Assembly (NCBI GenBank): GCA_022825705.1
Contig: JAJDWH010000041.1
Location: 1-64,000, forward strand
Length of the DNA: 64,000 nucleotides
Source of the DNA: Alphaproteobacteria bacterium
GTDB lineage: Bacteria; Pseudomonadota; Alphaproteobacteria; TMED109
Direction of reading: 5' to 3'
The first letter of the stretch is position 1. Each line of letters begins with the position of its first letter. Below the pieces are notes generated by a model that saw nothing but the letters and a program-made list of their open reading frames with translations, had not been told where the DNA came from and did not search any database. This document shows, piece by piece, positions 1-64,000 of the stretch. The position numbers and the translations under genes were made by a program.

Positions 1-43
1 GCACCACGCGCTCGCGAAGGTCGTTCGAATAGGGTCGAGTCAT
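1..43 (-). CDS. IS630-family transposase, N-terminal fragment (runs off the window)
   Basis: The reverse complement of bases 43 to 1 reads ATG followed by MTRPYSNDLRERVV. This is the characteristic opening of IS630/Tc1-mariner-type transposases, which typically start with a PYS-x-DLRERVV motif. Only 14 codons are inside the window, so catalytic DDE residues cannot be assessed and it is unknown whether the gene is intact. The fragment is too short for length-filtered ORF callers but the motif is distinctive. It marks the left flank of the decayed accessory region. Confidence 0.7.
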   Translation of the reverse strand, partial: MTRPYSNDLRERVV

Positions 44-139
44 GGGTCCGGCCTCCAGTGCAGCCAAAACCCCTTTGAATCACATCCTTACCCAAAATGG
101 AATCCCCCCGGGGATTCTCTCAATGACAGACACGCTCTA
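1..139 (-). mobile_element. Edge of an IS630-family insertion sequence
   Basis: The window opens inside an insertion sequence. The first 43 bases encode, on the minus strand, the N-terminus of an IS630-type transposase. Between that start codon and about base 137 lies an untranslated end. Read inward, this end starts GAGCGTGTCTG directly after a TA dinucleotide at 138-139. IS630 elements insert at and duplicate TA, so I place the boundary there by inference. The other end is outside the window, so neither the inverted repeats nor the target duplication can be compared. Confidence 0.6.
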
Positions 140-368
140 AGGCGGATAACCAAGCATTGTTACACGGGAATTATATAGCAAGTCGCACCACGCAGCCGGT
201 GATGATGCTAACATGATGCCACCAGACGATGAAGGCCGTGCCCCCAAGACGTTTTGTGCCAGCGGCGGGGTGCGGCCTTCGCCAGAGGATGAGGACTGGC
301 TTGCCCGGTTCTCGTCTAGGGGCCGCCCGCGATATTTCAGCACACCTTTCAGGCCGTCGCGGGCGGCT
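140..368. other. Short non-coding gap
   Basis: Between the presumed IS boundary and the disrupted gene at 369 I see no supportable gene. The overlapping ORFs here have no recognisable domain, and no terminator or repeat is evident. Confidence 0.5.
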
Positions 369-1101
369 TCACTTGTGATCAAGTCGATGATGATGGTTGT
401 ACAGGCGCGGCAGATCGTGCAGCGCAATCTTGAACTGCGTGTCGTGGTTGCGTAAGCCACGACCGTTCAGGGTCCGCGCGTCGAAGTCGATGGCAACCGT
501 GCCGTTGGCGACCATCCGAATGAAGCCTGTTGCCTGCGGTTCCCAGCAGAGCCGTTCCGCATCGTAGGCGACTTGGCGGATACCATGCCGCGTTCGCGGA
601 CGGCCTCGGACTGCGACGAGTCTGCGCAGTCTGCCCACAGACGCATTGATGAGCCGGTCGTGCGCCATCAGGAGCGGCTCGATCAGCCTGCGCCACGTGA
701 GAGTGATCTCGTCGGCACTTGAATGAACCTTCTGGGCCCAGCTGTCCTGCAAGTCCCCCTGTCGGGATAACATGGCCTCGATGACCGCAATGTGGCTGCC
801 CGCCGTTTCCGGGTTGAGCGTTCCTTGGACGGTTGCCTGCAACCAGCGCACCAATTCCCGGTTGTCGGCGTAGATGCCCCATCGTTCGTCCGTCAGTTCG
901 CTCCTGACAAACAGGGCATGGCCGGCGCCCCTGGGGCGAATAGGTGATCGTCCAGAGGCTGGCATCGCTCGAAAACGGTCCACCCGGCGCACGGCTGAGT
1001 CGAATGAACGGCTTCTCGCCGTTCAGGATCAACTTCCCCGGCACAATGGGGGGAAGCCCTGGCCCGGTCCCGCTGAACTTGTCGAAGCTTGCAGTTGTCA
1101 T
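369..1101 (-). pseudogene. Frameshifted gene; C-terminus resembles MvaI/BcnI restriction endonucleases
   Basis: Two overlapping minus-strand frames together read as one protein. The first opens with MTTASFDKFSGTGPGLPP at 1101 and stays sensible to about WTITYSPQG. The second continues from AGHALFVRSELTDERWG to the stop at 369. One base near 930 separates them, so the gene is disrupted by a frameshift (or a sequencing error). The last 50 residues contain IDFDART, then LRNHDTQFKI and DLPRLY. From memory this resembles the conserved C-terminal segment of MvaI/BcnI-type restriction enzymes, but no catalytic D/E-x-K motif could be confidently placed. The N-terminal half belongs to no family I can name, so a chimera of two remnants is also possible. 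Confidence 0.4.
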
Positions 1102-1684
1102 GAGCTGTGTTCCCTACGTCAGCGATCGATGGCCAACGGCCGCTTCCGCTCCGCGATACGCACGGCTCCCCGGTATCAGGGTGTCCATGCAACTTGCATA
1201 GGCGGTTTCCGCATCGTGGGACCAATCGAGTTTCAAGAGCGCTGGACATCACCATCGACCCTGACCCCGCGGAGGCCTATTCCGGCGCCATTCGTGTCGA
1301 CGGGGGGAGAGCAACGGCCAGCCAAGCGATCACAACCGCAAGAATTCGCTCCTTGGCTTATGGCTCCTTGAGGAGACCCGGTGACGGGACGGCTTGCCGG
1401 CTTCCCGCCGCCGAACCTCCGCAGGCAACCTGACGGGAGTCAGGCCGATTACCAAGGTGCATGCAGCAGGGGAACTGCAAGACACATGACTCGCCCCCCT
1501 TCAGACAGGACACCATGAAACGTTAGCGACGGGATCCTATCCATTAACTTATCATGTCAAGACTGGTATTAAAGGCCGTTAAGTCATAAAGCGAGATAGA
1601 AATGAGTAAAAATACCCGTGACTTCCAACGGTTGGTTTTCCGCGAACGCGGTGGGTCTACAGGTGCATTCGGTGGCAGACACCG
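1102..1684. other. No supportable gene
   Basis: This stretch has only short overlapping ORFs without domain signatures. The frame of the following Tad2-like gene is open from 1622 but has no ATG or GTG before the TTG at 1685, and codons 1622-1684 do not resemble family members. A small A/T-rich patch at 1540-1615 could carry a promoter, though no clear -35/-10 pair is visible. Confidence 0.5.
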
Positions 1685-1969
1685 TTGGCAGCGGCCCGGC
1701 CGTTGCGCCTGGATGACTGTCTTCCGTTCTCCGTGGCACTCCACGTGCTGCACGCCGGCATGCGCATCGCCCGCGAAGGCTGGGACGGAAAGGGGCAGTG
1801 GGTGGCCCTGCACGTCAACAGCGCCGACGACCGCATGGATCGCCCGTTCATCTACATCAACCCGGTCGACGGCATGCGCGTGCCGTGGGTAGCAAGCCAG
1901 ACGGACATCCTTGCCGACGACTGGTGTGTGCTCACCCCCGCCGTGCCGGACATCGTTCTCGCCGCCTGA
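1685..1969 (+). CDS. Tad2-like protein (DUF2829 family)
   Basis: A protein of about 94 residues. The N-terminal part has ALHVLHAG, then IAREGWDGKGQ, and the C-terminal part has VPWVASQTDILADDW. These match the hallmarks of the DUF2829/Tad2 fold: an x-ALxxLxxG-x-VARxGWNGKGM opening and a PWxASQTDLLAEDW ending. Family knowledge: phage Tad2 proteins bind and sequester the cyclic ADP-ribose isomer made by Thoeris ThsB, blocking ThsA activation; many homologues are uncharacterised. The start is uncertain. TTG at 1685 is the only upstream candidate, while family alignment would place the true start near codon 14, where no ATG is in frame, so a 5' mutation is possible. It lies 28 bases before a small exported protein and has no recognisable phage genes beside it. 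Confidence 0.75.
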   Translation: MAAARPLRLDDCLPFSVALHVLHAGMRIAREGWDGKGQWVALHVNSADDRMDRPFIYINPVDGMRVPWVASQTDILADDWCVLTPAVPDIVLAA

Positions 1970-1997
1970 GCGCGGTCTCACCCGAAGGAGACCCTTC

Positions 1998-2348
1998 ATG
2001 CGAAACCTCTTTGTGTCACTCGGGATCATTGGTTGCGTGCTGGCACTGATCTATTGGGCTCTGCCAGCCACGGCGCAGGTGGAGTTCAAGCCCCTCTACC
2101 AGCCGGCTCCCGGCCTCTACGACTTTCAGCCGATGGTGCCGCTCTATCAGCCGGTCGTTGTTCCCGACGCCGGCACCGCGCACCGGAACTGGATGCGCAA
2201 CTTCGAGGCCGAACAGGCGATGCGCGACGAAAGCTATCAGCGCATGGTCGAACGCAACCGGTATCGGATTCAGCAGAGCGAACGGAGCTTCCTCGAGCGC
2301 TGCGCCCAGTACAACCGGGGGTGCCTCAGAAAGCTGCTGGATCGATGA
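1998..2348 (+). CDS. Small exported protein, unknown function
   Basis: This encodes 116 residues starting with MRNLFVSLGIIGCVLALI, a short charged N-terminus plus hydrophobic core, with likely signal peptidase cleavage after ALPATAQ. The mature part is rich in proline and tyrosine at first (PLYQPAPGLYDFQP and then PLYQPVVVP) and becomes highly charged and helical towards the end (MRNFEAEQAMRDESYQRMVE). Two cysteines occur near the C-terminus in RCAQYNRGCLRK. A good ribosome binding site (AAGGAG) lies 8 bases before the ATG, which supports this start over an upstream in-frame ATG at 1911. It follows the Tad2-like gene on the same strand and may be cotranscribed. I do not recognise the family. 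Confidence 0.6.
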   Translation: MRNLFVSLGIIGCVLALIYWALPATAQVEFKPLYQPAPGLYDFQPMVPLYQPVVVPDAGTAHRNWMRNFEAEQAMRDESYQRMVERNRYRIQQSERSFLERCAQYNRGCLRKLLDR

Positions 2349-3423
2349 GCGTGCGTCAGCCAAGCGGTTTCGACGTGTCGCTGGTACGTCGGAAAGAACT
2401 CGAAGCATTCGCTGCCCCTGTTATTGCCAGCCTTCTTCATGCTCGGCGTAGCCCTGCCGGGGCAGCGCTCGGAAGCGGCCGGACAGTCAGCGTGAGCGCG
2501 ACCGCAGCTGCTGGCTGGGCGTCGACGTTTCGGTGATCCGGCCTTTGGGTTTCATGGCTGGAGGCTGCAGGGAGGTGCGCTGGACCGACTTCGAGAGCGA
2601 CTGGTCTCCTCACACGCCGGCGGCCGAGGATCGGGAGGACGGGAGGCGAAGCCTGCGTTTCTCGGTCCACAACCGGGCTTTTGCGCTAATGGGCTTCAGT
2701 CCCACGCTTGTGGCGGTGCACGAGGAACGGGAGACCAACGCCCAGCTCTACGACTGCAAGCGCACCCGGGGGGGCAGCGCTTCGTGCGGCAGTTCTGACG
2801 GGGCGGGAGTGCGAGGGAGTGGCGTTCCTGGCTCGCGCAGGTGCCGGCGGCCGGCGGGTTCGACGCGCAAGCCCGCGGGGACCTTGGACGGCGGTCGTCC
2901 TTGCCGAAGGACTGGCCATGAAACGCTTGCTCGCAATGGGCGTGGCGCTCGCCCTAGGCGGTCGTGAAACCGCCGGCGTGCATTTTGGGGGCGGCTGCCG
3001 GCGCTTCTTCGCCGACGGTGCGAGCCTGAGCGCCGATGAGTTCGCCCTTCATGTGCCGGATCACTGCTGCGGCGTGCCGATGACGCGCGGCGGATGCGAC
3101 ATGCCGCCGTTCGTCACGCTGGAGGCCGAAGTGAAGGTGACTGTCCGGACCCTGCGCGTATTTGTTCTTGTGGGCGCCCGATTACCGGCAGCCTGGCCTC
3201 TTTGGGCGATGCTTCGGGGCGCGCAAGCGGCGCCCGCCGGGCTCGCGCCCGGGTTGCCAGGATCCGGTCGCCCGGGACTTCGCGAGAACGGTGGCGCGGC
3301 GGCTGCAGAACGGGCAATTTCCAGCGATCACCGGACACACGCCAGGCCATCCCTGCGGATCGCAGCCGACGACGTGCGCGGCTTTGCGGGAACTTGTGGC
3401 GTCACACTTCCTGGCGGCGACGC
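2349..3423 (+). other. Decayed coding remnants, unassigned
   Basis: About 1.1 kb without an intact gene. Pieces look like former exported proteins. The frame around 2395-2485 reads KNSKHSLPLLLPAFFMLG then VALPGQRSEA, a signal-peptide-like stretch without a start codon. At 2918 an ATG starts MKRLLAMGVALALGG, again signal-like, followed by DHCCGVPMTRGGCDMPPFV in the same frame (up to 3427). No segment shows a domain I can name. I treat the region as eroded accessory DNA upstream of the subtilase gene. Confidence 0.4.
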
Positions 3424-5814
3424 ATGATCCGGGTTGGTCCGGTGGTGGTTGCGGCGGCGGCCCTTCTGGCGCTGTCCGCGTGCGACGGCGGCGACGGCGG
3501 CGGGCCTTCGGTCCTGCCTCCTCCTCCCGACGCCGAGCCTCCTCCCCCGCCCGTCGGCGATGAACCTCCTCCCGGCGGTGACCCGCGTCCTCCCCCCGCC
3601 GGTGGCGAGACCTTCACGCCGTACCGCGAAGTGGTGATCGGCTTTCCCGAACTTCTCGCCACCTCCAGCGCTCGTCTCGCGGAGATCGCCTGGGACGAAG
3701 CCGACCGGGTCGGTGCCATGCACCGGCGGGGCGGGACCGGTAGGGGCCAGATCGTGGGCTTGACGGACTCCGGTGCGCATATGGACCATCCGGATCTCGA
3801 GGGACAGTTCGCGCATGTCTGCGCCGTGGGCTGGACCTGCAACGACCGGGGCGACATACCGGCGGCGGCGGACCGGTACGGTGGGAGAGACTTTTCCAGC
3901 GACCTGTGGGACGGGGACGGTCACGGCACCCAGGTCGCCGGCGTCGTCGCCGCGAGGAAGAACGGCGCCGGGGTCTACGGCATCGCCTACGAGGCCGGGG
4001 TCGCGTCCTACGCGAACCAGGTGGGCCAGCTGCACGAGGGGTGCCACCGTCACGAGGACTGTCACGACCGGGGTCACGCCTGGGGCGAGATCTTCGACCG
4101 GGAGAATGCGCGGGGTGTCCGGTGGATGCAGGGCCTCGGCGTGCGCGTCGCGAGCAACAGCTGGGGACGGTTCCTGCACCGCCAGGGGGTCACGCCGCAG
4201 AGCTACACGGCGGCGCGCCTTCGCTCCATCATGGCCGAGAGCCTGCCGGCCTACGAGGCCTATGTCGCCGCCGGCGGCGTCATGGTCTGGGCGAATGGAA
4301 ACCAGCCCGGGGACCGGCATCCGTACCCGGAGGTGGAGGGGGTCCTGCCGCGCTTCTTCCCGGCGCTCGAGAAGGGCTGGCTCACGGTGGGCGGCCTTGG
4401 CGGGGACCGTCTCGACGGCGGAGGCCAGCCCTGCGGCGAGGCCGCCGCGTGGTGCGTGGCCGCTCCGTATGTGGTCGCGACGACCGCCGTGGACGGGCTC
4501 TGGACGCTGGCGGTGGGCACCTCCATCGCCGCCCCCTATGCCGCCGCGGCGCTGGCCGCGTTGAAGAGCATGTTCCCGAACCTCAGCCACCAGGAGGTTC
4601 GCGAGCGCATTCTCGTCACGGCGGACGACGCCTTCCCGGGCTACAGCCGACACATCTACGGGCAGGGGCGGATCGACGTGGAGAAGGCGTCAAGGCCGGT
4701 GGGCGGCACCTACTTCGCGCTGGGCGCCCGGGACCAGGGTCCGGTGGTGTCGACCGCGGGGGCGCGGGCGGGGCTGCCCGGCGGCGCGATCGGCCGGTAT
4801 TTCGCGGGTCGGACCGTCACCGTCCTGGACGGTTTCCAGCGGGCGCCTTTCGAAGTGGGTCTGGAGGCCTTCGCGGAGGCCCGGAGGAGCGGGTACCTCT
4901 CGCTCGACGACCTGGCGCTGGCGCCGCTGCGGCGGGGCCAGCGCTCCGGCGGCGAAGGGCGCGCGGTGGTCGCCGTGTCAGGCACCGGTTTCCAGGCACA
5001 CGGCCTTGCGGAGGGAGGCTTGCTCGTGGGTTTCGGCCGGGGCGCGGGCGTGGCGCAGGGTCTGGCGGAGCTCGCCGGATCCCCGCTGGTCGCCGGGGGC
5101 TGGCGGATGTCGAAGGACGCCGCGGGGATCGCCCTGGGGCTCAGCGGGGCATCGGGCGAATGGCATGCGGTGGGGGTCTCCGGCACCGCCGGGACTGGCG
5201 CCCCGGGGTTCGGGATCGCGGGCTGGAACCCGGCCGCGGTGCTGGCTGCGTCGTTCGCTCCGCGTCGCGCGGGAGGGGCGGGCGGCGCTGACGCGTTCGG
5301 CGTTTCCTTCGCCTCCGGGCTCGGCCGGCCGATGGGCTGGGACGGCGCCGGCGCGCTGGAGATCGCGGGCGACAGCGCCGGACTCGCCTGGAGGCGCATC
5401 GTCCCGGCCGGTGAGACCGGCCGTCTGGACCTGACCGGCCGCGTGACGCGTCTGGCAGTGCGGAGCGGCCCGCTGCTGCGCTTCGACGACGTGCTGCTGG
5501 CGGCCGCGGACCTCGTGATCTCGTTCCGCCCCCACCGCCTGGTCACGGTGGCGGCGCGGCTGGGGGCGGAACGTCCCGCCGCAGTGGTGTCCGGGCGCAT
5601 CCGGGCCGCCACCGGCGTGGACGAAAGCGGGCAGATCGCCTATCAGGACATCGTGATCGACGGCCGCGATCTGCTGTCCTTCGACAGGGCTGGGCTGAGC
5701 GTCGTCTTCGCCGACGATCCGAATGCCGCTCTCGGTCTGGGCGTTGCGGCGGTGCGCGACGGCTTCGGCCGGACGGAGGCCCTGGCGGGTATGCGGATGG
5801 ACCTCGAGTTCTGA
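3424..5814 (+). CDS. Surface subtilisin-like serine protease lipoprotein with C-terminal barrel-like domain (NalP-like)
   Basis: A 796-residue secreted serine protease of the S8 family. The N-terminus MIRVGPVVVAAAALLALSAC has a lipobox (LSAC), so the mature protein should be lipidated at Cys20. A proline-rich linker (residues about 28-60) leads into the subtilase domain. Catalytic residues are visible: Asp115 in LTDSGAHMDHPDL, His167 in DGHGTQVAGVVA and Ser367 in GTSIAAPYA. Residues from about 440 to the end are Gly/Ala-rich with alternating hydrophobic positions and finish LEF, which suggests a beta-barrel translocator. Lipidated autotransporter subtilases such as Neisseria NalP/AspA have this architecture. 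The barrel is inferred, not matched. The ribosome binding site is weak (GGCGG). The open frame extends upstream to 3094, but the lipobox supports this start. Confidence 0.8.
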   Translation: MIRVGPVVVAAAALLALSACDGGDGGGPSVLPPPPDAEPPPPPVGDEPPPGGDPRPPPAGGETFTPYREVVIGFPELLATSSARLAEIAWDEADRVGAMHRRGGTGRGQIVGLTDSGAHMDHPDLEGQFAHVCAVGWTCNDRGDIPAAADRYGGRDFSSDLWDGDGHGTQVAGVVAARKNGAGVYGIAYEAGVASYANQVGQLHEGCHRHEDCHDRGHAWGEIFDRENARGVRWMQGLGVRVASNSWGRFLHRQGVTPQSYTAARLRSIMAESLPAYEAYVAAGGVMVWANGNQPGDRHPYPEVEGVLPRFFPALEKGWLTVGGLGGDRLDGGGQPCGEAAAWCVAAPYVVATTAVDGLWTLAVGTSIAAPYAAAALAALKSMFPNLSHQEVRERILVTADDAFPGYSRHIYGQGRIDVEKASRPVGGTYFALGARDQGPVVSTAGARAGLPGGAIGRYFAGRTVTVLDGFQRAPFEVGLEAFAEARRSGYLSLDDLALAPLRRGQRSGGEGRAVVAVSGTGFQAHGLAEGGLLVGFGRGAGVAQGLAELAGSPLVAGGWRMSKDAAGIALGLSGASGEWHAVGVSGTAGTGAPGFGIAGWNPAAVLAASFAPRRAGGAGGADAFGVSFASGLGRPMGWDGAGALEIAGDSAGLAWRRIVPAGETGRLDLTGRVTRLAVRSGPLLRFDDVLLAAADLVISFRPHRLVTVAARLGAERPAAVVSGRIRAATGVDESGQIAYQDIVIDGRDLLSFDRAGLSVVFADDPNAALGLGVAAVRDGFGRTEALAGMRMDLEF

Positions 5815-6137
5815 GTTCCGCCTGCGGGCCTGCTGCAAATGCGGGACCCGGGCAACACGGGAGGAATACGCCTTCGTGGACAGATGGTCGGTCCCGGTGC
5901 TCTGCCTCGCCGACGCATGCGCGGTGATCGTGGTTTCCTCACCCGGGCGGTCGACGGCGGGTACGGCTCGTCGTGATCGGCGGCAGGAGGACTTCACCGC
6001 CTGCCGGGGCTCTTACACTTGGCGGTCGCTCCCATCCTCATCCTGAATGGCGCCCGCCGGGCGCATGGCGAAGGACGACGCGGGGACAAGACTGCATCGA
6101 CTGCCCTTCTCCCGCCCGAGTACTGGGGATTTACTCC
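5815..6137 (+). other. Intergenic gap before a surface lipoprotein gene
   Basis: No gene is supported here. The sequence just before 6138 has a weak ribosome binding site (GGGGAT, about 7 bases from the ATG). No terminator with a T-run follows the protease gene, so read-through into the lipoprotein gene is possible. Confidence 0.4.
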
Positions 6138-7118
6138 ATGAAACACGGCCTGCCCGCCATTTGTCCCGCCGTCGCCCTCGTGCTGGCCGCCTGTGCTGGC
6201 GGCGGCGACATGGCCGATACCGTCTCCGCCGCCCCGCCGCCAGCTCCCCGCATCACCGATTTCGACGGCGAGGTGCTGCGCATCTCGGTGCCGCGCCCGG
6301 ACGGCGGGCGGGACAACCTCAACTCGCTGCGCGACGAATGGTACAGCTGGTCCTGGTTCCCCTTCATGCCCAATCACGCCGGGCGGCGCTGGACCCTGGG
6401 CAAGTCCGACCGCGACGGTGTCACGCTGGCCTACGCTTTGGTCAGCTGGGACAACGACGATCCGACCGACTACCTCTCGGCCGGCTTCTGGATGCGCTTC
6501 GACGGGGCGACGACGACGCGTCGTCTCGACCCGGCCGTCGCGACGATCGTCCCGTTCGTCGACGGGCGCGAGCTTGACCCTGCCGCCCCGCCCGAACTCC
6601 CGCTGGCCGGGACGGCCAGCTATGCCGGCAGCGCCGGCGGAGTCTACCGCTACCGCGCGGCCGGCGCCGCGGAACCGGTGGCCGAGGAGTTCACCGCGGC
6701 GATGACGCTGCAGGCCGACTTCGCGGCCGGCGCGGTCGCCGGCTGCATCGGCTGCGTCGGCGACATCGCGCTCGAGCGCGAGCACCTCTACGCGATCCTC
6801 GGCTGGCGCCGCGGCGAGGGCGACATCGAGCACCCGCCAGCCGGGTACGAGATCCGCTTTGCGCTGACGCCGGTCGGCGAGGCGGGCGGATTCGAGGGCG
6901 AGCACGTCTCCGTGACCCATCCCGACCGCGACGTGACGCGCTCGGACGGGGCATGGTCCGGTCGGTTCTCCAGCCGCCCCGCCGCCGACGGCACCCCTCG
7001 CCTTGCCGCCGGCCAGGCCAGGGCCGACTTCACCGAGGCCGACGGCGCCGCGGGCAGCTTCGATTCGGTCTTCACGGTACTTCACCCCGAGCTGCTACCG
7101 GCACTGCCGGAGGAGTAG
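6138..7118 (+). CDS. TbpB/factor H-binding-like surface lipoprotein
   Basis: A 326-residue lipoprotein. MKHGLPAICPAVALVLAAC gives a lipobox (LAAC), then a low-complexity Ala/Pro linker. The middle has the repeated G-x-A-x-Y-x-G-x-A-G-x-Y pattern (AGTASYAGSAGGVYRY) of the C-lobe barrel in TbpB-like proteins. The end has DGAWSGRFSSRP, then AGQARADFTEADGAAGSFDS, resembling the strand order of that barrel. A pair of cysteines sits in AGCIGCVGD. Family knowledge: such lipoproteins are surface-exposed by Slam and bind host or metal-carrier ligands; the ligand here is unknown. No TonB receptor or Slam gene lies next to it. It follows the lipidated protease by 323 bases on the same strand. Confidence 0.65.
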   Translation: MKHGLPAICPAVALVLAACAGGGDMADTVSAAPPPAPRITDFDGEVLRISVPRPDGGRDNLNSLRDEWYSWSWFPFMPNHAGRRWTLGKSDRDGVTLAYALVSWDNDDPTDYLSAGFWMRFDGATTTRRLDPAVATIVPFVDGRELDPAAPPELPLAGTASYAGSAGGVYRYRAAGAAEPVAEEFTAAMTLQADFAAGAVAGCIGCVGDIALEREHLYAILGWRRGEGDIEHPPAGYEIRFALTPVGEAGGFEGEHVSVTHPDRDVTRSDGAWSGRFSSRPAADGTPRLAAGQARADFTEADGAAGSFDSVFTVLHPELLPALPEE

Positions 7119-7167
7119 TGGGCGGGGCGTGGGACTGCGCCTTCATCCGTCGCTGAGAGGTGAGGGA

Positions 7168-7392
7168 TTGGTTGCTATCGCTGACGGGAGGTACGGTACG
7201 CGCGAGCCAGTCCATCTGGGCGAGACACTGCGCGAGGATCTTGAGGCGATCGGCATGAGCGCGTCGGAGTTCGCGAGATGGATCGAGGACCAGTTACGCG
7301 TCTGCCGCGAGCACGCGGAGCGCGAGGGCTGGAGGATCGCCGGCGCCTACCGCGACGCCGCGGTGTCGGGTGCAAGCACGCTCGTGCAGGCA
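7168..7392 (+). pseudogene. Fused remnant: HigA-type antitoxin N-terminus joined to serine recombinase N-terminus
   Basis: One open frame contains two unrelated gene fragments back to back. Residues from REPVHLGETLREDLEAIG to MSASEFARWI match the opening of HigA/VapI antitoxins (PxHPGE-x-L-x-E-x-LEALGMS, then the start of the HTH). At 7285 the frame passes directly into EDQLRVCREHAEREGW, then YRDAAVSGAST, the conserved opening of resolvase/invertase serine recombinases around the second catalytic motif. The catalytic serine that should precede it is missing, as is everything after SGAST. It is therefore a deletion scar of a mobile region, not a functional protein. The downstream convergent gene ends 17 bases after it. 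Confidence 0.7.
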
Positions 7393-7408
7393 ATAGCCGC
7401 TGCGCAGA

Positions 7409-8266
7409 TCACGTCACGAGGCCCGTTCGGTGGGCCAGCCAAACCAACGGTAGTCCGAGCCAAAGTCCGGCAGCGAGAGCCAGCCCAGGGTATGCGAAAA
7501 GCACCCGGCATGTTGCCACGCCGAGCATGCCGCCAATCCGGGCCGGCACCAGGATGAAACAATAAGCGGACGGAATCATGCTGGACAGAAACAAGACCCC
7601 CCAAATGTGGATGGGTTGGTCAAGTTCTGGACCTGCGGCAAGGATCCCACAAGCGACCGAGAAAACCAGCAAGTAACAGAGCGTCGAGGCGTAGACGATA
7701 TACTCAATAAACGTCGGTGCATTGCGAAGATTCCTTATGCCAAGGAGCGATCCGTGCGCATACGCAATGCATAGCGTCCCTGACAGCAGGACTACTTCGA
7801 CGATTAGGCTCACCATCAGGTAGGCAATGGGACCCGTCGACGCGAGTCCCAATTGCTCGATCGTCTGCTGCACCTTAATGCTGTTCCACCAGATGCTGGC
7901 GATGGACACGGTGATCGCGACCGCGCCCACGGCGTATGCAAGGGGCGGGAGTGGCCGTCGCCAAGGGTTGCAGATAGCGCCTTCCTGACGACCAAAGAGG
8001 AGCAGCCCTCCGTCGACACCCTGCCCGTCTGTACTCAACGCTGCGAAGAAGCGTCCGGGAAGAAGCAATAGCGGTAGCGTGGTGAAGATGAATCGGGACG
8101 CGAACAGCAACAGTTCCCGTAACCGCTTCCAGAGATAGTTCGTTAACGGTGTCACGGTATCATCGACAGTGGCGCCACAGCGGGTGCAATAATGCAAGTT
8201 GCCTCGACAACCGCAGAAGCGGCAGGTGCGGTTTCGGTCGGGCTGGGTTGCGAATCCGTCAGTCAT
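7409..8266 (-). CDS. Zinc-ribbon multispanning membrane protein (DUF3667-like)
   Basis: This encodes 285 residues beginning MTDGFATQPDRNRTCRFCG. A CxxC...CxxC zinc ribbon (CRFCG, then YCTRCG) lies within the first 35 residues. It is followed by TPLTNYLWKRLRELLLFAS and a conserved-looking TTLPLLLLPGRFFAAL, as in DUF3667 proteins where a zinc ribbon precedes T-x-x-x-LL-x-x-PG. Five to six hydrophobic segments follow, so it should be an inner-membrane protein. The open frame extends to 8548, but the residues upstream of this ATG are Pro/Arg-rich and not protein-like. Function is unknown. Its 3' end abuts the recombinase remnant. Confidence 0.6.
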   Translation of the reverse strand: MTDGFATQPDRNRTCRFCGCRGNLHYCTRCGATVDDTVTPLTNYLWKRLRELLLFASRFIFTTLPLLLLPGRFFAALSTDGQGVDGGLLLFGRQEGAICNPWRRPLPPLAYAVGAVAITVSIASIWWNSIKVQQTIEQLGLASTGPIAYLMVSLIVEVVLLSGTLCIAYAHGSLLGIRNLRNAPTFIEYIVYASTLCYLLVFSVACGILAAGPELDQPIHIWGVLFLSSMIPSAYCFILVPARIGGMLGVATCRVLFAYPGLALAAGLWLGLPLVWLAHRTGLVT

Positions 8267-8639
8267 GTTCGGCTGCCAGTTATCGGAGGAGGGAAGACGC
8301 AGCCTTGCAGGTGGGCCTGGTCGTGGGACTACAGAATCATCGGGGTGTTCCGGCCAAGGGAATGGCGCCAGACGGAGTGACTGCTCGGAGCACCGCCATG
8401 CATGCCGGCTTCCTGCGCCCTGGTGAACCGTAGCTGGCGGCATCGAGACCACGCTTGGGCCTCCACCATAGGGCTGTCGACAAGTGCGCCGGCACTGCTG
8501 CGACCGCAGGCTGGCTGGAACGCGAGGGAGAGATTTCCGGAGGACCAACGCGGGCTTCGAAGCCTTGACGAGACGCTCAGCGTCAATACGCCATCCGAGC
8601 CCGGAATACAGCGGCCTGCGCTGCGGAGCGTCGCGCGCT
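8267..8639. other. No supportable gene
   Basis: About 370 bases between the zinc-ribbon gene start and the possible intron scar. Only shadow ORFs are present. It must contain the promoter for the minus-strand gene at 8266, but I see no convincing promoter elements. Confidence 0.4.
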
Positions 8640-8802
8640 GGTGAATGTCAGGCGAACTCTGACGTGGACAGCCGGTGCAAGTCCGGCGGGAGGAAGGGTG
8701 TAACGAGCCGCCTTCGCCGTGAGCCGTGCGCAGGGCGACGTGAGGCGTCAGGCGAAGTGTCGGTAGCGGCGCGTGCGGGCAGGGCTAATGAGCGTCAATA
8801 CA
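8640..8802 (+). mobile_element. Possible group II intron 5' domain remnant
   Basis: The stretch contains GTCAGGCGAACTCTGAC (stem-loop), then AGCCGGTGCAAGTCCGGC (a perfect GCCGG/CCGGC hairpin with a GCAAGT-type loop), then GGGAGGAAGGGTGTAACGAG and GAGCCGTGCGC. This succession resembles domain I of bacterial group II introns. Neither the 5' GUGYG consensus nor a reverse transcriptase or domain V is visible nearby, so at most it is a fragment. The match is recalled by eye, not aligned. The hairpin loop also brought cobalamin riboswitches to mind, but their other boxes are missing. Confidence 0.35.
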
Positions 8803-8843
8803 TCGTAATCCGGAGTGCCGAGGCGACGACCTCGTCCGATCTG

Positions 8844-9242
8844 TCAATCGGGCGACACGACGGTCCAGTCGCTGGCATTCGCCGCGCTTGCCAGCCGCCT
8901 GTCGTAGCACACGAATCGGTGCAAGGACTCTCCCAGGAGAGACGCCGTGGCGAGGTGGATGGCGTCAAGGGTACGAAGGTCCGCCGGGTCCATGGTCGCC
9001 GCGCGGGACAGCACCTTGGCGTTGATCCGTATGAGCCCAATGCAGGAGAGTACCTCCCTGGCCGTGCGCAAGGTTGGGGCTCCATGCGGCATGATTGCCC
9101 GAGTGACCTCCACCCCGGCGAGTGCACTCGACACCAGTGCGCGGCCACGGAGATATCGCCTCAACGCGGCGGACTCATTTTCTCGCACCACGAGCTTGAC
9201 GACGGCCGATGAATCGACGTAGCAGAGGCGTTCAGCGTTCAT
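8844..9242 (-). CDS. PIN-domain toxin (VapC-like ribonuclease)
   Basis: A 132-residue PIN-domain protein. The first acidic residue is Asp10 in YVDSSAVVKLV, the second acidic cluster is in LRTLDAIHLATA, and the third is in FVCYDRRLASAA. These are the residues that coordinate Mg2+ in VapC toxins, which cleave tRNA or rRNA to arrest growth. The start at 9242 gives a normal N-terminus; the longer frame to 9338 runs through the antitoxin gene. It overlaps the antitoxin's 3' end by 11 bases, the typical antitoxin-first arrangement with translational coupling. Confidence 0.85.
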   Translation of the reverse strand: MNAERLCYVDSSAVVKLVVRENESAALRRYLRGRALVSSALAGVEVTRAIMPHGAPTLRTAREVLSCIGLIRINAKVLSRAATMDPADLRTLDAIHLATASLLGESLHRFVCYDRRLASAANASDWTVVSPD

Positions 9243-9507
9243 CGCTGCGCAGACGCGCGAGCCTGGCGGAAGGCGGTTCAGCACCGGGAGCGAGATCGAC
9301 AGGCTCGGGAAGTTCGTCTGTCGAACGGGTCGCTTCATCCAGATCGCCCGCCGCGCGGAGCCGGTCGAGCGGCGATGTGTTCGGAATGGGAGTCAGGAGG
9401 GCGATCGGCCGTCCGCGATCGGTCACCTCGAATGTCTCGCCTGCCGCTACCCGCCTGAGGTAGTCGCTCGCCCTCTGCCGCAATTCACGGATTCCGATCG
9501 CATCCAT
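9232..9507 (-). CDS. Phd/YefM-type antitoxin
   Basis: 91 residues. The N-terminal 50 match the Phd/YefM DNA-binding fold: MDAIGIRELRQRASDYLRRV, then AAGETFEVTDRGRPIALLTP. The C-terminal part is acidic and likely disordered until it wraps the toxin (LDEATRSTDELPEPVDL). Family knowledge: it neutralises the PIN toxin encoded directly downstream and autoregulates the operon by binding palindromes at its own promoter. Just upstream, at 9508-9520, GCTACATGTAGC forms a perfect palindrome overlapping the start region, a plausible operator. Confidence 0.85.
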   Translation of the reverse strand: MDAIGIRELRQRASDYLRRVAAGETFEVTDRGRPIALLTPIPNTSPLDRLRAAGDLDEATRSTDELPEPVDLAPGAEPPSARLARLRSDER

Positions 9508-9521
9508 GTGCTACATGTAGC
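9508..9521. promoter_or_regulatory. Palindrome at the toxin-antitoxin promoter
   Basis: The sequence TGCTACATGTAGCA immediately upstream of the antitoxin start is a perfect 14-base palindrome. Its position fits an operator for the Phd/YefM-type antitoxin, which commonly represses its own operon by binding such sites. Binding is inferred. Confidence 0.55.
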
Positions 9522-9566
9522 ACTGTCGCGAGCAAAACTCAACACGCCGAGTGACGCGACAGGGCC

Positions 9567-10225
9567 GTGCGCGTTGAGGGGCGGCGCTGGATGCTCCTGC
9601 GTGCGGCAGGGGATTCAGAACTCCAAGTCGTGGTTGAAGGATGTCGGCTCGTCGCTAGGTTTGACATCATGAGGCCCTATGCGCGGCTGAACGTGAGCGA
9701 CCGGGTCTCGGTCTGGGGCTTGGCGGGCCACGGCACGGTCGACATGTCCATCGTGCAGCAGGTCAACGACGCGACCGGCCAGCCCGAGCGCATCACCCGC
9801 ACCGACCTCTCGACGCGCCTCGCGGCCATAAGCGGCCGGGGCACGCTCCTGCAGGCGGACCAAGCCGGCGGCTTCGACCTCGCACGCAAGGCAGACGGGC
9901 GCTTCGTGGAGACAACGGCGGAGACGGTTGCGAACGAGGGCGACACGAGTGCGGATCCGAGCCGGGTGCGGCTCGCGCTGGAGGGTAGCCGGGCGTTGCT
10001 GGTGGGCGGCAGTGTACTAGGCTGGGCCTGGAGTTCGGCGTGCGCCATGCCGGCGGCGACGCGGAGACCGGCTCAGGTCTCGAACTCGGCGGCGGCGCCT
10101 TCGCCGGCGCGGACTCGGGGCGCTCGATCGAGGCCCGGGCGCGGATGCTCGCGGCGCACGCAGACTTGGACTACCGCGAGTGGGGCGTGAGCGCCACGGC
10201 GCGGCGACCGTGGCCTCCCGCATAG
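9567..10225 (+). pseudogene. Broken outer-membrane beta-barrel (autotransporter-type) gene
   Basis: The first frame has RPYARLNVSDRVSVWGLAG, then ERITRTDLSTRLAAISGRG and VANEGDTSADPSRVRLAL. These are strand-rich sequences typical of autotransporter barrel domains of alphaproteobacterial surface proteins. Near 10015 the sense jumps to another frame, which continues LEFGVRHAGGDAETGSGLEL and EARARMLAAHADLDYREWGV. Both halves belong to one barrel, so a frameshift has broken it. The passenger part is missing, no signal peptide is present, and the closing strands have decayed. It is unlikely to be functional. Confidence 0.65.
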
Positions 10226-10734
10226 ATCCTATGGGCCGCCGGGCGGACGGTACTCGGCATCGGGAGCCGTGGAAATGCGCGCCCGACCACGCACTGGAAG
10301 CGACTGAACCAAACCTCGAGGCCTGGCGCGAGGCGCCATCGACACACGGCTGCGGGCCCGTCCCTATCGCGAACCCGGTCGCGACCGCAGCGGAACTGTG
10401 CCGGAACGAGGCACCGGGCCGCACCGGGGTTGCCGGGAGGCTGGCGGCAACGACCGCGGCGTCAACTTCAGCCGCGGACACGCGGGCGAATCGGGGGACG
10501 AAGCTGCCACCGAATATGCAATGGAGCCGACGCCGAAGTCGGTCGAACTCGACCTCGGCCTATGGCGATGCGGCCCGGTTGCGGGTGCGCGGGCGGCCGT
10601 CACTGGTTGTACATCGGACGGGCTACCGGTCCTGAACTGCACGAAACTGCCGCCCGTCCGGCCGGTTTCTTCGGACGGACGTGCGCAAGTCTTGTTGCGC
10701 CGCAAGCAGCCGCGGAAGCGCGGCGGCGTGGCTG
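10226..10734 (+). other. Decayed continuation, no intact gene
   Basis: Overlapping frames here give only Arg/Pro-rich translations. A short piece near 10515-10575 (EYAMEPTPKSVELDLGL) could be a late strand of the broken barrel gene, but I cannot support a gene. Confidence 0.35.
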
Positions 10735-11133
10735 CTAGTGATCAAGGCAATAGACGATCTGGTCGAAGCGGTCCCTAGGAAACGTGAACACGAAGACCAG
10801 CGGCTCCGTGCCAACGCACTGTAAGGCGTGCGAGGCATTGGGCGGAATGTAGACTGCGCAGCCCGGCCCGACCTCCGTCGTCCGGTCACCGATTTCAATC
10901 TGGCCGCGACCGCTCACGATGTAATAGGTCTCCTCCGGCTCGTGGTGATGCAACGGCAGCCGCGTGCCCGGCGGAATTTCTGCGATACCCGTGACGATGC
11001 CCACGGTGTCCGTGCGCTCACCTGCGACGAGCAGCTTCCAGCGGATCCCGCCCTCGTCAGCGAGGCCGGTATGGCCCCAGAGATGCCAGTCGACGGCAGT
11101 CTGATCGACGATCACTGGCTGCGGTACGCGCAT
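10735..11133 (-). CDS. Cupin-domain protein
   Basis: 132 residues forming a single cupin barrel. Motif 1 is visible as GTRLPLHHHEPEETYYIVSG (G-x5-H-x-H-x4-E), providing three histidines and a glutamate for metal binding. Motif 2 is GPGCAVYIPPNASHALQC (G-x5-P-x-N/G-x2-H). Small cupins of this kind act as metal-dependent dioxygenases, isomerases or ligand sensors; the substrate cannot be predicted. A purine-rich ribosome binding site (GGGGGAAAGG) precedes the ATG and supports this start over the long upstream frame. It stands alone between decayed segments. Confidence 0.8.
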   Translation of the reverse strand: MRVPQPVIVDQTAVDWHLWGHTGLADEGGIRWKLLVAGERTDTVGIVTGIAEIPPGTRLPLHHHEPEETYYIVSGRGQIEIGDRTTEVGPGCAVYIPPNASHALQCVGTEPLVFVFTFPRDRFDQIVYCLDH

Positions 11134-11441
11134 CGCCTTTCCCCCGCATCTTGAAGCCACTGCTCCGGCTTGTTGGGGCGATCTAAGGTGTCGCTCCCGG
11201 CTGAGCAAGGCCATCGACCATGCGGAGCGGGCCGGGAACGTCACCGTGACGGCTTCCCTTTGTCTGCAACGCAGTACCTGAACACGTCGGCACGTCAGGG
11301 GAATGTGTGTGAGACGTTTCTGCGGCACCGGCCCAGCCCCGCGCCTTCGTTGGATCCGTTGGCCGCGCACCACGCCAAGCATCCTGCTGTAACCGGCGCA
11401 CCGCAGGGTCGACCGGTTGCCCGTCAGTTCCCGATCGACGG
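11134..11441. other. No supportable gene
   Basis: Upstream region of the cupin gene. It has only shadow ORFs, no repeats and no recognisable domain. Confidence 0.4.
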
Positions 11442-11546
11442 CTAGTTCCCGGGATCCTTCTCTGTCGCGAGGCGCTTGCCTTCGGCCGCGGCCGGCGTGG
11501 TGAACACCAAGAGAAGAGTGAAGGCCGGAACCAGGGATTTGGGCAG
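11442..11546 (-). pseudogene. Possible c-type cytochrome 5' fragment
   Basis: The minus-strand frame reads KSLVPAFTLLLVFTTPAAAE, a typical Sec signal peptide with an AxA cleavage site. It continues GKRLATEKDPGN and then stops. In SoxX-like and related cytochromes a segment like GKRLAxxxxxGN is followed at once by the haem-binding CLACH motif; here the sequence ends exactly before it. No start codon precedes it. I read it as a truncated remnant, with modest confidence because the piece is short. Confidence 0.3.
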
Positions 11547-11811
11547 CCTGCAGATCACCGATAAGATTCTCGCGGTGGCATGCGAACCTGAGCCGGAGAC
11601 GATTGAACACCGGCCGCGCCGCGCGGTGCGACGCGTGCCCGGACACGACATCTTGGGGTACCCGGACCGCCGTGATCAAACGGGCACATGGCCCTGCGGT
11701 TGTCTGCGGACCTGCCATAGGCCAGCCTGCGTGCGATGGAGCCATGAGGCCGATGCCGCCGTCCGGGGTGCGGTCCTGGCGCGCGAAAGACCGGAAGGCC
11801 GGCCCGCCGCC

Positions 11812-11901
11812 TTGTTCGTCGACTTCCGCACCAACGCCTATGCGTTCGATTTGACGACGGGCGCGTTGCTTTGGAAAGAGCGCGTCGGACGCGCTCGCTG
11901 A
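11812..11901 (+). pseudogene. Quinoprotein (PQQ-type propeller) repeat scrap
   Basis: A 29-residue stretch (ALFVDFRTNAYAFDLTTGAL, then LWKERVG) matches one blade of PQQ-dependent dehydrogenase or PVA dehydrogenase propellers, whose blades end YALDAxTGxxLWK. The frame upstream does not continue the fold, and it stops right after. It is an isolated fragment in decayed DNA. Confidence 0.35.
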
Positions 11902-12747
11902 TACCGAAAGCGCTGCCCCACGAGCCACGCACGCCGGCCACCTGCCCGGTCGCGGTGGTGACGCGACGGCGCGCAGTACGTATTCCGTTGGCGATGTCCA
12001 GATCGACAGTTGTGATCTTGGAAGGGAACGAATTTATGCGATACATATCCTGATAAACGAATATAACATGGAGATCGCATGAACGGAGGTGCGCGCGATG
12101 GCGCGCAGTGGCATACTGAAGTGATGAACGGCCGGAAGAAGCGGAATACGTTGCTTCGCCGCTTGGTATTGCAACTGCGTTCAGGGTGACGTTTTTGGGG
12201 ACGGCGCGCCGGTTGACATTGACGCGGACCGCGTCCAGCGGCGCGGGAGCGCATCGACCGGTTGCCCGGCGAATTGCCCGAGTTGTTGGAGGTCTGTCAC
12301 GGCCGGCACTTCGCGAAGCAATCATGGCCATGTCCAAGTGGAAACGCCCATCGATCATTCGCCGGCGCTGGCGAATTAGCCGGGCATTGGCAGTGCGAAG
12401 ACCCGACGGGCTGCCGTTCGGCTTGATGGCGGCCGGTTCGATGGTACCGGTGCCCGGGGTCGGGTGCGGTCTCCCGCTTTGTCCGGATTTCCTGATGGGG
12501 TGGGATCCATCTTGACGTCTCCGCCACGCGGGAAGCGGCAATCCGACTCCGATTCAGCCCGTGGACATTCTTCACGTACCGCCGCGAGGGAAACCGGTAG
12601 ATCTCCTGCAGGTTCCGCCGGCGAATCTGGTCCCGGGCGGCGGATCTCGGGCGATGGGCCGGAAACCCGTAGTCCCGGTCGGGAGCCGTTGCCCGATGCG
12701 CATCCGTTGGACGAGGAGTCGCTGGAACCGCGGCCGGGACCACGCTG
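11902..12747. other. No supportable gene
   Basis: About 850 bases with several long but Arg/Pro-rich shadow ORFs on both strands. A locally A/T-rich section at 12000-12075 is compositionally unlike its surroundings and may mark imported DNA. No domain, repeat array or RNA gene is seen. Confidence 0.4.
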
Positions 12748-13806
12748 ATGACAGGCCGTCACACATTCGCCGCGGGCCCGTTGTACCGGGTGATGATGGC
12801 GGCGGTGGTGTTGGCCCTTCTCGGATGTAGTGGCGGCGGCGCGGTTTCCGTGGGCGGTTCCGATGACGATGACAGTGAGACATCGCTCCTGGACAAGTGG
12901 CAGCGCTTCCAAGACGGCGTTCCGACTCTCCAGATGACGGCTGCACAAGTGTCAGGCGCCTGGAGGTCGGCTGGGAGGAGGTCCACCCACAGGGTGATCC
13001 TGGCGGGGCCCGCCAGTGTCGGCGCCGATCCCGGACCGGTCATCCCGGTAGAAACTAGGCCGGCCTTCCCGGCGGATGCTGAAGCATGCTCGTCAGGCGA
13101 CTGCGACTTCGAACCGCCTCCGGACAGCAACTGGAAATTCGCACCGGTCCTGGAACACAACGGCGTCCCTATCGCCCGATTCAATAGTCGTTTCACCAAT
13201 ACCTTAACCCTCGAATCGGAAAGGGGAACTGACGGCACGCGAACAGATCTTGTCGATTCTCTCACGTTCGGCGGCTGGCTCGAATACATGCACTTCAACG
13301 TCTCACTCACGCGCTGGTGCAGGATTGGCGCGCCGGGCTGTGCTGAAACCAGTGACACCGATGATGTTGATCTGCTCTATGCGGGGGGAGGTGTCCTTGG
13401 CTACACGGCCGGCCGTTACTCTGGAACGACGCCAACTGGTGTGGGGTCGGCCACATGGACGGGTGTCATGGTCGGGATGGAAGATCTGGCCTCGACTGCG
13501 CTGCGGCACGCACGGCCAGACGCGCTGCTCGGCGACGCGACGATCACGATCGACGATCTCGCAGATCCTGCTGTCGACGTACTTTTCACCAACATCCATA
13601 ACGTCACCGAGGCGACTCGGCACCATGACATGAGCTGGAAGGACCTTCCTCTCAGGGGCGGCCTGTTCGGCAGGTTTGCTCGGGAAAGCGACCAGGAACG
13701 CCATGATCACCTTGTCGGGATGTTCGCTGGCCCCATGCATCAGGAAGTCGGCGGCGAATTCCGCAAGGACGGTATAGCGGGAGCCTTCGGCGCTCGACGT
13801 CAATAG
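12748..13806 (+). CDS. TbpB-like surface lipoprotein
   Basis: 352 residues. The signal peptide ends in a lipobox (VLALLGC, Cys27), followed by a Gly/Asp-rich linker (GGGAVSVGGSDDDDSE). The body is Thr/Gly-rich with GGWLEYMHFNVSL, then GVLGYTAGRYSGTTP. The C-terminus has MFAGPMHQEVGGEFRKDGIA, then GAFGARR. That ending (F-x-GPxHEEVGG-x-F-x-x-x-x-IxGAFGAxR) is characteristic of the C-lobe barrel of transferrin-binding-protein-like lipoproteins common in Alphaproteobacteria. The protein is therefore likely surface displayed. It is a second member of this type in the region, distinct in sequence from the one at 6138. The ligand is unknown. Confidence 0.7.
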   Translation: MTGRHTFAAGPLYRVMMAAVVLALLGCSGGGAVSVGGSDDDDSETSLLDKWQRFQDGVPTLQMTAAQVSGAWRSAGRRSTHRVILAGPASVGADPGPVIPVETRPAFPADAEACSSGDCDFEPPPDSNWKFAPVLEHNGVPIARFNSRFTNTLTLESERGTDGTRTDLVDSLTFGGWLEYMHFNVSLTRWCRIGAPGCAETSDTDDVDLLYAGGGVLGYTAGRYSGTTPTGVGSATWTGVMVGMEDLASTALRHARPDALLGDATITIDDLADPAVDVLFTNIHNVTEATRHHDMSWKDLPLRGGLFGRFARESDQERHDHLVGMFAGPMHQEVGGEFRKDGIAGAFGARRQ

Positions 13807-14156
13807 CTCCGAGCCCGAGCACATGAGGAATGGTACGCGCGGAGGTATCGAGTTTCCGCGCCCGGTCCGCCCGACCCCGACTTCGATATGTGCGTCGATG
13901 CGACGCGGCGCGAGTCCGCGAACGACGGCGGTGTCCGACACACGGCATCGTGCGCGGACATCGGATCCGGTGACAAGGGCGGCGACACCGGGTGCCGGGG
14001 GCGATGGGCTGGGTGCGCGGGTCGTCTCGATCATCCACATCGAAGGGCCCGGCTTTCCGGAACGCCGCGGATTCCAGTGGAGCCCAGGTTGAAGGGGGTT
14101 CGAAATGTGCTTCAAGGCTCGACTTGACGAACTGCAACATCTGAGGAGGACACAAC
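13807..14156. other. Intergenic region before the amidohydrolase
   Basis: No supportable gene. The only clear signal is a strong ribosome binding site (GAGGAGG) ending 8 bases before the ATG at 14157. Confidence 0.5.
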
Positions 14157-15272
14157 ATGAAAGACGCACGCACCCACTGCCCGGTTAGCCCGGTCCTGAA
14201 CCGGCGAAGGTTCGTCAGCGGTGCAGCCGCGCTGGGTGCCGCCGCAGCGGCGGCGTCGCTTCCCGGCCGCTTGGACGCGGCCAGCGCCGCGCACAGGGAC
14301 GCGGACTTATTCCTGATAGGCCTGGAGGAGCATTTCGCGACGACGGAATTGATGCGGCTCAACGGCATCAGATTCCCGAAGGGCACGCCGCGGTTCGACA
14401 TCACCGATGTGGGCGCCGGGCGCGTTGCGGAGATGGACGCAGCGGGGATCGGCATGCAGGTGCTTTCGGCGCTGACTCCCGGGGTGCAGAACCTGCCGGG
14501 CACGGAGGGCGTCGCCTATGCCCGCAGGCTCAACACCTGGGTTGCCAACGAGGTCCTCGCGGCCCATCCGGAGCGCTTCCGGGCGTTTGCCACGTTGCCG
14601 CTGAGCGAGCCCGGGGCGGCGGCGGATGAACTCGAATATGCCGTGCGCGAACTCGATTTCGTGGGCTGCATGACCTACGGGGCTACCCACGGAAAGTTTC
14701 TCGACCACGCCGACTTTGCGCCGGTGCTTGCCCGCGCCGAGGCGCTCGGCGTGCCGATCTACATTCACCCGAACTGGGCATCCCCCGAAGTTATGGAGGT
14801 CTATTACGACGGCCTGGGCAACGAGTGGGTGAGCCGGGTGCTAAGCGGCGCCGGCTACGGCTGGCACCAGGAAGTGGCGCTGCAGTGCCTGCGGATGATC
14901 GCCAGCGGCGTCTTCGACCGGTATCCGAAGCTGCAGATCATCGTCGGCCACATGGGCGAGGGGTTGCCGTTCTTCTACTGGCGCTTCGGGGACGACCTGG
15001 CGCGGATCACGGCGGACAAGCTGCAGAAGCCCGTGCAGCAGTACTTCCACGACCACTTCTGGATCACGACCAGCGCGTTCTTCCGCGACGAGTTGTTGCA
15101 GCTGGTGCTGTCGGTGATGGGCGAGGACCGGGTGATGTTCGCGGTCGACTATCCGTTCGTGAGCAACCGGGACGGCGCGAACTGGCTGCGAGCGGTCGAC
15201 CTGCCCCGGGCGGTAAAGGAGAAAATCGCCCATGCCAACGCGGCGAAGCTGCTCGGGATCGGCCCATTCTGA
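14157..15272 (+). CDS. Tat-exported amidohydrolase/decarboxylase of the gamma-resorcylate decarboxylase type
   Basis: 371 residues. The N-terminus has a twin-arginine-like signal, LNRRRFVSGAAALG, ending near LPGRLDAASA. The mature domain begins LIGLEEHFAT. The EEHF motif replaces the usual HxH of amidohydrolases and is the metal-binding signature of the amidohydrolase-2 branch that includes gamma-resorcylate and 2,3-dihydroxybenzoate decarboxylases. Further metal or catalytic residues are His in YIHPNW, His in VGHMGEG and Asp in FAVDYPF. Family members act on aromatic carboxylates. Export is unusual for decarboxylases of this type, although Tat-leader homologues exist. It has a strong ribosome binding site and stands alone. 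Confidence 0.8.
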   Translation: MKDARTHCPVSPVLNRRRFVSGAAALGAAAAAASLPGRLDAASAAHRDADLFLIGLEEHFATTELMRLNGIRFPKGTPRFDITDVGAGRVAEMDAAGIGMQVLSALTPGVQNLPGTEGVAYARRLNTWVANEVLAAHPERFRAFATLPLSEPGAAADELEYAVRELDFVGCMTYGATHGKFLDHADFAPVLARAEALGVPIYIHPNWASPEVMEVYYDGLGNEWVSRVLSGAGYGWHQEVALQCLRMIASGVFDRYPKLQIIVGHMGEGLPFFYWRFGDDLARITADKLQKPVQQYFHDHFWITTSAFFRDELLQLVLSVMGEDRVMFAVDYPFVSNRDGANWLRAVDLPRAVKEKIAHANAAKLLGIGPF

Positions 15273-16089
15273 CGAGCGATGGACCATGTGCCGACGCGTT
15301 CCTCGCTCACCGTCTCGCCAAAGTAGCGGAAGGCAATGCACGGATCGGAACAAATTGCCGGATTGGCGCCAACATCGCTCACGCGAAAGTTCGCAAGCCG
15401 GTTCTGATTGCCCGCTGCCATGACAAGGCGGACCGGCATTCCGTCAACGACAGCCGCGGCTGCCATCCGGGAGTGATTGCGGCCGTTACAGCTTTGACGG
15501 CCTTCACGGTCGCCAGCGTGGACACAAGGCAGACGGCGCCGTCGAGGCGTCGGTCGGTACCGGCAGTGGCTCGAACAGCGCCCGGTAGACGATCTGGCGA
15601 TGCTCGACATCGTCACGCACGCCATGCGGCGGTTGGCCGCTGCTCTGTCGAGCGGGGCGGGTTGTGAAAGATGTTTCGTTCCTGTTCTCGTATCACGAGA
15701 ACATTGACGCCGCAATCAGGGATGGGCCTGCCTTGTCAAGTATTCGACATAAGCCCGGTTCTTGCGGCTCGCTTGAGCGTTTCGCCGTTCCGGGCAGGCC
15801 AGTGGAATGTCGGGCGCAATCGATCAGCGAGGGCGGCGTGTTTCACGAACAGACCGGCCCATGCAAAAAGTTCGGGCTCGCTTGCAGTCTCGGTTCAAGT
15901 TGTTTGCGTGGGGGCCCGCTGGCCGACCGGCGGGAGCAGTCAGTTCCAGGCACCTGAAACGTCGGCGACTGGTACAGTCGCTGCTCGAAGCAACGGCTCT
16001 TGGCAAGATTGATGCCGATGAGACGAGGCTTAGGCGTTGGCTCCAGCAGAAGCGTTTTCTTGTAGTCGGTCGAGCGGGATGCTCTTGTT
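15273..16089. other. Long gap without a supportable gene
   Basis: About 800 bases between the amidohydrolase and hipA. On the plus strand, 15560-15700 reads RQWLEQRPVDDLAMLD then IVTHAMRRLAAAL without a start codon. It looks protein-like and could be the C-terminus of a lost gene, but I cannot assign a family. No IS or RNA signature is visible. Confidence 0.4.
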
Positions 16090-17310
16090 CTAGATGCGCA
16101 TCGTCTTGAGATGGGCGTCGATACGTTCTGTTACCCGTCTTCGTTGCGGCAGGTTCTTTTTCTCTTTCTCCCAGACTTCGTGGAACCGCTCCACCGTCTG
16201 TCTGGCGGTGTTGAGCACCGGTGTCTCAGGGAGACCGGCCTTGCCTGCCAGGTAGGACAGCTCATCAAACGTGTAGCCGTCGAAGCGTTTCGTTCTCGCG
16301 AACTTGAGGGCAGCTTCCTCATCCTCGATATAGGGAATGGTCGAGACCAGGTCATAGGCCGGTGACAGAGCAGGCGCCCGCTTGTCCGGATAGATCAGCG
16401 ACCAGTTCTTCAGATGCATATCGGCATTGCCGGTCAAGGTGCAGAAGGTCAAGCGCCTGATGAATTCTTCGATGTCGGTGTCACCGGTCTCCATTCGAAG
16501 TACGGTTGCGATATTGCGGTAGCTTGCCGTGTCATACTTCTTCTCGGGGTAGACGCCGAAGACCTGCGCGAAGTCTTCTGTGTGAACTGGGCGGTCCGGT
16601 GTGCGGTCAAAGCGCCTGATCGCAAAGGCTTGTCCTGTGAAATCCCCGACCCCCTCCGGCAGGTTTGCGATCGCATCGACATCTACGAGCTTGAACTCAG
16701 GTACATCGATGCCGACCAGTCGGGCTAGGGTAAGGAGCGCATATTCGTTTTCGGGTATGCCTTCAAATCGCAGGGAGGGCAGCTTGACGATCCACGAACC
16801 GCCGACGCCGGATGCCGGTATTGTCAGGCCCTTGCTGGCTTCGTCGTTATCGACCGCGGAGAACTTTAGCTGCACGCCGGCAAGCGAGAAGCGCAGCGCA
16901 TTCTCGCGCTTCTTTTTGGCGCCTTCGACGCCTTCGTTCTCAAGGCCGGGCGGCCATTTGTCGCCGTTTGCGGGCTCGACAGTGATTGCGCCCGGAAGGT
17001 CATGGCCCAGGGCCCAGAGCAGATAGAACTCGCGCTCTTGATTTACGCCGGCAAGGCGGGCGAGATACTTCCGCAGGTAGCCCTCGGGCAGTAGATTTGA
17101 AAAGAAGGGCAACAGGCGCTTTTGCTTAACTGCAAAATCGATAATCGGATTCCCGTACACGTCCTTGAACCACAACCCGAGAGTCGGTCGGTCCCTGTCA
17201 GCGGTATATTCGTCCGTGAAGCTGAAATATGTGCGGTCGCCGCCAACATTCGTCAACGTGCCGATTGTTTCACCGTGTAGATGTATGTTCAGGACAGGTA
17301 TTTCAGCCAT
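16090..17310 (-). CDS. hipA: HipA-family serine/threonine kinase toxin
   Basis: 406 residues with the full HipA layout. The N-subdomain (HLHGETIGTLTNVGGDRTYF, then PFFSNLLPEGYLRKYLA) precedes the kinase core, which has LAGVQLKFSA (glycine-loop substitute), SWIVKLPS (ATP-binding lysine), NEYALLTLAR and the catalytic loop LTGNADMHLKNWSL (Asp in N-x-D). The metal site is LSPAYDLVST. Family knowledge: HipA phosphorylates glutamyl-tRNA synthetase or other aminoacyl-tRNA synthetases and triggers persistence; HipB neutralises it. The ATG at 17310 overlaps the upstream hipB gene by 8 bases, indicating translational coupling. Confidence 0.9.
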   Translation of the reverse strand: MAEIPVLNIHLHGETIGTLTNVGGDRTYFSFTDEYTADRDRPTLGLWFKDVYGNPIIDFAVKQKRLLPFFSNLLPEGYLRKYLARLAGVNQEREFYLLWALGHDLPGAITVEPANGDKWPPGLENEGVEGAKKKRENALRFSLAGVQLKFSAVDNDEASKGLTIPASGVGGSWIVKLPSLRFEGIPENEYALLTLARLVGIDVPEFKLVDVDAIANLPEGVGDFTGQAFAIRRFDRTPDRPVHTEDFAQVFGVYPEKKYDTASYRNIATVLRMETGDTDIEEFIRRLTFCTLTGNADMHLKNWSLIYPDKRAPALSPAYDLVSTIPYIEDEEAALKFARTKRFDGYTFDELSYLAGKAGLPETPVLNTARQTVERFHEVWEKEKKNLPQRRRVTERIDAHLKTMRI

Positions 17311-17971
17311 CGTCGTTCGCCCCGTCATCATCAAGCCGGTAAGCGGGTCGCGGCGGCAGAGGCTGCTCGGGGATGGTGTCCACAAGCTGGTTGTGCAAGT
17401 TTTGTACGGTGCCTACCGCTCTCCGCAGCGCCAGAAGTTGTTCCGCCGGAATTCTCGCTGCGTAGGGGGTTGCCTTTTGCTGCTCGGCGCGCCCCTGCCT
17501 CTCGCCCGCAAGTTTCTCGAGGGCCTGTTTCAGCTTGCGGATCGGCCTGCCTATATCTCGCAGCGCTTCCAGTTCTCTGCCAACGTTGCGTAGGCCCTTG
17601 AGAGCCTGGAGGCTGTTCTGGAGCTTCTTCAGTTCACTCAGATCGGGGTAGACGTAGCGAAGGTTCCTGACGGTATCTAGGGTACGGTTGAGTTCCTTAA
17701 CTGCCGGCATTGCCGCGACGGCCGGCGCGGTGCTGCGCACGACACTGTCCACCGCAGCCGCGGCCTTGCACGGAACCAGCTTGAGGTCGAGATCGAGCGT
17801 GCGCGCCAGTTCGATCAGGCTCGACAGGCGGATGTCAACTCCACCGGTCTCGATCTTGGAAATGTGGCTTTGCGGTACGCCGGTGCGCTTGCTCAAGGCC
17901 CGCTGACTGAGGCCCTTGGCTGCTCTCGCTGCTTTGAGCGCGTCGATTAGTTCCTGCGTTGCGTAGCTCAT
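17303..17971 (-). CDS. hipB: HipB-like antitoxin with a long C-terminal coiled-coil extension
   Basis: 222 residues. The Xre-type helix-turn-helix occupies residues about 8-62 (LKAARAAKGLSQRALSKRTG, VPQSHISKIETG, LIELARTLDLDLKLVP), as in HipB. Ordinary HipB proteins are about 70-100 residues, so some 140 residues are additional. That tail is Leu/Lys/Glu-rich with heptad-like spacing (LSELKKLQNSLQALKGLRNV, RKLKQALEKLAGERQG), probably an alpha-helical coiled coil, and it ends acidic. The tail could mediate oligomerisation or contact HipA. Gene order antitoxin-toxin and the 8-base overlap support the HipBA assignment. Confidence 0.8.
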   Translation of the reverse strand: MSYATQELIDALKAARAAKGLSQRALSKRTGVPQSHISKIETGGVDIRLSSLIELARTLDLDLKLVPCKAAAAVDSVVRSTAPAVAAMPAVKELNRTLDTVRNLRYVYPDLSELKKLQNSLQALKGLRNVGRELEALRDIGRPIRKLKQALEKLAGERQGRAEQQKATPYAARIPAEQLLALRRAVGTVQNLHNQLVDTIPEQPLPPRPAYRLDDDGANDDG

Positions 17972-18022
17972 TGATATGCTTTCCTATATTAGGCTGTCAC
18001 AATTATATAGATTGGCATATCA
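17972..18022. promoter_or_regulatory. Inverted repeat upstream of hipBA, candidate operator
   Basis: TGATATGC at 17972-17979 and GCATATCA at 18015-18022 form a perfect 8-base inverted repeat with 35 bases between the half-sites. The spacer is A/T-rich (CCTATATTAGG, AATTATATAG) in contrast to the GC-rich surroundings, as expected for a promoter. HipB proteins repress their operon by binding paired palindromic sites, so an autoregulatory role is inferred. Confidence 0.5.
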
Positions 18023-18620
18023 TTATCAATGTTCTACAAGTCATCGATCAGGCATCACAGATCAAAGAAGGGAGATTATCTGCTAAAGCTGATCAAATGT
18101 GGCGCCGGGTTGTGGTCGTGTGGAACCTTCGTGGATGTCCGCGGATCTCGCGCCCGTGCATACCGCGGCCTACATCGAATTCATCTTGTCGTTGAACCCG
18201 TCGATCCGAATTCGGCCTTCGCGAACGAAGTTTTTGATCGAACCGGCGGTTGGGTCAGATAACCTCGAAGGCGCCTTCTCCGCGACACCGAATACAGCAA
18301 AACCCATAACGAGCCCGACCAACAACCAGATCGAGTGCTCTGCGCAACCGTCCATTCCGATGGCAATTCCCCCTCGGCAGCGCAGTGGCGCTGCTGCCGC
18401 CTCCACTGGAATGTCCTCCGGCGCAATACCGGTCTGCCATTTCTTTCTTCCTCACAAACCGCGCTGATTGCCCTGTTCGTCAGCTCTTTCCCCCGCTTCC
18501 TGATCGGTTCCGCCACGCAGAGGTATTCGGGCTACGGCGTGTACTGCAAGAATTAGTTGACGTCCTCTCGCAACGCGAACTCCTTCTTCATCCGGCCAGG
18601 GCTAATCGCACGAGTGCTTG
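18023..18620. other. Gap with one possible small membrane-protein ORF
   Basis: Apart from the small minus-strand ORF listed at 18170, no gene is supported between hipBA and the DUF4143 gene. No terminator is obvious. Confidence 0.4.
18170..18355 (-). CDS. Possible small single-span membrane protein
   Basis: A 61-residue reading frame with one convincing hydrophobic segment (SIWLLVGLVMGFAVFGVAE), then a polar tail ending FNDKMNSM. The frame is open further upstream to 18406, but that part is Ala/Arg-rich. There is no strong ribosome binding site and no family match, so it may be a fragment or spurious. Confidence 0.3.
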   Translation of the reverse strand: MDGCAEHSIWLLVGLVMGFAVFGVAEKAPSRLSDPTAGSIKNFVREGRIRIDGFNDKMNSM

Positions 18621-20342
18621 TCAGACGTTCGAAAGCTTCTCGATTTCACGCATGGCAGCAGTGAGGATGGCCGAACTGGCGCCATCCGCACGTGGGCTGC
18701 GGGTTTCGAGGTCCGAATAGCGAATCCGTTCGCCGATCCTCGAAACCGTCACATCGTTCACGGTCGCAGCACGGGAAAACCCGCGGGCTTCGAGAGACCA
18801 CTTGAGGGTTATCGAAATACCGAAGTCGGCATCCCCGGGACGGTTGTAGTCTGCGAGGTGGTAGACCTGCGTAATTGTCACCGGGCGATCATCACTCAAC
18901 GTGAACCCCGGTTTCACCAAGAGATCCTTCTTCGTTCGGTCCCAATCGCTGGCTCTCAACAAACCGCTTGAGCTGAGACTGCTTCGGCCGAGCTCCACGG
19001 TGGAACTTTGAGCGTGGTTCCGGAAGAGCCGCGCCACATGCTCCCCGAGAGCGCCATCGATCGCGTCCAGGACGGGACGGATATGCTGGCGATAGACCCT
19101 CTCGAGAACGTCGACGTCTGTCGACGAAGGCATCCGCCCCGTCCTGTCTTTCACGAAGGAAGCCACCTCCCGTTCGACCTCGAAGCGTTCGAGGAATCCG
19201 TGCAGATCGTCAAACGGCACGACCTCGCCGGCGCTCCGGGACTGGCGGGTTGCGCCGCCATAGACGACGGCCTTCATGGTGATGTCCGGCACTACTTTGG
19301 CGACAGCATTGAGGGCGATGAAGAAGTCAGTGGTAACGGTCGCGCCCGACTTGATTTCAATCGCGCCTGTACCGCTGGCGGTTTCGAACAGGATGTCGCA
19401 TTCCAGTCCCCGGCTGTCGCGGAAAAAGGACAGGTTTGAAGCACGTCCGAGATTGAACCGCTGCTTCAGGATTTCGACGGCGACCATGTTTTCGAAGAGC
19501 GGTCCCCGCAGAGGGTGCGTGGCGATCTGGTCGGGCCGTTCGATTCCGATCAGATGGGCGGCCAGGCCGACATCGTAGAAATAGAGCTTGGGTGTCTTGA
19601 CCAGACGCTTGCGAACATTTGCGTGGAACGGCGGCAGGCGAAAAAGGATGTAACTCCGGTCCAGAAGATCGAGCCAGTTCCGCACCGTCGTGTGGGACAC
19701 GCCGACATCCGCACCCAGAGACTGGAGGTTGATCAGTTGTCCGACCCTGCCGGCGCAAAGCCGGACGAAGCGCTGAAAGTTCGAAACATTGCGAATTTCA
19801 CCCAGCCGACGCACGTCGCGCTCGACGTAGGTTTCGAAGTAGTCGCCCAGTGCTTGCCTTGGCTCGATCCCCTGATCGTAAATTCGCGGGTAAAAACCCG
19901 CATAGAGGATATCGTCCAGCGCACCGGTGGCGCCGGTTCGTTCCCGCTCCCCGAGCGTGAAGGGCAGGAGGCGTAGCAGAGCGGTACGTCCGGCGAGCGA
20001 TTGGCCGATGGCTTCTGACAGCTGGAAATGTTCGCTGCACGTCAGGATGAAGAGGCCGTTTCGCCTTTTCTCGTCGGCGAGAACCTGCAGATACGACAGG
20101 AGATCCGGAACGCGCTGAATCTCGTCCAGAATGGCGCCTTCACCGAGGCGGGCGAGAAAGCCTCGTGGATCGGCCTCCGCGAACTCCCGTTGATCGGGCG
20201 CCTCGAGATTGACGTAGGCCAGATCAGGAAAGGTCTCGCGACAGACGGTGGTCTTGCCCGATTGACGCGGCCCGGTCACGGTCACGAAGGGGTATTGCCC
20301 GAAGAGACGGGTCAGGCAGGGGACTATTTCGCGTTCAATCAT
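18621..20342 (-). CDS. AAA/DUF4143 ATPase with an extra C-terminal domain
   Basis: 573 residues. The first 390 are the standard AAA_14-DUF4143 architecture: Walker A TGPRQSGKTT (residues 23-32), Walker B GAILDEIQRVP, arginine-rich sensor region, then the DUF4143 winged-helix/nuclease-like part (FETYVERDVRRLGEIRNVSN; LETASGTGAIEIKSG-like segment around residue 350 with E-x-K). Such proteins are usually 380-450 residues; their roles are poorly known and some are linked to toxin-antitoxin-like or defence loci. Residues from about 390 to 573 form an unrelated extension containing DVDVLERVYRQHIRPVLDAI and ITQVYHLADYNRPGDADFGI. I do not recognise that domain. It lies between hipBA and core genes. 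Confidence 0.75.
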   Translation of the reverse strand: MIEREIVPCLTRLFGQYPFVTVTGPRQSGKTTVCRETFPDLAYVNLEAPDQREFAEADPRGFLARLGEGAILDEIQRVPDLLSYLQVLADEKRRNGLFILTCSEHFQLSEAIGQSLAGRTALLRLLPFTLGERERTGATGALDDILYAGFYPRIYDQGIEPRQALGDYFETYVERDVRRLGEIRNVSNFQRFVRLCAGRVGQLINLQSLGADVGVSHTTVRNWLDLLDRSYILFRLPPFHANVRKRLVKTPKLYFYDVGLAAHLIGIERPDQIATHPLRGPLFENMVAVEILKQRFNLGRASNLSFFRDSRGLECDILFETASGTGAIEIKSGATVTTDFFIALNAVAKVVPDITMKAVVYGGATRQSRSAGEVVPFDDLHGFLERFEVEREVASFVKDRTGRMPSSTDVDVLERVYRQHIRPVLDAIDGALGEHVARLFRNHAQSSTVELGRSSLSSSGLLRASDWDRTKKDLLVKPGFTLSDDRPVTITQVYHLADYNRPGDADFGISITLKWSLEARGFSRAATVNDVTVSRIGERIRYSDLETRSPRADGASSAILTAAMREIEKLSNV

Positions 20343-20650
20343 GGACGCAGGTTACCGGGCTAGGAACAAATAGCAATTACTACTTTCAGATTGTGCATAT
20401 CTTCCAGCAATCCTTCGTGCCTCTTGCTACTCGTGCAGCGTCAACATGCAGCTATCCCGATACGCGGCTGTCCAAGTCCGCACCCCACGAAATGCGCCCA
20501 ACTTCTTGCCGTTCCGGATGTCGAGCGCACTGCGTTCAGAAACGCTTGGGCGCCCGGCGGGCAGGAAAGGGGGGAACTTCGAGTCCGTTCTGCGGTGCGG
20601 GAGGGGAGAGCACCGCACTGCGTCTGCGGGTGCTTGGCACGTACGGGCGG
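20343..20650. other. Non-coding gap
   Basis: About 300 bases, locally less GC-rich just upstream of the DUF4143 start (20350-20420), where its promoter should lie. No gene or terminator is supported. It marks the border between the accessory region and the conserved core. Confidence 0.4.
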
Positions 20651-21421
20651 CTATTCCGCTTCGCGCACGTCGGCGTAAACCTCAAACTTCTCCGCGTCGA
20701 AGGCAAACGGCTGAACGATCCCGCCGGCTTCATTCAGCACCGCGGCCGCTTCCGGCACGGCGATGGCATTTTCCCAGACCCGCGATAGCGTCGGAAATTC
20801 CCCGGGAAGGTCGATTCCCGCCAGGAGAGCGTTGCGCACCTGGGGTACCAGAAAGCAGTCCGCGAGCGTGATCGCGTCTCCGACCGCGAACGCTCCCGCG
20901 CACCGTCGCAGAATCGATTCCAGCGCGCCGAACTCCCGGCGGAGGAAATGCAGCCGCAACGGGTGCTCCGTGGGCGCTGCCTTCACCATGCCCCACTCTC
21001 CGATCGCCTGAATGATGAAGGGGATGTTCTGGTAGGGCTGGGTGTCCGCGGCGACAATCCACATGATGCGGCGCATCTCGGCGCGGAGCCAAGGGTCGAC
21101 CGGCGCCATCGGCCGGTGTCCGGTCGCGCCGATGGAATCCTCGAGAAAGTCCACGATCGGACCCGACTGGGTCATCTTGCGCCCGTCGGGCAGCAGCAGC
21201 ACCGGGATGCGCCCTTCCGGGTTGAAAGCGGTGAGGTCGGTGGTGCCGAGCTTCCTGGTCTCGGGATCGCCCTCGGGCATCGTGAAGACAGGGATGCCGC
21301 GGTGGTCTGTCTCGAAACCCATGTCGACCAGTTCGACGAGTGACGGCGCAATGCCGCGACACCGCAGGTAGAGCGTCACCCGCATCGAGGCGCTGCTGGT
21401 CGGGTGGCGGAACAGGCGCAT
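20651..21421 (-). CDS. Glutathione S-transferase family protein
   Basis: 256 residues. The N-terminal thioredoxin-like domain begins MRLFRHPTSSASMRVTLYLR and has the Ser-rich start of maleylacetoacetate-isomerase-like GSTs (SxxSxRV). The GSH-contact segment is NPEGRIPVLLL then TQSGPIVDFLED (cis-Pro and the S/E pair). The all-helical C-terminal domain includes FAVGDAITLADCFLVPQV, the conserved N-capping/hydrophobic-staple motif. The DHRGIPVFTMPEGDPETRKL insert before the GSH-contact segment is longer than usual. The ATG at 21421 is preceded by AGGGCGG. Substrate unknown; the enzyme is probably cytosolic. Confidence 0.8.
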   Translation of the reverse strand: MRLFRHPTSSASMRVTLYLRCRGIAPSLVELVDMGFETDHRGIPVFTMPEGDPETRKLGTTDLTAFNPEGRIPVLLLPDGRKMTQSGPIVDFLEDSIGATGHRPMAPVDPWLRAEMRRIMWIVAADTQPYQNIPFIIQAIGEWGMVKAAPTEHPLRLHFLRREFGALESILRRCAGAFAVGDAITLADCFLVPQVRNALLAGIDLPGEFPTLSRVWENAIAVPEAAAVLNEAGGIVQPFAFDAEKFEVYADVREAE

Positions 21422-21618
21422 TCGTCCGCCCTGCAACGCTGCTTCCGTCGTCAAGTCGTGTCTCGTGTCACCGGCGCTTCCGCTTGGCGGCCTATCGTAT
21501 CCAAGCTTGTATGAGGCAGATAACCCGAAGGGCAAGAAGTTATCAACAGTGTGGATCATCCACCGCCGGGTCGAGTTCCGTGGCGACGTGGCGGACGGTG
21601 GATTTGGCAGTTGCTGAC

Positions 21619-22347
21619 TCACATTGTCGCGTCGTTGGTCGTGAGCAGACGTTCGGTGTCCTGTACCGCTTGGACGGTCCCGACGTGAAACCAGTCACCG
21701 TGGTGCACGATTCCGAACAGGCGTTGCTCGAGGCGGGCACGGCGGTACAGGGCACCCAGGGAAAAAGGGCCGTCCGGAGCGTTTTCGAACAGAGTTCTCG
21801 ACAGGATCTGAATGCCCGTGAATACGTAGGGCTGTCGGTCGGCTTCGGTTCGTACTAGCGCTGCTGCGCCCTTGGGAAGAAAGGGAAGGTCAAAGTCGCC
21901 TGGTCCCGAATAGCCTGTTGCCCGATCCCGGGGTATCACCAGCAGCAGCGCATCCATGACCCGGCCATCCCAGTGCTGCTCCAGCGACCGAAACGCATGC
22001 TCGGCCCGCGGCAACACGATGTCGGCGTTGGCGACCAGGAACGCACCGTGTCCGAGATGGGGCAGGGCTCGCCGCACGCCCCCTCCGGTTTCCAGGCGTT
22101 CGTCTTCCAGGCTGACGTGGACGGGCGGCCGCGTCCGCCGTTCCAGCAGGCGCTCGACCTGCCAGCCGAGGTGGCTCGCGTTGACGACCGCGCGCGACAC
22201 GCCGAATCGTTCCAGCGCATCCAGCATCCGGTCCAGCATCGACCGGCCGGCAATCCGGACCAGGGGCTTCGGGATGCGGTCGGTGAGCGGCCGCATCCGC
22301 TCGCCGCGGCCGGCGGCGAGCACCATGGCCGTGTGAATGGCCCTCAT
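21619..22347 (-). CDS. murU: N-acetylmuramate alpha-1-phosphate uridylyltransferase
   Basis: 242 residues, a nucleotidyltransferase of the GT-A fold. The signature VLAAGRGERMRPLTDRIPKP (G-x-G-x-R-x-x-PLT-x-x-x-PKPL) binds the nucleotide. Later VANADIVLP supplies the metal-binding Asp. Family knowledge: MurU converts MurNAc-1-phosphate and UTP to UDP-MurNAc in the recycling pathway that bypasses de novo, fosfomycin-sensitive synthesis. It follows amgK by 36 bases on the same strand, the classic amgK-murU pair. The product feeds MurL/MurC-type steps in the cytoplasm. Confidence 0.9.
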   Translation of the reverse strand: MRAIHTAMVLAAGRGERMRPLTDRIPKPLVRIAGRSMLDRMLDALERFGVSRAVVNASHLGWQVERLLERRTRPPVHVSLEDERLETGGGVRRALPHLGHGAFLVANADIVLPRAEHAFRSLEQHWDGRVMDALLLVIPRDRATGYSGPGDFDLPFLPKGAAALVRTEADRQPYVFTGIQILSRTLFENAPDGPFSLGALYRRARLEQRLFGIVHHGDWFHVGTVQAVQDTERLLTTNDATM

Positions 22348-22383
22348 GCGCCGGTCGGGGCGCGGGGCAAGCGAGCGCGATGG

Positions 22384-23373
22384 CTACGGATTGCCGGGGC
22401 CATTGAACGCGTCCGGCTGCCGGAGCGGGGCCGGAACGTGCCGGTCGAACCACTCCCGCACTGCAAGCAATCCGTCGTTCTTGAGGCGGTGCTCCAGCAG
22501 CCTCCAGGTCGCAGGCAGCCACGACAGGTAACGGGGCTTTTGGTCCCTGCGGGCCAGCCGGGTGAAGATGCCGAGGATCTTGGATGATCGCTGGGCGGAG
22601 AGCGCGGCAAACGCGGCGCAAAATGCGGACGGCTCCAGCGACGTTGCGGCAAGGAACCGCTCCATCAATCTGGCCACGAGTCCCGGCGGCAGGGGATTCC
22701 GAACATCATCGAGGAGCGATGCAAGGTCGTACGCGGGATGGCCCGCGAGCGCGTCCTGGAAGTCGATCAGTCCGACATTTGCCGGCGACGGTCGGCCACG
22801 GAGCCACAGCAGGTTGTCGACGTGGCAGTCCCGGAGCACGAGGACCGGCGAGGCATCGAGCTGGGGGGTCAGCACGGCAGCCCATGCGTCGTGCCATGTG
22901 TCGCGGCGCTCCTGGTCGGGTTCGACGCCGACGGTCGGTAGGTACCAGTCCAGGAACAGGTCGGTTTCGGCCAGCAGGGGCCCGAGGTCGTACGGGTCCA
23001 GCCATGGCGGCGGCGGATGCTGCGTGATCGTCACCAGCACGTCGACCGCCATTTCGTAGAGCGGCTCGGGGGCCGCCCCGGTCGCCAGAATGCGGGAAAA
23101 CAGGTCGTCGCCGAGATCCTCCAGCAGCAGCCAGCCGTCATCCACGTCCGCGGCCAGGATCTCCGGAGCCGACAGCCCGAGGTCCCGCAGATGCCGCGCC
23201 ACGCGAACGAATGGCCGGACGTCCTCGAGATCGGGGGGAGCATCCATCAACACGCCGCCGGGCGTGCGGAAGTACCGGCGGTTCGACGCGTCGCCGGCCA
23301 GCAGCACGGCGGCATCCGGATCGATTCCCTGGCGTTTCAGAAAGGTGTCCAGCCGGGCCCGGCGCTCAGCCAT
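22384..23373 (-). CDS. amgK: N-acetylmuramate/N-acetylglucosamine kinase
   Basis: 329 residues, aminoglycoside phosphotransferase-like fold. Features are LAGDASNRRYFR near the N-terminus (typical of AmgK), the Brenner-type catalytic motif LVLRDCHVDNLLWL (H-x-D-x-x-x-N variant) and the metal-binding GLIDFQDALAGHPAYDLASL. Family knowledge: it phosphorylates MurNAc and GlcNAc at C1, giving the substrate for MurU. Its start overlaps the tsaE 3' end by 8 bases, so the two are translationally coupled. The tsaE-amgK-murU order is common in Alphaproteobacteria and Gammaproteobacteria. Confidence 0.9.
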   Translation of the reverse strand: MAERRARLDTFLKRQGIDPDAAVLLAGDASNRRYFRTPGGVLMDAPPDLEDVRPFVRVARHLRDLGLSAPEILAADVDDGWLLLEDLGDDLFSRILATGAAPEPLYEMAVDVLVTITQHPPPPWLDPYDLGPLLAETDLFLDWYLPTVGVEPDQERRDTWHDAWAAVLTPQLDASPVLVLRDCHVDNLLWLRGRPSPANVGLIDFQDALAGHPAYDLASLLDDVRNPLPPGLVARLMERFLAATSLEPSAFCAAFAALSAQRSSKILGIFTRLARRDQKPRYLSWLPATWRLLEHRLKNDGLLAVREWFDRHVPAPLRQPDAFNGPGNP

Positions 23374-23854
23374 TGCGGGCCACCTTCCGGAGGCGTGGGC
23401 CCCACGTGGCCCCCGGCTCGAGCGTCACCGTCCGGCCGGTCCCCGCATGATCCAGGCGAAGCGTGAGGCGGGCCGGAGGAAGCAGGCGTTCCACGATTTC
23501 CGGCCATTCGATGAGCGTAATCCCTTCGGCGAGCGCGTCTTCCAGGCCGAGTTCCCATACATCGTCGGCGCGCTCGAGCCGGTGCAGGTCAAAATGCCAC
23601 ACGTCCCCCGCGCTGGTCGCGTGCTGTTCCACCAGCGACCACGTCGGACTGGGCACCAGTCCGGCACCGCCGAGGGCGCCGATGAACGATCGGGCGAACG
23701 TGGTCTTCCCGGCGCCGAGTGGTCCCACCAGTTCGATGACGTCGCCTCGGCGCGCCAGCGGCGCCAGGCTGGCCGCGAGGTCTCGTGTGGCGTCGGTATC
23801 CGGGAGCAGCAATCGGCGCGGGCCGGTTGCGCCTGATGCCGGGGCGGGTTCCAC
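23366..23854 (-). CDS. tsaE: tRNA threonylcarbamoyladenosine biosynthesis ATPase TsaE
   Basis: 162 residues with the Walker A motif GPLGAGKTTFARSFI, SPTWSLVEQH, the HFDLHRL switch and LIEWPEIVERLLPP, all hallmarks of TsaE. It provides the ATPase activity that resets the TsaB-TsaD complex in t6A37 tRNA modification. The start is taken as GTG at 23854, one base past the ahcY stop. The long upstream frame lies inside ahcY and is not protein-like. The tight spacing implies coupled translation with ahcY. Confidence 0.9.
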   Translation of the reverse strand: MEPAPASGATGPRRLLLPDTDATRDLAASLAPLARRGDVIELVGPLGAGKTTFARSFIGALGGAGLVPSPTWSLVEQHATSAGDVWHFDLHRLERADDVWELGLEDALAEGITLIEWPEIVERLLPPARLTLRLDHAGTGRTVTLEPGATWGPRLRKVARNG

Positions 23855-23855
23855 G

Positions 23856-25157
23856 CTAGTAGCGGTAAGCAGCCGGTTTGAATGGGCCGTTGCGGTCGAT
23901 TCCCAGGTAGTCAGCCTGGCTCTGGGTAAGCTGGCTGAGCTCCGCGCCAAGGCGCGCAAGGTGCAGACTCGCCACCTTTTCGTCGAGGTGTTTGGGCAAC
24001 ACGTGCACGGCGCAGTCATACCGGTCGCTGCGGGTCCAGAGCTCGATCTGCGCGAGGACCTGGTTGGTGAACGAGGCGCTCATCACGAAGCTGGGATGGC
24101 CGGTCGCGCAGCCAAGATTCACCAGGCGCCCCTTGGCCAGCAGGATGATGCGGTGACCGTCGGGAAAGCGAATCTGGTCGACCTGGGGCTTCACTTCCTC
24201 CCAGATGAAGTTCGAGAGCGCCGCCACCTGGATCTCGTTGTCGAAGTGACCGATGTTGCAGACGATGGCGCGATCCTTCATGGCCCGCATGTGGTCCAGC
24301 GTGATGACGTCGGTATTGCCGGTGGCCGTGACGAACACATCACCCCGAGGCGCCGCCGCATCCATCGTGGTTACCTCGTAGCCCTCCATGGCGGCCTGCA
24401 GGGCGCAGATCGGGTCGATTTCGGTGACGAGCACCCGCGCGCCCGCATTCCGCAGGGATGCCGCCGACCCTTTACCTACATCGCCGAAGCCAGCGACCAC
24501 GGCAACCTTGCCGGAGAGCATGACGTCGGTGGCGCGGCGGATGCCGTCGACGAGACTTTCGCGGCATCCGTAGAGGTTGTCGAACTTCGATTTCGTCACC
24601 GAGTCGTTCACGTTGATGGCGGGGACGAGCAGGCTGCCCTCCTGCGCCATCTGGGCGAGACGGCGCACGCCGGTCGTGGTTTCCTCGGAAACTCCACGCA
24701 CCTGCTCGCGCATCAGGTCGGCGTGCTGTTCGTGCAGGACCTTCGTGAGGTCGCCGCCGTCATCGAGAACGAGGTTCGGTGTCCAGTTCTCCGGGCCGTG
24801 AATCGTCTGGTCGATGCACCACCAGAATTCCTCTTCCGTTTCATCCTTCCAGGCGAACACGGGTACCCCGCGCGCAGCCATCGCCGCCGCCGCATGGTCC
24901 TGCGTCGAGAAGATGTTGCAGGAACTCCAGCGGACTTCGGCGCCGAGCTCGAGCAGCGTCTCGATCAGGACGGCCGTCTGGATGGTCATGTGCAGGCATC
25001 CGGCGATGCGGGCACCGCCCAGGGGTTTTCGGCCGGCATACTCGTCACGGACGGCCATGAGGCCCGGCATTTCTGTCTCGGCGATCTCGATTTCTCTGCG
25101 GCCCCAGTCGGCGAGTCCCAGATCGGCGACCTTGAAGTCGCAATGTCCAGCGGTCAT
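23856..25157 (-). CDS. ahcY: Adenosylhomocysteinase
   Basis: 433 residues, a near-complete match in layout to S-adenosylhomocysteine hydrolase. It has [36 protein letters not shown], the active-site segment [33 protein letters not shown] with the catalytic Lys/Asp, the NAD-binding [14 protein letters not shown], and the C-terminal FKPAAYRY that reaches into a neighbouring subunit's NAD site. It hydrolyses SAH to adenosine and homocysteine in the methyl cycle. The ATG at 25157 follows GGAAGGATC; an in-frame ATG at 25268 would add a tail not seen in the family. I looked upstream for a SAH riboswitch and did not see one. Confidence 0.97.
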
Positions 25158-25389
25158 GGCGGCAATGATCCTTCCAGGAGAGCGGCGCAGCAGATCGGGC
25201 GATGGACAGGGGATTTGGCACGCGGCAGCAGCAAGCTGCGGCAATCGTTCACCCTTGTTGCCCTGCAATCAAGAATCACAGAATATCTGATGAGAAGTAA
25301 TGGGCCGATTATAGAACTGGGCAAATCGAAATGGAGCCCGAAGCGTTTGTAAGTTCGGCGGCATCCGCAGGACCTGGCAATCGTTATTC

Positions 25390-26604
25390 ATGGTTCGGTT
25401 GATCGGAGCGAGAAACTGCCGCACCCGCGGAGTCGTCGCCGTCGCCGCGCTACTGATCCTCGCAACTCCACCCTTGATTGCGTCCGTGCATTCGTACGAC
25501 GCTGCGCCCGGCTACCAGGTGAAGCATGCGGGAGCCGCAGCAGATCCGGGCGAAGTTGCCGGCAGCCGCGAGGCGGCACCCCTTTGGGAGGAGCATGCGA
25601 TTGACCCTCGGGGCCGCGCCATGGTGCACAGCGCGACGTTGACGGAACTCCCGAAGGGAGGAGTACAGGCGTTCTGGTACGGCGGCAGCCGGGAAGGGGC
25701 GCGCGACGTGGGGATCTATGCGGCCCGTCTTCTCCCGGATGAGCGTTCGTGGACCCTCCCGCGGGAGGTCATGACCAGGGCCAGGCTTTCGGAAGAGCTG
25801 GGGAGATACATCAAGAAGCTGGGCAACCCGGTCGCATTCCTCGATGTCAGCGGCCAGGTGTGGCTGTTCTTCGTCAGTGTTTCGGTCGGCGGGTGGTCCG
25901 GCAGCTCGATCAACGCAATGGTGTCGCAGGACGGCGGGGAGACATTCGGCCCGGTGAAGCGGCTGGTTACCAGCCCGGCCTTCAACGTGAGCACCTTGGT
26001 GAGGGGCCGTCCGGTCCAGATGCGGGACGGGAGCATCACCCTGCCCGTCTATCACGAATTCCTGGGCAAGTTTGCCGAACTGCTGCGACTGGATCCGGAA
26101 GGCGTCGTGCTGGGGAAGAAACGCCTCACCCTGGGACGGAGTCACGTTCAGCCGGTACTCGTGCCCGAGGACGCGGAGACCGCACACGTATTCCTGCGTT
26201 ATGCGGGGGACGCGGATAAGAAAATTCACTACGTCAGCACCGACGACGGCGGGCTTGAATTCGCGTCGCCAAGAGGGTCAAACCTGCCGAATCCCGACAG
26301 CGCGATCGATGCCGCGCCTCTCGCGGGCCGCGAACTGCTGATGGTCTACAACCACTCCGAGGTGGCGCGAGACATCCTGGCGCTGGCGGTTTCCGACGGA
26401 GACCCCGGCCGCTGGACCCGAATTCACGACCTGGAACATGCCGAAGCCGGCAAGGGTCAGCTGTTCTCCTACCCATCGATCCTGCGTGACCGGGCTGGCA
26501 GGACACACGTCGTCTACACCCACAACCGAACCTACATCAAGCACGTGATGTTCAACGATGTCTGGCTCTCGGATGTAAGGCGCAGTGCTACCTCGCCACC
26601 ATGA
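25390..26604 (+). CDS. Exported sialidase-fold (BNR-repeat) protein
   Basis: 404 residues. The N-terminus has a signal peptide or signal anchor (GVVAVAALLILATPPLIASV). The rest fits the six-bladed sialidase-like propeller of PF13088: EEHAIDPRGRAMVHSATLTE with RxMVHS near the N-terminal arginine, FWYGGSREGARDVGIYAAR, SQDGGETFGPVKRL (Asp-box S-x-D-x-G-x-T-W/F), STDDGGLEFASP (a second Asp-box) and LMVYNHSE. Homologues are annotated as exo-alpha-sialidases, but true sialidase activity is unproven for this branch. The 3' end overlaps the next gene by ATGA. Ribosome binding site is weak. Confidence 0.7.
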   Translation: MVRLIGARNCRTRGVVAVAALLILATPPLIASVHSYDAAPGYQVKHAGAAADPGEVAGSREAAPLWEEHAIDPRGRAMVHSATLTELPKGGVQAFWYGGSREGARDVGIYAARLLPDERSWTLPREVMTRARLSEELGRYIKKLGNPVAFLDVSGQVWLFFVSVSVGGWSGSSINAMVSQDGGETFGPVKRLVTSPAFNVSTLVRGRPVQMRDGSITLPVYHEFLGKFAELLRLDPEGVVLGKKRLTLGRSHVQPVLVPEDAETAHVFLRYAGDADKKIHYVSTDDGGLEFASPRGSNLPNPDSAIDAAPLAGRELLMVYNHSEVARDILALAVSDGDPGRWTRIHDLEHAEAGKGQLFSYPSILRDRAGRTHVVYTHNRTYIKHVMFNDVWLSDVRRSATSPP

Positions 26605-27185
26605 ACGCATTCGGATATGTCGGCTGGGCGTTGGTCCTGGCGTCGCTGGGAGCCTGTTGCTCAGCCCGTTACACGGACGACTGGCGGATCAAATTGGGGA
26701 TCGCCACCGCAGTGGTAGTGGCAGCCTTCGCGATCCAGCTGGACCGGGTTCCGCTGATCGGCTTCGTGGCGTCCGTGCAGAGCGAACCCAGCATGGCCAT
26801 GATCCTGATCCTGGGGAGCCACGGCGCGAGCAGCCTCTGGCCGCAGCGGCTCACGCGGCTGGACATGGGCCCGCTGCACCTTTGCATCGTCCTGCTCGGC
26901 TTGGTGATGTATCCGTCGGCATTGGGCATTGGCTACATCGACCTGTACGCGGCCGGGTACCATCCGTACACGGCGATCGGGATGCTGCCCCTTGCCTTCG
27001 TGCTCGCCTGGTTTGCGGGCACCCGGCTGCTCGCGTTCTGGGTGGTCCTCGCGGTGTTGATGCAGGGCTACAGCGTGGGCGAGAGCGACAATGCGTTCGA
27101 TTACTTGATTGATCCAATTATTTTCATGTACGCGTGCTGGCGTGCTGCCGCCTACGCCTGGAGACGTTACGACGGTGCCCGTTGA
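26601..27185 (+). CDS. Multispanning membrane protein, unknown
   Basis: 194 residues with about five hydrophobic spans: FGYVGWALVLASLGACC at the start, LGIATAVVVAAFAIQL, PLHLCIVLLGLVMYPSAL, AIGMLPLAFVLAWFAG and FWVVLAVLMQGY. Short polar loops contain IDLYAAGYHP and ESDNAFDYLIDP. It starts by ATGA overlap with the sialidase-fold gene and ends inside the next gene, so the three are surely cotranscribed. I do not recognise a family. It could act with the exported protein as a membrane component of an envelope glycan system. Confidence 0.7.
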   Translation: MNAFGYVGWALVLASLGACCSARYTDDWRIKLGIATAVVVAAFAIQLDRVPLIGFVASVQSEPSMAMILILGSHGASSLWPQRLTRLDMGPLHLCIVLLGLVMYPSALGIGYIDLYAAGYHPYTAIGMLPLAFVLAWFAGTRLLAFWVVLAVLMQGYSVGESDNAFDYLIDPIIFMYACWRAAAYAWRRYDGAR

Positions 27186-27861
27186 GACGACCGAAAAATT
27201 CATCCTGATCAACGCGGTGATCTTGTTCGGTCTGGGCGTGTTTCTTGGCCTAGTCAATGAAGACTACTTCCACCACGTCTACACGGCGGAGGACGGGCTG
27301 CTGGAGTGGCTGACGGTCTTGGCGCTGGGGGCGGTGGCCGTCGTCCTGGCAGCCCGGCTCTGGAAATACCGGCATTCGTTCAACTGGCGACAGCGTTCGG
27401 TTCTTGCGGCGCTGGTCGTGCTGGCGACCTTCGGCGCCGGTGAAGAGATCTCCTGGGGGCAGCGGCTGCTCGGGATCGAAACGTCGGAGTTCTTTCTGGA
27501 TCACAACCGGCAACAGGAGATCAACCTCCACAATCTCGTGGTCGGAGACCTGTCAGTTAACAAGGACATCTTTTCGAAAGGAATCTTGCTGATCTTCCTG
27601 GTGTACCTGGGTGTGATCAAGCCGCTGTACCATCGATCCGATCGCATCGCGCGCCTGGTCGACAGCTGGGGCATCCCGATCCCCAAGCGATACCAGTATC
27701 TCGGTTACTTGCTCGTAATCATTCTCGTGGAAGGTTTGGTGAATGCGGTTACCGGCGCGCCCAGGCGAGGTGAGCTCACGGAATTCATGATTCCGGTTCT
27801 CGCCGCACTGAACCTCATTTATCCGCTGAACCAATGGGAACCCGGGAGCGCCAGGTCGTAG
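27175..27861 (+). CDS. Multispanning membrane protein, unknown
   Basis: 228 residues from a GTG start at 27175 that overlaps the previous gene by 11 bases; an upstream ATG at 27109 would sit deeper in that gene. Hydrophobic spans include LINAVILFGLGVFLGLV, WLTVLALGAVAVVLAA, SVLAALVVLATFGAGEE, GILLIFLVYLGVI and YLGYLLVIILVEGLVNAV. Polar conserved-looking segments follow the third span (GAGEEISWGQRLLGIETSEF, NRQQEINLHN). The EEISWGQR motif between membrane spans recurs in uncharacterised membrane proteins, but no function is known to me. Third gene of the sialidase cassette. Confidence 0.7.
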   Translation: MPVETTEKFILINAVILFGLGVFLGLVNEDYFHHVYTAEDGLLEWLTVLALGAVAVVLAARLWKYRHSFNWRQRSVLAALVVLATFGAGEEISWGQRLLGIETSEFFLDHNRQQEINLHNLVVGDLSVNKDIFSKGILLIFLVYLGVIKPLYHRSDRIARLVDSWGIPIPKRYQYLGYLLVIILVEGLVNAVTGAPRRGELTEFMIPVLAALNLIYPLNQWEPGSARS

Positions 27862-28039
27862 CGCCGAATTGACGGCGACGGGGGAGGAACCGGTTCGACC
27901 GCAGTTGGTCCCAGCCTGCGGCACGGAGATGACCGGCGCCGGCGCGGATTGAGGACCGACGCTTCCGCGTGCCTGCCGGCTCGCCGAATGAAGGGCGCGC
28001 ACCGCCTGACAAGTCAGGTCGGGACTGACGTGATGGGGA

Positions 28040-28327
28040 TCAGCGTTCTTCGCCGAACCCTTCGTCAATCAGTTGTCCAAGCGTGGCCACCGCGTCAGCA
28101 GCCTCGGGACCACTGGCTTCGATCAGGACGACGGTTCCGAGCGAGGCGGACAGCGCCATCAGGCCCAGCATGGACTTGCCGTCCGCGGAGAGGTTGTCCT
28201 TGCGCACGGTGACCTCCGCCCGGAACTGGCTGGCACACTTCACGAAGCGCGCCGCTGCGCGCGCATGCAGGCCGCGGAGGTTGCGGATCTCGGCCGTCCG
28301 GGAGCTGGCGGGCTCCTCCGAACTCAT
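28040..28327 (-). CDS. ptsH: HPr-like phosphocarrier protein
   Basis: 95 residues. The active-site histidine is His21 in LRGLHARAAARFV. The regulatory serine is Ser52 in ADGKSMLGLMALSAS, the site phosphorylated by HPr kinase. Both phosphorylation sites are intact. In Alphaproteobacteria this HPr (NPr) passes phosphate from EI-Ntr to EIIA-type proteins for regulation rather than sugar uptake. It overlaps the EIIA-Man gene by 4 bases and is the last gene of the rpoN cluster. The N-terminus has about six extra residues before the fold. Confidence 0.92.
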   Translation of the reverse strand: MSSEEPASSRTAEIRNLRGLHARAAARFVKCASQFRAEVTVRKDNLSADGKSMLGLMALSASLGTVVLIEASGPEAADAVATLGQLIDEGFGEER

Positions 28328-28794
28328 TCGCTGGTGTCCCGGCCGCCCCGCAGCGCTTCCCCGAGCTCGAGCATGTTCTTGCGGCCGGCCGAGCGCACGG
28401 TGTGCAGGAGGTCGGCCAGCGGCATGTCCCGCGCCCGCGCCTCGGCAAGCTTGTACATGACCGCCAGGTTCGGGTTGGCCAGCATCATCGCCTGGCCTTC
28501 CGGTTTCGTGTCCTGCACGACCGATCGGGTGAGGTTGGCCGGCGTGCTGCCGAATACGTCGACGATGTAGATCACGCCGCGTCCTGAATTGACGGCGTTG
28601 CCGGCCTGGCGGATGGCGCGGCGTCGCTCCTCGATGTCGTCGGTCGGGCCGACTTCGAGCACGCGGACGGCGGGCATGCTGCCGACGGCATGCTCTGTCG
28701 CAGCGACCAACTCCGCCCCGAACCGGCCGTGGGTGACGACGACGATGCCGACGCCGTCAAAGTTGTCGCTCGAACGATCAGCCGGATCGCTCAC
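28324..28794 (-). CDS. PTS EIIA component, mannose/fructose family
   Basis: 156 residues with the EIIA-Man fold: GVGIVVVTHGRFGAELVAAT holds the phosphorylated His22, followed by VEVGP-like strands and VIYIVDVFGSTPANL, the D-x-F-G-x-S/T-P motif. No mannose EIIB, EIIC or EIID gene is present, so it is regulatory, probably an output of the HPr pathway. It overlaps hprK upstream and ptsH downstream by 4 bases each. The C-terminal tail (AGRKNMLELGEALRGGRDTS) is Arg-rich. The gene is often annotated manX or ptsM in relatives. Confidence 0.88.
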   Translation of the reverse strand: MSDPADRSSDNFDGVGIVVVTHGRFGAELVAATEHAVGSMPAVRVLEVGPTDDIEERRRAIRQAGNAVNSGRGVIYIVDVFGSTPANLTRSVVQDTKPEGQAMMLANPNLAVMYKLAEARARDMPLADLLHTVRSAGRKNMLELGEALRGGRDTSE

Positions 28795-29228
28795 GCTGCG
28801 TCTCCCATCACTCCCGCCACGGATTCCGCCGCGCCGAGCACCAGGCGGACACGGGCGGCGGCCGACGAGGCTTTCGCCGATAAGCGGATCGCCGGCAATA
28901 CATAGCCGAGGATCGTCGTCCGATGCAGCGCGGGGAGACGTTCGCCCGGGCCGTCGACGAGGTCGGCAACCAGGGACACCTGCACGCTAGTCCGGTAGGG
29001 GAGACGGAAAACACCGAGCCCCCGCACCTCCATCAGCCCGCGGAGCGCCGGCGGGGCGCTGGCCGTCAACACCCCTGCGCTCGAGACCAGCGCAACCCGG
29101 TCGTCGGCCACGAGTTCGGCGCCGCCGTCAATGAGCCGCAGGGCAAGGTCGGACTTGCCGGCGCCGCTCGGCCCGCGCAGCAACACCCCGCGGCCGTCCA
29201 CCGCGACGCAGGTTCCGGAATGCGTCAT
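28791..29228 (-). CDS. hprK: HPr kinase/phosphorylase, short alphaproteobacterial form
   Basis: 145 residues, only the catalytic C-terminal domain; Firmicute HprK has about 310. Walker A is RGPSGAGKSDLALRLI (residues 18-33), then LVADDRVAL (catalytic Asp pair) and LRGLMEVRGLGVFRLPY, the HprK/P signature. It phosphorylates or dephosphorylates the Ser of HPr. Lack of the N-terminal domain is normal in Alphaproteobacteria. It overlaps both neighbours by 4 bases. The gene product links PTS phosphorylation state with envelope and sigma-54 functions encoded in the same cluster. Confidence 0.92.
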   Translation of the reverse strand: MTHSGTCVAVDGRGVLLRGPSGAGKSDLALRLIDGGAELVADDRVALVSSAGVLTASAPPALRGLMEVRGLGVFRLPYRTSVQVSLVADLVDGPGERLPALHRTTILGYVLPAIRLSAKASSAAARVRLVLGAAESVAGVMGDAA

Positions 29229-29695
29229 GCGGCCTCGGGCTGGCTGTGCTCCTGGTCCGTCAACAGCGCATGAATTGCGTCCGCCTCGTTGGCGCCGCGG
29301 AGCACCCGACGCAGGTTCGGCCGGCCGAGCCGTCGCGAGATGGCTGCCAGGGCGGCCAAATGCAGGGCATCGTTCTGAGCCGGAGACAGCAGGCAGAACA
29401 CCAGTTCGACGGGCCGGCCGTCCGGCGCATCGAAATCGATGGGCGGTTCCAGCCGCGTGAACACGCCGGTGATGCGGGCGAGGTTCCGCAGGCGGGCATG
29501 CGGCAGCGCCACCCCGTTGCCGAAGCCGGTCGAGCCGCGCTGCTCGCGCGCCATCAGCGCCTGAAAGATCGTCCGCTCTCGGAGCCCCGTCTCGCGGGCT
29601 CCGGCCTTGGCGAGCGTGTGCAGCAGCTGCCGGGTGCTGTTGACCGTCAGCCTCGGGATGATGGCTGTAGGAGCAAGAAAGCTTTCCAGCTGCAT
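29225..29695 (-). CDS. ptsN: PTS IIA-like nitrogen-regulatory protein
   Basis: 156 residues. The phosphorylated His66 is in GNGVALPHARLRNL, the EIIA-Ntr signature. The core strand FTRLEPPIDFDAPDGRPVEL and FCLLSPAQNDALHL match the family. It receives phosphate from HPr (NPr) and in its unphosphorylated form typically regulates potassium transport, stringent response or sigma-54 functions. The start at 29695 is taken because the long upstream frame runs antisense-like through the intergenic region and rpoN. It follows rpoN after 131 bases, in which the usual raiA/hpf gene is missing. Confidence 0.92.
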   Translation of the reverse strand: MQLESFLAPTAIIPRLTVNSTRQLLHTLAKAGARETGLRERTIFQALMAREQRGSTGFGNGVALPHARLRNLARITGVFTRLEPPIDFDAPDGRPVELVFCLLSPAQNDALHLAALAAISRRLGRPNLRRVLRGANEADAIHALLTDQEHSQPEAA

Positions 29696-29826
29696 GCGAG
29701 GATTTCCGTGCCGACGGCGCGCAACGATGAATTTCCGGGACCGCGCGCAGGCGGCCCGGCGGATGACAGCACCCACTAGGGAAGGTTCAACTTGGGCCGT
29801 GCTTGGCGTCGAGTCAAGGCACCGCG

Positions 29827-31218
29827 CTAGGGTGCCGCTGGCTGCGTGGTGCCGGCCCGCGATGGGGCCCGCTTCATCAGGCGACGGCGCCCGGCCGCCG
29901 ACGGAATTCGCATCATGCGCCGATACTTGGCCACCGTGCGCCGGGCCACCCGGATGCCTGAATCGGCCAGCGCGCCCACGATCTGCTGGTCCGACATGGG
30001 CGGGTGAGCAGGGCCCTCCGCTGCAACGATCGCCTGGATCCGGGCCCGGACCGCGCTCGGCGAGTGCACCGTCTGCCCGTCGGTGCCACGGAGCTGGCGA
30101 TCGAAGAACGAACGCAGGGGCAAGGTTCCCCTGGGGGTGGCCATGGTCTTGTTGGCGACTACCCGACTGACCGTGCTCTCGTGGAGGTCGACCAGCTCGG
30201 CCACTGTCCGCAGCGACAGCGGCCGGCGGTGTCCGGCGCCGTGGCGCACGTAGTCGTCCTGCACGCGGACGAGCACGCTGGCCACGCGGTAGACGGACTG
30301 GGCACGCTGGCGAAGGGCCCTGACCAGCCACGCGGCCTCCTGCCACTGCCGGCCGAGCGCGCCGTCGTCCGTCACGGCACGTGAGTGCCCGCGTACCGCC
30401 TGGTACCCCGCCCGATCGGCATAGATCCGGGGGAAGCACTGGGGGTTGAGTTCGATCCGCCAGCCGTCGGCGCTCGGCGTGGCCACGACGTCGGGGGCAC
30501 CGAGGAACTCGCGCTGGCTGGCAAAGGCCTGCCCGGGCCTCGGGTTCAGCGACCGGAGCTCGACCAGCAGGGCCTGCAGGTCGCCGGTCGAGACGTCGAG
30601 GACGGCGCAGAGTTCGTCCTCGTCTCCTTCCGCCACAACGTCAAGGTGGTCGATCAGGATCGCCAGCTTCGGGGGAACGGATTCCCGCAATGCCAGCTGG
30701 AGGCGAAGGCACTCGGCGAGCGACCGGGCGCAGACGCCGGGCGGGTCGAACGTCTGGAGCCGGCCCAGCACGCGGAGCACGTCGGCCACCGTGGTCCGGG
30801 ACGACTCGGCGATCTCGAGGGGGTCGAACCCGGTGAGGTAGCCGTTGGCATCGACCAGGTCGATCAGCAGTTCCGCCGTCGTCCGGTCGCCAGGCGCGAG
30901 ATCGACATGCGCCTGTTCCGTCAGGTGGGCGCGGAGATCCGGTCGATCGGCCTCGATCTCGTCCGTGAACGACTCGCTCCCGGCCTGCGGACGGGCCCAG
31001 AGGACGCTGGTGTCAGACCAGGAGTCGAGCGGTGCCGCCTTCGGATCCCGGTGCTCCGGCGCGGTGCGGTCGACGAACGGATTCGACGCGAGTTGCTCGT
31101 CGACGTAGCGGTTGAGGTCGGCGGCCGCATGCTGCAGGAGACGGACGGACTCGAGCAGCTGGGGGGTCATCGTGAGCCGCTGACTGATGCCGATCCGGAG
31201 ACCGGGGCTGGCTCGCAT
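29827..31218 (-). CDS. rpoN: RNA polymerase sigma-54 factor
   Basis: 463 residues. Region I starts LRIGISQRLTMTPQLLESVR, the glutamine-rich activator-interaction domain. Region II is acidic and short. The core-binding domain includes DPPGVCARSLAECLRLQL. The helix-turn-helix region has LRTVAELVDLHESTVSRVVA, and the RpoN box near the C-terminus is VARRTVAKYRR, which contacts the -24 element. It directs transcription requiring bEBP activators. The box is slightly short of full consensus but includes ARRTVAKYR. The ATG at 31218 fits the family; it lies 8 bases after lptB. Confidence 0.95.
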   Translation of the reverse strand: MRASPGLRIGISQRLTMTPQLLESVRLLQHAAADLNRYVDEQLASNPFVDRTAPEHRDPKAAPLDSWSDTSVLWARPQAGSESFTDEIEADRPDLRAHLTEQAHVDLAPGDRTTAELLIDLVDANGYLTGFDPLEIAESSRTTVADVLRVLGRLQTFDPPGVCARSLAECLRLQLALRESVPPKLAILIDHLDVVAEGDEDELCAVLDVSTGDLQALLVELRSLNPRPGQAFASQREFLGAPDVVATPSADGWRIELNPQCFPRIYADRAGYQAVRGHSRAVTDDGALGRQWQEAAWLVRALRQRAQSVYRVASVLVRVQDDYVRHGAGHRRPLSLRTVAELVDLHESTVSRVVANKTMATPRGTLPLRSFFDRQLRGTDGQTVHSPSAVRARIQAIVAAEGPAHPPMSDQQIVGALADSGIRVARRTVAKYRRMMRIPSAAGRRRLMKRAPSRAGTTQPAAP

Positions 31219-31226
31219 GGCGCACC

Positions 31227-31991
31227 CTACATGCGGAACCGGTCGCCGAGGTAGACCCGGCGAACATCTTCGTTGGCAACGATGTCGTGGGGCGGACCGT
31301 GACACAGGACCCGGCCGTCGTGGAGCACGTACGCGCGATCCACGATGTCGAGCGCCTCGCGCACGTTGTGGTCGGTGATCAGCACGCCGATGCCGCGGTC
31401 GCGGATGTGCATGATCAGGGTTCGCATCTCGCCGACGAAAATCGGATCGATGCCCGCCAGTGGCTCGTCCAGCAGGAGGTAGCTAGGCCGGCACGCGAGC
31501 GCGCGCGCAATCTCGACCCGCCGGCGTTCGCCGCCGGAGAGCACGAGGGCGGACGCCTTGCGTAGGTGGAGCAGGGAGAAGTCCGTCAGCAACTCGTCGA
31601 CCGTCTGCTCGCGGAGCGACACGACGGGTTCCACGGTCTCGAGCGCGGCCCGGATGTTTCCCTCCACCGACATGTTCCGGAAAACGGAGGGTTGCTGCGC
31701 GAGGTAGCCGATGCCGTGCCGCGCCCGCCGGTACAGCGGCCAGTGGGTGATGGTGTGGCCGTCCAGGCGAATGGTTCCTGCGTCGGCGGGCCGCAGCCCG
31801 GCGAGCAGATGAAAGGTGGTGGTCTTACCGGCCCCGTTGGGGCCCAGCAGGGCGACCGCTTCACCGCGGGCCAGACGCAGGGACACGTTGTTGATGACCA
31901 GCCGCTTGCGGATGCGGTGGGTCAGGTTCTCCGCAACCAGCCCACTGTCTCCTTGGATCACCTTGAGCGGGGCTGCCGCAGGCGTGGTCAC
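31227..31991 (-). CDS. lptB: LPS export ABC transporter ATP-binding protein
   Basis: 254 residues. Walker A LLGPNGAGKTTTFHLLAG, Q-loop GIGYLAQQPSVF, signature LSGGERRRVEIARAL, Walker B YLLLDEPLAGIDP and switch histidine in VLITDHNVREAL. These match LptB, which powers LPS extraction with LptFG and hands it to LptC. The start is GTG at 31991, overlapping the lptA stop in a GTGA arrangement; a longer frame upstream crosses lptA. It completes the lptCAB set. Confidence 0.95.
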   Translation of the reverse strand: MTTPAAAPLKVIQGDSGLVAENLTHRIRKRLVINNVSLRLARGEAVALLGPNGAGKTTTFHLLAGLRPADAGTIRLDGHTITHWPLYRRARHGIGYLAQQPSVFRNMSVEGNIRAALETVEPVVSLREQTVDELLTDFSLLHLRKASALVLSGGERRRVEIARALACRPSYLLLDEPLAGIDPIFVGEMRTLIMHIRDRGIGVLITDHNVREALDIVDRAYVLHDGRVLCHGPPHDIVANEDVRRVYLGDRFRM

Positions 31992-32503
31992 TCCGCCTCC
32001 TCGTCGCCGGAACCGTTGAACTGCAGCGATGGTCGCTCGCCGCCTTCGCCCGTGACCTGACTGGTGCCGCCCACGAGATCGATCGTGAGCGTGGCCCCCC
32101 GGAGGAGGTTGCCGTTGCTCTCGAGCTCCACGTCTCCGCTCAGCGTGATGACCCCGGCGACGAGGTCGTAGCGCCCGGAATCGCCGCGCGCCGTCTCGGC
32201 CGCAGTCTCGTAGACCACGCCTCCCGTCGCCTCGATCAGCCCGATCTGGCTCGCGGACCCGTCCTCTGCCCGGATCGCGTGCGCGACGAATCGTTCGGCC
32301 CGCAGCACCCGCCCGGCTTGCCGGGCCACGGCGTTCCCGATGGCGGTGGCGACCGCGGTCTCGTCGTTCCACTCGAGCGAATCCGCCGTGATCTCCGTCG
32401 GCCCCAGGTCGTGCCCGTCCTGGGCGTGTACCGCTGTTCCGATGGGTGTGAGAAGGCTGGCGGCAAGAGCAGCCGCACAGGCGAAGGCGACCGGGGGCCG
32501 CAC
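31988..32503 (-). CDS. lptA: LPS transport periplasmic protein
   Basis: 171 residues with a Sec signal peptide (ACAAALAASLLTPIGTAVHA) and the OstA-like beta-jellyroll: PTEITADSLEWNDETAVATA, GNAVARQAGRVLRAERFVAH and ITLSGDVELESNGNLLRGAT. LptA polymerises in the periplasm as a bridge carrying LPS from LptC to LptD. The start codon is GTG, two bases after the lptC stop. Length is normal. Confidence 0.92.
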   Translation of the reverse strand: MRPPVAFACAAALAASLLTPIGTAVHAQDGHDLGPTEITADSLEWNDETAVATAIGNAVARQAGRVLRAERFVAHAIRAEDGSASQIGLIEATGGVVYETAAETARGDSGRYDLVAGVITLSGDVELESNGNLLRGATLTIDLVGGTSQVTGEGGERPSLQFNGSGDEEAE

Positions 32504-32505
32504 GA

Positions 32506-33156
32506 TCAGGAGTTACCGCCGGGTAACAACTGCAGCACGGGCCTGCCGGTGAATTTCAGCATTCCGGACACCGTGTCCAGCCGGAACCCGCCGGCGCGCA
32601 CGTTGCCCCAGGGACCGTTCACCTGCACGGGATCCGTCCCTTCCACCAGGCCCTGGGCGGGGAAGTAGGCGGACGATTCGGTCTCGAGCACTGTCCCGCC
32701 CTGCGTATCCATGCGCACCCCACCGGACATGATCACCTGACGTGTGGCCGTGTCGTACCGGCCTTCGCCAGCCGTCAGGGAAACCTCTCTTGTACCAGAA
32801 AAGAACCAGGCGCGGAGATCATCAAGATGCACCACGTGCGCGTGGCCGGTCTCCTCGAAAACCTGGTCCGCCGTGACCCGGTACCGTCGGCCCTCGCTGT
32901 CGGTACCGGCCAGCCGGGCGCCCGACATGATGTGGCTCGGAGCGAGCGTGGATCGCGCGGGCGGGTCTTCGTGGCCGGGAAGCCGGCCCTTGTCCCACAG
33001 GACGATGGTCGCGATTGATCCCAGCCCGCCCAGGAGCAGCAGCAGCTTGATCGCCCGCAGAACGTGCAGGCGGGACCGGGCGGGCGGGCGGTGGTTGCGT
33101 CGGCGGTGACTATCCCACCCGTGCGGAAACGTGGCCGGCGGTGCGGGGGCGGCCAC
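32506..33156 (-). CDS. lptC: LPS export protein LptC
   Basis: 216 residues. One N-terminal transmembrane span (LRAIKLLLLLGGLGSIATIV) anchors it in the inner membrane. The periplasmic jellyroll has SGARLAGTDSEGRRYRVTAD and SLTAGEGRYDTATRQVIMSG, matching LptC/YrbK. It receives LPS from LptB2FG and passes it to LptA. The start is uncertain: GTG at 33156 overlaps the kdsD stop by one base; an in-frame ATG at 33180 would add eight residues. I chose the GTG for the tighter junction. Confidence 0.9.
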   Translation of the reverse strand: MAAPAPPATFPHGWDSHRRRNHRPPARSRLHVLRAIKLLLLLGGLGSIATIVLWDKGRLPGHEDPPARSTLAPSHIMSGARLAGTDSEGRRYRVTADQVFEETGHAHVVHLDDLRAWFFSGTREVSLTAGEGRYDTATRQVIMSGGVRMDTQGGTVLETESSAYFPAQGLVEGTDPVQVNGPWGNVRAGGFRLDTVSGMLKFTGRPVLQLLPGGNS

Positions 33157-34154
33157 TATGCGATTCCGGCACGGACGCAATCGTGCATGTGGACCACGCC
33201 CCGCGGGAGTCCGTTCTCCGTCACGAACAGGCTCGTGATGCCGCGTTCGTTCATGGTCGCCAGCGCCTCACCGCCGAGCGCTTCCGCCGGGATCGTGGCC
33301 GGATCGGGCGTCATGACGTCGCGGGTGCTTCGCTCCAGGAGTTCCGGCGCCATGTTCCGCCGGAGGTCGCCATCGGTGACCGCGCCGGTGAGCCGTCCGT
33401 CCGCATCGACGACGCCGGCACAGCCGAGACCCTTCTCGGTCATCACGAGAATGGTCTCCCGCATGGGGGCGTTCTCTTCCACCAGCGGCAGTGCCGACCC
33501 CGTGTGCATGAGGTCGGCGACCCGCACCAGGCGGGTGCCCAGCCGGCCTCCCGGGTGCAGGCCGCGAAAGTCCTCGGCCGTGAAGCCGTTGCGCTGCAGC
33601 AGCACGGCAGCGAGGGCATCGCCGGCGGCGATGGCCAGCGTCGTGGACAGCGTCGGGGCCAGACCGATGGGGCAGGCCTCGGGAACGTCGGGCAGGACGA
33701 TGGCGGCGTCCGCCGTCATCGCCAGCGTGCTGGTGGCGACGCCGGTGACGGCCACCAGGGGTATCCGGAACCGGCGCACGTAGGCCAGCAGGTCGGACAG
33801 TTCGGCGGTTTCGCCCGAGTTCGAGAACGCGAGCACCGTGTCGTTTCGCGCGATCATGCCGAGGTCGCCGTGGCTGGCCTCGGCGGCGTGCACAAAGTGG
33901 GCCGGAGTGCCGGTCGACGCCAGGGTGGACGCTACCTTTCGTGCAATGTGCCCGGACTTCCCCATGCCGGTCACGATCACCCGGCCACGGGTTGCGGCGA
34001 GCACCTCGGCAGCGGCCTGGAACGCCGGTCCGATTGCGTCCGCGAGTACGGCAAGTCCCTCCGACTCGGCCCGCACCACCCGGCGGGCGATGTCGAGATC
34101 CGAATCGGTCTCGGGATGCAGGCTGGCAGCCGCTCTGATCGGTGCGGACGTCAT
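33156..34154 (-). CDS. kdsD: Arabinose-5-phosphate isomerase
   Basis: 332 residues. An SIS domain comes first (RGRVIVTGMGKSGHIARKVA, then FVHAAEASHGDLGMI and LAFSNSGETAEL), then two CBS domains (VRVADLMHTGSALPLV; TRDVMTPDPATIPAEAL). It interconverts ribulose-5-phosphate and arabinose-5-phosphate, the first committed step to KDO. Its neighbours are lptCAB and, at the right end of the window, kdsB, another KDO gene. It starts one base after the stop of the exonuclease gene. Confidence 0.95.
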   Translation of the reverse strand: MTSAPIRAAASLHPETDSDLDIARRVVRAESEGLAVLADAIGPAFQAAAEVLAATRGRVIVTGMGKSGHIARKVASTLASTGTPAHFVHAAEASHGDLGMIARNDTVLAFSNSGETAELSDLLAYVRRFRIPLVAVTGVATSTLAMTADAAIVLPDVPEACPIGLAPTLSTTLAIAAGDALAAVLLQRNGFTAEDFRGLHPGGRLGTRLVRVADLMHTGSALPLVEENAPMRETILVMTEKGLGCAGVVDADGRLTGAVTDGDLRRNMAPELLERSTRDVMTPDPATIPAEALGGEALATMNERGITSLFVTENGLPRGVVHMHDCVRAGIA

Positions 34155-34155
34155 G

Positions 34156-34788
34156 TCAGGGGCGATTGGGATACATGTCGTGCGAGAACGGGTCGGCGTC
34201 GGCCCAGCCCATCAGGTCGAGGCTGACGCGGGCGGGAAGGAACTCGAAGCACTGGTGCGCGAGTTCCTGCCGTCCCTCCCGGGTCAGCATGCCGTCGAGG
34301 ACGCTGCGGAGCCGGTGCAGATGGAGCACGTCGGTTGCGGCGTAGCGCTGCTGCTGGACGGTGAGCGTGTCCCCGCCCCAGTCGGTCTGCTGCTGCTGCT
34401 TCGAGATGTCGATGCCGAGCAGCTCCTTGCACAGATCCTTGAGGCCATGGCGATCGGTGTACGTCCGCGCGAACCGGGAGGCGATCTTGGTGCAGTAGTT
34501 GGGGTAGGATCGGACGCCGAGGTGAAACTCTAGGGTGGTCATGTCAGCCCTGGCGAAGTGGTACAGCTTCACCGTGTCGCGGTCCTCAAGCATGGTCTTG
34601 AGGCGCGGCGCATCGTAGGCGCCCCGCCGGAACCGGACCAGATGCGCGGTGCCGTCACCCGCGGAGACTTGCACGAGACAAAGTCGGTCCCTGGCGACCG
34701 CCAGTCCCATCGATTCGGTGTCGACCGCCGCACCGTCGGGAAACGCCAAACCCGAGGGGAGATCGCCTTCGTGGAAGTGGATGTCCAT
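34156..34788 (-). CDS. RNase D-type 3'-5' exonuclease
   Basis: 210 residues with a DnaQ/RNase D-like DEDD exonuclease fold. Asp and Glu are in AAVDTESMGLAV (motif I), Asp in YHFARADMTTLE (motif II) and the Asp/Tyr in QQRYAATDVLHLHRLR (motif III, DEDDy). It lacks the HRDC domains of RNase D, as is usual for the short alphaproteobacterial ribonuclease H-like proteins found beside kdsD and lptC. Predicted cytosolic, acting on RNA ends. It is the first gene of the kdsD-lpt-rpoN cluster. Confidence 0.9.
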   Translation of the reverse strand: MDIHFHEGDLPSGLAFPDGAAVDTESMGLAVARDRLCLVQVSAGDGTAHLVRFRRGAYDAPRLKTMLEDRDTVKLYHFARADMTTLEFHLGVRSYPNYCTKIASRFARTYTDRHGLKDLCKELLGIDISKQQQQTDWGGDTLTVQQQRYAATDVLHLHRLRSVLDGMLTREGRQELAHQCFEFLPARVSLDLMGWADADPFSHDMYPNRP

Positions 34789-34931
34789 GGGGTGCGAATT
34801 CCGGTGGCCTCAGGAAGCGCAGTGTAGAGCCCGCCGTGGATTTGTGGCGGGATTGGACCCGCGGCCAGGGCGCCGAACGGCCGCCCTGGCCCGCCGGACC
34901 GCTGTGCGGGTATGCGGCTGTTCCCGGTCGT

Positions 34932-36296
34932 CTAGGCCGCGACGGACGGCAGTCCCGCCAGTGCCATCGCGAGCTCGCCCTCGTCGTACGCCTGGTCGGT
35001 CAGGTTGTCGGCGAAGTAGTCGCTGTACGCCTGCATGTCGAAATGACCGTGGCCGCACATATTGAACAGGATCGTGCGCCCGGCCCCGGCAGCGCGGCAT
35101 TTCATCGCCTCATCGATGGCGCCCTTGATCGCGTGCGTCGCCTCCGGGGCCGGGACGATCCCCTCGGTGCGGGCGAACTGCACGCCGGCGGCGAAGCATT
35201 CCTTCTGGTGATAGGCGCGGGCCTCGATCAGGCCCAGCTGGTGGAGATGGCTGACGAGCGGCGCCATCCCGTGATAGCGGAGGCCGCCCGCGTGAAATCC
35301 CGGGGGCACGAAGGTCGATCCCAGCGTGTGCATCTTCACCAGCGGCGTGAGATGCCCGGTGTCGCCGAAGTCGTAGGCGTACTTCCCGCGGGTCAGCGAT
35401 GGACACGCCGCCGGCTCGACCGCGACGACCCGGACCTTCGGGCCTCCCCGCAGCTGCCGGCCGAGGAACGGGTTCACCATGCCGGCGAAGTTGCTCCCCC
35501 CACCGGTGCATCCAACCAAGATGTCCGGGTAGTTGCCGGCCATATGCATCTGCTCCAGGGCCTCCTGGCCGACCACGGTCTGGTGCAGCAGGACATGGTT
35601 CAGGACGCTGCCGAGCGAATACTTCGTGTCCTCGTTCTGGGCGGCCACCTCCACGGCTTCCGAGATGGCGATGCCGAGACTGCCGGTGGAGTCGGGATGT
35701 TCCTCGAGCACGGCCCGGCCGGCCTGCGTCTCGGTGGAAGGACTGGCTACGCAACGGGCTCCGTAGCTTTCCATCATCGCCTTCCGGTAGGGCTTCTGCT
35801 CGAAGCTGACGCGAACCATGTAGACGTCCACGTCGATCCCGAAGAGGCAGGCCGCGTAGGCCAGTGACGACCCCCACTGGCCGGCGCCCGTCTCCGTGGT
35901 GATGCGCTTGGTGCCCGCGTCCTTGTTGTAGAACGCCTGGGCGACCGCCGTGTTCGGCTTGTGGCTGCCGGCCGGGCTGACGCCTTCGTACTTGTAGTAG
36001 ATCTTGGCAGGCGTATCGAGATCGGCCTCGAGGCGCCGGGCCCGATAGAGCGGGCTGGGACGCCATTGCCGGTAGATCTGCCGCACCGGCTCGGGGATCT
36101 CGATCTCGCGCTCGGTCGAGACCTCCTGGCCGATCAGGGCCATGGGGAACAGCGGTGCAAGATCGTCCGGTCCGATGGGCTGCCCGGTGCCTGGATGCAG
36201 GACCGGCGGCAGCGGTTCCGGCAGGTCCGCCAGGATGTTGTACCAGGACCGCGGAATCCGGTCCTCCGACAAGACGTACTTCACGATGTCGCTCAT
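34932..36296 (-). CDS. TrpB2-type tryptophan synthase beta chain-like protein
   Basis: 454 residues. The N-terminus [19 protein letters not shown] and the insert-bearing start are typical of the TrpB2 subfamily. PLP-binding Lys113 is in [16 protein letters not shown]; the glycine-rich phosphate loop is [11 protein letters not shown]. The TrpB2 branch turns serine or O-phosphoserine and indole into tryptophan and often works without TrpA. No trpA, trpF or other trp gene is near, consistent with a stand-alone enzyme or a salvage role. The ATG at 36296 is preferred over the upstream frame, which lacks family similarity. Confidence 0.9.
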
Positions 36297-36428
36297 GGTG
36301 ACCCAATTCTCCACAGAAAGCTTCGACCCGTCGATGCGCGACGGCCATGCTGCAGGTTCGGCAAGGCGGTGCCGGTGCTGCCGGCACTGCCGTCCAGCCG
36401 CACGCACGAACCGCGGCGATACGCCGAG

Positions 36429-38246
36429 CTACGGTTCTTCGGCTCGCAGGACTGCCAGCATAGCGGATTGAGGAATCTCGACGTTCCCGATCTGGCGCAT
36501 GCGCTTCTTGCCCGCTTTCTGCTTCTCCAGGAGCTTCCGCTTGCGTGTGACGTCGCCCCCGTAGCACTTTGCCGTCACGTCTTTGCGAAGCGCCGCGATG
36601 TTCTCGCGGGCAATGATCTTGCCCCCGATGGCCGCCTGCAGCGACACCTTGTAGAGCTGGCGCGGGATGAGCCCCTTGAGCTTGGTGCAGAGGGCCCGCC
36701 CGCGTCCCTCGGCCCGGCTGCGGTGGGCAATGAAGGACAGGCTGTCGACCGATTGCCCGTCGACCAGGATGGCGACCCGCACCAGGTCGCCGCCGCGGTA
36801 GTCGTCGAGTTCGTAGTCGAACGAGGCGTATCCGCTGGTCGCGGACTTGAGACGGTCGTAGAAGTCGAACACCACCTCGTTGAGCGGCAGGGCATAGACG
36901 GCCATCGCCCGGTTGCCGACGTAGGTCAGATCGGTCTGCTCGCCACGTTTCTCCGTGCAGAGCTTCAGGACGTTGCCGAGGTACTGGTCCGGCACCAGGA
37001 TCGTCGCCCGGATCCAGGGCTCCTCCACCGACTTGATGCGGCTCTGGTCCGGCCAGTCCACGGGGTTGTGCAGCTCGATGTCCCGCCCGTCGGTAAGGCT
37101 GAGGCGATAGACCACGCTGGGCGCCGTGGTCACCAGGTCGAGATCGAATTCGCGCTCGAGGCGCTCCTGAATGATCTCGAGGTGGAGAAGCCCCAGGCAT
37201 CCGCACCGGAATCCCAGGCCGAGGGCAGCGCTCGATTCCGGTTCGTAGTGGAGCGAGGCATCGTTCAGGTGCAGCTTCGCCAGCGAGTCGCGGAGATGGC
37301 GGTAGTCGCTGGCGTCCGCCGGATACAGGCCGCAGAACACGACGGGGACCGACTCCCGGAAGCCGGGCAGGGCAACGGTGGCCGGCTTCCGGGAGTCGGT
37401 GATCGTGTCACCGACCTGCGTGTCGGCTACTCGACGGATCGACGCCGTGAAGAACCCCACCTCGCCGGCAGCGAGCGATTTCGTCGGTCGCGGACTCGGT
37501 TCGAAGACGCCGACCCGATCGACCTGGTAGTCGGCGCCGCTGGCCATCATCCGAATCTTCTGGCCGACCTGGAGCACGCCATCGACGACGCGCACCAGGA
37601 CCATCACGCCAAGGTAGGGGTCGTACCAGCTGTCGACCAGGAGGGCAGCCAGGGGCGCGTCGGGCGCGGTCGCCGGCGGCGGGATGCGCTCCACGATTGC
37701 GTCGAGAAGGGGATCGATGCCGTCGCCGGTCTTGGCCGACACGCTGAGCGCCGTGGCGCTGTCCAGCCCGATCGTGTCCTCGATCTGGGTCCGCACGCGG
37801 TCCTGATCGGCGGCGGCGAGATCAATCTTGTTGAGTACCGGGATGATCGTGTGGTCGTTGTCGACTGCCAGGTAGGCGTTGGCGATCGTCTGCGCCTCGA
37901 CGCCTTGGGTGGCGTCCACGACCAGGATCGATCCCTCGCTCGCGGCCAGACTGCGGCTGACCTCGTACGTGAAATCCACGTGGCCGGGCGTGTCGATCAG
38001 GTTGATGAGGTAACGGGTCCCGGCGACCTCGTGGGCGAGGCGCACCGTCTGCGCCTTGATCGTGATGCCGCGCTCCCGCTCGAGCTCCATCGAGTCGAGC
38101 ACTTGCGCGCGCATCGAACGGGCCTCGAGCGAACCCGCGCGTTCGATCAGTCGGTCCGCGAGCGTCGACTTGCCGTGGTCGATGTGGGCGATCACGGAAA
38201 CGTTGCGAATGTGGGCGACCGGGTGCGTGCGCCCTGGCTCAGGCAT
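36429..38246 (-). CDS. lepA: Elongation factor 4 (ribosome back-translocase)
   Basis: 605 residues. G1 is [17 protein letters not shown]2 is [13 protein letters not shown]3 DTPGHVDF, G4 NKIDL, and the LepA-specific C-terminal domain has [20 protein letters not shown], then [20 protein letters not shown] and [14 protein letters not shown]. It can back-translocate or remodel stalled ribosomes. Start at 38246 ([18 protein letters not shown]) overlaps the pheT stop by 8 bases; an upstream ATG at 38273 is less likely. Length is standard. Confidence 0.97.
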
Positions 38247-40644
38247 GTCCCCCTCGCAGCCGCCCGCCCGCATCCTTCGCGACAGCGGCGACGATGGCGT
38301 CCGCAGCGCGCTGGATCGCGGCGTCGTCCAGCGGCTGGTCCTGGGGCTGGAGCACGACCTCGATCGCGATCGACTTCATGCCGCCGGGCAGGTCCTCGCC
38401 GTCCCAGACATCGAAGACGTCCACCCGGCTGACCAGCTCCGGAACGGCGCGCGCGGCGGCCCGAACCACGGCTGCGGCCGGGGTCGCGGCCTCCACAAGA
38501 AACGCGAAGTCGCGCGTGAGCGGCATCAGGCTGCTCCGGTCCAGCGCGCCCCGGTTTCCCGACTTCCTTCGGCTTGCCGGCACGGCGTCGAGGAAGACTT
38601 CAGCCGCTGCCACCGGCAGATCGAGGCCGGCGTTGCGCAGCAACCGGGGATGCAGTTCCCCGAACACGGCCAGCACGTTCGGGCCGAGGGCCAGGACGCC
38701 CGAGTGGCCCGGGTGGAACCATGCGGGCGCTTCCGCCCGCGGCTGCAGCCGGGTGACCGGCGCGCCGGCGGCGGCCAGGGCAGCCTCGGCATCGGCCTTG
38801 GCGTCGAACAGGTCGGTCCCGCGCGCGGCTTCCGCCCAGTGGCGCCGAGCGGCGTTGCCGAAGCGCAGGCACGCGGCGGCACGACCTTCGCCGTCGGGGG
38901 AGGGATCGCGGTAGGCGGCCCCGACCTCGAACAGGCCGGTATCGCGCACCCCCCGGGCCACGTTGGCCGCGGCGGCGCCCAGCAGCGACGGCAGGATGGA
39001 AGGCCGCATCGTGTCGAGTTCCGGCGAGATCGGGTTGGCAAGCTGCAGGGCTTCATCCCCGCCGCCGAAGGCGCGGGCCAGTTCAGCGCTCACGAACGAA
39101 AACGTCACGGTCTCGTGCAGCCCGCGCGCCGCCAGGGCCGCGCGCACGCGGGCGGCCTGCACGACGGCCGGGCCGGCCGCGCGCTCGGGCAGCACGCCCG
39201 TGCGTTCCACGGGCGTCTCGGGGATGGCGTCGAAGCCGTGGATCCGCAGGACCTCCTCGACCAGGTCGGCCTCGCCGTCGATGTCGGGACGCCAGACCGG
39301 CGGCGTGACCTGCCAGACCGGAGCGGAATCCTCAACGCCGAAGCCGAGGCCACCGAGGATCGCGGCCTGGTGTTTCGCGGCGACCTCCACGCCGCCAAGC
39401 GACGCCACCCGGCCGGGGCGGAACGGGACCGGCGCGGGCAGGGGCGGCATGGCGCCGGCCTGGACGATCTCGCTAGCTTCGCCGCCGCACAGCTCGAGGA
39501 TCAACCGCGTGGCCTCGTGGACGCCCCAGTCGGCGGACGCCGGATCCACGCCGCGTTCGAAGCGGTAGCGGGCGTCCGACAGGATTCCCAGCCGGCGCCC
39601 CGACCGGGCGGTGCGGACCGGATCGAACAGCGCGACCTCCAGGAAGACGTTGCGCGTTGCTTCCGAGCACCCCGTCTCCTCGCCCCCCATGATCCCGCCG
39701 ATGGCGCACACCCGGTCGTCGTCAGCGATCACCGTGATGTCCGGGTCCAGCGAGTACGTGTTCCCGTCGAGCGCCGCGAGCGACTCGCCCGGACGGGCCA
39801 TCCGCATCGTCAGGGCTCCGGTCACCTTGTCGGCGTCAAACACGTGGAGCGGCCGGCCGCGGTCGACCGTGACGTAGTTCGTGATGTCGACCAGCGCGGA
39901 AATCGGGCGGAGACCGATCGCTTGGAGGCGGCGCTGCATCCAGTCAGGACTGGGGCCGTTGGTCACGTTGCGGAAGTACCGCCCGGCGACCAGGGGGCAG
40001 GCCTCCCCGCGCTCGCCGAGGGTGCGCGTCCAGGCGACGGGGCTTTCGTACGTTCCCGACACGGGCGCGAACGGAGGCTCGCGCAATGTCCCGACACCGG
40101 CCGCGGCCAGGTCGCGCGCGATGCCGCGCACGCTCGCGCAGTCGCCGCGGTTGGGGGTGAGCGCGATTTCGAAGACGGGATCGTCGGCGCCGGCCCACGG
40201 CGCGTACGCGGCCCCGACCGGGGCGTCCTCGGGCAGTTCGATGATCCCGTCGTGATCTTCGCCCAGTCCGAGCTCGTAGGCGGAGCACAGCATGCCTTGC
40301 CCGGTCACGCCGCGGATCTCCCTTTCCGACAGCGTGATCCCGCTACCCGGAATGTGCGTCCCGATGGCTGCGAACACGGCCTTCATGCCGGTGCGGGCAT
40401 TGGGTGCGCCGCACACCACCGGCAGCGTGGCGCTGCCGGTGTCCACGGTGCAGACGCTGAGGCGGTCCGCATTGGGATGCGGACGGGCTTCCACGACCCT
40501 GCCGACCACGAATGGAGCCAGCTCCTTGCGGCGATCCTCCACCGCCTCGATTTCCAGGCCGATTGCGGTCAGACGGTGGGCGATGTCCGCCACGCTGGCG
40601 TCGGTGTCGAGGTGCTCCCGAAGCCAGGACAGCGTGAACTTCAT
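38239..40644 (-). CDS. pheT: Phenylalanyl-tRNA synthetase beta subunit
   Basis: 801 residues. It begins [20 protein letters not shown], with the EMAP-type tRNA-binding domain ([20 protein letters not shown]), the B3/B4 editing domain ([17 protein letters not shown]), the B5 domain, and a C-terminal ferredoxin-fold anticodon-binding domain ([20 protein letters not shown]). It pairs with PheS, encoded just upstream with a 4-base overlap. It acts as the (alpha-beta)2 enzyme that charges tRNA-Phe and edits Tyr. Confidence 0.97.
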
Positions 40645-41729
40645 GGGTCGAGACCGTCCAGCAGGTTGGGCCGGGCCAGCATGTCGAAGCCGTAGTGGCG
40701 GAGCCACGCGACATCGGACTCGAAGAACGTCCGGAGATCGGGAATGCCGTACTTGAGCATGGCGAAACGTTCGACCCCGAGCCCCCAGGCGAATCCCTGC
40801 CAGGCGTTCCGGTCGACGCCGCAGTTGTCGAGGACCCGCGGGTGGACCATGCCGCACCCCATCACCTCAAGCCAGTCGCCGCCCGCGCCGATTTCCAGGC
40901 CCCCCGCGGTCCGCCGGTAGCTGATGTCAACCTCTGCGGAGGGTTCGGTGAACGGGAAGTACGACGGGCGGAACCGCACCTCGACGTCGTCCCTGGCGAA
41001 GAAGGCCCGCACGAACGTGGCGATCGTGCCCTTGAGGTGACCCATCGTGAGGTCGCGGTCGACGGCCAGGCCCTCGATCTGATGGAACATGGGCGCATGG
41101 GTGGCGTCACGGTCGCACCGGAAGGTGCGGCCGGGCGCGATGATCCGAATCGGCGGCTTGCTCGCCATCAGGGCGCGAATCTGCACCGGGGACGTATGCG
41201 TGCGCAGGACCTTGCGTTCGCTCCCGTCGACGGACCGGAGATAAAACGTGTCGACGTCCTGGCGGGCCGGATGCTCGGGCGGCATGTTGAGCGCGGTGAA
41301 GTTGTGGAAGTCATCCTCGATGTGCGGGCCTTCGGCAACCCGGAAACCGAGCTCGCCCAGAATCGACGTCATTTCATCGAGCGTCCGCGAGATCGGATGG
41401 CCCCGGCCGGGAGGCTGCCGGCGCGACGGCAGCGTGATGTCAGCCCGCTCGGCGGCGAGCCGCGCTTCCAGGGCCGCGTCCTCCAGGGAGGACTGGCGTT
41501 CGCGCAGCGCGCTTGCGAGGCGTTCCTTGACCGCGTTCAGATGCTGGCCGGCGGCGCGCCGTTCGTTCCCCGGCAGGCCGGCCACCGAGCGGAGCATGCC
41601 GTTGAGCTCGCTCTTGCGGCCGAGCGCCCTGATGCGGACGGCTTCAAGTTGGTCCGGGTCCGTGGCGGCCTGCACCGCAGCGAGCAACGCCTCTTCAAGA
41701 GCGTCTGCCTGCGAAAGGAACGTGCTCAT
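40641..41729 (-). CDS. pheS: Phenylalanyl-tRNA synthetase alpha subunit
   Basis: 362 residues. The N-terminal coiled coil is followed by the class II core: motif 1 HPISRTLDEMTSILGELGF, motif 2 TSPVQIRALM and PGRTFRCDRDATHAPMFHQI, and motif 3 near the end in GFAWGLGVERFAMLKYGIPD. It carries the aminoacylation active site. Start at 41729; it overlaps pheT by 4 bases and follows rplT by 43 bases, giving the common rpmI-rplT-pheS-pheT order. Confidence 0.97.
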   Translation of the reverse strand: MSTFLSQADALEEALLAAVQAATDPDQLEAVRIRALGRKSELNGMLRSVAGLPGNERRAAGQHLNAVKERLASALRERQSSLEDAALEARLAAERADITLPSRRQPPGRGHPISRTLDEMTSILGELGFRVAEGPHIEDDFHNFTALNMPPEHPARQDVDTFYLRSVDGSERKVLRTHTSPVQIRALMASKPPIRIIAPGRTFRCDRDATHAPMFHQIEGLAVDRDLTMGHLKGTIATFVRAFFARDDVEVRFRPSYFPFTEPSAEVDISYRRTAGGLEIGAGGDWLEVMGCGMVHPRVLDNCGVDRNAWQGFAWGLGVERFAMLKYGIPDLRTFFESDVAWLRHYGFDMLARPNLLDGLDP

Positions 41730-41772
41730 CGGGCCTCTCCGGAGCCTGGCCCGGTTGCTGCGGGGAGTTGGG

Positions 41773-42135
41773 TCAGCGAGCCTCGAGGGCGGCTTGCGCC
41801 TGTTTGACCACCAGTCCGAAGGCATCCGGGTCGCGCACGGCGAGATCAGCGAGGACCTTGCGGTCGAGCTCCACGCCCGCCCGATCAAGTCCGTTGATCA
41901 ATTCGCCGTACCGCAATCCGTGCGCGCGGGCGGCGGCGTTGATCCGCTGGATCCACAGGCTGCGGAAATCCCGCTTGCGGGTTCGGCGATCCCGGTACGC
42001 GTACTGCAGGTTCTTTTCGACGCGCTGGACCGCGGCGCGGTACGTGTTCTTCTGGCGGCCCCGGGCGCCCTTGGCTGCCTTGATGACCCGGCGGTGGCGT
42101 CGGCGCGTGGTCACGCCGCTGGTGACGCGTGTCAT
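41773..42135 (-). CDS. rplT: 50S ribosomal protein L20
   Basis: 120 residues, the full L20 fold. The basic N-terminus is [20 protein letters not shown], then [20 protein letters not shown] and the conserved [20 protein letters not shown]. It binds 23S rRNA early in 50S assembly. It lies 15 bases downstream of rpmI. In many bacteria L20 autoregulates this operon through its mRNA, but no such structure was verified here. Confidence 0.98.
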
Positions 42136-42150
42136 GGGAAAGGTCTCGGC

Positions 42151-42351
42151 TCAGGAGTTCCGGAGCAGGTGGCGCTTGATGTAGCGCGTGTCGGCCGGCG
42201 ACGCGGTCGTGGTGCCTCGCGCCGTCCGAATGAACTTGTTGGTGCGCTTGATCATGCCGTGCCGCTTGCCGGCGAAGTTGCGGCGCACCTTCCCGGTGCC
42301 GGTCAGCCGGAACCGCTTCATCGCGGAACGCTTGCTCTTGATCTTGGGCAC
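42151..42351 (-). CDS. rpmI: 50S ribosomal protein L35
   Basis: 66 residues from a GTG start at 42351. The core is [20 protein letters not shown], then [18 protein letters not shown] and a C-terminal [10 protein letters not shown]. These match L35. The usual upstream infC is absent; a divergent aldehyde dehydrogenase gene lies there instead. The longer open frame upstream, running through that gene, is not real. Confidence 0.96.
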
Positions 42352-42525
42352 GGGCCACACCTCGCGGAGCAGGCCGTTCCGGCCGACCCCAGCACGGTTC
42401 CTGCGGTGGAAGAGGCCGCAAGTTACAAGCGCCCCGCGTCTTCTGCAACTGTTTGCCGGCGGGCGACGCGAGCAGTTGGTCGGGTATGCTCTTGCGCCGG
42501 CAGGCCGCCCCCCGGAGTACGACGA

Positions 42526-43962
42526 ATGGCGAAACCTCTTCCCAACTATGTGGCCGGTGAATGGCGCGTGGCGACGGCGACGGTGCCCAACGTCAACCCG
42601 TCGAACACGGATGACGTCATCAATGAGCACTGTTTCGCGACCGTCGGCGATACCCGGGCTGCGGTGGAGGCCGCTCGCTCCGCCTTTCCCGACTGGGCGC
42701 GGACCACGCCGCAGCAGCGGCACGACGTGCTGCGCCGGGCATCCGACGAGATTTTCGCCCGCCGGGACGAGCTCGGCCGGCTCCTGGCCCGGGAAGAGGG
42801 AAAGACCCTGCCGGAAGCCGTGGGCGAGGTTGGCCGTGCCGGTCAGATATTCGATTTCTTTGCCGGCGAGACCCTCCGACTGACCGGCGAGAAACTGCCG
42901 TCCGTCCGGCCCGGCGTCGACGTGGAGATCACCCGCGAGCCGCTGGGCGTGATCGGCGTGATCACGCCATGGAACTTTCCGATTGCGATCCCGGCCTGGA
43001 AGATCGCGCCGGCGCTCTGCTACGGCAACACGGTCGTGTTCAAGCCGGCGACCCTGGTACCGGGCTGCGCTTGGGAACTCACGGACATCCTGGTGCGAGC
43101 CGGCCTGCCGGAGGGGGTTCTCAACCTGGTGGTGGGGCGCGGGTCCGAGGTCGGCGAAACGCTCCTGTCCGACTCCGGTGTCGATGCCGTCACGTTTACA
43201 GGCTCCGTGGACACTGGGGGACGGGTGGCCACCGCATGTGCGGCGCGCAGGGCCAAGTTCCAATTGGAGATGGGTGGCAAGAATCCGCTGGTGGTGCTGG
43301 ACGATGCGGATCTCGACACGGCCGTCGAATGTGCGGTGAACGGCGCCTTCTTCTCGACGGGCCAGCGCTGCACCGCCTCTTCGCGCCTCGTCGTGACCGA
43401 AGGCATTCACGACCGCTTCGTCGAAGCCGTGACCCGACGGCTTGAGGGACTGGTGGTCGACGATGCTCTCAAGGACGGCACGCACATCGGTCCCGTGGTG
43501 GATGAATCGCAGCTGGCGCAGGACCTGGACTACCTCCGGATTGGGACGGATGAAGGGGCTGTCCTCCACTTCGGCGGCGAGCAACTGGCACGGGCCACGC
43601 CTGGGCACTACCTCCAGCCGGCCCTGTTCACGGAGACCACGTCCGCGATGCGGATCAACCGGGAGGAGATCTTCGGCCCCGTCGCTTCGGTCATCCGGGT
43701 CGCCGACTACGACGAGGCCCTTCACGTCGCGAACGACACGTCGTTCGGGCTGTCCTCCGGCATCTGCACGACCAGCCTGAAGCACGCGAATCACTACCGA
43801 CGGAACGCGGAAGCTGGCATGGTGATGGTGAACCTCCCGACGGCGGGCGTCGACTATCATGTTCCGTTCGGTGGGCGGAAGGGATCGTCCTATGGTCCGC
43901 GGGAGCAGGGACGTTATGCGGCCGAGTTCTACACGACGGTCAAGACCGCTTACGTCGCTTAG
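42526..43962 (+). CDS. NAD(P)-dependent aldehyde dehydrogenase
   Basis: 478 residues, ALDH superfamily. Cofactor-binding [20 protein letters not shown] (with the N residue of the active site), the catalytic Glu in [20 protein letters not shown] and nucleophile Cys282 in [14 protein letters not shown] are visible. The closest relatives by eye are alpha-ketoglutaric semialdehyde/succinate semialdehyde dehydrogenases, such as the [20 protein letters not shown] type. The exact substrate is not certain. It is divergent from rpmI, with a 174-base shared promoter region, and the next gene overlaps its 3' end by 47 bases. Confidence 0.92.
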
Positions 43963-44509
43963 GACGGCGGTTGTCGCCGCGGCCGTCGCGGCGGCGGCGC
44001 TGGCGGGTCCGGCCGCCACTGCTGATCAGACAGCGCCTGAGCTTGAGGGCTTGTTTTCAGCCCTCAGGACAAGCACCGACCCGCACGAGGCCATCAAGAT
44101 CGAATTCCAAGTCTGGAAGCTTTGGCTTCAGCACCCGGACTCGCTGGCGCGAGACACGATGACCCGCGGCATCCGGTCCATGCAGTCCGGGGACTACCAG
44201 GGGGCGCTTGCCACGTTCGATGACCTGGTGGAACGGAATCCCGAGTTTGCGGAGGCGTGGAACAAGCGGGCCACGGTCCACTACCTGCTCGGAAATGACG
44301 AGGCGTCGGTCGCCGACATCGTCGAGACCCTGGAATTGGAGCCGCGGCATTTCGGTGCGCTGTCAGGATTGGCGCTGATCTATGAACGCAACGATCAGCC
44401 CGCCGCCGCGGCCAGTGCGTTGCGCCGCGCGCTCGCCGTACATCCGCAAATGGGTGGTGGCGAGCGTCGACTCAAGCGGCTCGAGGACGAGGCAGGCCAC
44501 TCCATCTAG
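43916..44509 (+). CDS. Exported TPR protein
   Basis: 197 residues from the ATG at 43916, which overlaps the ALDH 3' end. The N-terminus is basic, followed by a hydrophobic stretch ([20 protein letters not shown]) and a likely cleavage after AATA. Mature protein: two to three tetratricopeptide repeats, such as [20 protein letters not shown], then [20 protein letters not shown] and [19 protein letters not shown]. Such proteins are scaffolds in the periplasm or membrane. No partner can be inferred beyond cotranscription with the ALDH. Confidence 0.8.
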
Positions 44510-44548
44510 CCGGGCGTCGGCAGGGCATCGCCCGCGCCTGGCCGGCGC

Positions 44549-45829
44549 CTACGCTCGGGCCGGCACCAGGAAGGCCCTGAAGTCGTTCACGTTGGTACGT
44601 GTCGGGCCGGTGATCACGAGATCGTCGAGCGCTTCGAAGAATCCACCGGAATCGTGCGTGTCGAGCAGATTCCGTGCATTGAGACCGCGTTCAGCACCAC
44701 GCGCCAGCGTGCCCGGATCGATGTGCGCGCCGGCGTGGCTGCCGTTTCCGTCGATTCCGTCGGTGTCGCACGCGAGGCCATAGACATTGATCCCGTCGAG
44801 CGCCAAGGCGGCCGCCAGGAGGAATTCCGTGTTTCGGCCGCCGCTCCCGCTTCCCTGTAGCGTGACGGTCGTTTCGCCGCCTGAGATGAGGGCGAGGGGC
44901 GGTCTTGCCGGCTGGCCGGACTCCAGCACGTGCCGTGCGATGGCCGCATGCATGACCCCGATGTCCCGTGCCTCTCCCTCGATCCGGTCGGACAGGACGA
45001 GCGGACGAAATCCGGCGGCGCGCGCACGACGAGCGGCAGCGCGAAGCGCGTCGCTGGGCCGGACCAGAATGCGGTGGGAGGTCCGCGCGAGTTCGGGGTG
45101 GGCGGGCTCCGGCGTCTCTGCATCCGGATGCTTGAGGGCGTCCCGCACCCTGGGTGGCGGTTGAATCCCGTACCGGTCCAGGATGGCCTGAGCATCGCCT
45201 AGCGTGGTGGCGTCTCCGAACGTGGGACCGGAACCGACCACCGCAGGATCATCGCCGGGCACGTCGGAAATCAGCAGGGTCACGATTCGCGCCGGGGCGG
45301 CATGGAGTGCCAGCCGGCCTCCCTTCACCGCGGACAGGTGCTTCCGGACGCAGTTCATTTCGTGGATGGTCGCGCCGGACCGCAGCAGCGCCGCGGTGAC
45401 CTTCTGCTTGTGGGTCAGGGTGATACCGGACGTCGGAGCGGCCAGCAGGGCGCTCGCCCCGCCAGAAATCAGGCAGAGCAGGAGATCGTCCGGACCGAGT
45501 GCCTTGGCCTCCTCCAGGAAGCGCGCGGTGGCCATCTGTCCGGCCTGGTCGGGAACCGGATGGGACGCTTCGATGACTTCGACCCGCGGGCAGCTGACGC
45601 CGTGGCCGTACGGTGTGACCGCCAGTCCGCTGAGCGGCGCGTCCCATGCCTCGTCGGCCGCTCGCGCCATGACCGCCGCTGCTTTGCCAGCACTCAGAAC
45701 CAGGGTGCGTCCGCGCGGCCGGCGGGGCAGATGCCGGACGACAAGCTGCTCCGGATTGGCGGCATCGACGACCGCGTCAAACATCTGCCGAAGCGTGGCT
45801 CGATGCTGCGGGTGGGCGTCGCGGCTCAA
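44549..45829 (-). CDS. Glycerate 2-kinase (DUF4147/MOFRL family)
   Basis: 426 residues with the type-II glycerate kinase layout: VLSAGKAAAVMARAADE, then CLISGGASALLAAPTSGITL, NCVRKHLSAVKGGRLA, and the MOFRL domain with SGGETTVTLQGSGSGGRNTE. It converts glycerate to 2-phosphoglycerate, feeding glyoxylate or serine-cycle carbon into glycolysis. The start is unclear: TTG at 45829 best fits the usual N-terminus (LRQMFDAVVDAANPE), whereas the ATG at 45784 cuts into the fold and the ATG at 45949 gives unlikely residues. It is convergent with the TPR gene. Confidence 0.85.
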   Translation of the reverse strand: MSRDAHPQHRATLRQMFDAVVDAANPEQLVVRHLPRRPRGRTLVLSAGKAAAVMARAADEAWDAPLSGLAVTPYGHGVSCPRVEVIEASHPVPDQAGQMATARFLEEAKALGPDDLLLCLISGGASALLAAPTSGITLTHKQKVTAALLRSGATIHEMNCVRKHLSAVKGGRLALHAAPARIVTLLISDVPGDDPAVVGSGPTFGDATTLGDAQAILDRYGIQPPPRVRDALKHPDAETPEPAHPELARTSHRILVRPSDALRAAARRARAAGFRPLVLSDRIEGEARDIGVMHAAIARHVLESGQPARPPLALISGGETTVTLQGSGSGGRNTEFLLAAALALDGINVYGLACDTDGIDGNGSHAGAHIDPGTLARGAERGLNARNLLDTHDSGGFFEALDDLVITGPTRTNVNDFRAFLVPARA

Positions 45830-46642
45830 CGTTTGGTGTACCGGCAGGGCCGATGGCCGTGGCGCGAGCCGCGCTTCGCAGGGCACGTCGCGGCGCCGGG
45901 AATGAAGCTGCGGCAGTTCATCGTGCTGCGGTTCCCGGGAAGTTGGCAAGCCGGGGGTGACCGAACCCGTGCCGGCTCGTTGCGTCCATCCGCGCCGGCC
46001 AAATCGGCAACCTCCGCGCGTGCAGCGGCGCCTTGGAGCCGGCGTGGCGTTGCCATTCGGTATCGACGGAGCACGCGATTGCGGACGGGGCCTGGTCGGG
46101 ACGCATGCCGACTTCGGTGCCGGATGGTGTGCCCCTCTTGTACCCGAAGCATCTTGCGAGGCCAGGCGTCATCGTCGGTCCCTCGTGTGGACGGCCGGCC
46201 ACCATTGTGGGCGTCCCATGCGCGGCGGCTAGCGAAGATACATGGACTGCACCTGTATCGGGGGTTCTCTTGGCATGCCCGCCGGTGCCGTCCATGCGTT
46301 CTTGACAGCGGCGACGGCGTGTCGGTCTTGTCGAGTTGCCGCCCGGCCGCGCACGACCGTGCGGCGACCATGGGTGCACGGGGCCCTGGCGGGTATGTCG
46401 TCGCCATGCCGTTTTATGCTGATTCGTGTCGTGCTACGGTCAGGGCCTGTCGGCTCGGTACCACGTTCGGAATTCTCTATCGCCAATCCGGCGGACGGGG
46501 TGGCTCGTGACGTGACGAAACGATTGCGGCCGGTTCCGCATGTTTCGGCGGCCAGCTGAGGTCCACGACAGTCAATCGTTGGGCCCTAGTCTCCGGGCTA
46601 TACTGACTTAAATCTTGTAATAACGACACCTTTCTCGGGACC
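45830..46642. other. Long gap with no supportable gene
   Basis: About 800 bases between the glycerate kinase and the indolepyruvate oxidoreductase genes. Shadow ORFs only. Composition drops in GC near 46580-46640, where CGGGCTATACTGACTTAAAT may hold a -10 element for the downstream plus-strand gene; no matching -35 is convincing. No RNA or mobile signature was seen. Confidence 0.4.
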
Positions 46643-49600
46643 ATGGCGACGATGCGGCTTGCGACTGTCACCCTTGATGACAAATACGAACTCGACGGCG
46701 GACGGGCCTTTCTCAGTGGCACGCAGGCCTTAGTACGGCTGCCCCTGGTGCAGCGCCGGCTCGATCAGGAAGCCGGGCTCGACACCCGCGGGTACATCTC
46801 GGGATACCGTGGCTCCCCGCTCGGCATCTACGACAAGGCGCTGTGGGATGCGCGGCAGTTCCTCCAACGGGGCGGCATTCATTTCAATCCCGGTCTGAAC
46901 GAAGACCTGGCTGCCACCGCAATCTGGGGCACGCAGCAGATCGGATTGGTGACCAACCCGAAGCACGACGGCGTGTTCGGTATCTGGTACGGCAAGGGTC
47001 CAGGAGTCGACAGGACGGGTGATGCGTTCCGGCATGCCAATTCTGCCGGTACGGCGCCTCATGGCGGGGTGCTGGCCTTGCTCGGTGACGACCATCTGGC
47101 CAAGTCGTCCACGACGGCGCACCACAGTGAACTGGCCATGGTTCATGCCCAGATCCCGATCCTGAATCCGGCCAATGTCCAGGATCTGCTGGATTTCGGC
47201 CTGCGCGGCTGGGCGATGTCCCGGTTCAGCGGTCTCTGGGTATCGATGAAGTGCATTACCGCGACCATCGACAGCTCGGCATCCGTCTACGTGGACCCCG
47301 GACGGGCCGAATCAGTCATTCCTGACGATTTCGAGATGCCCGAGGGCGGTCTCTCCATTCGCTGGCCGGACGACATCCATGCCCAGGAACACCGGATGAT
47401 CGCGCACCGGCTGCCGGCCGCACAGGCGTTCGCGCGGGCGAACGGGATTGACACGCTGGTATGGCGAGGACCGAGCGATCGGATTGGCATTGCCGCGACC
47501 GGCAAGGGCTACGCCGAGGTGCGGGAAGCCCTCGACGTCCTGGGCATCGACGCCGCGCGCGCACAGGCGCTCGGGCTCCGCCTGTGGAAGGTCGGCATGA
47601 GCTGGCCGCTGGAGGAAGAGGGCGCCCGGGCATTCCTCGACGGCCTCGAGGAAGTCATCGTCGTCGAGGAAAAGCGGGCACTGGTCGAGACCCAGCTCAA
47701 GGACATTGCCTTCCATCTCGCGAACCGTCCGGACCGGATCGTCGGCAAGACCGACGATGCGGGATACTCGCTCATTCCTGCCACCGGAGAACTGACGCCT
47801 GCCATCGTCGCCAAGGCGCTGAACTCGCGAATTGCGCGACTGGGCGCCTCCGACGTGACCGACGCCTTGGCTCGCTTCGAGGGCAACATGCCGCCTCCGG
47901 GTGCGCCCGCACCGGTCGAGCGGACGCCGTACTTCTGCTCGGGATGTCCGCACAACAGTTCGACCAAGATTCCCGACGGCTCGATGGCCATGGCCGGCAT
48001 CGGCTGCCACTACATGGCGGTGTGGGCCAATCGCAACACGCACCTCACCACGCACATGGGTGCGGAGGGCGCCAACTGGATCGGCATGGAGGAGTTCGTC
48101 GAGGAGCCGCACATCTTCCAGAACCTGGGCGACGGGACGTATCAACACTCCGGACTCCTGGCGATCCGAGCCGCTGTCTCTGCCGGCACGAGCATCACGT
48201 ACAAGGTGCTCTACAACGATGCGGTGGCGATGACGGGCGGCCAGCCGCACGACGGTGCGCTGACCCCGGAGGGGATCACGCACCAGCTGCGTGCCGAAGG
48301 CGTGCGGCGGATCGCGGTGGTGACGGACGAGCCGGACAAGTACGGAATCGACCGGGCGTTCGTCGAGGGCACCACGATTCACCACCGCAGTGAACTCGAC
48401 GCCGTGCAAAAGGAGCTCCGGACGTGGCCGGGTGTCTCGGCCATGGTCTACGACCAGACCTGCGCCGCCGAGAAGCGCCGCCGCCGCAAGCGGGGTCTCC
48501 TGGACGATCCGGACCGTCGGGCGTTCATCAACGAGCTGGTCTGCGAAGGCTGCGGCGATTGTTCGAAAGCGTCGAACTGCATATCAGTCGAGCCCCTGGA
48601 GACGGAGTTTGGGCGCAAGCGCCAGATCAACCAGTCCACCTGCAACAAGGATTTCTCGTGCGTGCAGGGCTTCTGCCCGAGTTTCGTGACGGTCTCCGGG
48701 GCGCAGGTGCGCAAGGCGCCGCCTTCCCACGATGGCGCCGTTCTCGGCGATCTGGTGGCGCGCTTGCCGGATCCCTCGCAGCCGGACCTCGACCGTCCGC
48801 GCAACGTGGTCATTACCGGCATCGGCGGGACCGGTGTCGTGACGGTGGGGGCGGTGTTGGGGATGGCTGCCCACATCGAAGGAAAAGGTGTCAGCGTCCT
48901 GGACCAGGTCGGGCTCTCCCAGAAGGGCGGAGCGGTGGTCTCCGAGGTCCGCCTGGCGGCGAAACCTGAGGAGATCCACTCCGTCACGGTTGGACGCGGC
49001 CGTACCGACCTGCTCCTCGGCTGCGACATGGTCGTCGCGGCCGACGCGGAAGTCCGCGGGTGCCTCAGCCCGGAGGTCAGTGCAGCAGTCGTCAACGCCC
49101 ATCGCGCGCCAGTGGCCCAGTTCGTGCTGGACCCGGACTTGTCCTTCGGGACCCGCCGCATGATGGAGTTGATCGCCGAATCCAGCCGCGAGGAGGCGAC
49201 CGATTTCGTCGACGCGACGCGCCTCGCCACCACGCTGTTTGGCGACAGCATCGCGGGCAACCTGATGCTTCTGGGCTATGCCGTCCAGCGGGGGCATGTA
49301 CCGGTTGGCGTCGATGCACTTGAGCGCGCCATCGAGCTGAACGGGGTCGCCGTTCGAATGAATCTTGATGCGTTCAGGTGGGGACGCGTGGCCGCCGGCG
49401 ACGAGAGCGCGATCGGGGAGATCCTGGGTACGGACAACCTCGCAGCGGAAGAACCGGAAGAGTCGCTGGATCAACTGATCGAACGCCGCGTGCAATTCCT
49501 GACGGCGTACCAGAATCGGTCATGGGCCGAGCGCTATCGCGAGACCGTTGCCTCTGTGCGCACGCTCGAAGCGGCACGGGTCCCCGGCGAAGAGGCGCTG

Positions 49601-50140
49601 GCACGGGCGACGGCCAAGTACCTCTTCAAGCTCATGGCTTACAAGGACGAGTACGAAGTCGCGCGCCTGTACACGGACGGCACGTTCCTCCAACGCATCA
49701 AGGAAACGTTCACAGGCCGGCCCAGCCTGACGTTCCACCTGGCGCCCCCGCTGTTTGCGCCTCGTGACCCTGCAACCGGCAACTTGCGGAAGCTGACGTT
49801 CGGCCCCTGGATGCTGCCGGCGTTTCGTGTGTTGGCGCAGATGCGCTTCCTGCGGGGTACGCCGTTCGATCCGTTCGGCTGGACCCGCGAGCGGCGTTCC
49901 GAACGGGCAGAGATCCGGCGGTACGAGGACCTCCTGCAAACCGTCGGCAAGCGCCTGAGCCCGGACAATCATCCGACGGCGGTGGCACTGGCTTCGCTTC
50001 CCGAGCACGTTCGGGGATTCGGCCACGTGAAGGAAGAGCACCTTGCACGGGCTCGGACGCTGGAGACAGAGCTGCTGGCCGCCTTTGACGCGAAGGAAGA
50101 CGCTCCGCACGAAGGGATGGGAGAGAGCCAGGCCGCCTAG
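46643..50140 (+). CDS. Indolepyruvate ferredoxin oxidoreductase, fused subunits
   Basis: 1165 residues, a single-chain 2-oxoacid:ferredoxin oxidoreductase combining alpha, beta and gamma-type domains. N-terminal TPP pyrimidine-type domain GYISGYRGSPLGIYDKALWD; middle TPP pyrophosphate-binding region YFCSGCPHNSSTKIPDGSMA; a cysteine cluster VCEGCGDCSKASNCISV and NQSTCNKDFSCVQGFCPS; then the gamma-type domain VVITGIGGTGVVTVGAVLG. The enzyme decarboxylates aryl pyruvates from aromatic amino acid breakdown to acyl-CoA, reducing ferredoxin. Fused forms are typical of aerobic Proteobacteria. A second in-frame ATG lies three codons downstream. Confidence 0.95.
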   Translation: MATMRLATVTLDDKYELDGGRAFLSGTQALVRLPLVQRRLDQEAGLDTRGYISGYRGSPLGIYDKALWDARQFLQRGGIHFNPGLNEDLAATAIWGTQQIGLVTNPKHDGVFGIWYGKGPGVDRTGDAFRHANSAGTAPHGGVLALLGDDHLAKSSTTAHHSELAMVHAQIPILNPANVQDLLDFGLRGWAMSRFSGLWVSMKCITATIDSSASVYVDPGRAESVIPDDFEMPEGGLSIRWPDDIHAQEHRMIAHRLPAAQAFARANGIDTLVWRGPSDRIGIAATGKGYAEVREALDVLGIDAARAQALGLRLWKVGMSWPLEEEGARAFLDGLEEVIVVEEKRALVETQLKDIAFHLANRPDRIVGKTDDAGYSLIPATGELTPAIVAKALNSRIARLGASDVTDALARFEGNMPPPGAPAPVERTPYFCSGCPHNSSTKIPDGSMAMAGIGCHYMAVWANRNTHLTTHMGAEGANWIGMEEFVEEPHIFQNLGDGTYQHSGLLAIRAAVSAGTSITYKVLYNDAVAMTGGQPHDGALTPEGITHQLRAEGVRRIAVVTDEPDKYGIDRAFVEGTTIHHRSELDAVQKELRTWPGVSAMVYDQTCAAEKRRRRKRGLLDDPDRRAFINELVCEGCGDCSKASNCISVEPLETEFGRKRQINQSTCNKDFSCVQGFCPSFVTVSGAQVRKAPPSHDGAVLGDLVARLPDPSQPDLDRPRNVVITGIGGTGVVTVGAVLGMAAHIEGKGVSVLDQVGLSQKGGAVVSEVRLAAKPEEIHSVTVGRGRTDLLLGCDMVVAADAEVRGCLSPEVSAAVVNAHRAPVAQFVLDPDLSFGTRRMMELIAESSREEATDFVDATRLATTLFGDSIAGNLMLLGYAVQRGHVPVGVDALERAIELNGVAVRMNLDAFRWGRVAAGDESAIGEILGTDNLAAEEPEESLDQLIERRVQFLTAYQNRSWAERYRETVASVRTLEAARVPGEEALARATAKYLFKLMAYKDEYEVARLYTDGTFLQRIKETFTGRPSLTFHLAPPLFAPRDPATGNLRKLTFGPWMLPAFRVLAQMRFLRGTPFDPFGWTRERRSERAEIRRYEDLLQTVGKRLSPDNHPTAVALASLPEHVRGFGHVKEEHLARARTLETELLAAFDAKEDAPHEGMGESQAA

Positions 50141-50208
50141 TGTGTCTGGCGGATGCCGGTTCACCCCGGGAGTGACGAATCCAGAGAGGTGCTGTGAGCG
50201 GTTCGGCG

Positions 50209-51459
50209 TCAGTGCATCACCGCGCTGGCCGCCGTGTAGCCGGACTGGATGGCACCCTCGATGGTCGCCGGAAGGCCGGTGTCGATCCAGTCTCCTGCCA
50301 AAAACAGGTTGGCACATTCGGTTCGAGTCGTTGGTCGGCGACGCACCTCCGCTGGGGTTTGCGCGAAGGTTGCCCGTCGTTCCTTGATCACCCGACAGGT
50401 CGGGACGGTACTGGGTTCGCGATCCAGCGCCGCTGCAACATCACGCCAGGTCGCGCGCGCGATTTCATCGGCCGAGCCCTCGGCCACGGCGTCGCCGGCA
50501 CTGATGGTGATGGAGGCGACGTTGCCCCGGACGAACAGCCAATGCGCAGTGCCTCCGATGAGGCCGAGAAACGGTGACATGGCGGGCAGTGCCGCGGGTT
50601 CGTCCAGCACGAAATGCGCATTGACGATGACATGGCTCGTCTTCGGAACATCCAACACCGGCAGCAGACCACCGGTGGCGGCAGGCGGCAGCGCGAGGAC
50701 GACGCGATCTCCCGCGTCCAACGGCACGGATTCGCCAGCGAAATTCAATGTCCGCACCCGATCGGCATCGCGTTCAACCTGACTGAGCCGGCACCCGAAC
50801 CTGATCGTCACGCCCGACCGTCGCAGAAGCGCCAATGCGGGTTCCACGAACGTATCCGACAGCCCTTTCTTGGCGACGCGCGGTCGGCACGCGGCCTCTC
50901 CCTTTGCGAACGTATCGCGAAATACCGGCCACAGCAGGCGCGCTGCGCCCGTCTGGGCCGGAGTATTCAGTACCGCGACGGCGAGCGGCTCCCAGAATCG
51001 CTTGAACAGGACTGTGTCCTCCCCCACGCAATCCGTCACCGTGCGTTCGTTTCCTGCCGTCACAAACCGCAGGGCGGACAGGTAACTCCAGATCGTCGTA
51101 TCGGGTACGCGTCGCCCGGTGCTGAGAAGCCACCAGGGCAGCGGCCCGCCGTTGGGCCGCAGGCACCAGCGCTGGCCCGTCGCGAGGTCAAGAAACGGGA
51201 AGCGCGCGGACGGGGGACCGCTCAGTTCCTGGGAGGCGCCGATGTCGGCCAGGTAGCGCATGGCCGCCCGATTACCGGAGAGCAGCAGGTGGTTGCCGTT
51301 GTCGATCGTGCAGGCGAGCTTCGCGTCCACGTAGGATCGGCACCTGCCGCCGGCCTGGCTACTTGCTTCGTACAGCGTGACGGCGTGGCCGTGGCGCGCC
51401 AGCGATACGGCGGCGGCAAGTCCCGCAAGACCGGCGCCTACGACGTGTGTTCGGGCCAA
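50209..51459 (-). CDS. hpnE: Hydroxysqualene dehydroxylase (squalene-associated FAD-dependent desaturase)
   Basis: 416 residues from a TTG start at 51459, chosen because it gives ARTHVVGAGLAGLAAAVSLA, the normal opening with the FAD Rossmann motif (GxGxxG), 12 bases after the hpnD stop. A longer frame runs into hpnD. Further conserved segments are LYEASSQAGGRCRSYVD, ALPPAATGGLLP and the C-terminal NLFLAGDWIDTGLPATIEG (second FAD motif). It reduces hydroxysqualene to squalene, the last step before hopene cyclisation. Convergent with the oxidoreductase gene. Confidence 0.92.
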   Translation of the reverse strand: MARTHVVGAGLAGLAAAVSLARHGHAVTLYEASSQAGGRCRSYVDAKLACTIDNGNHLLLSGNRAAMRYLADIGASQELSGPPSARFPFLDLATGQRWCLRPNGGPLPWWLLSTGRRVPDTTIWSYLSALRFVTAGNERTVTDCVGEDTVLFKRFWEPLAVAVLNTPAQTGAARLLWPVFRDTFAKGEAACRPRVAKKGLSDTFVEPALALLRRSGVTIRFGCRLSQVERDADRVRTLNFAGESVPLDAGDRVVLALPPAATGGLLPVLDVPKTSHVIVNAHFVLDEPAALPAMSPFLGLIGGTAHWLFVRGNVASITISAGDAVAEGSADEIARATWRDVAAALDREPSTVPTCRVIKERRATFAQTPAEVRRRPTTRTECANLFLAGDWIDTGLPATIEGAIQSGYTAASAVMH

Positions 51460-51470
51460 AGTGGGAGCTG

Positions 51471-52358
51471 CTAGAGCAGGCCGTAGCGGATCGCCAGGCA
51501 CATCTTGCGTACCGGCGACAGGCGGATGGGATCGCCGATCTGGCTCCATCCGCGCTGCTCCAGGCGATCCAGCGTTTCCCGGTAGATCGCCATCATGAGA
51601 GCCGCCGGGCGCATTTTCCGCCATCCCAGCTGGGTCAGGAGCCGGCTCGCTTCCGCGTAGTAGCCGCGGGCGATACCGGCCAGGTCGGCACAGACATCGG
51701 GGAAGCCCGGATCACGGAAGATGGCGCTGGTCGGATGCGTTGCCACGCCGTGCTTGCGCAACAAATCGAGCGGGACATAGAGGCGCTGCAATGCCGCGTC
51801 TTCCTTGAGGTCACGCAGAATATTGGTGAGCTGCAGCGCATTCCCCAGGTTCTCCGCGATCATCGGCCCCGGTTGCTGAGGTACGCCGAAGGCATGAATC
51901 GACAGCATGCCCACGGAGCCGGCAACCTTTCGACAGTAGTTCAGGAGGTCGCCCAGGTTTTGCATTTGGACGGCGGGCGCAGCATCGATCTCCATCCCGT
52001 CGATTACCGCGAGGAACTCACGTTCCGGCAAGCCGAAGCGTTTCACCGGCCGCAGTAGCGCCTTCGTTGTGGGCCATGTCGGGTGTCCGGCATACAGACG
52101 GGCGATTTCTTGCCGCCACGCGGCCAACGCCCGCGCCTTGTCGGCAATCTCACCTGGTTCATCGGCGATATCGTCAACCTCACGGCAAAACGCGTAGATC
52201 GCGTGCATTGCACGACGGCGTTCGGACGGAAGCACGCGCAAACCCCAGAGAAACGACGTGCCGGATCGCGCGACGACGCTGTTGACGTGGGCCCTCGGCT
52301 CAACCGCATCAACGGGTGCGTCGACGTGGGGCGCCGGATCACAGGAGGCACTGTTCAC
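51471..52358 (-). CDS. hpnD: Presqualene diphosphate synthase
   Basis: 295 residues from a GTG at 52358. It shows the trans-isoprenyl head-to-head synthase signatures: SGTSFLWGLRVLPSERRRAM, then FCREVDDIADEPG (first Asp-rich motif) and NALQLTNILRDLKEDA (second). The C-terminal part carries FVPLDL-like RLYVPLDLLRKHG. It condenses two FPP molecules to presqualene diphosphate. It lies between hpnE and hpnC in the operon; 247 bases separate it from hpnC. Confidence 0.92.
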   Translation of the reverse strand: MNSASCDPAPHVDAPVDAVEPRAHVNSVVARSGTSFLWGLRVLPSERRRAMHAIYAFCREVDDIADEPGEIADKARALAAWRQEIARLYAGHPTWPTTKALLRPVKRFGLPEREFLAVIDGMEIDAAPAVQMQNLGDLLNYCRKVAGSVGMLSIHAFGVPQQPGPMIAENLGNALQLTNILRDLKEDAALQRLYVPLDLLRKHGVATHPTSAIFRDPGFPDVCADLAGIARGYYAEASRLLTQLGWRKMRPAALMMAIYRETLDRLEQRGWSQIGDPIRLSPVRKMCLAIRYGLL

Positions 52359-52605
52359 GTCGAGCGATCTCCTCGTACGGGCAGCTCCGGAACTACTCCC
52401 GAACAGCTTGCCGCGCGTGCGGGACGATCGGTTGCAAGCTGGAACGGAACGTCGGTCTCCTCTGCCCAAGCGTCAGTCGAGCGCTCGAAGTACGAGCACG
52501 GATCGCATGTTAGCTGACTTCCTGGCAGCAACGCAGCATCGGCACCGCAGCGGGATCCGCGGGGAGGCGTCGTCGTGGATGAACATCGTCGTGTCTTTAA
52601 GACGC

Positions 52606-53499
52606 CTAATCAACGGAGGAAGGCCGCGTTGCAGCGGCGCTGAGCCAGCGAGGGACTCTCTGATAGAGGGCGTGACTGACTCCGAGCACGCCGCAGCCGA
52701 CGAACTGGGCTTTCGTGAGCACGACGCGCTCCGCCAGGGGATCGCGTTTCCGCAACTCGAAACTCAGTTTTCTTGCGATGGCAACGATGGTTGCGGTTTC
52801 CATTGCAAACCGGACGTCACGGAACTGAGACGGAAGGCGATTGGCAAGCACGAGCAAATGATCGGTCGCATCGAGACAGCGGTCCAGCACGCCTCGCAGG
52901 GCCTCCGTTGCCCGACGGTCAGCCAGTGCCGACACATCGACATTCGCTGCTGTCATCCAGTCCTGTGGAATGTAGACCCGGTTCAGGGTCCGGTAGTCAT
53001 CACCACAGTCCTGCAAGTGGTTGATGACTTGCAGGGCGTTGCACAGCGCGTCCGAGGCCGGATACGTGGATGAAGATTCTTGATGCAGGTCGACGAGATA
53101 ACGTCCTACCGGCGCTGCTGATCGATTGCAGTAATCGATCAGATCGTCCCAGTCGTCGTAGCGGAACTTGACTGCATCCTGCTTGAAGGCGCTGATCAGA
53201 TCCATGCAGTGTTGATGCGTTACGTGCGTCGCCGAGAGGCTTAGACGGACATCGTGAGCTTTTTGAAATGCCGGGTTGCTGGTGTCGGTGCCGCACAGTG
53301 CGTCGGCAAATCCATCCAGCCGTCTGATCTTGTCGTCCGGTTGCAAATCCGGATTGTCGGCGACATCGTCGATAGCCCGGGCGTACGCGTAGAAGGTTGC
53401 AATGTGCGGTCGGAGCCGTGCGGGCAGCAGCCAGGATCCGACGGGAAAATTCTCGTCCCCAGCGGTCTTCCCAGACGGAGTTTCCATGTAAGCCGCCAT
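52606..53499 (-). CDS. hpnC: Hydroxysqualene synthase
   Basis: 297 residues. Conserved opening GDENFPVGSWLLPARLRPH, first Asp-rich motif YAYARAIDDVADNPD, and second motif INHLQDCGDDYRTLNRVYIP. These identify HpnC, which turns presqualene diphosphate into hydroxysqualene. Start is ATG at 53499, with a second in-frame ATG four codons on (53487). It lies 339 bases downstream of ispA on the same strand. Confidence 0.92.
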   Translation of the reverse strand: MAAYMETPSGKTAGDENFPVGSWLLPARLRPHIATFYAYARAIDDVADNPDLQPDDKIRRLDGFADALCGTDTSNPAFQKAHDVRLSLSATHVTHQHCMDLISAFKQDAVKFRYDDWDDLIDYCNRSAAPVGRYLVDLHQESSSTYPASDALCNALQVINHLQDCGDDYRTLNRVYIPQDWMTAANVDVSALADRRATEALRGVLDRCLDATDHLLVLANRLPSQFRDVRFAMETATIVAIARKLSFELRKRDPLAERVVLTKAQFVGCGVLGVSHALYQRVPRWLSAAATRPSSVD

Positions 53500-53838
53500 T
53501 TTCTCCGTCAGTCGGGCAGAGCGCTCGGCTGTTGTTCAACAGCCGTCCCGACGGAAGCTCCCGAGCCTGAGGCTGGTGGCCCGACGTCAGCCGGGCCGGG
53601 CGCCCGACGCATTTCCCGGCCGACGAGCGCACGGTACCTCTCGTGCAACTCACCGGGCCACCGGCGTGAAAGAGTCGCTGGCCGCGGATTGATCCGCCGG
53701 CGCTCCGTTACCGGTCGACGCGGCCTCTGATCGGGAAACCGCCTCGCCTGCTGTCGGCTACGTTCGGCCCACTGCAGCCGGCCTTCCCATGTCCGACAGC
53801 TTCCGTCCTTGCGCACGAGAACGTCGGCACCTCGCCGC
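53500..53838. other. Gap between ispA and hpnC
   Basis: A gap of 339 bases. No gene is supported; frames are Arg/Pro-rich. No terminator with a T-run was seen, so transcription from ispA may continue into hpnC. Confidence 0.4.
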
Positions 53839-54771
53839 CTAGCGGTCGCGCGTCAGCACGAAAACCGCGACCGAGCGGAGACGGTCGGCACGTGGCCCAA
53901 AGCAGTCCAGATGTGCCAACGCAGCGTCCGACGTTCGGCGTGCCTCCCGGTGCGCCCCTTCCACGCCGAGTAGGGAGACCAACGTGGCCTTGCCCGCAGC
54001 CGCGTCCTTGGCCGCACGTTTGCCCAGACTCGCTTCGTCGCCTTCGACATCCAGCAAGTCGTCTTTCATCTGAAAAGCGAGTCCGAGATCTGAACCAAAG
54101 TCTCGCAGCGCCTGGCGAGCACGATCATCGGCCTGCCCCAGGATGGCGCCGGCCATCGCCGAAAACGTCAGCAGCGCACCGGTCTTCAGTCTCATGATGT
54201 CGAAAACGGCATCCACGCCAACAGGGGCATGTTCGCTTTCGAGGTCCATCATTTGACCACCGACCATGCCCCTTCCGCCCGCACAATCCGCGAGCGAGGC
54301 CACCAAAGCCGCGCGGACTGCCCCATCGGGGTGGGTTTCAGGTTCCGCGAGAGTCCGAAACGCCAGAGTCAGCAGGGCGTCCCCGGCCAGAATGGCGGTC
54401 GCCTCATCGAACGCGCGGTGGCAAGTCGCCCGGCCCCGCCGCAAGTCGTCGTCGTCCATGGCCGGGAGATCATCGTGGACCAGCGAATACGCGTGAATCA
54501 TTTCCACTGCGGCCCCGGTCCGAAGGCTCTTAGTCTGCGACACCTCGAAAATACCAGCGGAAGCATCAACGATATACGGGCGAAGGTACTTCCCACCGCC
54601 CAACAGTGCGTAACGCATGGCCTGATAAAGGCGCTCTGCCTTGCCCGAGGCGGGCACCAGGCTGTCAAGAACTGCCTCAAGTTGCTCGCCGAATGCAGCG
54701 AGCATGCCTGCCATCTCCTCAGCGGACGCTGCAGCAGGGCTGGACGCGATACCGCTAGCCATACGCCGCAC
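53839..54771 (-). CDS. ispA: Farnesyl/polyprenyl diphosphate synthase
   Basis: 310 residues. First Asp-rich motif SLVHDDLPAMDDDDLRRGRA, second GLAFQMKDDLLDVEGDEAS, with GGGKYLRPYIVDASAG upstream. Residues before the first motif (EMIHAYSLVHDD) fit FPP/GGPP synthases of the IspA type. It makes FPP from IPP and DMAPP, the substrate of HpnD. The C-terminus is a little divergent (FVLTRDR). Start uncertain by three codons (54771 or 54762). First gene of the squalene operon, with a candidate operator upstream. Confidence 0.9.
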   Translation of the reverse strand: MRRMASGIASSPAAASAEEMAGMLAAFGEQLEAVLDSLVPASGKAERLYQAMRYALLGGGKYLRPYIVDASAGIFEVSQTKSLRTGAAVEMIHAYSLVHDDLPAMDDDDLRRGRATCHRAFDEATAILAGDALLTLAFRTLAEPETHPDGAVRAALVASLADCAGGRGMVGGQMMDLESEHAPVGVDAVFDIMRLKTGALLTFSAMAGAILGQADDRARQALRDFGSDLGLAFQMKDDLLDVEGDEASLGKRAAKDAAAGKATLVSLLGVEGAHREARRTSDAALAHLDCFGPRADRLRSVAVFVLTRDR

Positions 54772-55345
54772 AGCCTGGATCTGCCGTCAACGCGGTCCCG
54801 GTGCTTCCTGTCGAACGGAACATGCTGGACGGCCGTTGCTCCGGAGTTGTGCCTTCCGGAACGCCCGCGACGAGTGGCGACGCCGACATATCGGCTCGAG
54901 CCGCGTTATCGCAATAGCCCTGTGGAACCCTTGACGTCGTGGTGAACTGCAAGCTGCATTGGTCGCGGCGCGCGTTGGCGGTTTGGATATCTAACTCGAA
55001 GTGCGCGCCCTTACATGAGGTGAGCTGATAGCGCTCCAAGCATATTGTTTGCCCTCTGATCAATGGAGTTCGCACTTGACTATTGCCTGTCAACACATCG
55101 GGAGCAAGTACTTGACAATTGTCAACAAGTCAACGGAGACGCGGCGTGCCGACTACGCGGTATCGTGTCAACGTAACTGGCTGGTACGTGCGGTGACGGA
55201 CTGAGGAACGGCCGCGGTGACCGAGGGACGGGAGTTGTGCCGATTTACGGTTCGGACTGTGCACAACGAGACATCGTGGTCGGTGCGAGCGAAGGTCTGG
55301 GCCATCGGAAACCGACCTGAAACTGGTCGGCCCCGTCGCCAACGG
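54772..55345. other. Upstream region of the squalene operon
   Basis: No gene is supported. This 570-base region carries four GTCAAC repeats (55089, 55121, 55129, 55167) and two TTGAC...GTCAA inverted repeats, listed separately. It serves as the promoter-proximal region of ispA-hpnCDE and as the downstream region of the outer-membrane gene at 55346. Confidence 0.5.
55076..55125. promoter_or_regulatory. Pair of TTGAC/GTCAA inverted repeats, candidate operators
   Basis: TTGACAATTGTCAA at 55112-55125 is a perfect 14-base palindrome. TTGACTATTGCCTGTCAA at 55076-55093 repeats the TTGAC and GTCAA half-sites with an 8-base spacer. Their centres are 34 bases apart. Such paired palindromes are usual for TetR- or MarR-type repressors. 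Position is upstream of ispA (minus strand), about 300 bases from its start. The regulator is not identified. Confidence 0.5.
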
Positions 55346-56605
55346 TCAGAAACTGTAACTGAGGTTGAGGCCCACAAAGCTATCATTTTCGAGACCGTGC
55401 TGTAGGAAATCCATGTCACCGATTTTCAGGAAGGCGATTGCTTCCACATTCATCGCCCAATAGTCCGTAAGGCGCCGGTTGAACTCCAGGCTCAGCACTC
55501 GCGTATCAAGATCCACGTCCTCAAAAACTCCGAGCGTGAAATCGGTGCTTTGAACGTCGTTCAGTGCGTAACGTACGGCGAGAAAAAGATCGTTCTGGAA
55601 GACATTGGTCGCGTTTTGCCCGCGCTCGTCATAGTTCCATTCGGCCAGGACACTGAGATCAGCCGGCGAATCCCAGACGGAGTAAAACGCGTATTCACCG
55701 CCAACAACGAAGGCGCCGTAGTCCTCCTCCTGCTGGCAGAACAGGTTGCGAAAACCCTTGCGCCTGATCGCCTCGAGCTTCAGAAGCCAGGCATCGATGG
55801 TGATCTGTGAATCGATCCCGAATTGGCGAATTTGCTCGTAGTGTTGTGTCAGCTGGGCACCCGGGACCGGGGAAGGGCAGATCGAGGGCTCGCGGCTGGT
55901 CCCGTCGAACGCACTCAGACCGATGTCGACGGGGCCGAAGCTCTGGGTGTAGCGAACGGCCAGATCAAGATTCCACTCGCCTGCCGAACTCTCATAGGAA
56001 ACGTGCTCGTCATCGATGACGAACAGGCCCCGCATTCGGCCTGCCGGCCCAGGAAAAGTGCGCGCCCGGTGATAGGTAAGTCCGAATAACTCCAGCACTC
56101 CCCATTCGGCCGACCACGTGAGATGGGCCATGGGCTGACCCAGTTTGGTTTCTTCATTCGGGTGCTCGACGAGGTCCACCTGATTGACGATGTCGACCAA
56201 GTGCCGGGATTCGGCGACCCCCCAGAACACTTGATCGATGCCGACCCGAATTTCCCATTCGCTGTTGCCGGCCTCACCGAAGACCAAGGCAAAGGCCTCA
56301 CGCAGGTCTGCGTGCGTGCGACGCGTATCAGCGCCGTCGTAGCGAAAGAACGGCGCGACCGTAATGCTTCTGCCCTCCGCATCTTCGACGTACAGCTTGG
56401 GATGAAAGACCAGTCCAGTCGCTTGGGAAGCCTGGCCCGGAAACACCGCCGATTCAGGGAACTGCCGGCTCTCCAGGCTGATTCGGCCCGAAACCTCTTC
56501 ATAGACAAATTCGGTGTCCGCCCGTACTTCCGCCGAAACCAGAGCGAGGCTTACGCAGGCCGCGCACAGGACGCCGCCGCGCAGAAACGATGGGGATGGC
56601 ATCAA
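55346..56605 (-). CDS. Outer-membrane beta-barrel protein, unknown
   Basis: 419 residues. A Sec signal (GGVLCAACVSLALVSAEVRA) is followed by strand-rich, aromatic-ended sequence, e.g. ITVAPFFRYDGADTRR, then WEIRVGIDQVFWGVAESRHL, and the C-terminus VGLNLSYSF ends in Phe as BAM substrates do. Its 5' end overlaps the LolA-like gene by 4 bases (ATGA), so the two are a pair. Similar pairs often accompany an MMPL/RND exporter; none is in the window. I do not know its cargo. Confidence 0.75.
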   Translation of the reverse strand: MMPSPSFLRGGVLCAACVSLALVSAEVRADTEFVYEEVSGRISLESRQFPESAVFPGQASQATGLVFHPKLYVEDAEGRSITVAPFFRYDGADTRRTHADLREAFALVFGEAGNSEWEIRVGIDQVFWGVAESRHLVDIVNQVDLVEHPNEETKLGQPMAHLTWSAEWGVLELFGLTYHRARTFPGPAGRMRGLFVIDDEHVSYESSAGEWNLDLAVRYTQSFGPVDIGLSAFDGTSREPSICPSPVPGAQLTQHYEQIRQFGIDSQITIDAWLLKLEAIRRKGFRNLFCQQEEDYGAFVVGGEYAFYSVWDSPADLSVLAEWNYDERGQNATNVFQNDLFLAVRYALNDVQSTDFTLGVFEDVDLDTRVLSLEFNRRLTDYWAMNVEAIAFLKIGDMDFLQHGLENDSFVGLNLSYSF

Positions 56606-57429
56606 CGCGCCCGTCTCAGGCTTGTTTGCGTGAAGTCACCATCGTCCAGCCCTGTCTGGAACTCGTAATCGGACCAGTTCAGTACGGTGCTCTTGCCCGT
56701 CAGGTGGTTCATCATGGTCATGGTTCCTGCGAACCAGTACTGGTCCAGGTACTGCTGGTAGTCCGCTATCTCAAGCGTCTTCAGGTGCTCGTCCTTGCGG
56801 TCGTAGTACTCAACTTTCCAGATACGCAACGCGTCACGGTCGTGCCAGACGACCTGACGGCTGTAACCCGACCCCTTCTCGACCGGGGTCCGTTCGGTGA
56901 CCGAACATGTCAGTTCGCCGCAGGCCTCGTCACGCAAGTACTTGTAGGTGAATTTTTCCACCGCCTGGGCGGTCATGTCCTCGTAGGCGAACTCGCTACC
57001 CATGAACGATCCAGATCGATTCGACGAACTGATCCGTTTCACCCGCTTCAGCGCCGGGAGGTAGAGCCACTGGTCGTCGGGCTCCGTCCGATGCGCATGG
57101 ACGAGGAACGCTGTCCCCTTCACATCACGCGGCTGGTCGAACACGAACATGCTTCGATCGCCGTCGTCGTCGACTTCGAGGATCTTGATACGCACATCGC
57201 GCCGGCTTTCCTGGCCGTGCCGATTACGCAACACCATGGTCTGCCGCGCCGTGAAGTCGCCAAAGCCTGTCCCGCGCTCGTGGGCTTCCAGGGCAATCTG
57301 CAAGCCCGCCTCCTCTGGCGCATGTGTATCTGCTATCGCCGTAGAAGGAGCAGCAAGCCATGCCGAGAGCACGAGAACCGCAGCCAGCAGAAGGCAGCCG
57401 GGCTGCATGGAATGTGATCGGTCAGTCAT
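56602..57429 (-). CDS. LolA-like outer-membrane lipoprotein-sorting protein
   Basis: 275 residues with a signal peptide (LLLAAVLVLSAWLAAPSTAI) and a mature domain of the PF17131 LolA-like type: DFTARQTMVLRNRHGQESRR, RSMFVFDQPRDVKGTAFLVH and DDQWLYLPALKRVKRISSSN, then FMGSEFAYEDM. This family is related to, but distinct from, LolA, and may carry lipids in the periplasm. A ribosome binding site (AGGGGAAACGATC) sits before the ATG at 57429; a longer frame to 57516 is less likely. It overlaps the barrel gene. Confidence 0.85.
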   Translation of the reverse strand: MTDRSHSMQPGCLLLAAVLVLSAWLAAPSTAIADTHAPEEAGLQIALEAHERGTGFGDFTARQTMVLRNRHGQESRRDVRIKILEVDDDGDRSMFVFDQPRDVKGTAFLVHAHRTEPDDQWLYLPALKRVKRISSSNRSGSFMGSEFAYEDMTAQAVEKFTYKYLRDEACGELTCSVTERTPVEKGSGYSRQVVWHDRDALRIWKVEYYDRKDEHLKTLEIADYQQYLDQYWFAGTMTMMNHLTGKSTVLNWSDYEFQTGLDDGDFTQTSLRRAR

Positions 57430-57834
57430 GATCGTTTCCCCTGCCGGCCTCCAGCCGATGCCGACGCCGACGTGGCGCCGGCGCCATGTCAGCCAGCCTC
57501 CAGGTCGCAGCAACAATCATAAGCGATGTCCGATTTGGCTGCGTGATCGCGAGGCTGCGTGTACCGCCGACGGGCTCGATCCTGGCAGCTTCCGGTCCCC
57601 AGGCGCACTGACCCGTCGTGCCGGCGGGGATCTCTATGCCGGTTCGGACGCTCAACGCCACAGGTTTGTTCCAGATTCGCCCGGCGGAACGCGCTCCCTG
57701 GCGGAGTTCGATTCGGCCCGCCAAAGATGTGCGGAACCCGTCATTGGTGCGTCGCTGCCGGTAAGGGCGCGGCTCTGCGTGAAGGGTGGCGCGGCGCCTA
57801 ACGGCGTGTGTTCGGGATGTCTACGCCGCCCGCT
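57430..57834. other. Gap with no supportable gene
   Basis: About 400 bases upstream of the LolA-like gene. It presumably carries its promoter. A minus-strand frame at 57422-57724 has one protein-like piece (VALSVRTGIEIPAGTTGQC), but I cannot support a gene. Confidence 0.4.
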
Positions 57835-58425
57835 TCATTCGTCATCGTCGCCGCCAAACCAGTCGAAGATGTCCAGCCATTCCAGCAGGCCGCCGCCGTC
57901 GCCCTCACCGCCGGTTTCGGTTTCCTCGGCGCCGGGCGGGACCTCTTCAACCACAGGCTCTGCGCCGGGCGCGGCCTCTTCGGCTGCTGCCTCTGCGACG
58001 GGCTGGGCCGCTCCAACGTCGTCGTCGTCACCGAACCAGTCGAAGATATCAAGGAAGCCCAGCAGGCCTCCGGATTCTTCCTCTTCTGCCGCCTTCAGAG
58101 CCTGATCACGCTCCAGAAGCTGCCGGATTTCCGGGTCCACGTCGTGGGCGGCGGCTGCCTCGAGGACGGCCGCCTCGCCCATGGAGGCGGGGGCCTCCAC
58201 CGCTTCTTGGGACGTCAGGGTTTCGCCCGGCTCCAGGGCAGCCTGGGCAACGGTCAACGGAGGGCGAAGCTCGAGATTCGGGGGAACGGCAAGGGGGTCC
58301 TGGCGGATGACCCGGAGCGGATTGGGCGAGATCTTGCCAATTCCCAACGTGCCTTGGATCCGTTCGCAGCCGGCCAATGCAACGGACAACCCCAAGAGCA
58401 GGAGGATGGCAGGGTTCAGGCGCAT
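57835..58425 (-). CDS. BamF-like lipoprotein (DUF3035 type)
   Basis: 196 residues. The N-terminus MRLNPAILLLLGLSVALAGC is a lipoprotein signal (LAGC). The conserved core NPLRVIRQDPLAVPPNLELR, then PP, is typical of DUF3035, which includes BamF, an alphaproteobacterial BAM subunit. The C-terminal half is acidic (Glu/Asp) and contains a duplicated element: GGLLGFLDIFDWFGDDDD and GGLLEWLDIFDWFGGDDDE, each an amphipathic WLDIFDWFG helix with an acidic tail. The duplicates are separated by about 55 residues of Ala/Glu/Pro. It follows lspA on the same strand. Confidence 0.75.
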   Translation of the reverse strand: MRLNPAILLLLGLSVALAGCERIQGTLGIGKISPNPLRVIRQDPLAVPPNLELRPPLTVAQAALEPGETLTSQEAVEAPASMGEAAVLEAAAAHDVDPEIRQLLERDQALKAAEEEESGGLLGFLDIFDWFGDDDDVGAAQPVAEAAAEEAAPGAEPVVEEVPPGAEETETGGEGDGGGLLEWLDIFDWFGGDDDE

Positions 58426-58434
58426 GTTCCGATT

Positions 58435-58935
58435 TCAGCGGCCGCGACGGGGCGCCCGGAGCCTAGCAATGGCCCGTTGGAGCGGCAACGCGTGGGCAAT
58501 CACACAGAACGCTCCGATGGTGATTGCCATGTCCGCAACATTGAAGGCTGGCCAATGATAGTCCGACACGTGCACATCGATGAAATCAACCACGCTGCCG
58601 CGCGTCAGCCGGCATATGGCGTTGCCGATCGCACCGCTGGCAATCAGGATTAGACCGACGGCGTACAGCCGTTCCTTTGCACGCGCCTGCATGACAAGAA
58701 GCGCTACCGCAATGACCGCCGCAAATCCCGCCAATGCCCATTGCTGCGTCGTTCCGCCATCGCCCAGGAAGCCGAAACCGATCCCGAAATTTCGGACATG
58801 CACCAGATTGAGCAGCGCGCCCAATCGGATCGGATCCACCGGCGCCGTCAGATAGGTGGTTACCAATGCCTTCGTGATCTGGTCGACCGCCAGGATGGCG
58901 AGAAACATCCCAAAGCGTGCGGCACCGGAGCTCAC
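58435..58935 (-). CDS. lspA: Signal peptidase II (prolipoprotein)
   Basis: 166 residues from a GTG at 58935 that overlaps the ileS stop (GTGA). Four hydrophobic spans; catalytic aspartates in GSVVDFIDVHV and FNVADMAIT. The conserved VHVRNFGIGFGFLG box is present. It cleaves diacylglyceryl-modified prolipoproteins, which fits the nearby lipoprotein genes. The in-frame ATG at 59013 lies within ileS and is unlikely. Confidence 0.95.
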   Translation of the reverse strand: MSSGAARFGMFLAILAVDQITKALVTTYLTAPVDPIRLGALLNLVHVRNFGIGFGFLGDGGTTQQWALAGFAAVIAVALLVMQARAKERLYAVGLILIASGAIGNAICRLTRGSVVDFIDVHVSDYHWPAFNVADMAITIGAFCVIAHALPLQRAIARLRAPRRGR

Positions 58936-61721
58936 ACGGCCTCTCGGCACCGGCCGCAAAGCTCGTCCGGTGTCTCTCCCACTTCGGCCAGGACGCGCCA
59001 GCACCGGGCACATTTCTTGCCGTCGGCTGCGGTCGCATGGACCGCTACTTCCGGCACGGCCGGGTCTCGGTAGGCGTCGGGCGGCGCGGGTTCCGCGCTC
59101 AGCGTGATCCGCGAAGCGATCGCCAGCTCAGCCAGGTCGTGGGACGCCAGGTCGCTGAGCAGGCCGGCGTCTGCGTGCACGCATGCCTGCGCCTCCAGGC
59201 TGGAGCCGATCTGTTGATCGCGCCGCATGATCTCGAGTGCGCTGGTGATGAGGTTTCGTACCCGTCGCACCTTGGCGAAGGAACCTGCAACCGCTTCGTT
59301 CTGCCACGCCTTCGGTATCTCCGGGAACGTCCGCAGGTGTACGCTCCCGGTCTCTGCTGGATGGCGTTCCAACCATGCTTCCTCTGCCGTGAAGCAGAGG
59401 ACCGGTGCCAGCCAGGCGGTCAGGATGTCGTGCAGGAGGAGCAGCGTCGAGCGCGCGGCGCGGCGCCGTCGGGAGTCGGCCCGGTCGCAGTAGAGCGAGT
59501 CCTTCCTGACATCGAAATAGAATGACGAGAGGTCGTTGGCGCAGAAATTGTGGAGTGCCCGGTAGAACGCCTGAAAGTCGTACGAGGCGAAGGCCTCGAC
59601 GCGGGTCCGTTCCAGTTCGTGGAGACGGTGCAGGACCCATTTCTCGAGGTCCGGCATTTCCTCCACGCCGATTTGTTCGGTCTGGCTGAAGTCGGCCAGG
59701 TTGCCCAGGACGAAGCGGAGCGTGTTCCGAAATCGGCGGTAGGCATCGGAAATTCCGGCCAGCACCTGGTCCCCGATTCGAAGGTCGCCGGTGCTGTCAC
59801 TCAGCGCAACCCAGAGCCGAAGGATGTCCGCCCCCTGGGTATCGTTGATTTCCTGCGGCCGTACCACGTTGCCGGCGCTCTTGGACATCTTGCGCCCGTC
59901 TCCGTCAAGGACGAACCCGTGCGTAAGGACGCTGCGATACGGCGCCCGGCCGCGGGTGCCGCAGCTGGCAAGGAGCGAGCTGTGGAACCATCCGCGGTGC
60001 TGGTCGGTGCCTTCAAGGTAAAGGTCGGCCGGCCAGTGCTGGTCCGGATTGTTCTCAAGCACGAATGAGTGCGTGCAGCCGGAGTCAAACCAGACGTCCA
60101 GGATGTCGCTGGTGCGATCGAAGTCATCCGGGTCGCGGTCGGGCCCGAGGAACTCGGAGGGAGGACGCGTGAACCACGCGTCGGCACCTTCGGCCTCGAC
60201 CGCCTCGACGACCCGCCGGAGTACGGCTTCATCCCGAAGCGGCTCGCGTGTGCGCCGATCGACAAAGACGGGAATCGGAACGCCCCATGTGCGCTGCCGC
60301 GACACACACCAGTCCGGCCGGTGTTCGATCATCCCCCGAATGCGGTTCCGGGCACTGGCGGGGACCCATTCGGTCGCGTCTACGGCGGCCAGCGCCTTGG
60401 CCCTCAGCCCATGCGATTCCATGCTGATGAACCACTGCTGGGTCGCCCGGTAGATCACCGGTTGCTTGGATCGCCAGGAATGCGGATAGCTGTGGACGTG
60501 CTTCTCCGTGGCCAGGAGCTTTCCGCGCTCGTCGAGCGCCGCCAGTACGGGCTGGTCGGCCTTGAAGACGTGGATGCCGGCGAAGCGCGGCACGATATCG
60601 CTGTACCGACCGTCGTCCCCGACGTACTCCGTGACCTTGAGACCCACGCGCTGGCCCAGTTCGAAGTCATCGTCTCCATGGGCCGGCGCCACGTGGACCA
60701 GACCAGTTCCTTGGTCCGTACCGACGAAGTCGGCGGCGTGAAGCGGCACGGGGTGGTCGTACCCCGCGATGGGGTGTGAGCAGACCGTGCCCGTGAGCAC
60801 TGAGCCGGACAGCGACGCAATCGGCTCGAACGCCTCGATGCTGGCGGCCGCGACGACTGCGGGGACCCGCGCAGTCGCGACGACCAGCCGGTCGCCGGGC
60901 CGGGCCCCGGAAGACGAGGCGCACTGCTGGACTTCAAGGACCGTGTAGTCGATGTCGGCGCCGAATGCGATCGCCCGGTTCGCGGGCAGGGTCCAGGGGG
61001 TGGTGGTCCAGATCACCACGTCGGCTCCCTCCAGGGTGGGAGCGCCGGGCTGTGAGATCGGAAACCGGGCGAACACGGCCGTCGACGCGATGTCCCGGTA
61101 CTCGACTTCGGCCTCGGCCAGCGCCGTTCGTTCCACCGGCGACCACATGACGGGCTTCAGCCCCCGGTACAGGCTCCCTTCGAGCAGGAACTTGCCGATT
61201 TCCCGAACGATCTGGGCTTCCGCCTTGAAGTCCATCGTCAGGTATCGACCAGCCCAGTCCCCGACGACAAAGAGCCGCCGGAAGTCCTCCATCTGGACCC
61301 CGATCCATTTTTCGGCGAAAGCCCGGCACTCGCGGCGGAATTGCGCAATGGGCACGTCCTCGCGGGACTGCTTTCGCTTGCGGTACTCCTGTTCGATCTG
61401 CCATTCGATGGGCAGGCCGTGGCAGTCCCATCCCGGGATGTAATGGGCGTCAAAGCCCGCCATCTGTCGGGTTCGGTTGACGAAGTCCTTGAGGATCTTG
61501 TTCAGGGCGGTGCCGATGTGGATCTGGCCATTGGCGTACGGCGGCCCGTCGTGAAGGATGTACTTGGTTCGTCCCTTGGCGGCTTCTCGCAGCCGGGCCC
61601 ACAAGTCCATTTCTTCCCATCGCGCGATCATCTCCGGTTCGCGTGCGGCCAGCCGCGCGCGCATCGGGAAACCGGTCTTCGGCAGGAACAGGGTGTCGCG
61701 GTATTCAGGTCGGGAACTCAT
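58932..61721 (-). CDS. ileS: Isoleucyl-tRNA synthetase
   Basis: 929 residues. Class I signature HDGPPYANGQIHIGTALNKI, then WDCHGLPIEW, CP1 editing region (WTTTPWTLPANRAIAF), KMSKS motif GRKMSKSAGNVV and a C-terminal zinc-like ending GKKCARCWRVLAEVGETPDELCGRC. It charges tRNA-Ile and edits Val. Start is the ATG at 61721, overlapping the ribF stop by 4 bases; the open frame upstream to 62003 lies within ribF. Confidence 0.97.
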   Translation of the reverse strand: MSSRPEYRDTLFLPKTGFPMRARLAAREPEMIARWEEMDLWARLREAAKGRTKYILHDGPPYANGQIHIGTALNKILKDFVNRTRQMAGFDAHYIPGWDCHGLPIEWQIEQEYRKRKQSREDVPIAQFRRECRAFAEKWIGVQMEDFRRLFVVGDWAGRYLTMDFKAEAQIVREIGKFLLEGSLYRGLKPVMWSPVERTALAEAEVEYRDIASTAVFARFPISQPGAPTLEGADVVIWTTTPWTLPANRAIAFGADIDYTVLEVQQCASSSGARPGDRLVVATARVPAVVAAASIEAFEPIASLSGSVLTGTVCSHPIAGYDHPVPLHAADFVGTDQGTGLVHVAPAHGDDDFELGQRVGLKVTEYVGDDGRYSDIVPRFAGIHVFKADQPVLAALDERGKLLATEKHVHSYPHSWRSKQPVIYRATQQWFISMESHGLRAKALAAVDATEWVPASARNRIRGMIEHRPDWCVSRQRTWGVPIPVFVDRRTREPLRDEAVLRRVVEAVEAEGADAWFTRPPSEFLGPDRDPDDFDRTSDILDVWFDSGCTHSFVLENNPDQHWPADLYLEGTDQHRGWFHSSLLASCGTRGRAPYRSVLTHGFVLDGDGRKMSKSAGNVVRPQEINDTQGADILRLWVALSDSTGDLRIGDQVLAGISDAYRRFRNTLRFVLGNLADFSQTEQIGVEEMPDLEKWVLHRLHELERTRVEAFASYDFQAFYRALHNFCANDLSSFYFDVRKDSLYCDRADSRRRRAARSTLLLLHDILTAWLAPVLCFTAEEAWLERHPAETGSVHLRTFPEIPKAWQNEAVAGSFAKVRRVRNLITSALEIMRRDQQIGSSLEAQACVHADAGLLSDLASHDLAELAIASRITLSAEPAPPDAYRDPAVPEVAVHATAADGKKCARCWRVLAEVGETPDELCGRCREAV

Positions 61722-62692
61722 GGGGCTGTATCCCGTGGCGGTCCTTCTTCTGCCGCGATGGACCGAGTAAGGCTTACGTCCTGGGCCATGGCCGAGATCA
61801 GGGCGTTGGTATTGGCGAACTTCCGTTCGGGACGAAGCCTGCGCGAAAAAGCCACGCGAATCCGCTGCCCGTACAGGTTGCCCTGAAAGTCCAGGACATG
61901 CGCCTCCAGTATTCGCGTGGTCCCCGCGAACTGCGGCCGGGTGCCGGTGCTGATGGCTGCCGGCAGCCAGCCGCGTTCCGGCTGACCCTCGATCCAGGTC
62001 CACCCTGCGTAGACACCGTCGAGCGGCGCGAGCTGGGAGAGATAGAGGAGATTTGCAGTCGGGAAACCGAGCCGCCGGCCGCGCGTTTCCCCGCGTCGGA
62101 CTCGTCCTTCGACCTCGAAGGGCGTCCCCAGGACCCGCGCCGCTTCGTCTACGAGGCCTTCCGAAATCGCCTTTCGAATTGCCGTTGATCCGAATGCAAC
62201 CCCGGCATCGTCGGTAATCGGGTCGATCACGGTCAGGCCAAAACCGGCGCTCGGTGCGAAACGGGCCAGCCTTTCAGCGTCACCTGCCCGTCCCGTGCCA
62301 AACCGGAAGTCGTGTCCCACCACGATGTGCTTGGCCGCCAGGGCACGCGCCAGCACTTCTTCCATGAACGCGTCGGCGGTGAGGGAAGAGAAGGCCAGTG
62401 AGAAGCGTTGGATGTAGAGGATGTCCACGCCGGTTTCCGCAAGCTTGCGCGCCTTGCCGCGCAAGGGAGTCAGGCGGCCGGGCGCGGATTCCGGTCTGAG
62501 CACGGACGCCGGATGCGGCTCGAACGTCAGGACAGCGCTGTGGGCATCGCCCGTAGCGCCTGCGGTCTGGCTGGCAACGGCCAGCAGCTTCTGGTGCCCG
62601 AGATGAACGCCATCGAAATTGCCGAGGGCGACCACCTGGCCCTGGCGTGAGGCGGGGCGTCCCGGCTGCACGCGGACGAGTTCCATGAGCAC
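61718..62692 (-). CDS. ribF: Bifunctional riboflavin kinase/FAD synthetase
   Basis: 324 residues. FAD synthetase domain: VALGNFDGVHLGHQKLLAV, TFEPHPASVLRP and VVGHDFRFGTGRAGD, then FGSTAIRKAISEG. Riboflavin kinase domain: RGETRGRRLGFPTANLLY, then ILEAHVLDFQGNLYGQRIRV. It makes FMN and FAD. Start is ATG at 62692 or, two codons later, 62686. Its stop overlaps the ileS start (ATGA), the usual ribF-ileS-lspA order. Confidence 0.95.
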   Translation of the reverse strand: MLMELVRVQPGRPASRQGQVVALGNFDGVHLGHQKLLAVASQTAGATGDAHSAVLTFEPHPASVLRPESAPGRLTPLRGKARKLAETGVDILYIQRFSLAFSSLTADAFMEEVLARALAAKHIVVGHDFRFGTGRAGDAERLARFAPSAGFGLTVIDPITDDAGVAFGSTAIRKAISEGLVDEAARVLGTPFEVEGRVRRGETRGRRLGFPTANLLYLSQLAPLDGVYAGWTWIEGQPERGWLPAAISTGTRPQFAGTTRILEAHVLDFQGNLYGQRIRVAFSRRLRPERKFANTNALISAMAQDVSLTRSIAAEEGPPRDTAP

Positions 62693-62889
62693 TCACGGTC
62701 CAGAACCGAACGGGACCGGCACTATAGGGGCTTACGTCGCTGCCTAGCCAGTGGCCTCGGCCAGCGCCGCGAACTTGGCGAGAGGCGGGATCGCGATCCT
62801 CGCTGCGGGTGCCGTCTGCCTCGCCGGGCTGGCATGCTAGCGATCGAAATCGTGCGATCGCCGAAGGATCCGGAGAGCTCCCCGCAAGC

Positions 62890-63615
62890 ATGCGCCCGAT
62901 CGTGATCATTCCTGCCCGCATGGCGGCGAGCCGTCTGCCGGGCAAGCCGTTGGCCGACATCTGCGGGGTGCCGATGGTGGTCCGCGTGCTACGCCAGGCG
63001 GAGGCGGCCGAGGTGGGTGATGTGGCCGTCGCCTGCTGCGACGCCGAGGTGGCGGATGCAGTTGCGGCCGCTGGCGGGCGGGCCGTGATGACCGCCCCTG
63101 ACCTCGCGTCGGGCTCGGACCGTGTGTGGGAAGCGCTTGGGGTCCTTGATCCCGGAGGAACGTGCGACGTCGCGGTCAACCTGCAGGGCGACCTGCCCGA
63201 CATTTCGCCTGCGGCGATCCGGCAGGTGCTGGCGCCGCTGGAGGTGTCGGCCGTCGACATCGGGACGCTGGTGGCGCCCCTCGGACCTGGCGAACTCGAC
63301 GACCCGGCGGTCGTCAAGGCGCACCTTGCGACGCCGACACCGAGTTCGACCGTGATGATCACCACCTTTTCGCGGACGGTACCCGGGCCGGACGAACGTC
63401 TCCGGCATCACGTCGGGATCTATGCGTGGCGGCGCTCGAGCCTTGGCCGGTTTGTGGCCCTGCCCCCGAGCGAGCGCGAGCGAGCGATGCGCCTGGAACA
63501 GCTCCGGGCGCTGGACCACGGCATGCGGATCGACGGAGGACTGGTTGACGCGGCTCCGGCCGGGGTCGACACTCCTGCCGACCTGGATTCAGCGCGCCGC
63601 CGTCTGCGCGCGTGA
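62890..63615 (+). CDS. kdsB: 3-deoxy-manno-octulosonate cytidylyltransferase
   Basis: 241 residues. Opening RPIVIIPARMAASRLPGKPL (CTP-binding), then VAVACCDAEVADAV, ASGSDRVWEAL and VNLQGDLPDISPAAI with the metal-binding Asp. The usual QGDEP motif reads QGDLP here, a change at a normally conserved position. C-terminal HVGIYAWRRSSL and RLEQLRALDHGMRI fit KdsB. It activates KDO as CMP-KDO for lipid A core synthesis. The ATG at 62890 is preferred over 62809. It is divergent from ribF. Confidence 0.93.
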   Translation: MRPIVIIPARMAASRLPGKPLADICGVPMVVRVLRQAEAAEVGDVAVACCDAEVADAVAAAGGRAVMTAPDLASGSDRVWEALGVLDPGGTCDVAVNLQGDLPDISPAAIRQVLAPLEVSAVDIGTLVAPLGPGELDDPAVVKAHLATPTPSSTVMITTFSRTVPGPDERLRHHVGIYAWRRSSLGRFVALPPSERERAMRLEQLRALDHGMRIDGGLVDAAPAGVDTPADLDSARRRLRA

Positions 63616-63667
63616 CCGTCTGCGTTGTTCCGCGGCACCGTTGCCGCCCTGCTAAACGGTGTTGCCT

Positions 63668-64000
63668 ATGAGCCGGCCTCTCAAAATCGCGTTTCAAGGG
63701 GAGCTGGGCGCGCACTCGCACATGGCGTGTCTCGACATGTTCCCGGATTCGGAGGTCGTCCCGTGCTCCGCGTTCGAGGACTGCTTCCAGCAGGTGCGCA
63801 GCGGCGGGACCGACCGAGCCTTCATTCCCGTGGACAACTCCGCGGCCGGCCGGGTCGCCGACATTCATCGGCTGTTACCGGCTTCAGGCCTCCACATCAT
63901 CGGCGAGCATTTCGCAGGCATCAGCCATCATCTCATGGCCCGGCCCGGCACCTCCGTGGCAAGCATCCGGCAAGCCGCCAGCCACTTCCATGCGCTGAGT
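63668..64000 (+). CDS. pheA: Prephenate dehydratase, N-terminal part (cut by the window end)
   Basis: 111 codons are inside the window. The start MSRPLKIAFQGELGAHSHMA has the G-E-x-GAxSxxA opening of prephenate dehydratase, then SAFEDCFQQVRSGGTDRAFI, then PVDNSAAGRVADIHRLL, the P-x-ENSxxG substrate loop (Asp replaces Glu here), and GEHFAGISHHLMARPGTS. It converts prephenate to phenylpyruvate in phenylalanine synthesis. The C-terminal catalytic TRF motif and any ACT domain lie beyond the edge. It follows kdsB by 52 bases. Confidence 0.88.
   Translation, partial: MSRPLKIAFQGELGAHSHMACLDMFPDSEVVPCSAFEDCFQQVRSGGTDRAFIPVDNSAAGRVADIHRLLPASGLHIIGEHFAGISHHLMARPGTSVASIRQAASHFHALS

What the first reader, a model, noticed from the sequence alone, without database searches (positions are those of the whole stretch)
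1685..2348. A Tad2-like (DUF2829) gene with a linked exported protein outside any visible phage
The signature of the Thoeris anti-defence 2 family is clear, yet there are no phage structural genes next to it and its neighbour is a small exported protein. It could be a remnant of phage, an immunity modulator, or a chromosomal nucleotide-binding protein with a new ligand. The TTG start and missing ATG raise doubt about expression.
Basis: partly seen in the sequence, partly recalled or inferred. Interest (0 to 1): 0.55.

Follow-up and report, generated by a model that had tools for sequence, protein, structure and literature searches.

The report
Stranded compact Tad2-like phage gene
A real but lone member of a known phage family of immune-signal sponges sits in a decayed mobile stretch of an uncultured bacterium's chromosome; the small exported protein beside it looks like an incidental neighbour, so the find is mostly ordinary.

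Summary
Window 1685-1969 (+, TTG start) encodes a 94-residue protein matching Tad2-like PF11195 at E 7.5e-20. Its predicted fold matches solved Tad2 structures, and all seven residues invariant among 84 relatives are present. It is a compact form: 36 residues between the two signature motifs against 49 in SPO1 and Myroides Tad2. It therefore lacks the insertion that a review ties to cyclic-dinucleotide binding, while the parts described as the gcADPR pocket remain. "Outside any visible phage" needs a caveat: window base 1 is a contig edge at a multicopy insertion element. A 98.8%-identical sister locus shows what lies beyond: a decayed tyrosine-integrase tail and no phage structural genes listed for 25 ORFs. 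Relatives are mostly phage and prophage genes. The exported neighbour occurs in 3 of 28 family genomes, once without tad2, and has no phage or plasmid match. No TIR, ThsB or SMODS gene was found in the genome. Best reading: a mobile-element Tad2-like sponge gene stranded in a decaying island; a new member of a known kind.

The parts
1685..1969 (+). compact Tad2-like (PF11195) protein, 94 aa, TTG start (true start uncertain)
   Evidence: E 7.5e-20; model pLDDT 84.5; fold matches to Tad2; conserved residues
1998..2348 (+). small exported protein, 116 aa: N-terminal helix/signal, proline-rich linker, one long helix with two cysteines
   Evidence: sequence; model, pTM 0.34; distribution
1..139 (-). 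end of a multicopy insertion element with the first codons of its transposase, at the contig edge; TA at 138-139
   Evidence: 8 other places in G000; reading frame MTRPYSNDLRERVV; HTH domains in the related ORF L195; the family label IS630 is recalled, from no call
369..1101 (-). divergent ORF of unknown function, frame broken in both G000 and G024, at different places; weak tail match to MvaI/BcnI endonuclease below the cut-off

Best explanation
A compact Tad2-like gene that belongs to the phage/mobile-element pool and has been stranded in a small, decaying mobile region of an alphaproteobacterial chromosome. Shown: family, fold, conserved residues, short form, mobile debris upstream, relatives in phages and prophages. 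Inferred: like Tad2, it would form a tetramer and soak up an ADP-ribose-type alarm molecule (gcADPR or His-ADPR class) made by TIR-type defences, so shielding the element that carried it. Because the insertion between beta2 and beta5 is missing, it should bind cyclic dinucleotides poorly or not at all. The exported neighbour is most likely an incidental accessory gene, perhaps on the same transcript. I put the origin/identity part near 0.85, the ADPR-type sponge mechanism near 0.55, and present-day function near 0.4.
For: PF11195 match; PDB Tad2 relatives by sequence, E about 2e-9; fold matches Z 9.1-10.8 to 10 Tad2/AcrIIA7 entries, next best 5.6; 7 of 7 invariant and 11 of 12 nearly invariant positions kept, N34 being D. 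Sister locus: 98.8% identity over 4.2 kb, integrase tail upstream. IS end at the contig edge. Spacing 36 against 49; pocket and insertion roles from passages of PMC12043709.
Against: The integrase tail is below Pfam's cut-off (E 0.0018 against PF00589) and has no match in the phage collection. The protein sits on a long branch (1.34 changes per column), so ligand choice may have changed. No TIR/ThsB match in its own genome means no visible local target, though the target would normally be in the next host. No promoter-like site was found nearby. Expression and binding are untested.
Confidence: 0.72

Rival explanations
1. Dead relic: the gene is no longer expressed (no ATG, lost promoter) and survives only because decay has not reached it.
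For: TTG start, no promoter-like site in 1400-2600, neighbouring ORF broken in both genomes, IS elements around.
Against: Frame intact in both genomes with 1 difference in 282 bases against 38 differing columns in the 1548 bases upstream; gene-like codon-position composition; conserved residues kept. The downstream 1984 bases differ equally little (7), so this is weak evidence of constraint.
Confidence: 0.3
2. Domesticated chromosomal module: the Tad2-like protein and the exported protein work together, for example as a signal buffer coupled to an envelope protein.
For: Adjacent, same strand, 28-base gap with a good ribosome site; kept together in G000 and G024.
Against: G000 and G024 share one near-identical locus, so this is one observation; G025 has the exported gene (66% identity) with no PF11195 match in the genome and unrelated surroundings; the other 25 of 28 family genomes have neither.
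Confidence: 0.07
3. Part of an intact prophage whose remaining genes lie beyond the contig edge.
For: The window begins at a contig edge with an IS end.
Against: In G024, 29 kb upstream were read: none of the 25 PHROG families listed (of 28 found) for 25 ORFs is terminase, portal, capsid or tail; the window to the right lists none either.
Confidence: 0.06

Closest known systems
SPO1 phage Tad2 (PDB 8sme, 8smf, 8smg)
   Same: Family, fold (Z 10.3, rmsd 2.2, 74 aligned), GW-G-KG and W-SQTD-LA-DW motifs
   Different: 36 rather than 49 residues between the motifs; N34 is D; chromosomal, not in a phage
Myroides odoratus prophage ModTad2 (PDB 9eib, with His-ADPR)
   Same: Family and fold (Z 10.2); best sequence match in the PDB (E 2e-9)
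   Different: Longer middle segment (49); sits in a prophage according to PMC13299392 (passages)
SptTad2 / HgmTad2 (AcrIIA7), PDB 8wjd, 8kbi-8kbm
   Same: Family and fold (Z 10.8 and 9.1-10.1)
   Different: Longer chains (101 and 104 residues), solved with cGG; the insertion tied to cyclic-dinucleotide binding is absent here
Compact DUF2829 proteins of phages (Mycobacterium phage Curiosium gp4, Aeromonas phage Ahp1, Acinetobacter phage XC38)
   Same: Same compact length and motifs, 41-49% identity
   Different: In phage genomes, next to phage genes

Membership tests
Tad2-like (PF11195) | profile match above the curated cut-off | tested here: met
   71.7 bits against 25
Tad2-like (PF11195) | Tad2 fold | tested here: met
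   predicted model, mean pLDDT 84.5; Foldseek 7e-7; Z up to 10.8 against 5.6 for the next family
Tad2-like (PF11195) | residues invariant among relatives | tested here: met
   7 of 7 invariant, 11 of 12 nearly invariant; individual ligand contacts could not be checked
Tad2 (functional): sequesters gcADPR or His-ADPR as a homotetramer | ligand binding and tetramer | not testable with these tools
   needs protein
Tad2, cyclic-dinucleotide-binding kind | long insertion between beta2 and beta5 | tested here: not met
   motif spacing 36, the modal value in 56 of 151 relatives measured, against 49 in 8sme and 9eib; role of the insertion from PMC12043709 passages
Intact prophage | structural or packaging genes nearby | tested here: not met
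   51 window ORFs and 25 ORFs of the sister locus; 25 of 38 and 25 of 28 families were listed
Part of a resident Thoeris or CBASS system | TIR/ThsB or SMODS gene in the genome | tested here: not met
   0 matches for PF13676, PF08937, PF18144 at E 0.01 in a 93.6% complete genome; other TIR or synthase families not tested
Anti-CRISPR AcrIIA7 (a PF11195 member) | inhibits type II CRISPR-Cas | not tested
   no CRISPR search made

The most novel reading that the evidence does not exclude
The compact form, common in phages but without a solved structure found here, binds a nucleotide signal different from those of the solved Tad2 proteins, and this lineage has been taken over by the host as a chromosomal buffer of an internal ADP-ribose-type signal.
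Probability: 0.05. Interest if true: 0.6.

Novelty: new member of a known kind. Interest (0 to 1): 0.2.

Why it matters
Little hinges on this copy. It is a useful caution that 'anti-defence gene outside a phage' can be a contig edge plus mobile debris. It also points to the compact Tad2-like form: the most frequent spacing among the relatives measured here (56 of 151, a sample biased by the search motifs), while the solved Tad2-family sequences measured have longer spacing. Its ligand range would test whether gcADPR-type binding survives without the insertion.

Tried and rejected
Close relatives of the window's Tad2-like protein in viral contigs: none by single-sequence patterns; the alignment query then gave hundreds, so the first result only meant no close twin. 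Relatives of the exported protein: none in phages at E 1, plasmids at E 0.01, viral contigs, or class genomes other than G000 and G024 (2 of 385; that even sample evidently did not include G025). NAD-salvage neighbour seen in Aeromonas phage Ahp1: searched in 160 loci, no further case. Order-level genome searches returned the same 28 genomes as the family searches and added nothing. Tree: 47 of 81 forks open; the placement next to an archaeal-MAG sequence (97/82, 3 rows) rests on 81 columns and a long branch, so I do not use it. Spanin-like reading of the exported protein (anchor, linker, long helix): considered on the model alone (pTM 0.34), no family match, rejected as unsupported. Restriction-endonuclease reading of the divergent ORF: below cut-off, not claimed. 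Papers: PMC12043709, PMC11722364 and PMC13299392 seen as passages found by the word Tad2; the others only as search listings; the search AcrIIA7 + Tad2 gave none. The primary Tad2 papers were not seen.

Full report
Observation. The TTG-started ORF 1685-1969 and the ORF 1998-2348 are both in the sequence. The first matches Tad2-like PF11195 with 71.7 bits (cut-off 25), E 7.5e-20, residues 15-82; it is the only match in the genome. Two PHROG families of unknown function match the same domain (E 1e-18 and 1e-17). NCBIfam gave none.

Structure and pocket. An AlphaFold2 model from 84 sequences has mean pLDDT 84.5. Foldseek's first 24 matches are all Tad2 or AcrIIA7 chains; VIA-align gives Z 9.1 to 10.8 for ten such entries and 5.6 for the next. 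Among 84 relatives W33, G35, W68, S71, Q72, D74 and D79 are invariant and all are present; of 12 nearly invariant positions only N34 differs (D).

Compact form. From GW to the W of W-SQ there are 36 residues, as in 56 of 151 relatives measured, against 49 in the 8sme and 9eib chains (the relatives were fetched with motifs taken partly from compact members, so the share is biased). A review (PMC12043709, passages) says that Tad2 binds cyclic dinucleotides through an insertion between beta2 and beta5, apart from the gcADPR pockets formed by loops beta1-beta2 and beta3-beta4, strand beta4, loop beta4-alpha3 and helix alpha3. My mapping of those elements onto this protein is inference: they fall in segments that are kept. 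SPO1 Tad2 itself did not bind 3'3'-cGAMP (PMC11722364, passages). A Myroides Tad2 binds His-ADPR (PMC13299392, passages; PDB title). So an ADPR-type ligand is the best guess.

Surroundings. The window is bases 1-64000 of a 155-kb contig, so base 1 is a contig edge. Its first ~140 bases recur at 8 further places in the genome, several at contig ends; the reverse strand there starts a reading frame MTRPYSNDLRERVV, and a related copy carries helix-turn-helix domains of the kind found in transposases. The label IS630 and its TA target are recalled knowledge; the window reads ...CTCTAAGGCGG at the point where homology with the sister genome ...AGCTAAGGCGG begins, which fits. The sister genome G024 (same genus; its contig has the length of JAJEGJ010000053.1, an Alphaproteobacteria MAG) matches window 137-4332 at 98.8%. 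Directly upstream it has a reading frame whose end resembles tyrosine integrases: PF00589 E 0.0018, below cut-off, and matches to annotated integrases on alphaproteobacterial plasmids down to E 6e-6, none in phages. An excisionase-like HTH protein lies about 5 kb further up (L007 1735-2064). PHROG scans of 51 window ORFs and 25 sister ORFs list no terminase, portal, capsid or tail family (25 of 38 and 25 of 28 families listed).

Decay. Between G000 and G024 there are 49 differing alignment columns: 38 in the 1548 bases before the Tad2-like ORF, 1 in that ORF (nonsynonymous), 3 in the exported gene (2 nonsynonymous), 7 after. The divergent ORF at 369-1101 is broken in both genomes, at different points. 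The numbers are too small for a selection test.

Relatives. Four of the better bacterial relatives (L025, L026, L028, L031; 54, 51, 46 and 41% identity) lie among pooled phage genes (39 and 42 ORFs); terminase was confirmed singly in L025 and L031. In the host's family only 2 of 28 genomes have a PF11195 match; by protein search only those same two of 385 class genomes at E 1e-6.

Exported neighbour. Found in 3 of 28 family genomes. In G025 it is 66% identical, has no PF11195 partner anywhere in that genome, and sits between an XRE/IrrE gene and an IS1595-type transposase. Only about 250 bases there are alignable. So the pairing is one observation. It has no match in the phage, plasmid or viral-contig searches.

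Host defence. No PF13676, PF08937 or PF18144 match in the genome at E 0.01, with controls ringing elsewhere. This argues against a resident Thoeris or SMODS-type CBASS partner, within the limits of a 93.6% complete draft and three families.

Verdict. A genuine compact Tad2-like gene of mobile-element origin, stranded in a decayed mobile region. Ordinary in kind; ligand and expression unknown.

Noticed in passing
L017 3977-5905: In Aeromonas phage Ahp1 a compact DUF2829 gene lies just upstream of a nicotinamide phosphoribosyltransferase gene, which would suit an NAD-derived ligand; no second case among 160 loci.
   Followed up: partly
L007 11822-13045: In the sister genome an IS110-type transposase lies where the downstream subtilase gene breaks off (that gene is open in the window at 3094-5814).
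   Followed up: partly
L021 4001-4222: An unannotated Tad2-like stretch on an Aneurinibacillus plasmid has a stop codon inside.
   Followed up: no
window 16090-17971: HTH_3 protein and a downstream ORF that look like a HipBA-type toxin-antitoxin pair (pair name recalled); a PIN-domain ORF lies at 8844-9338.
   Followed up: no
window 369-1101: Divergent ORF of unknown function broken at different places in two near-identical genomes; could be decay or assembly error.
   Followed up: partly
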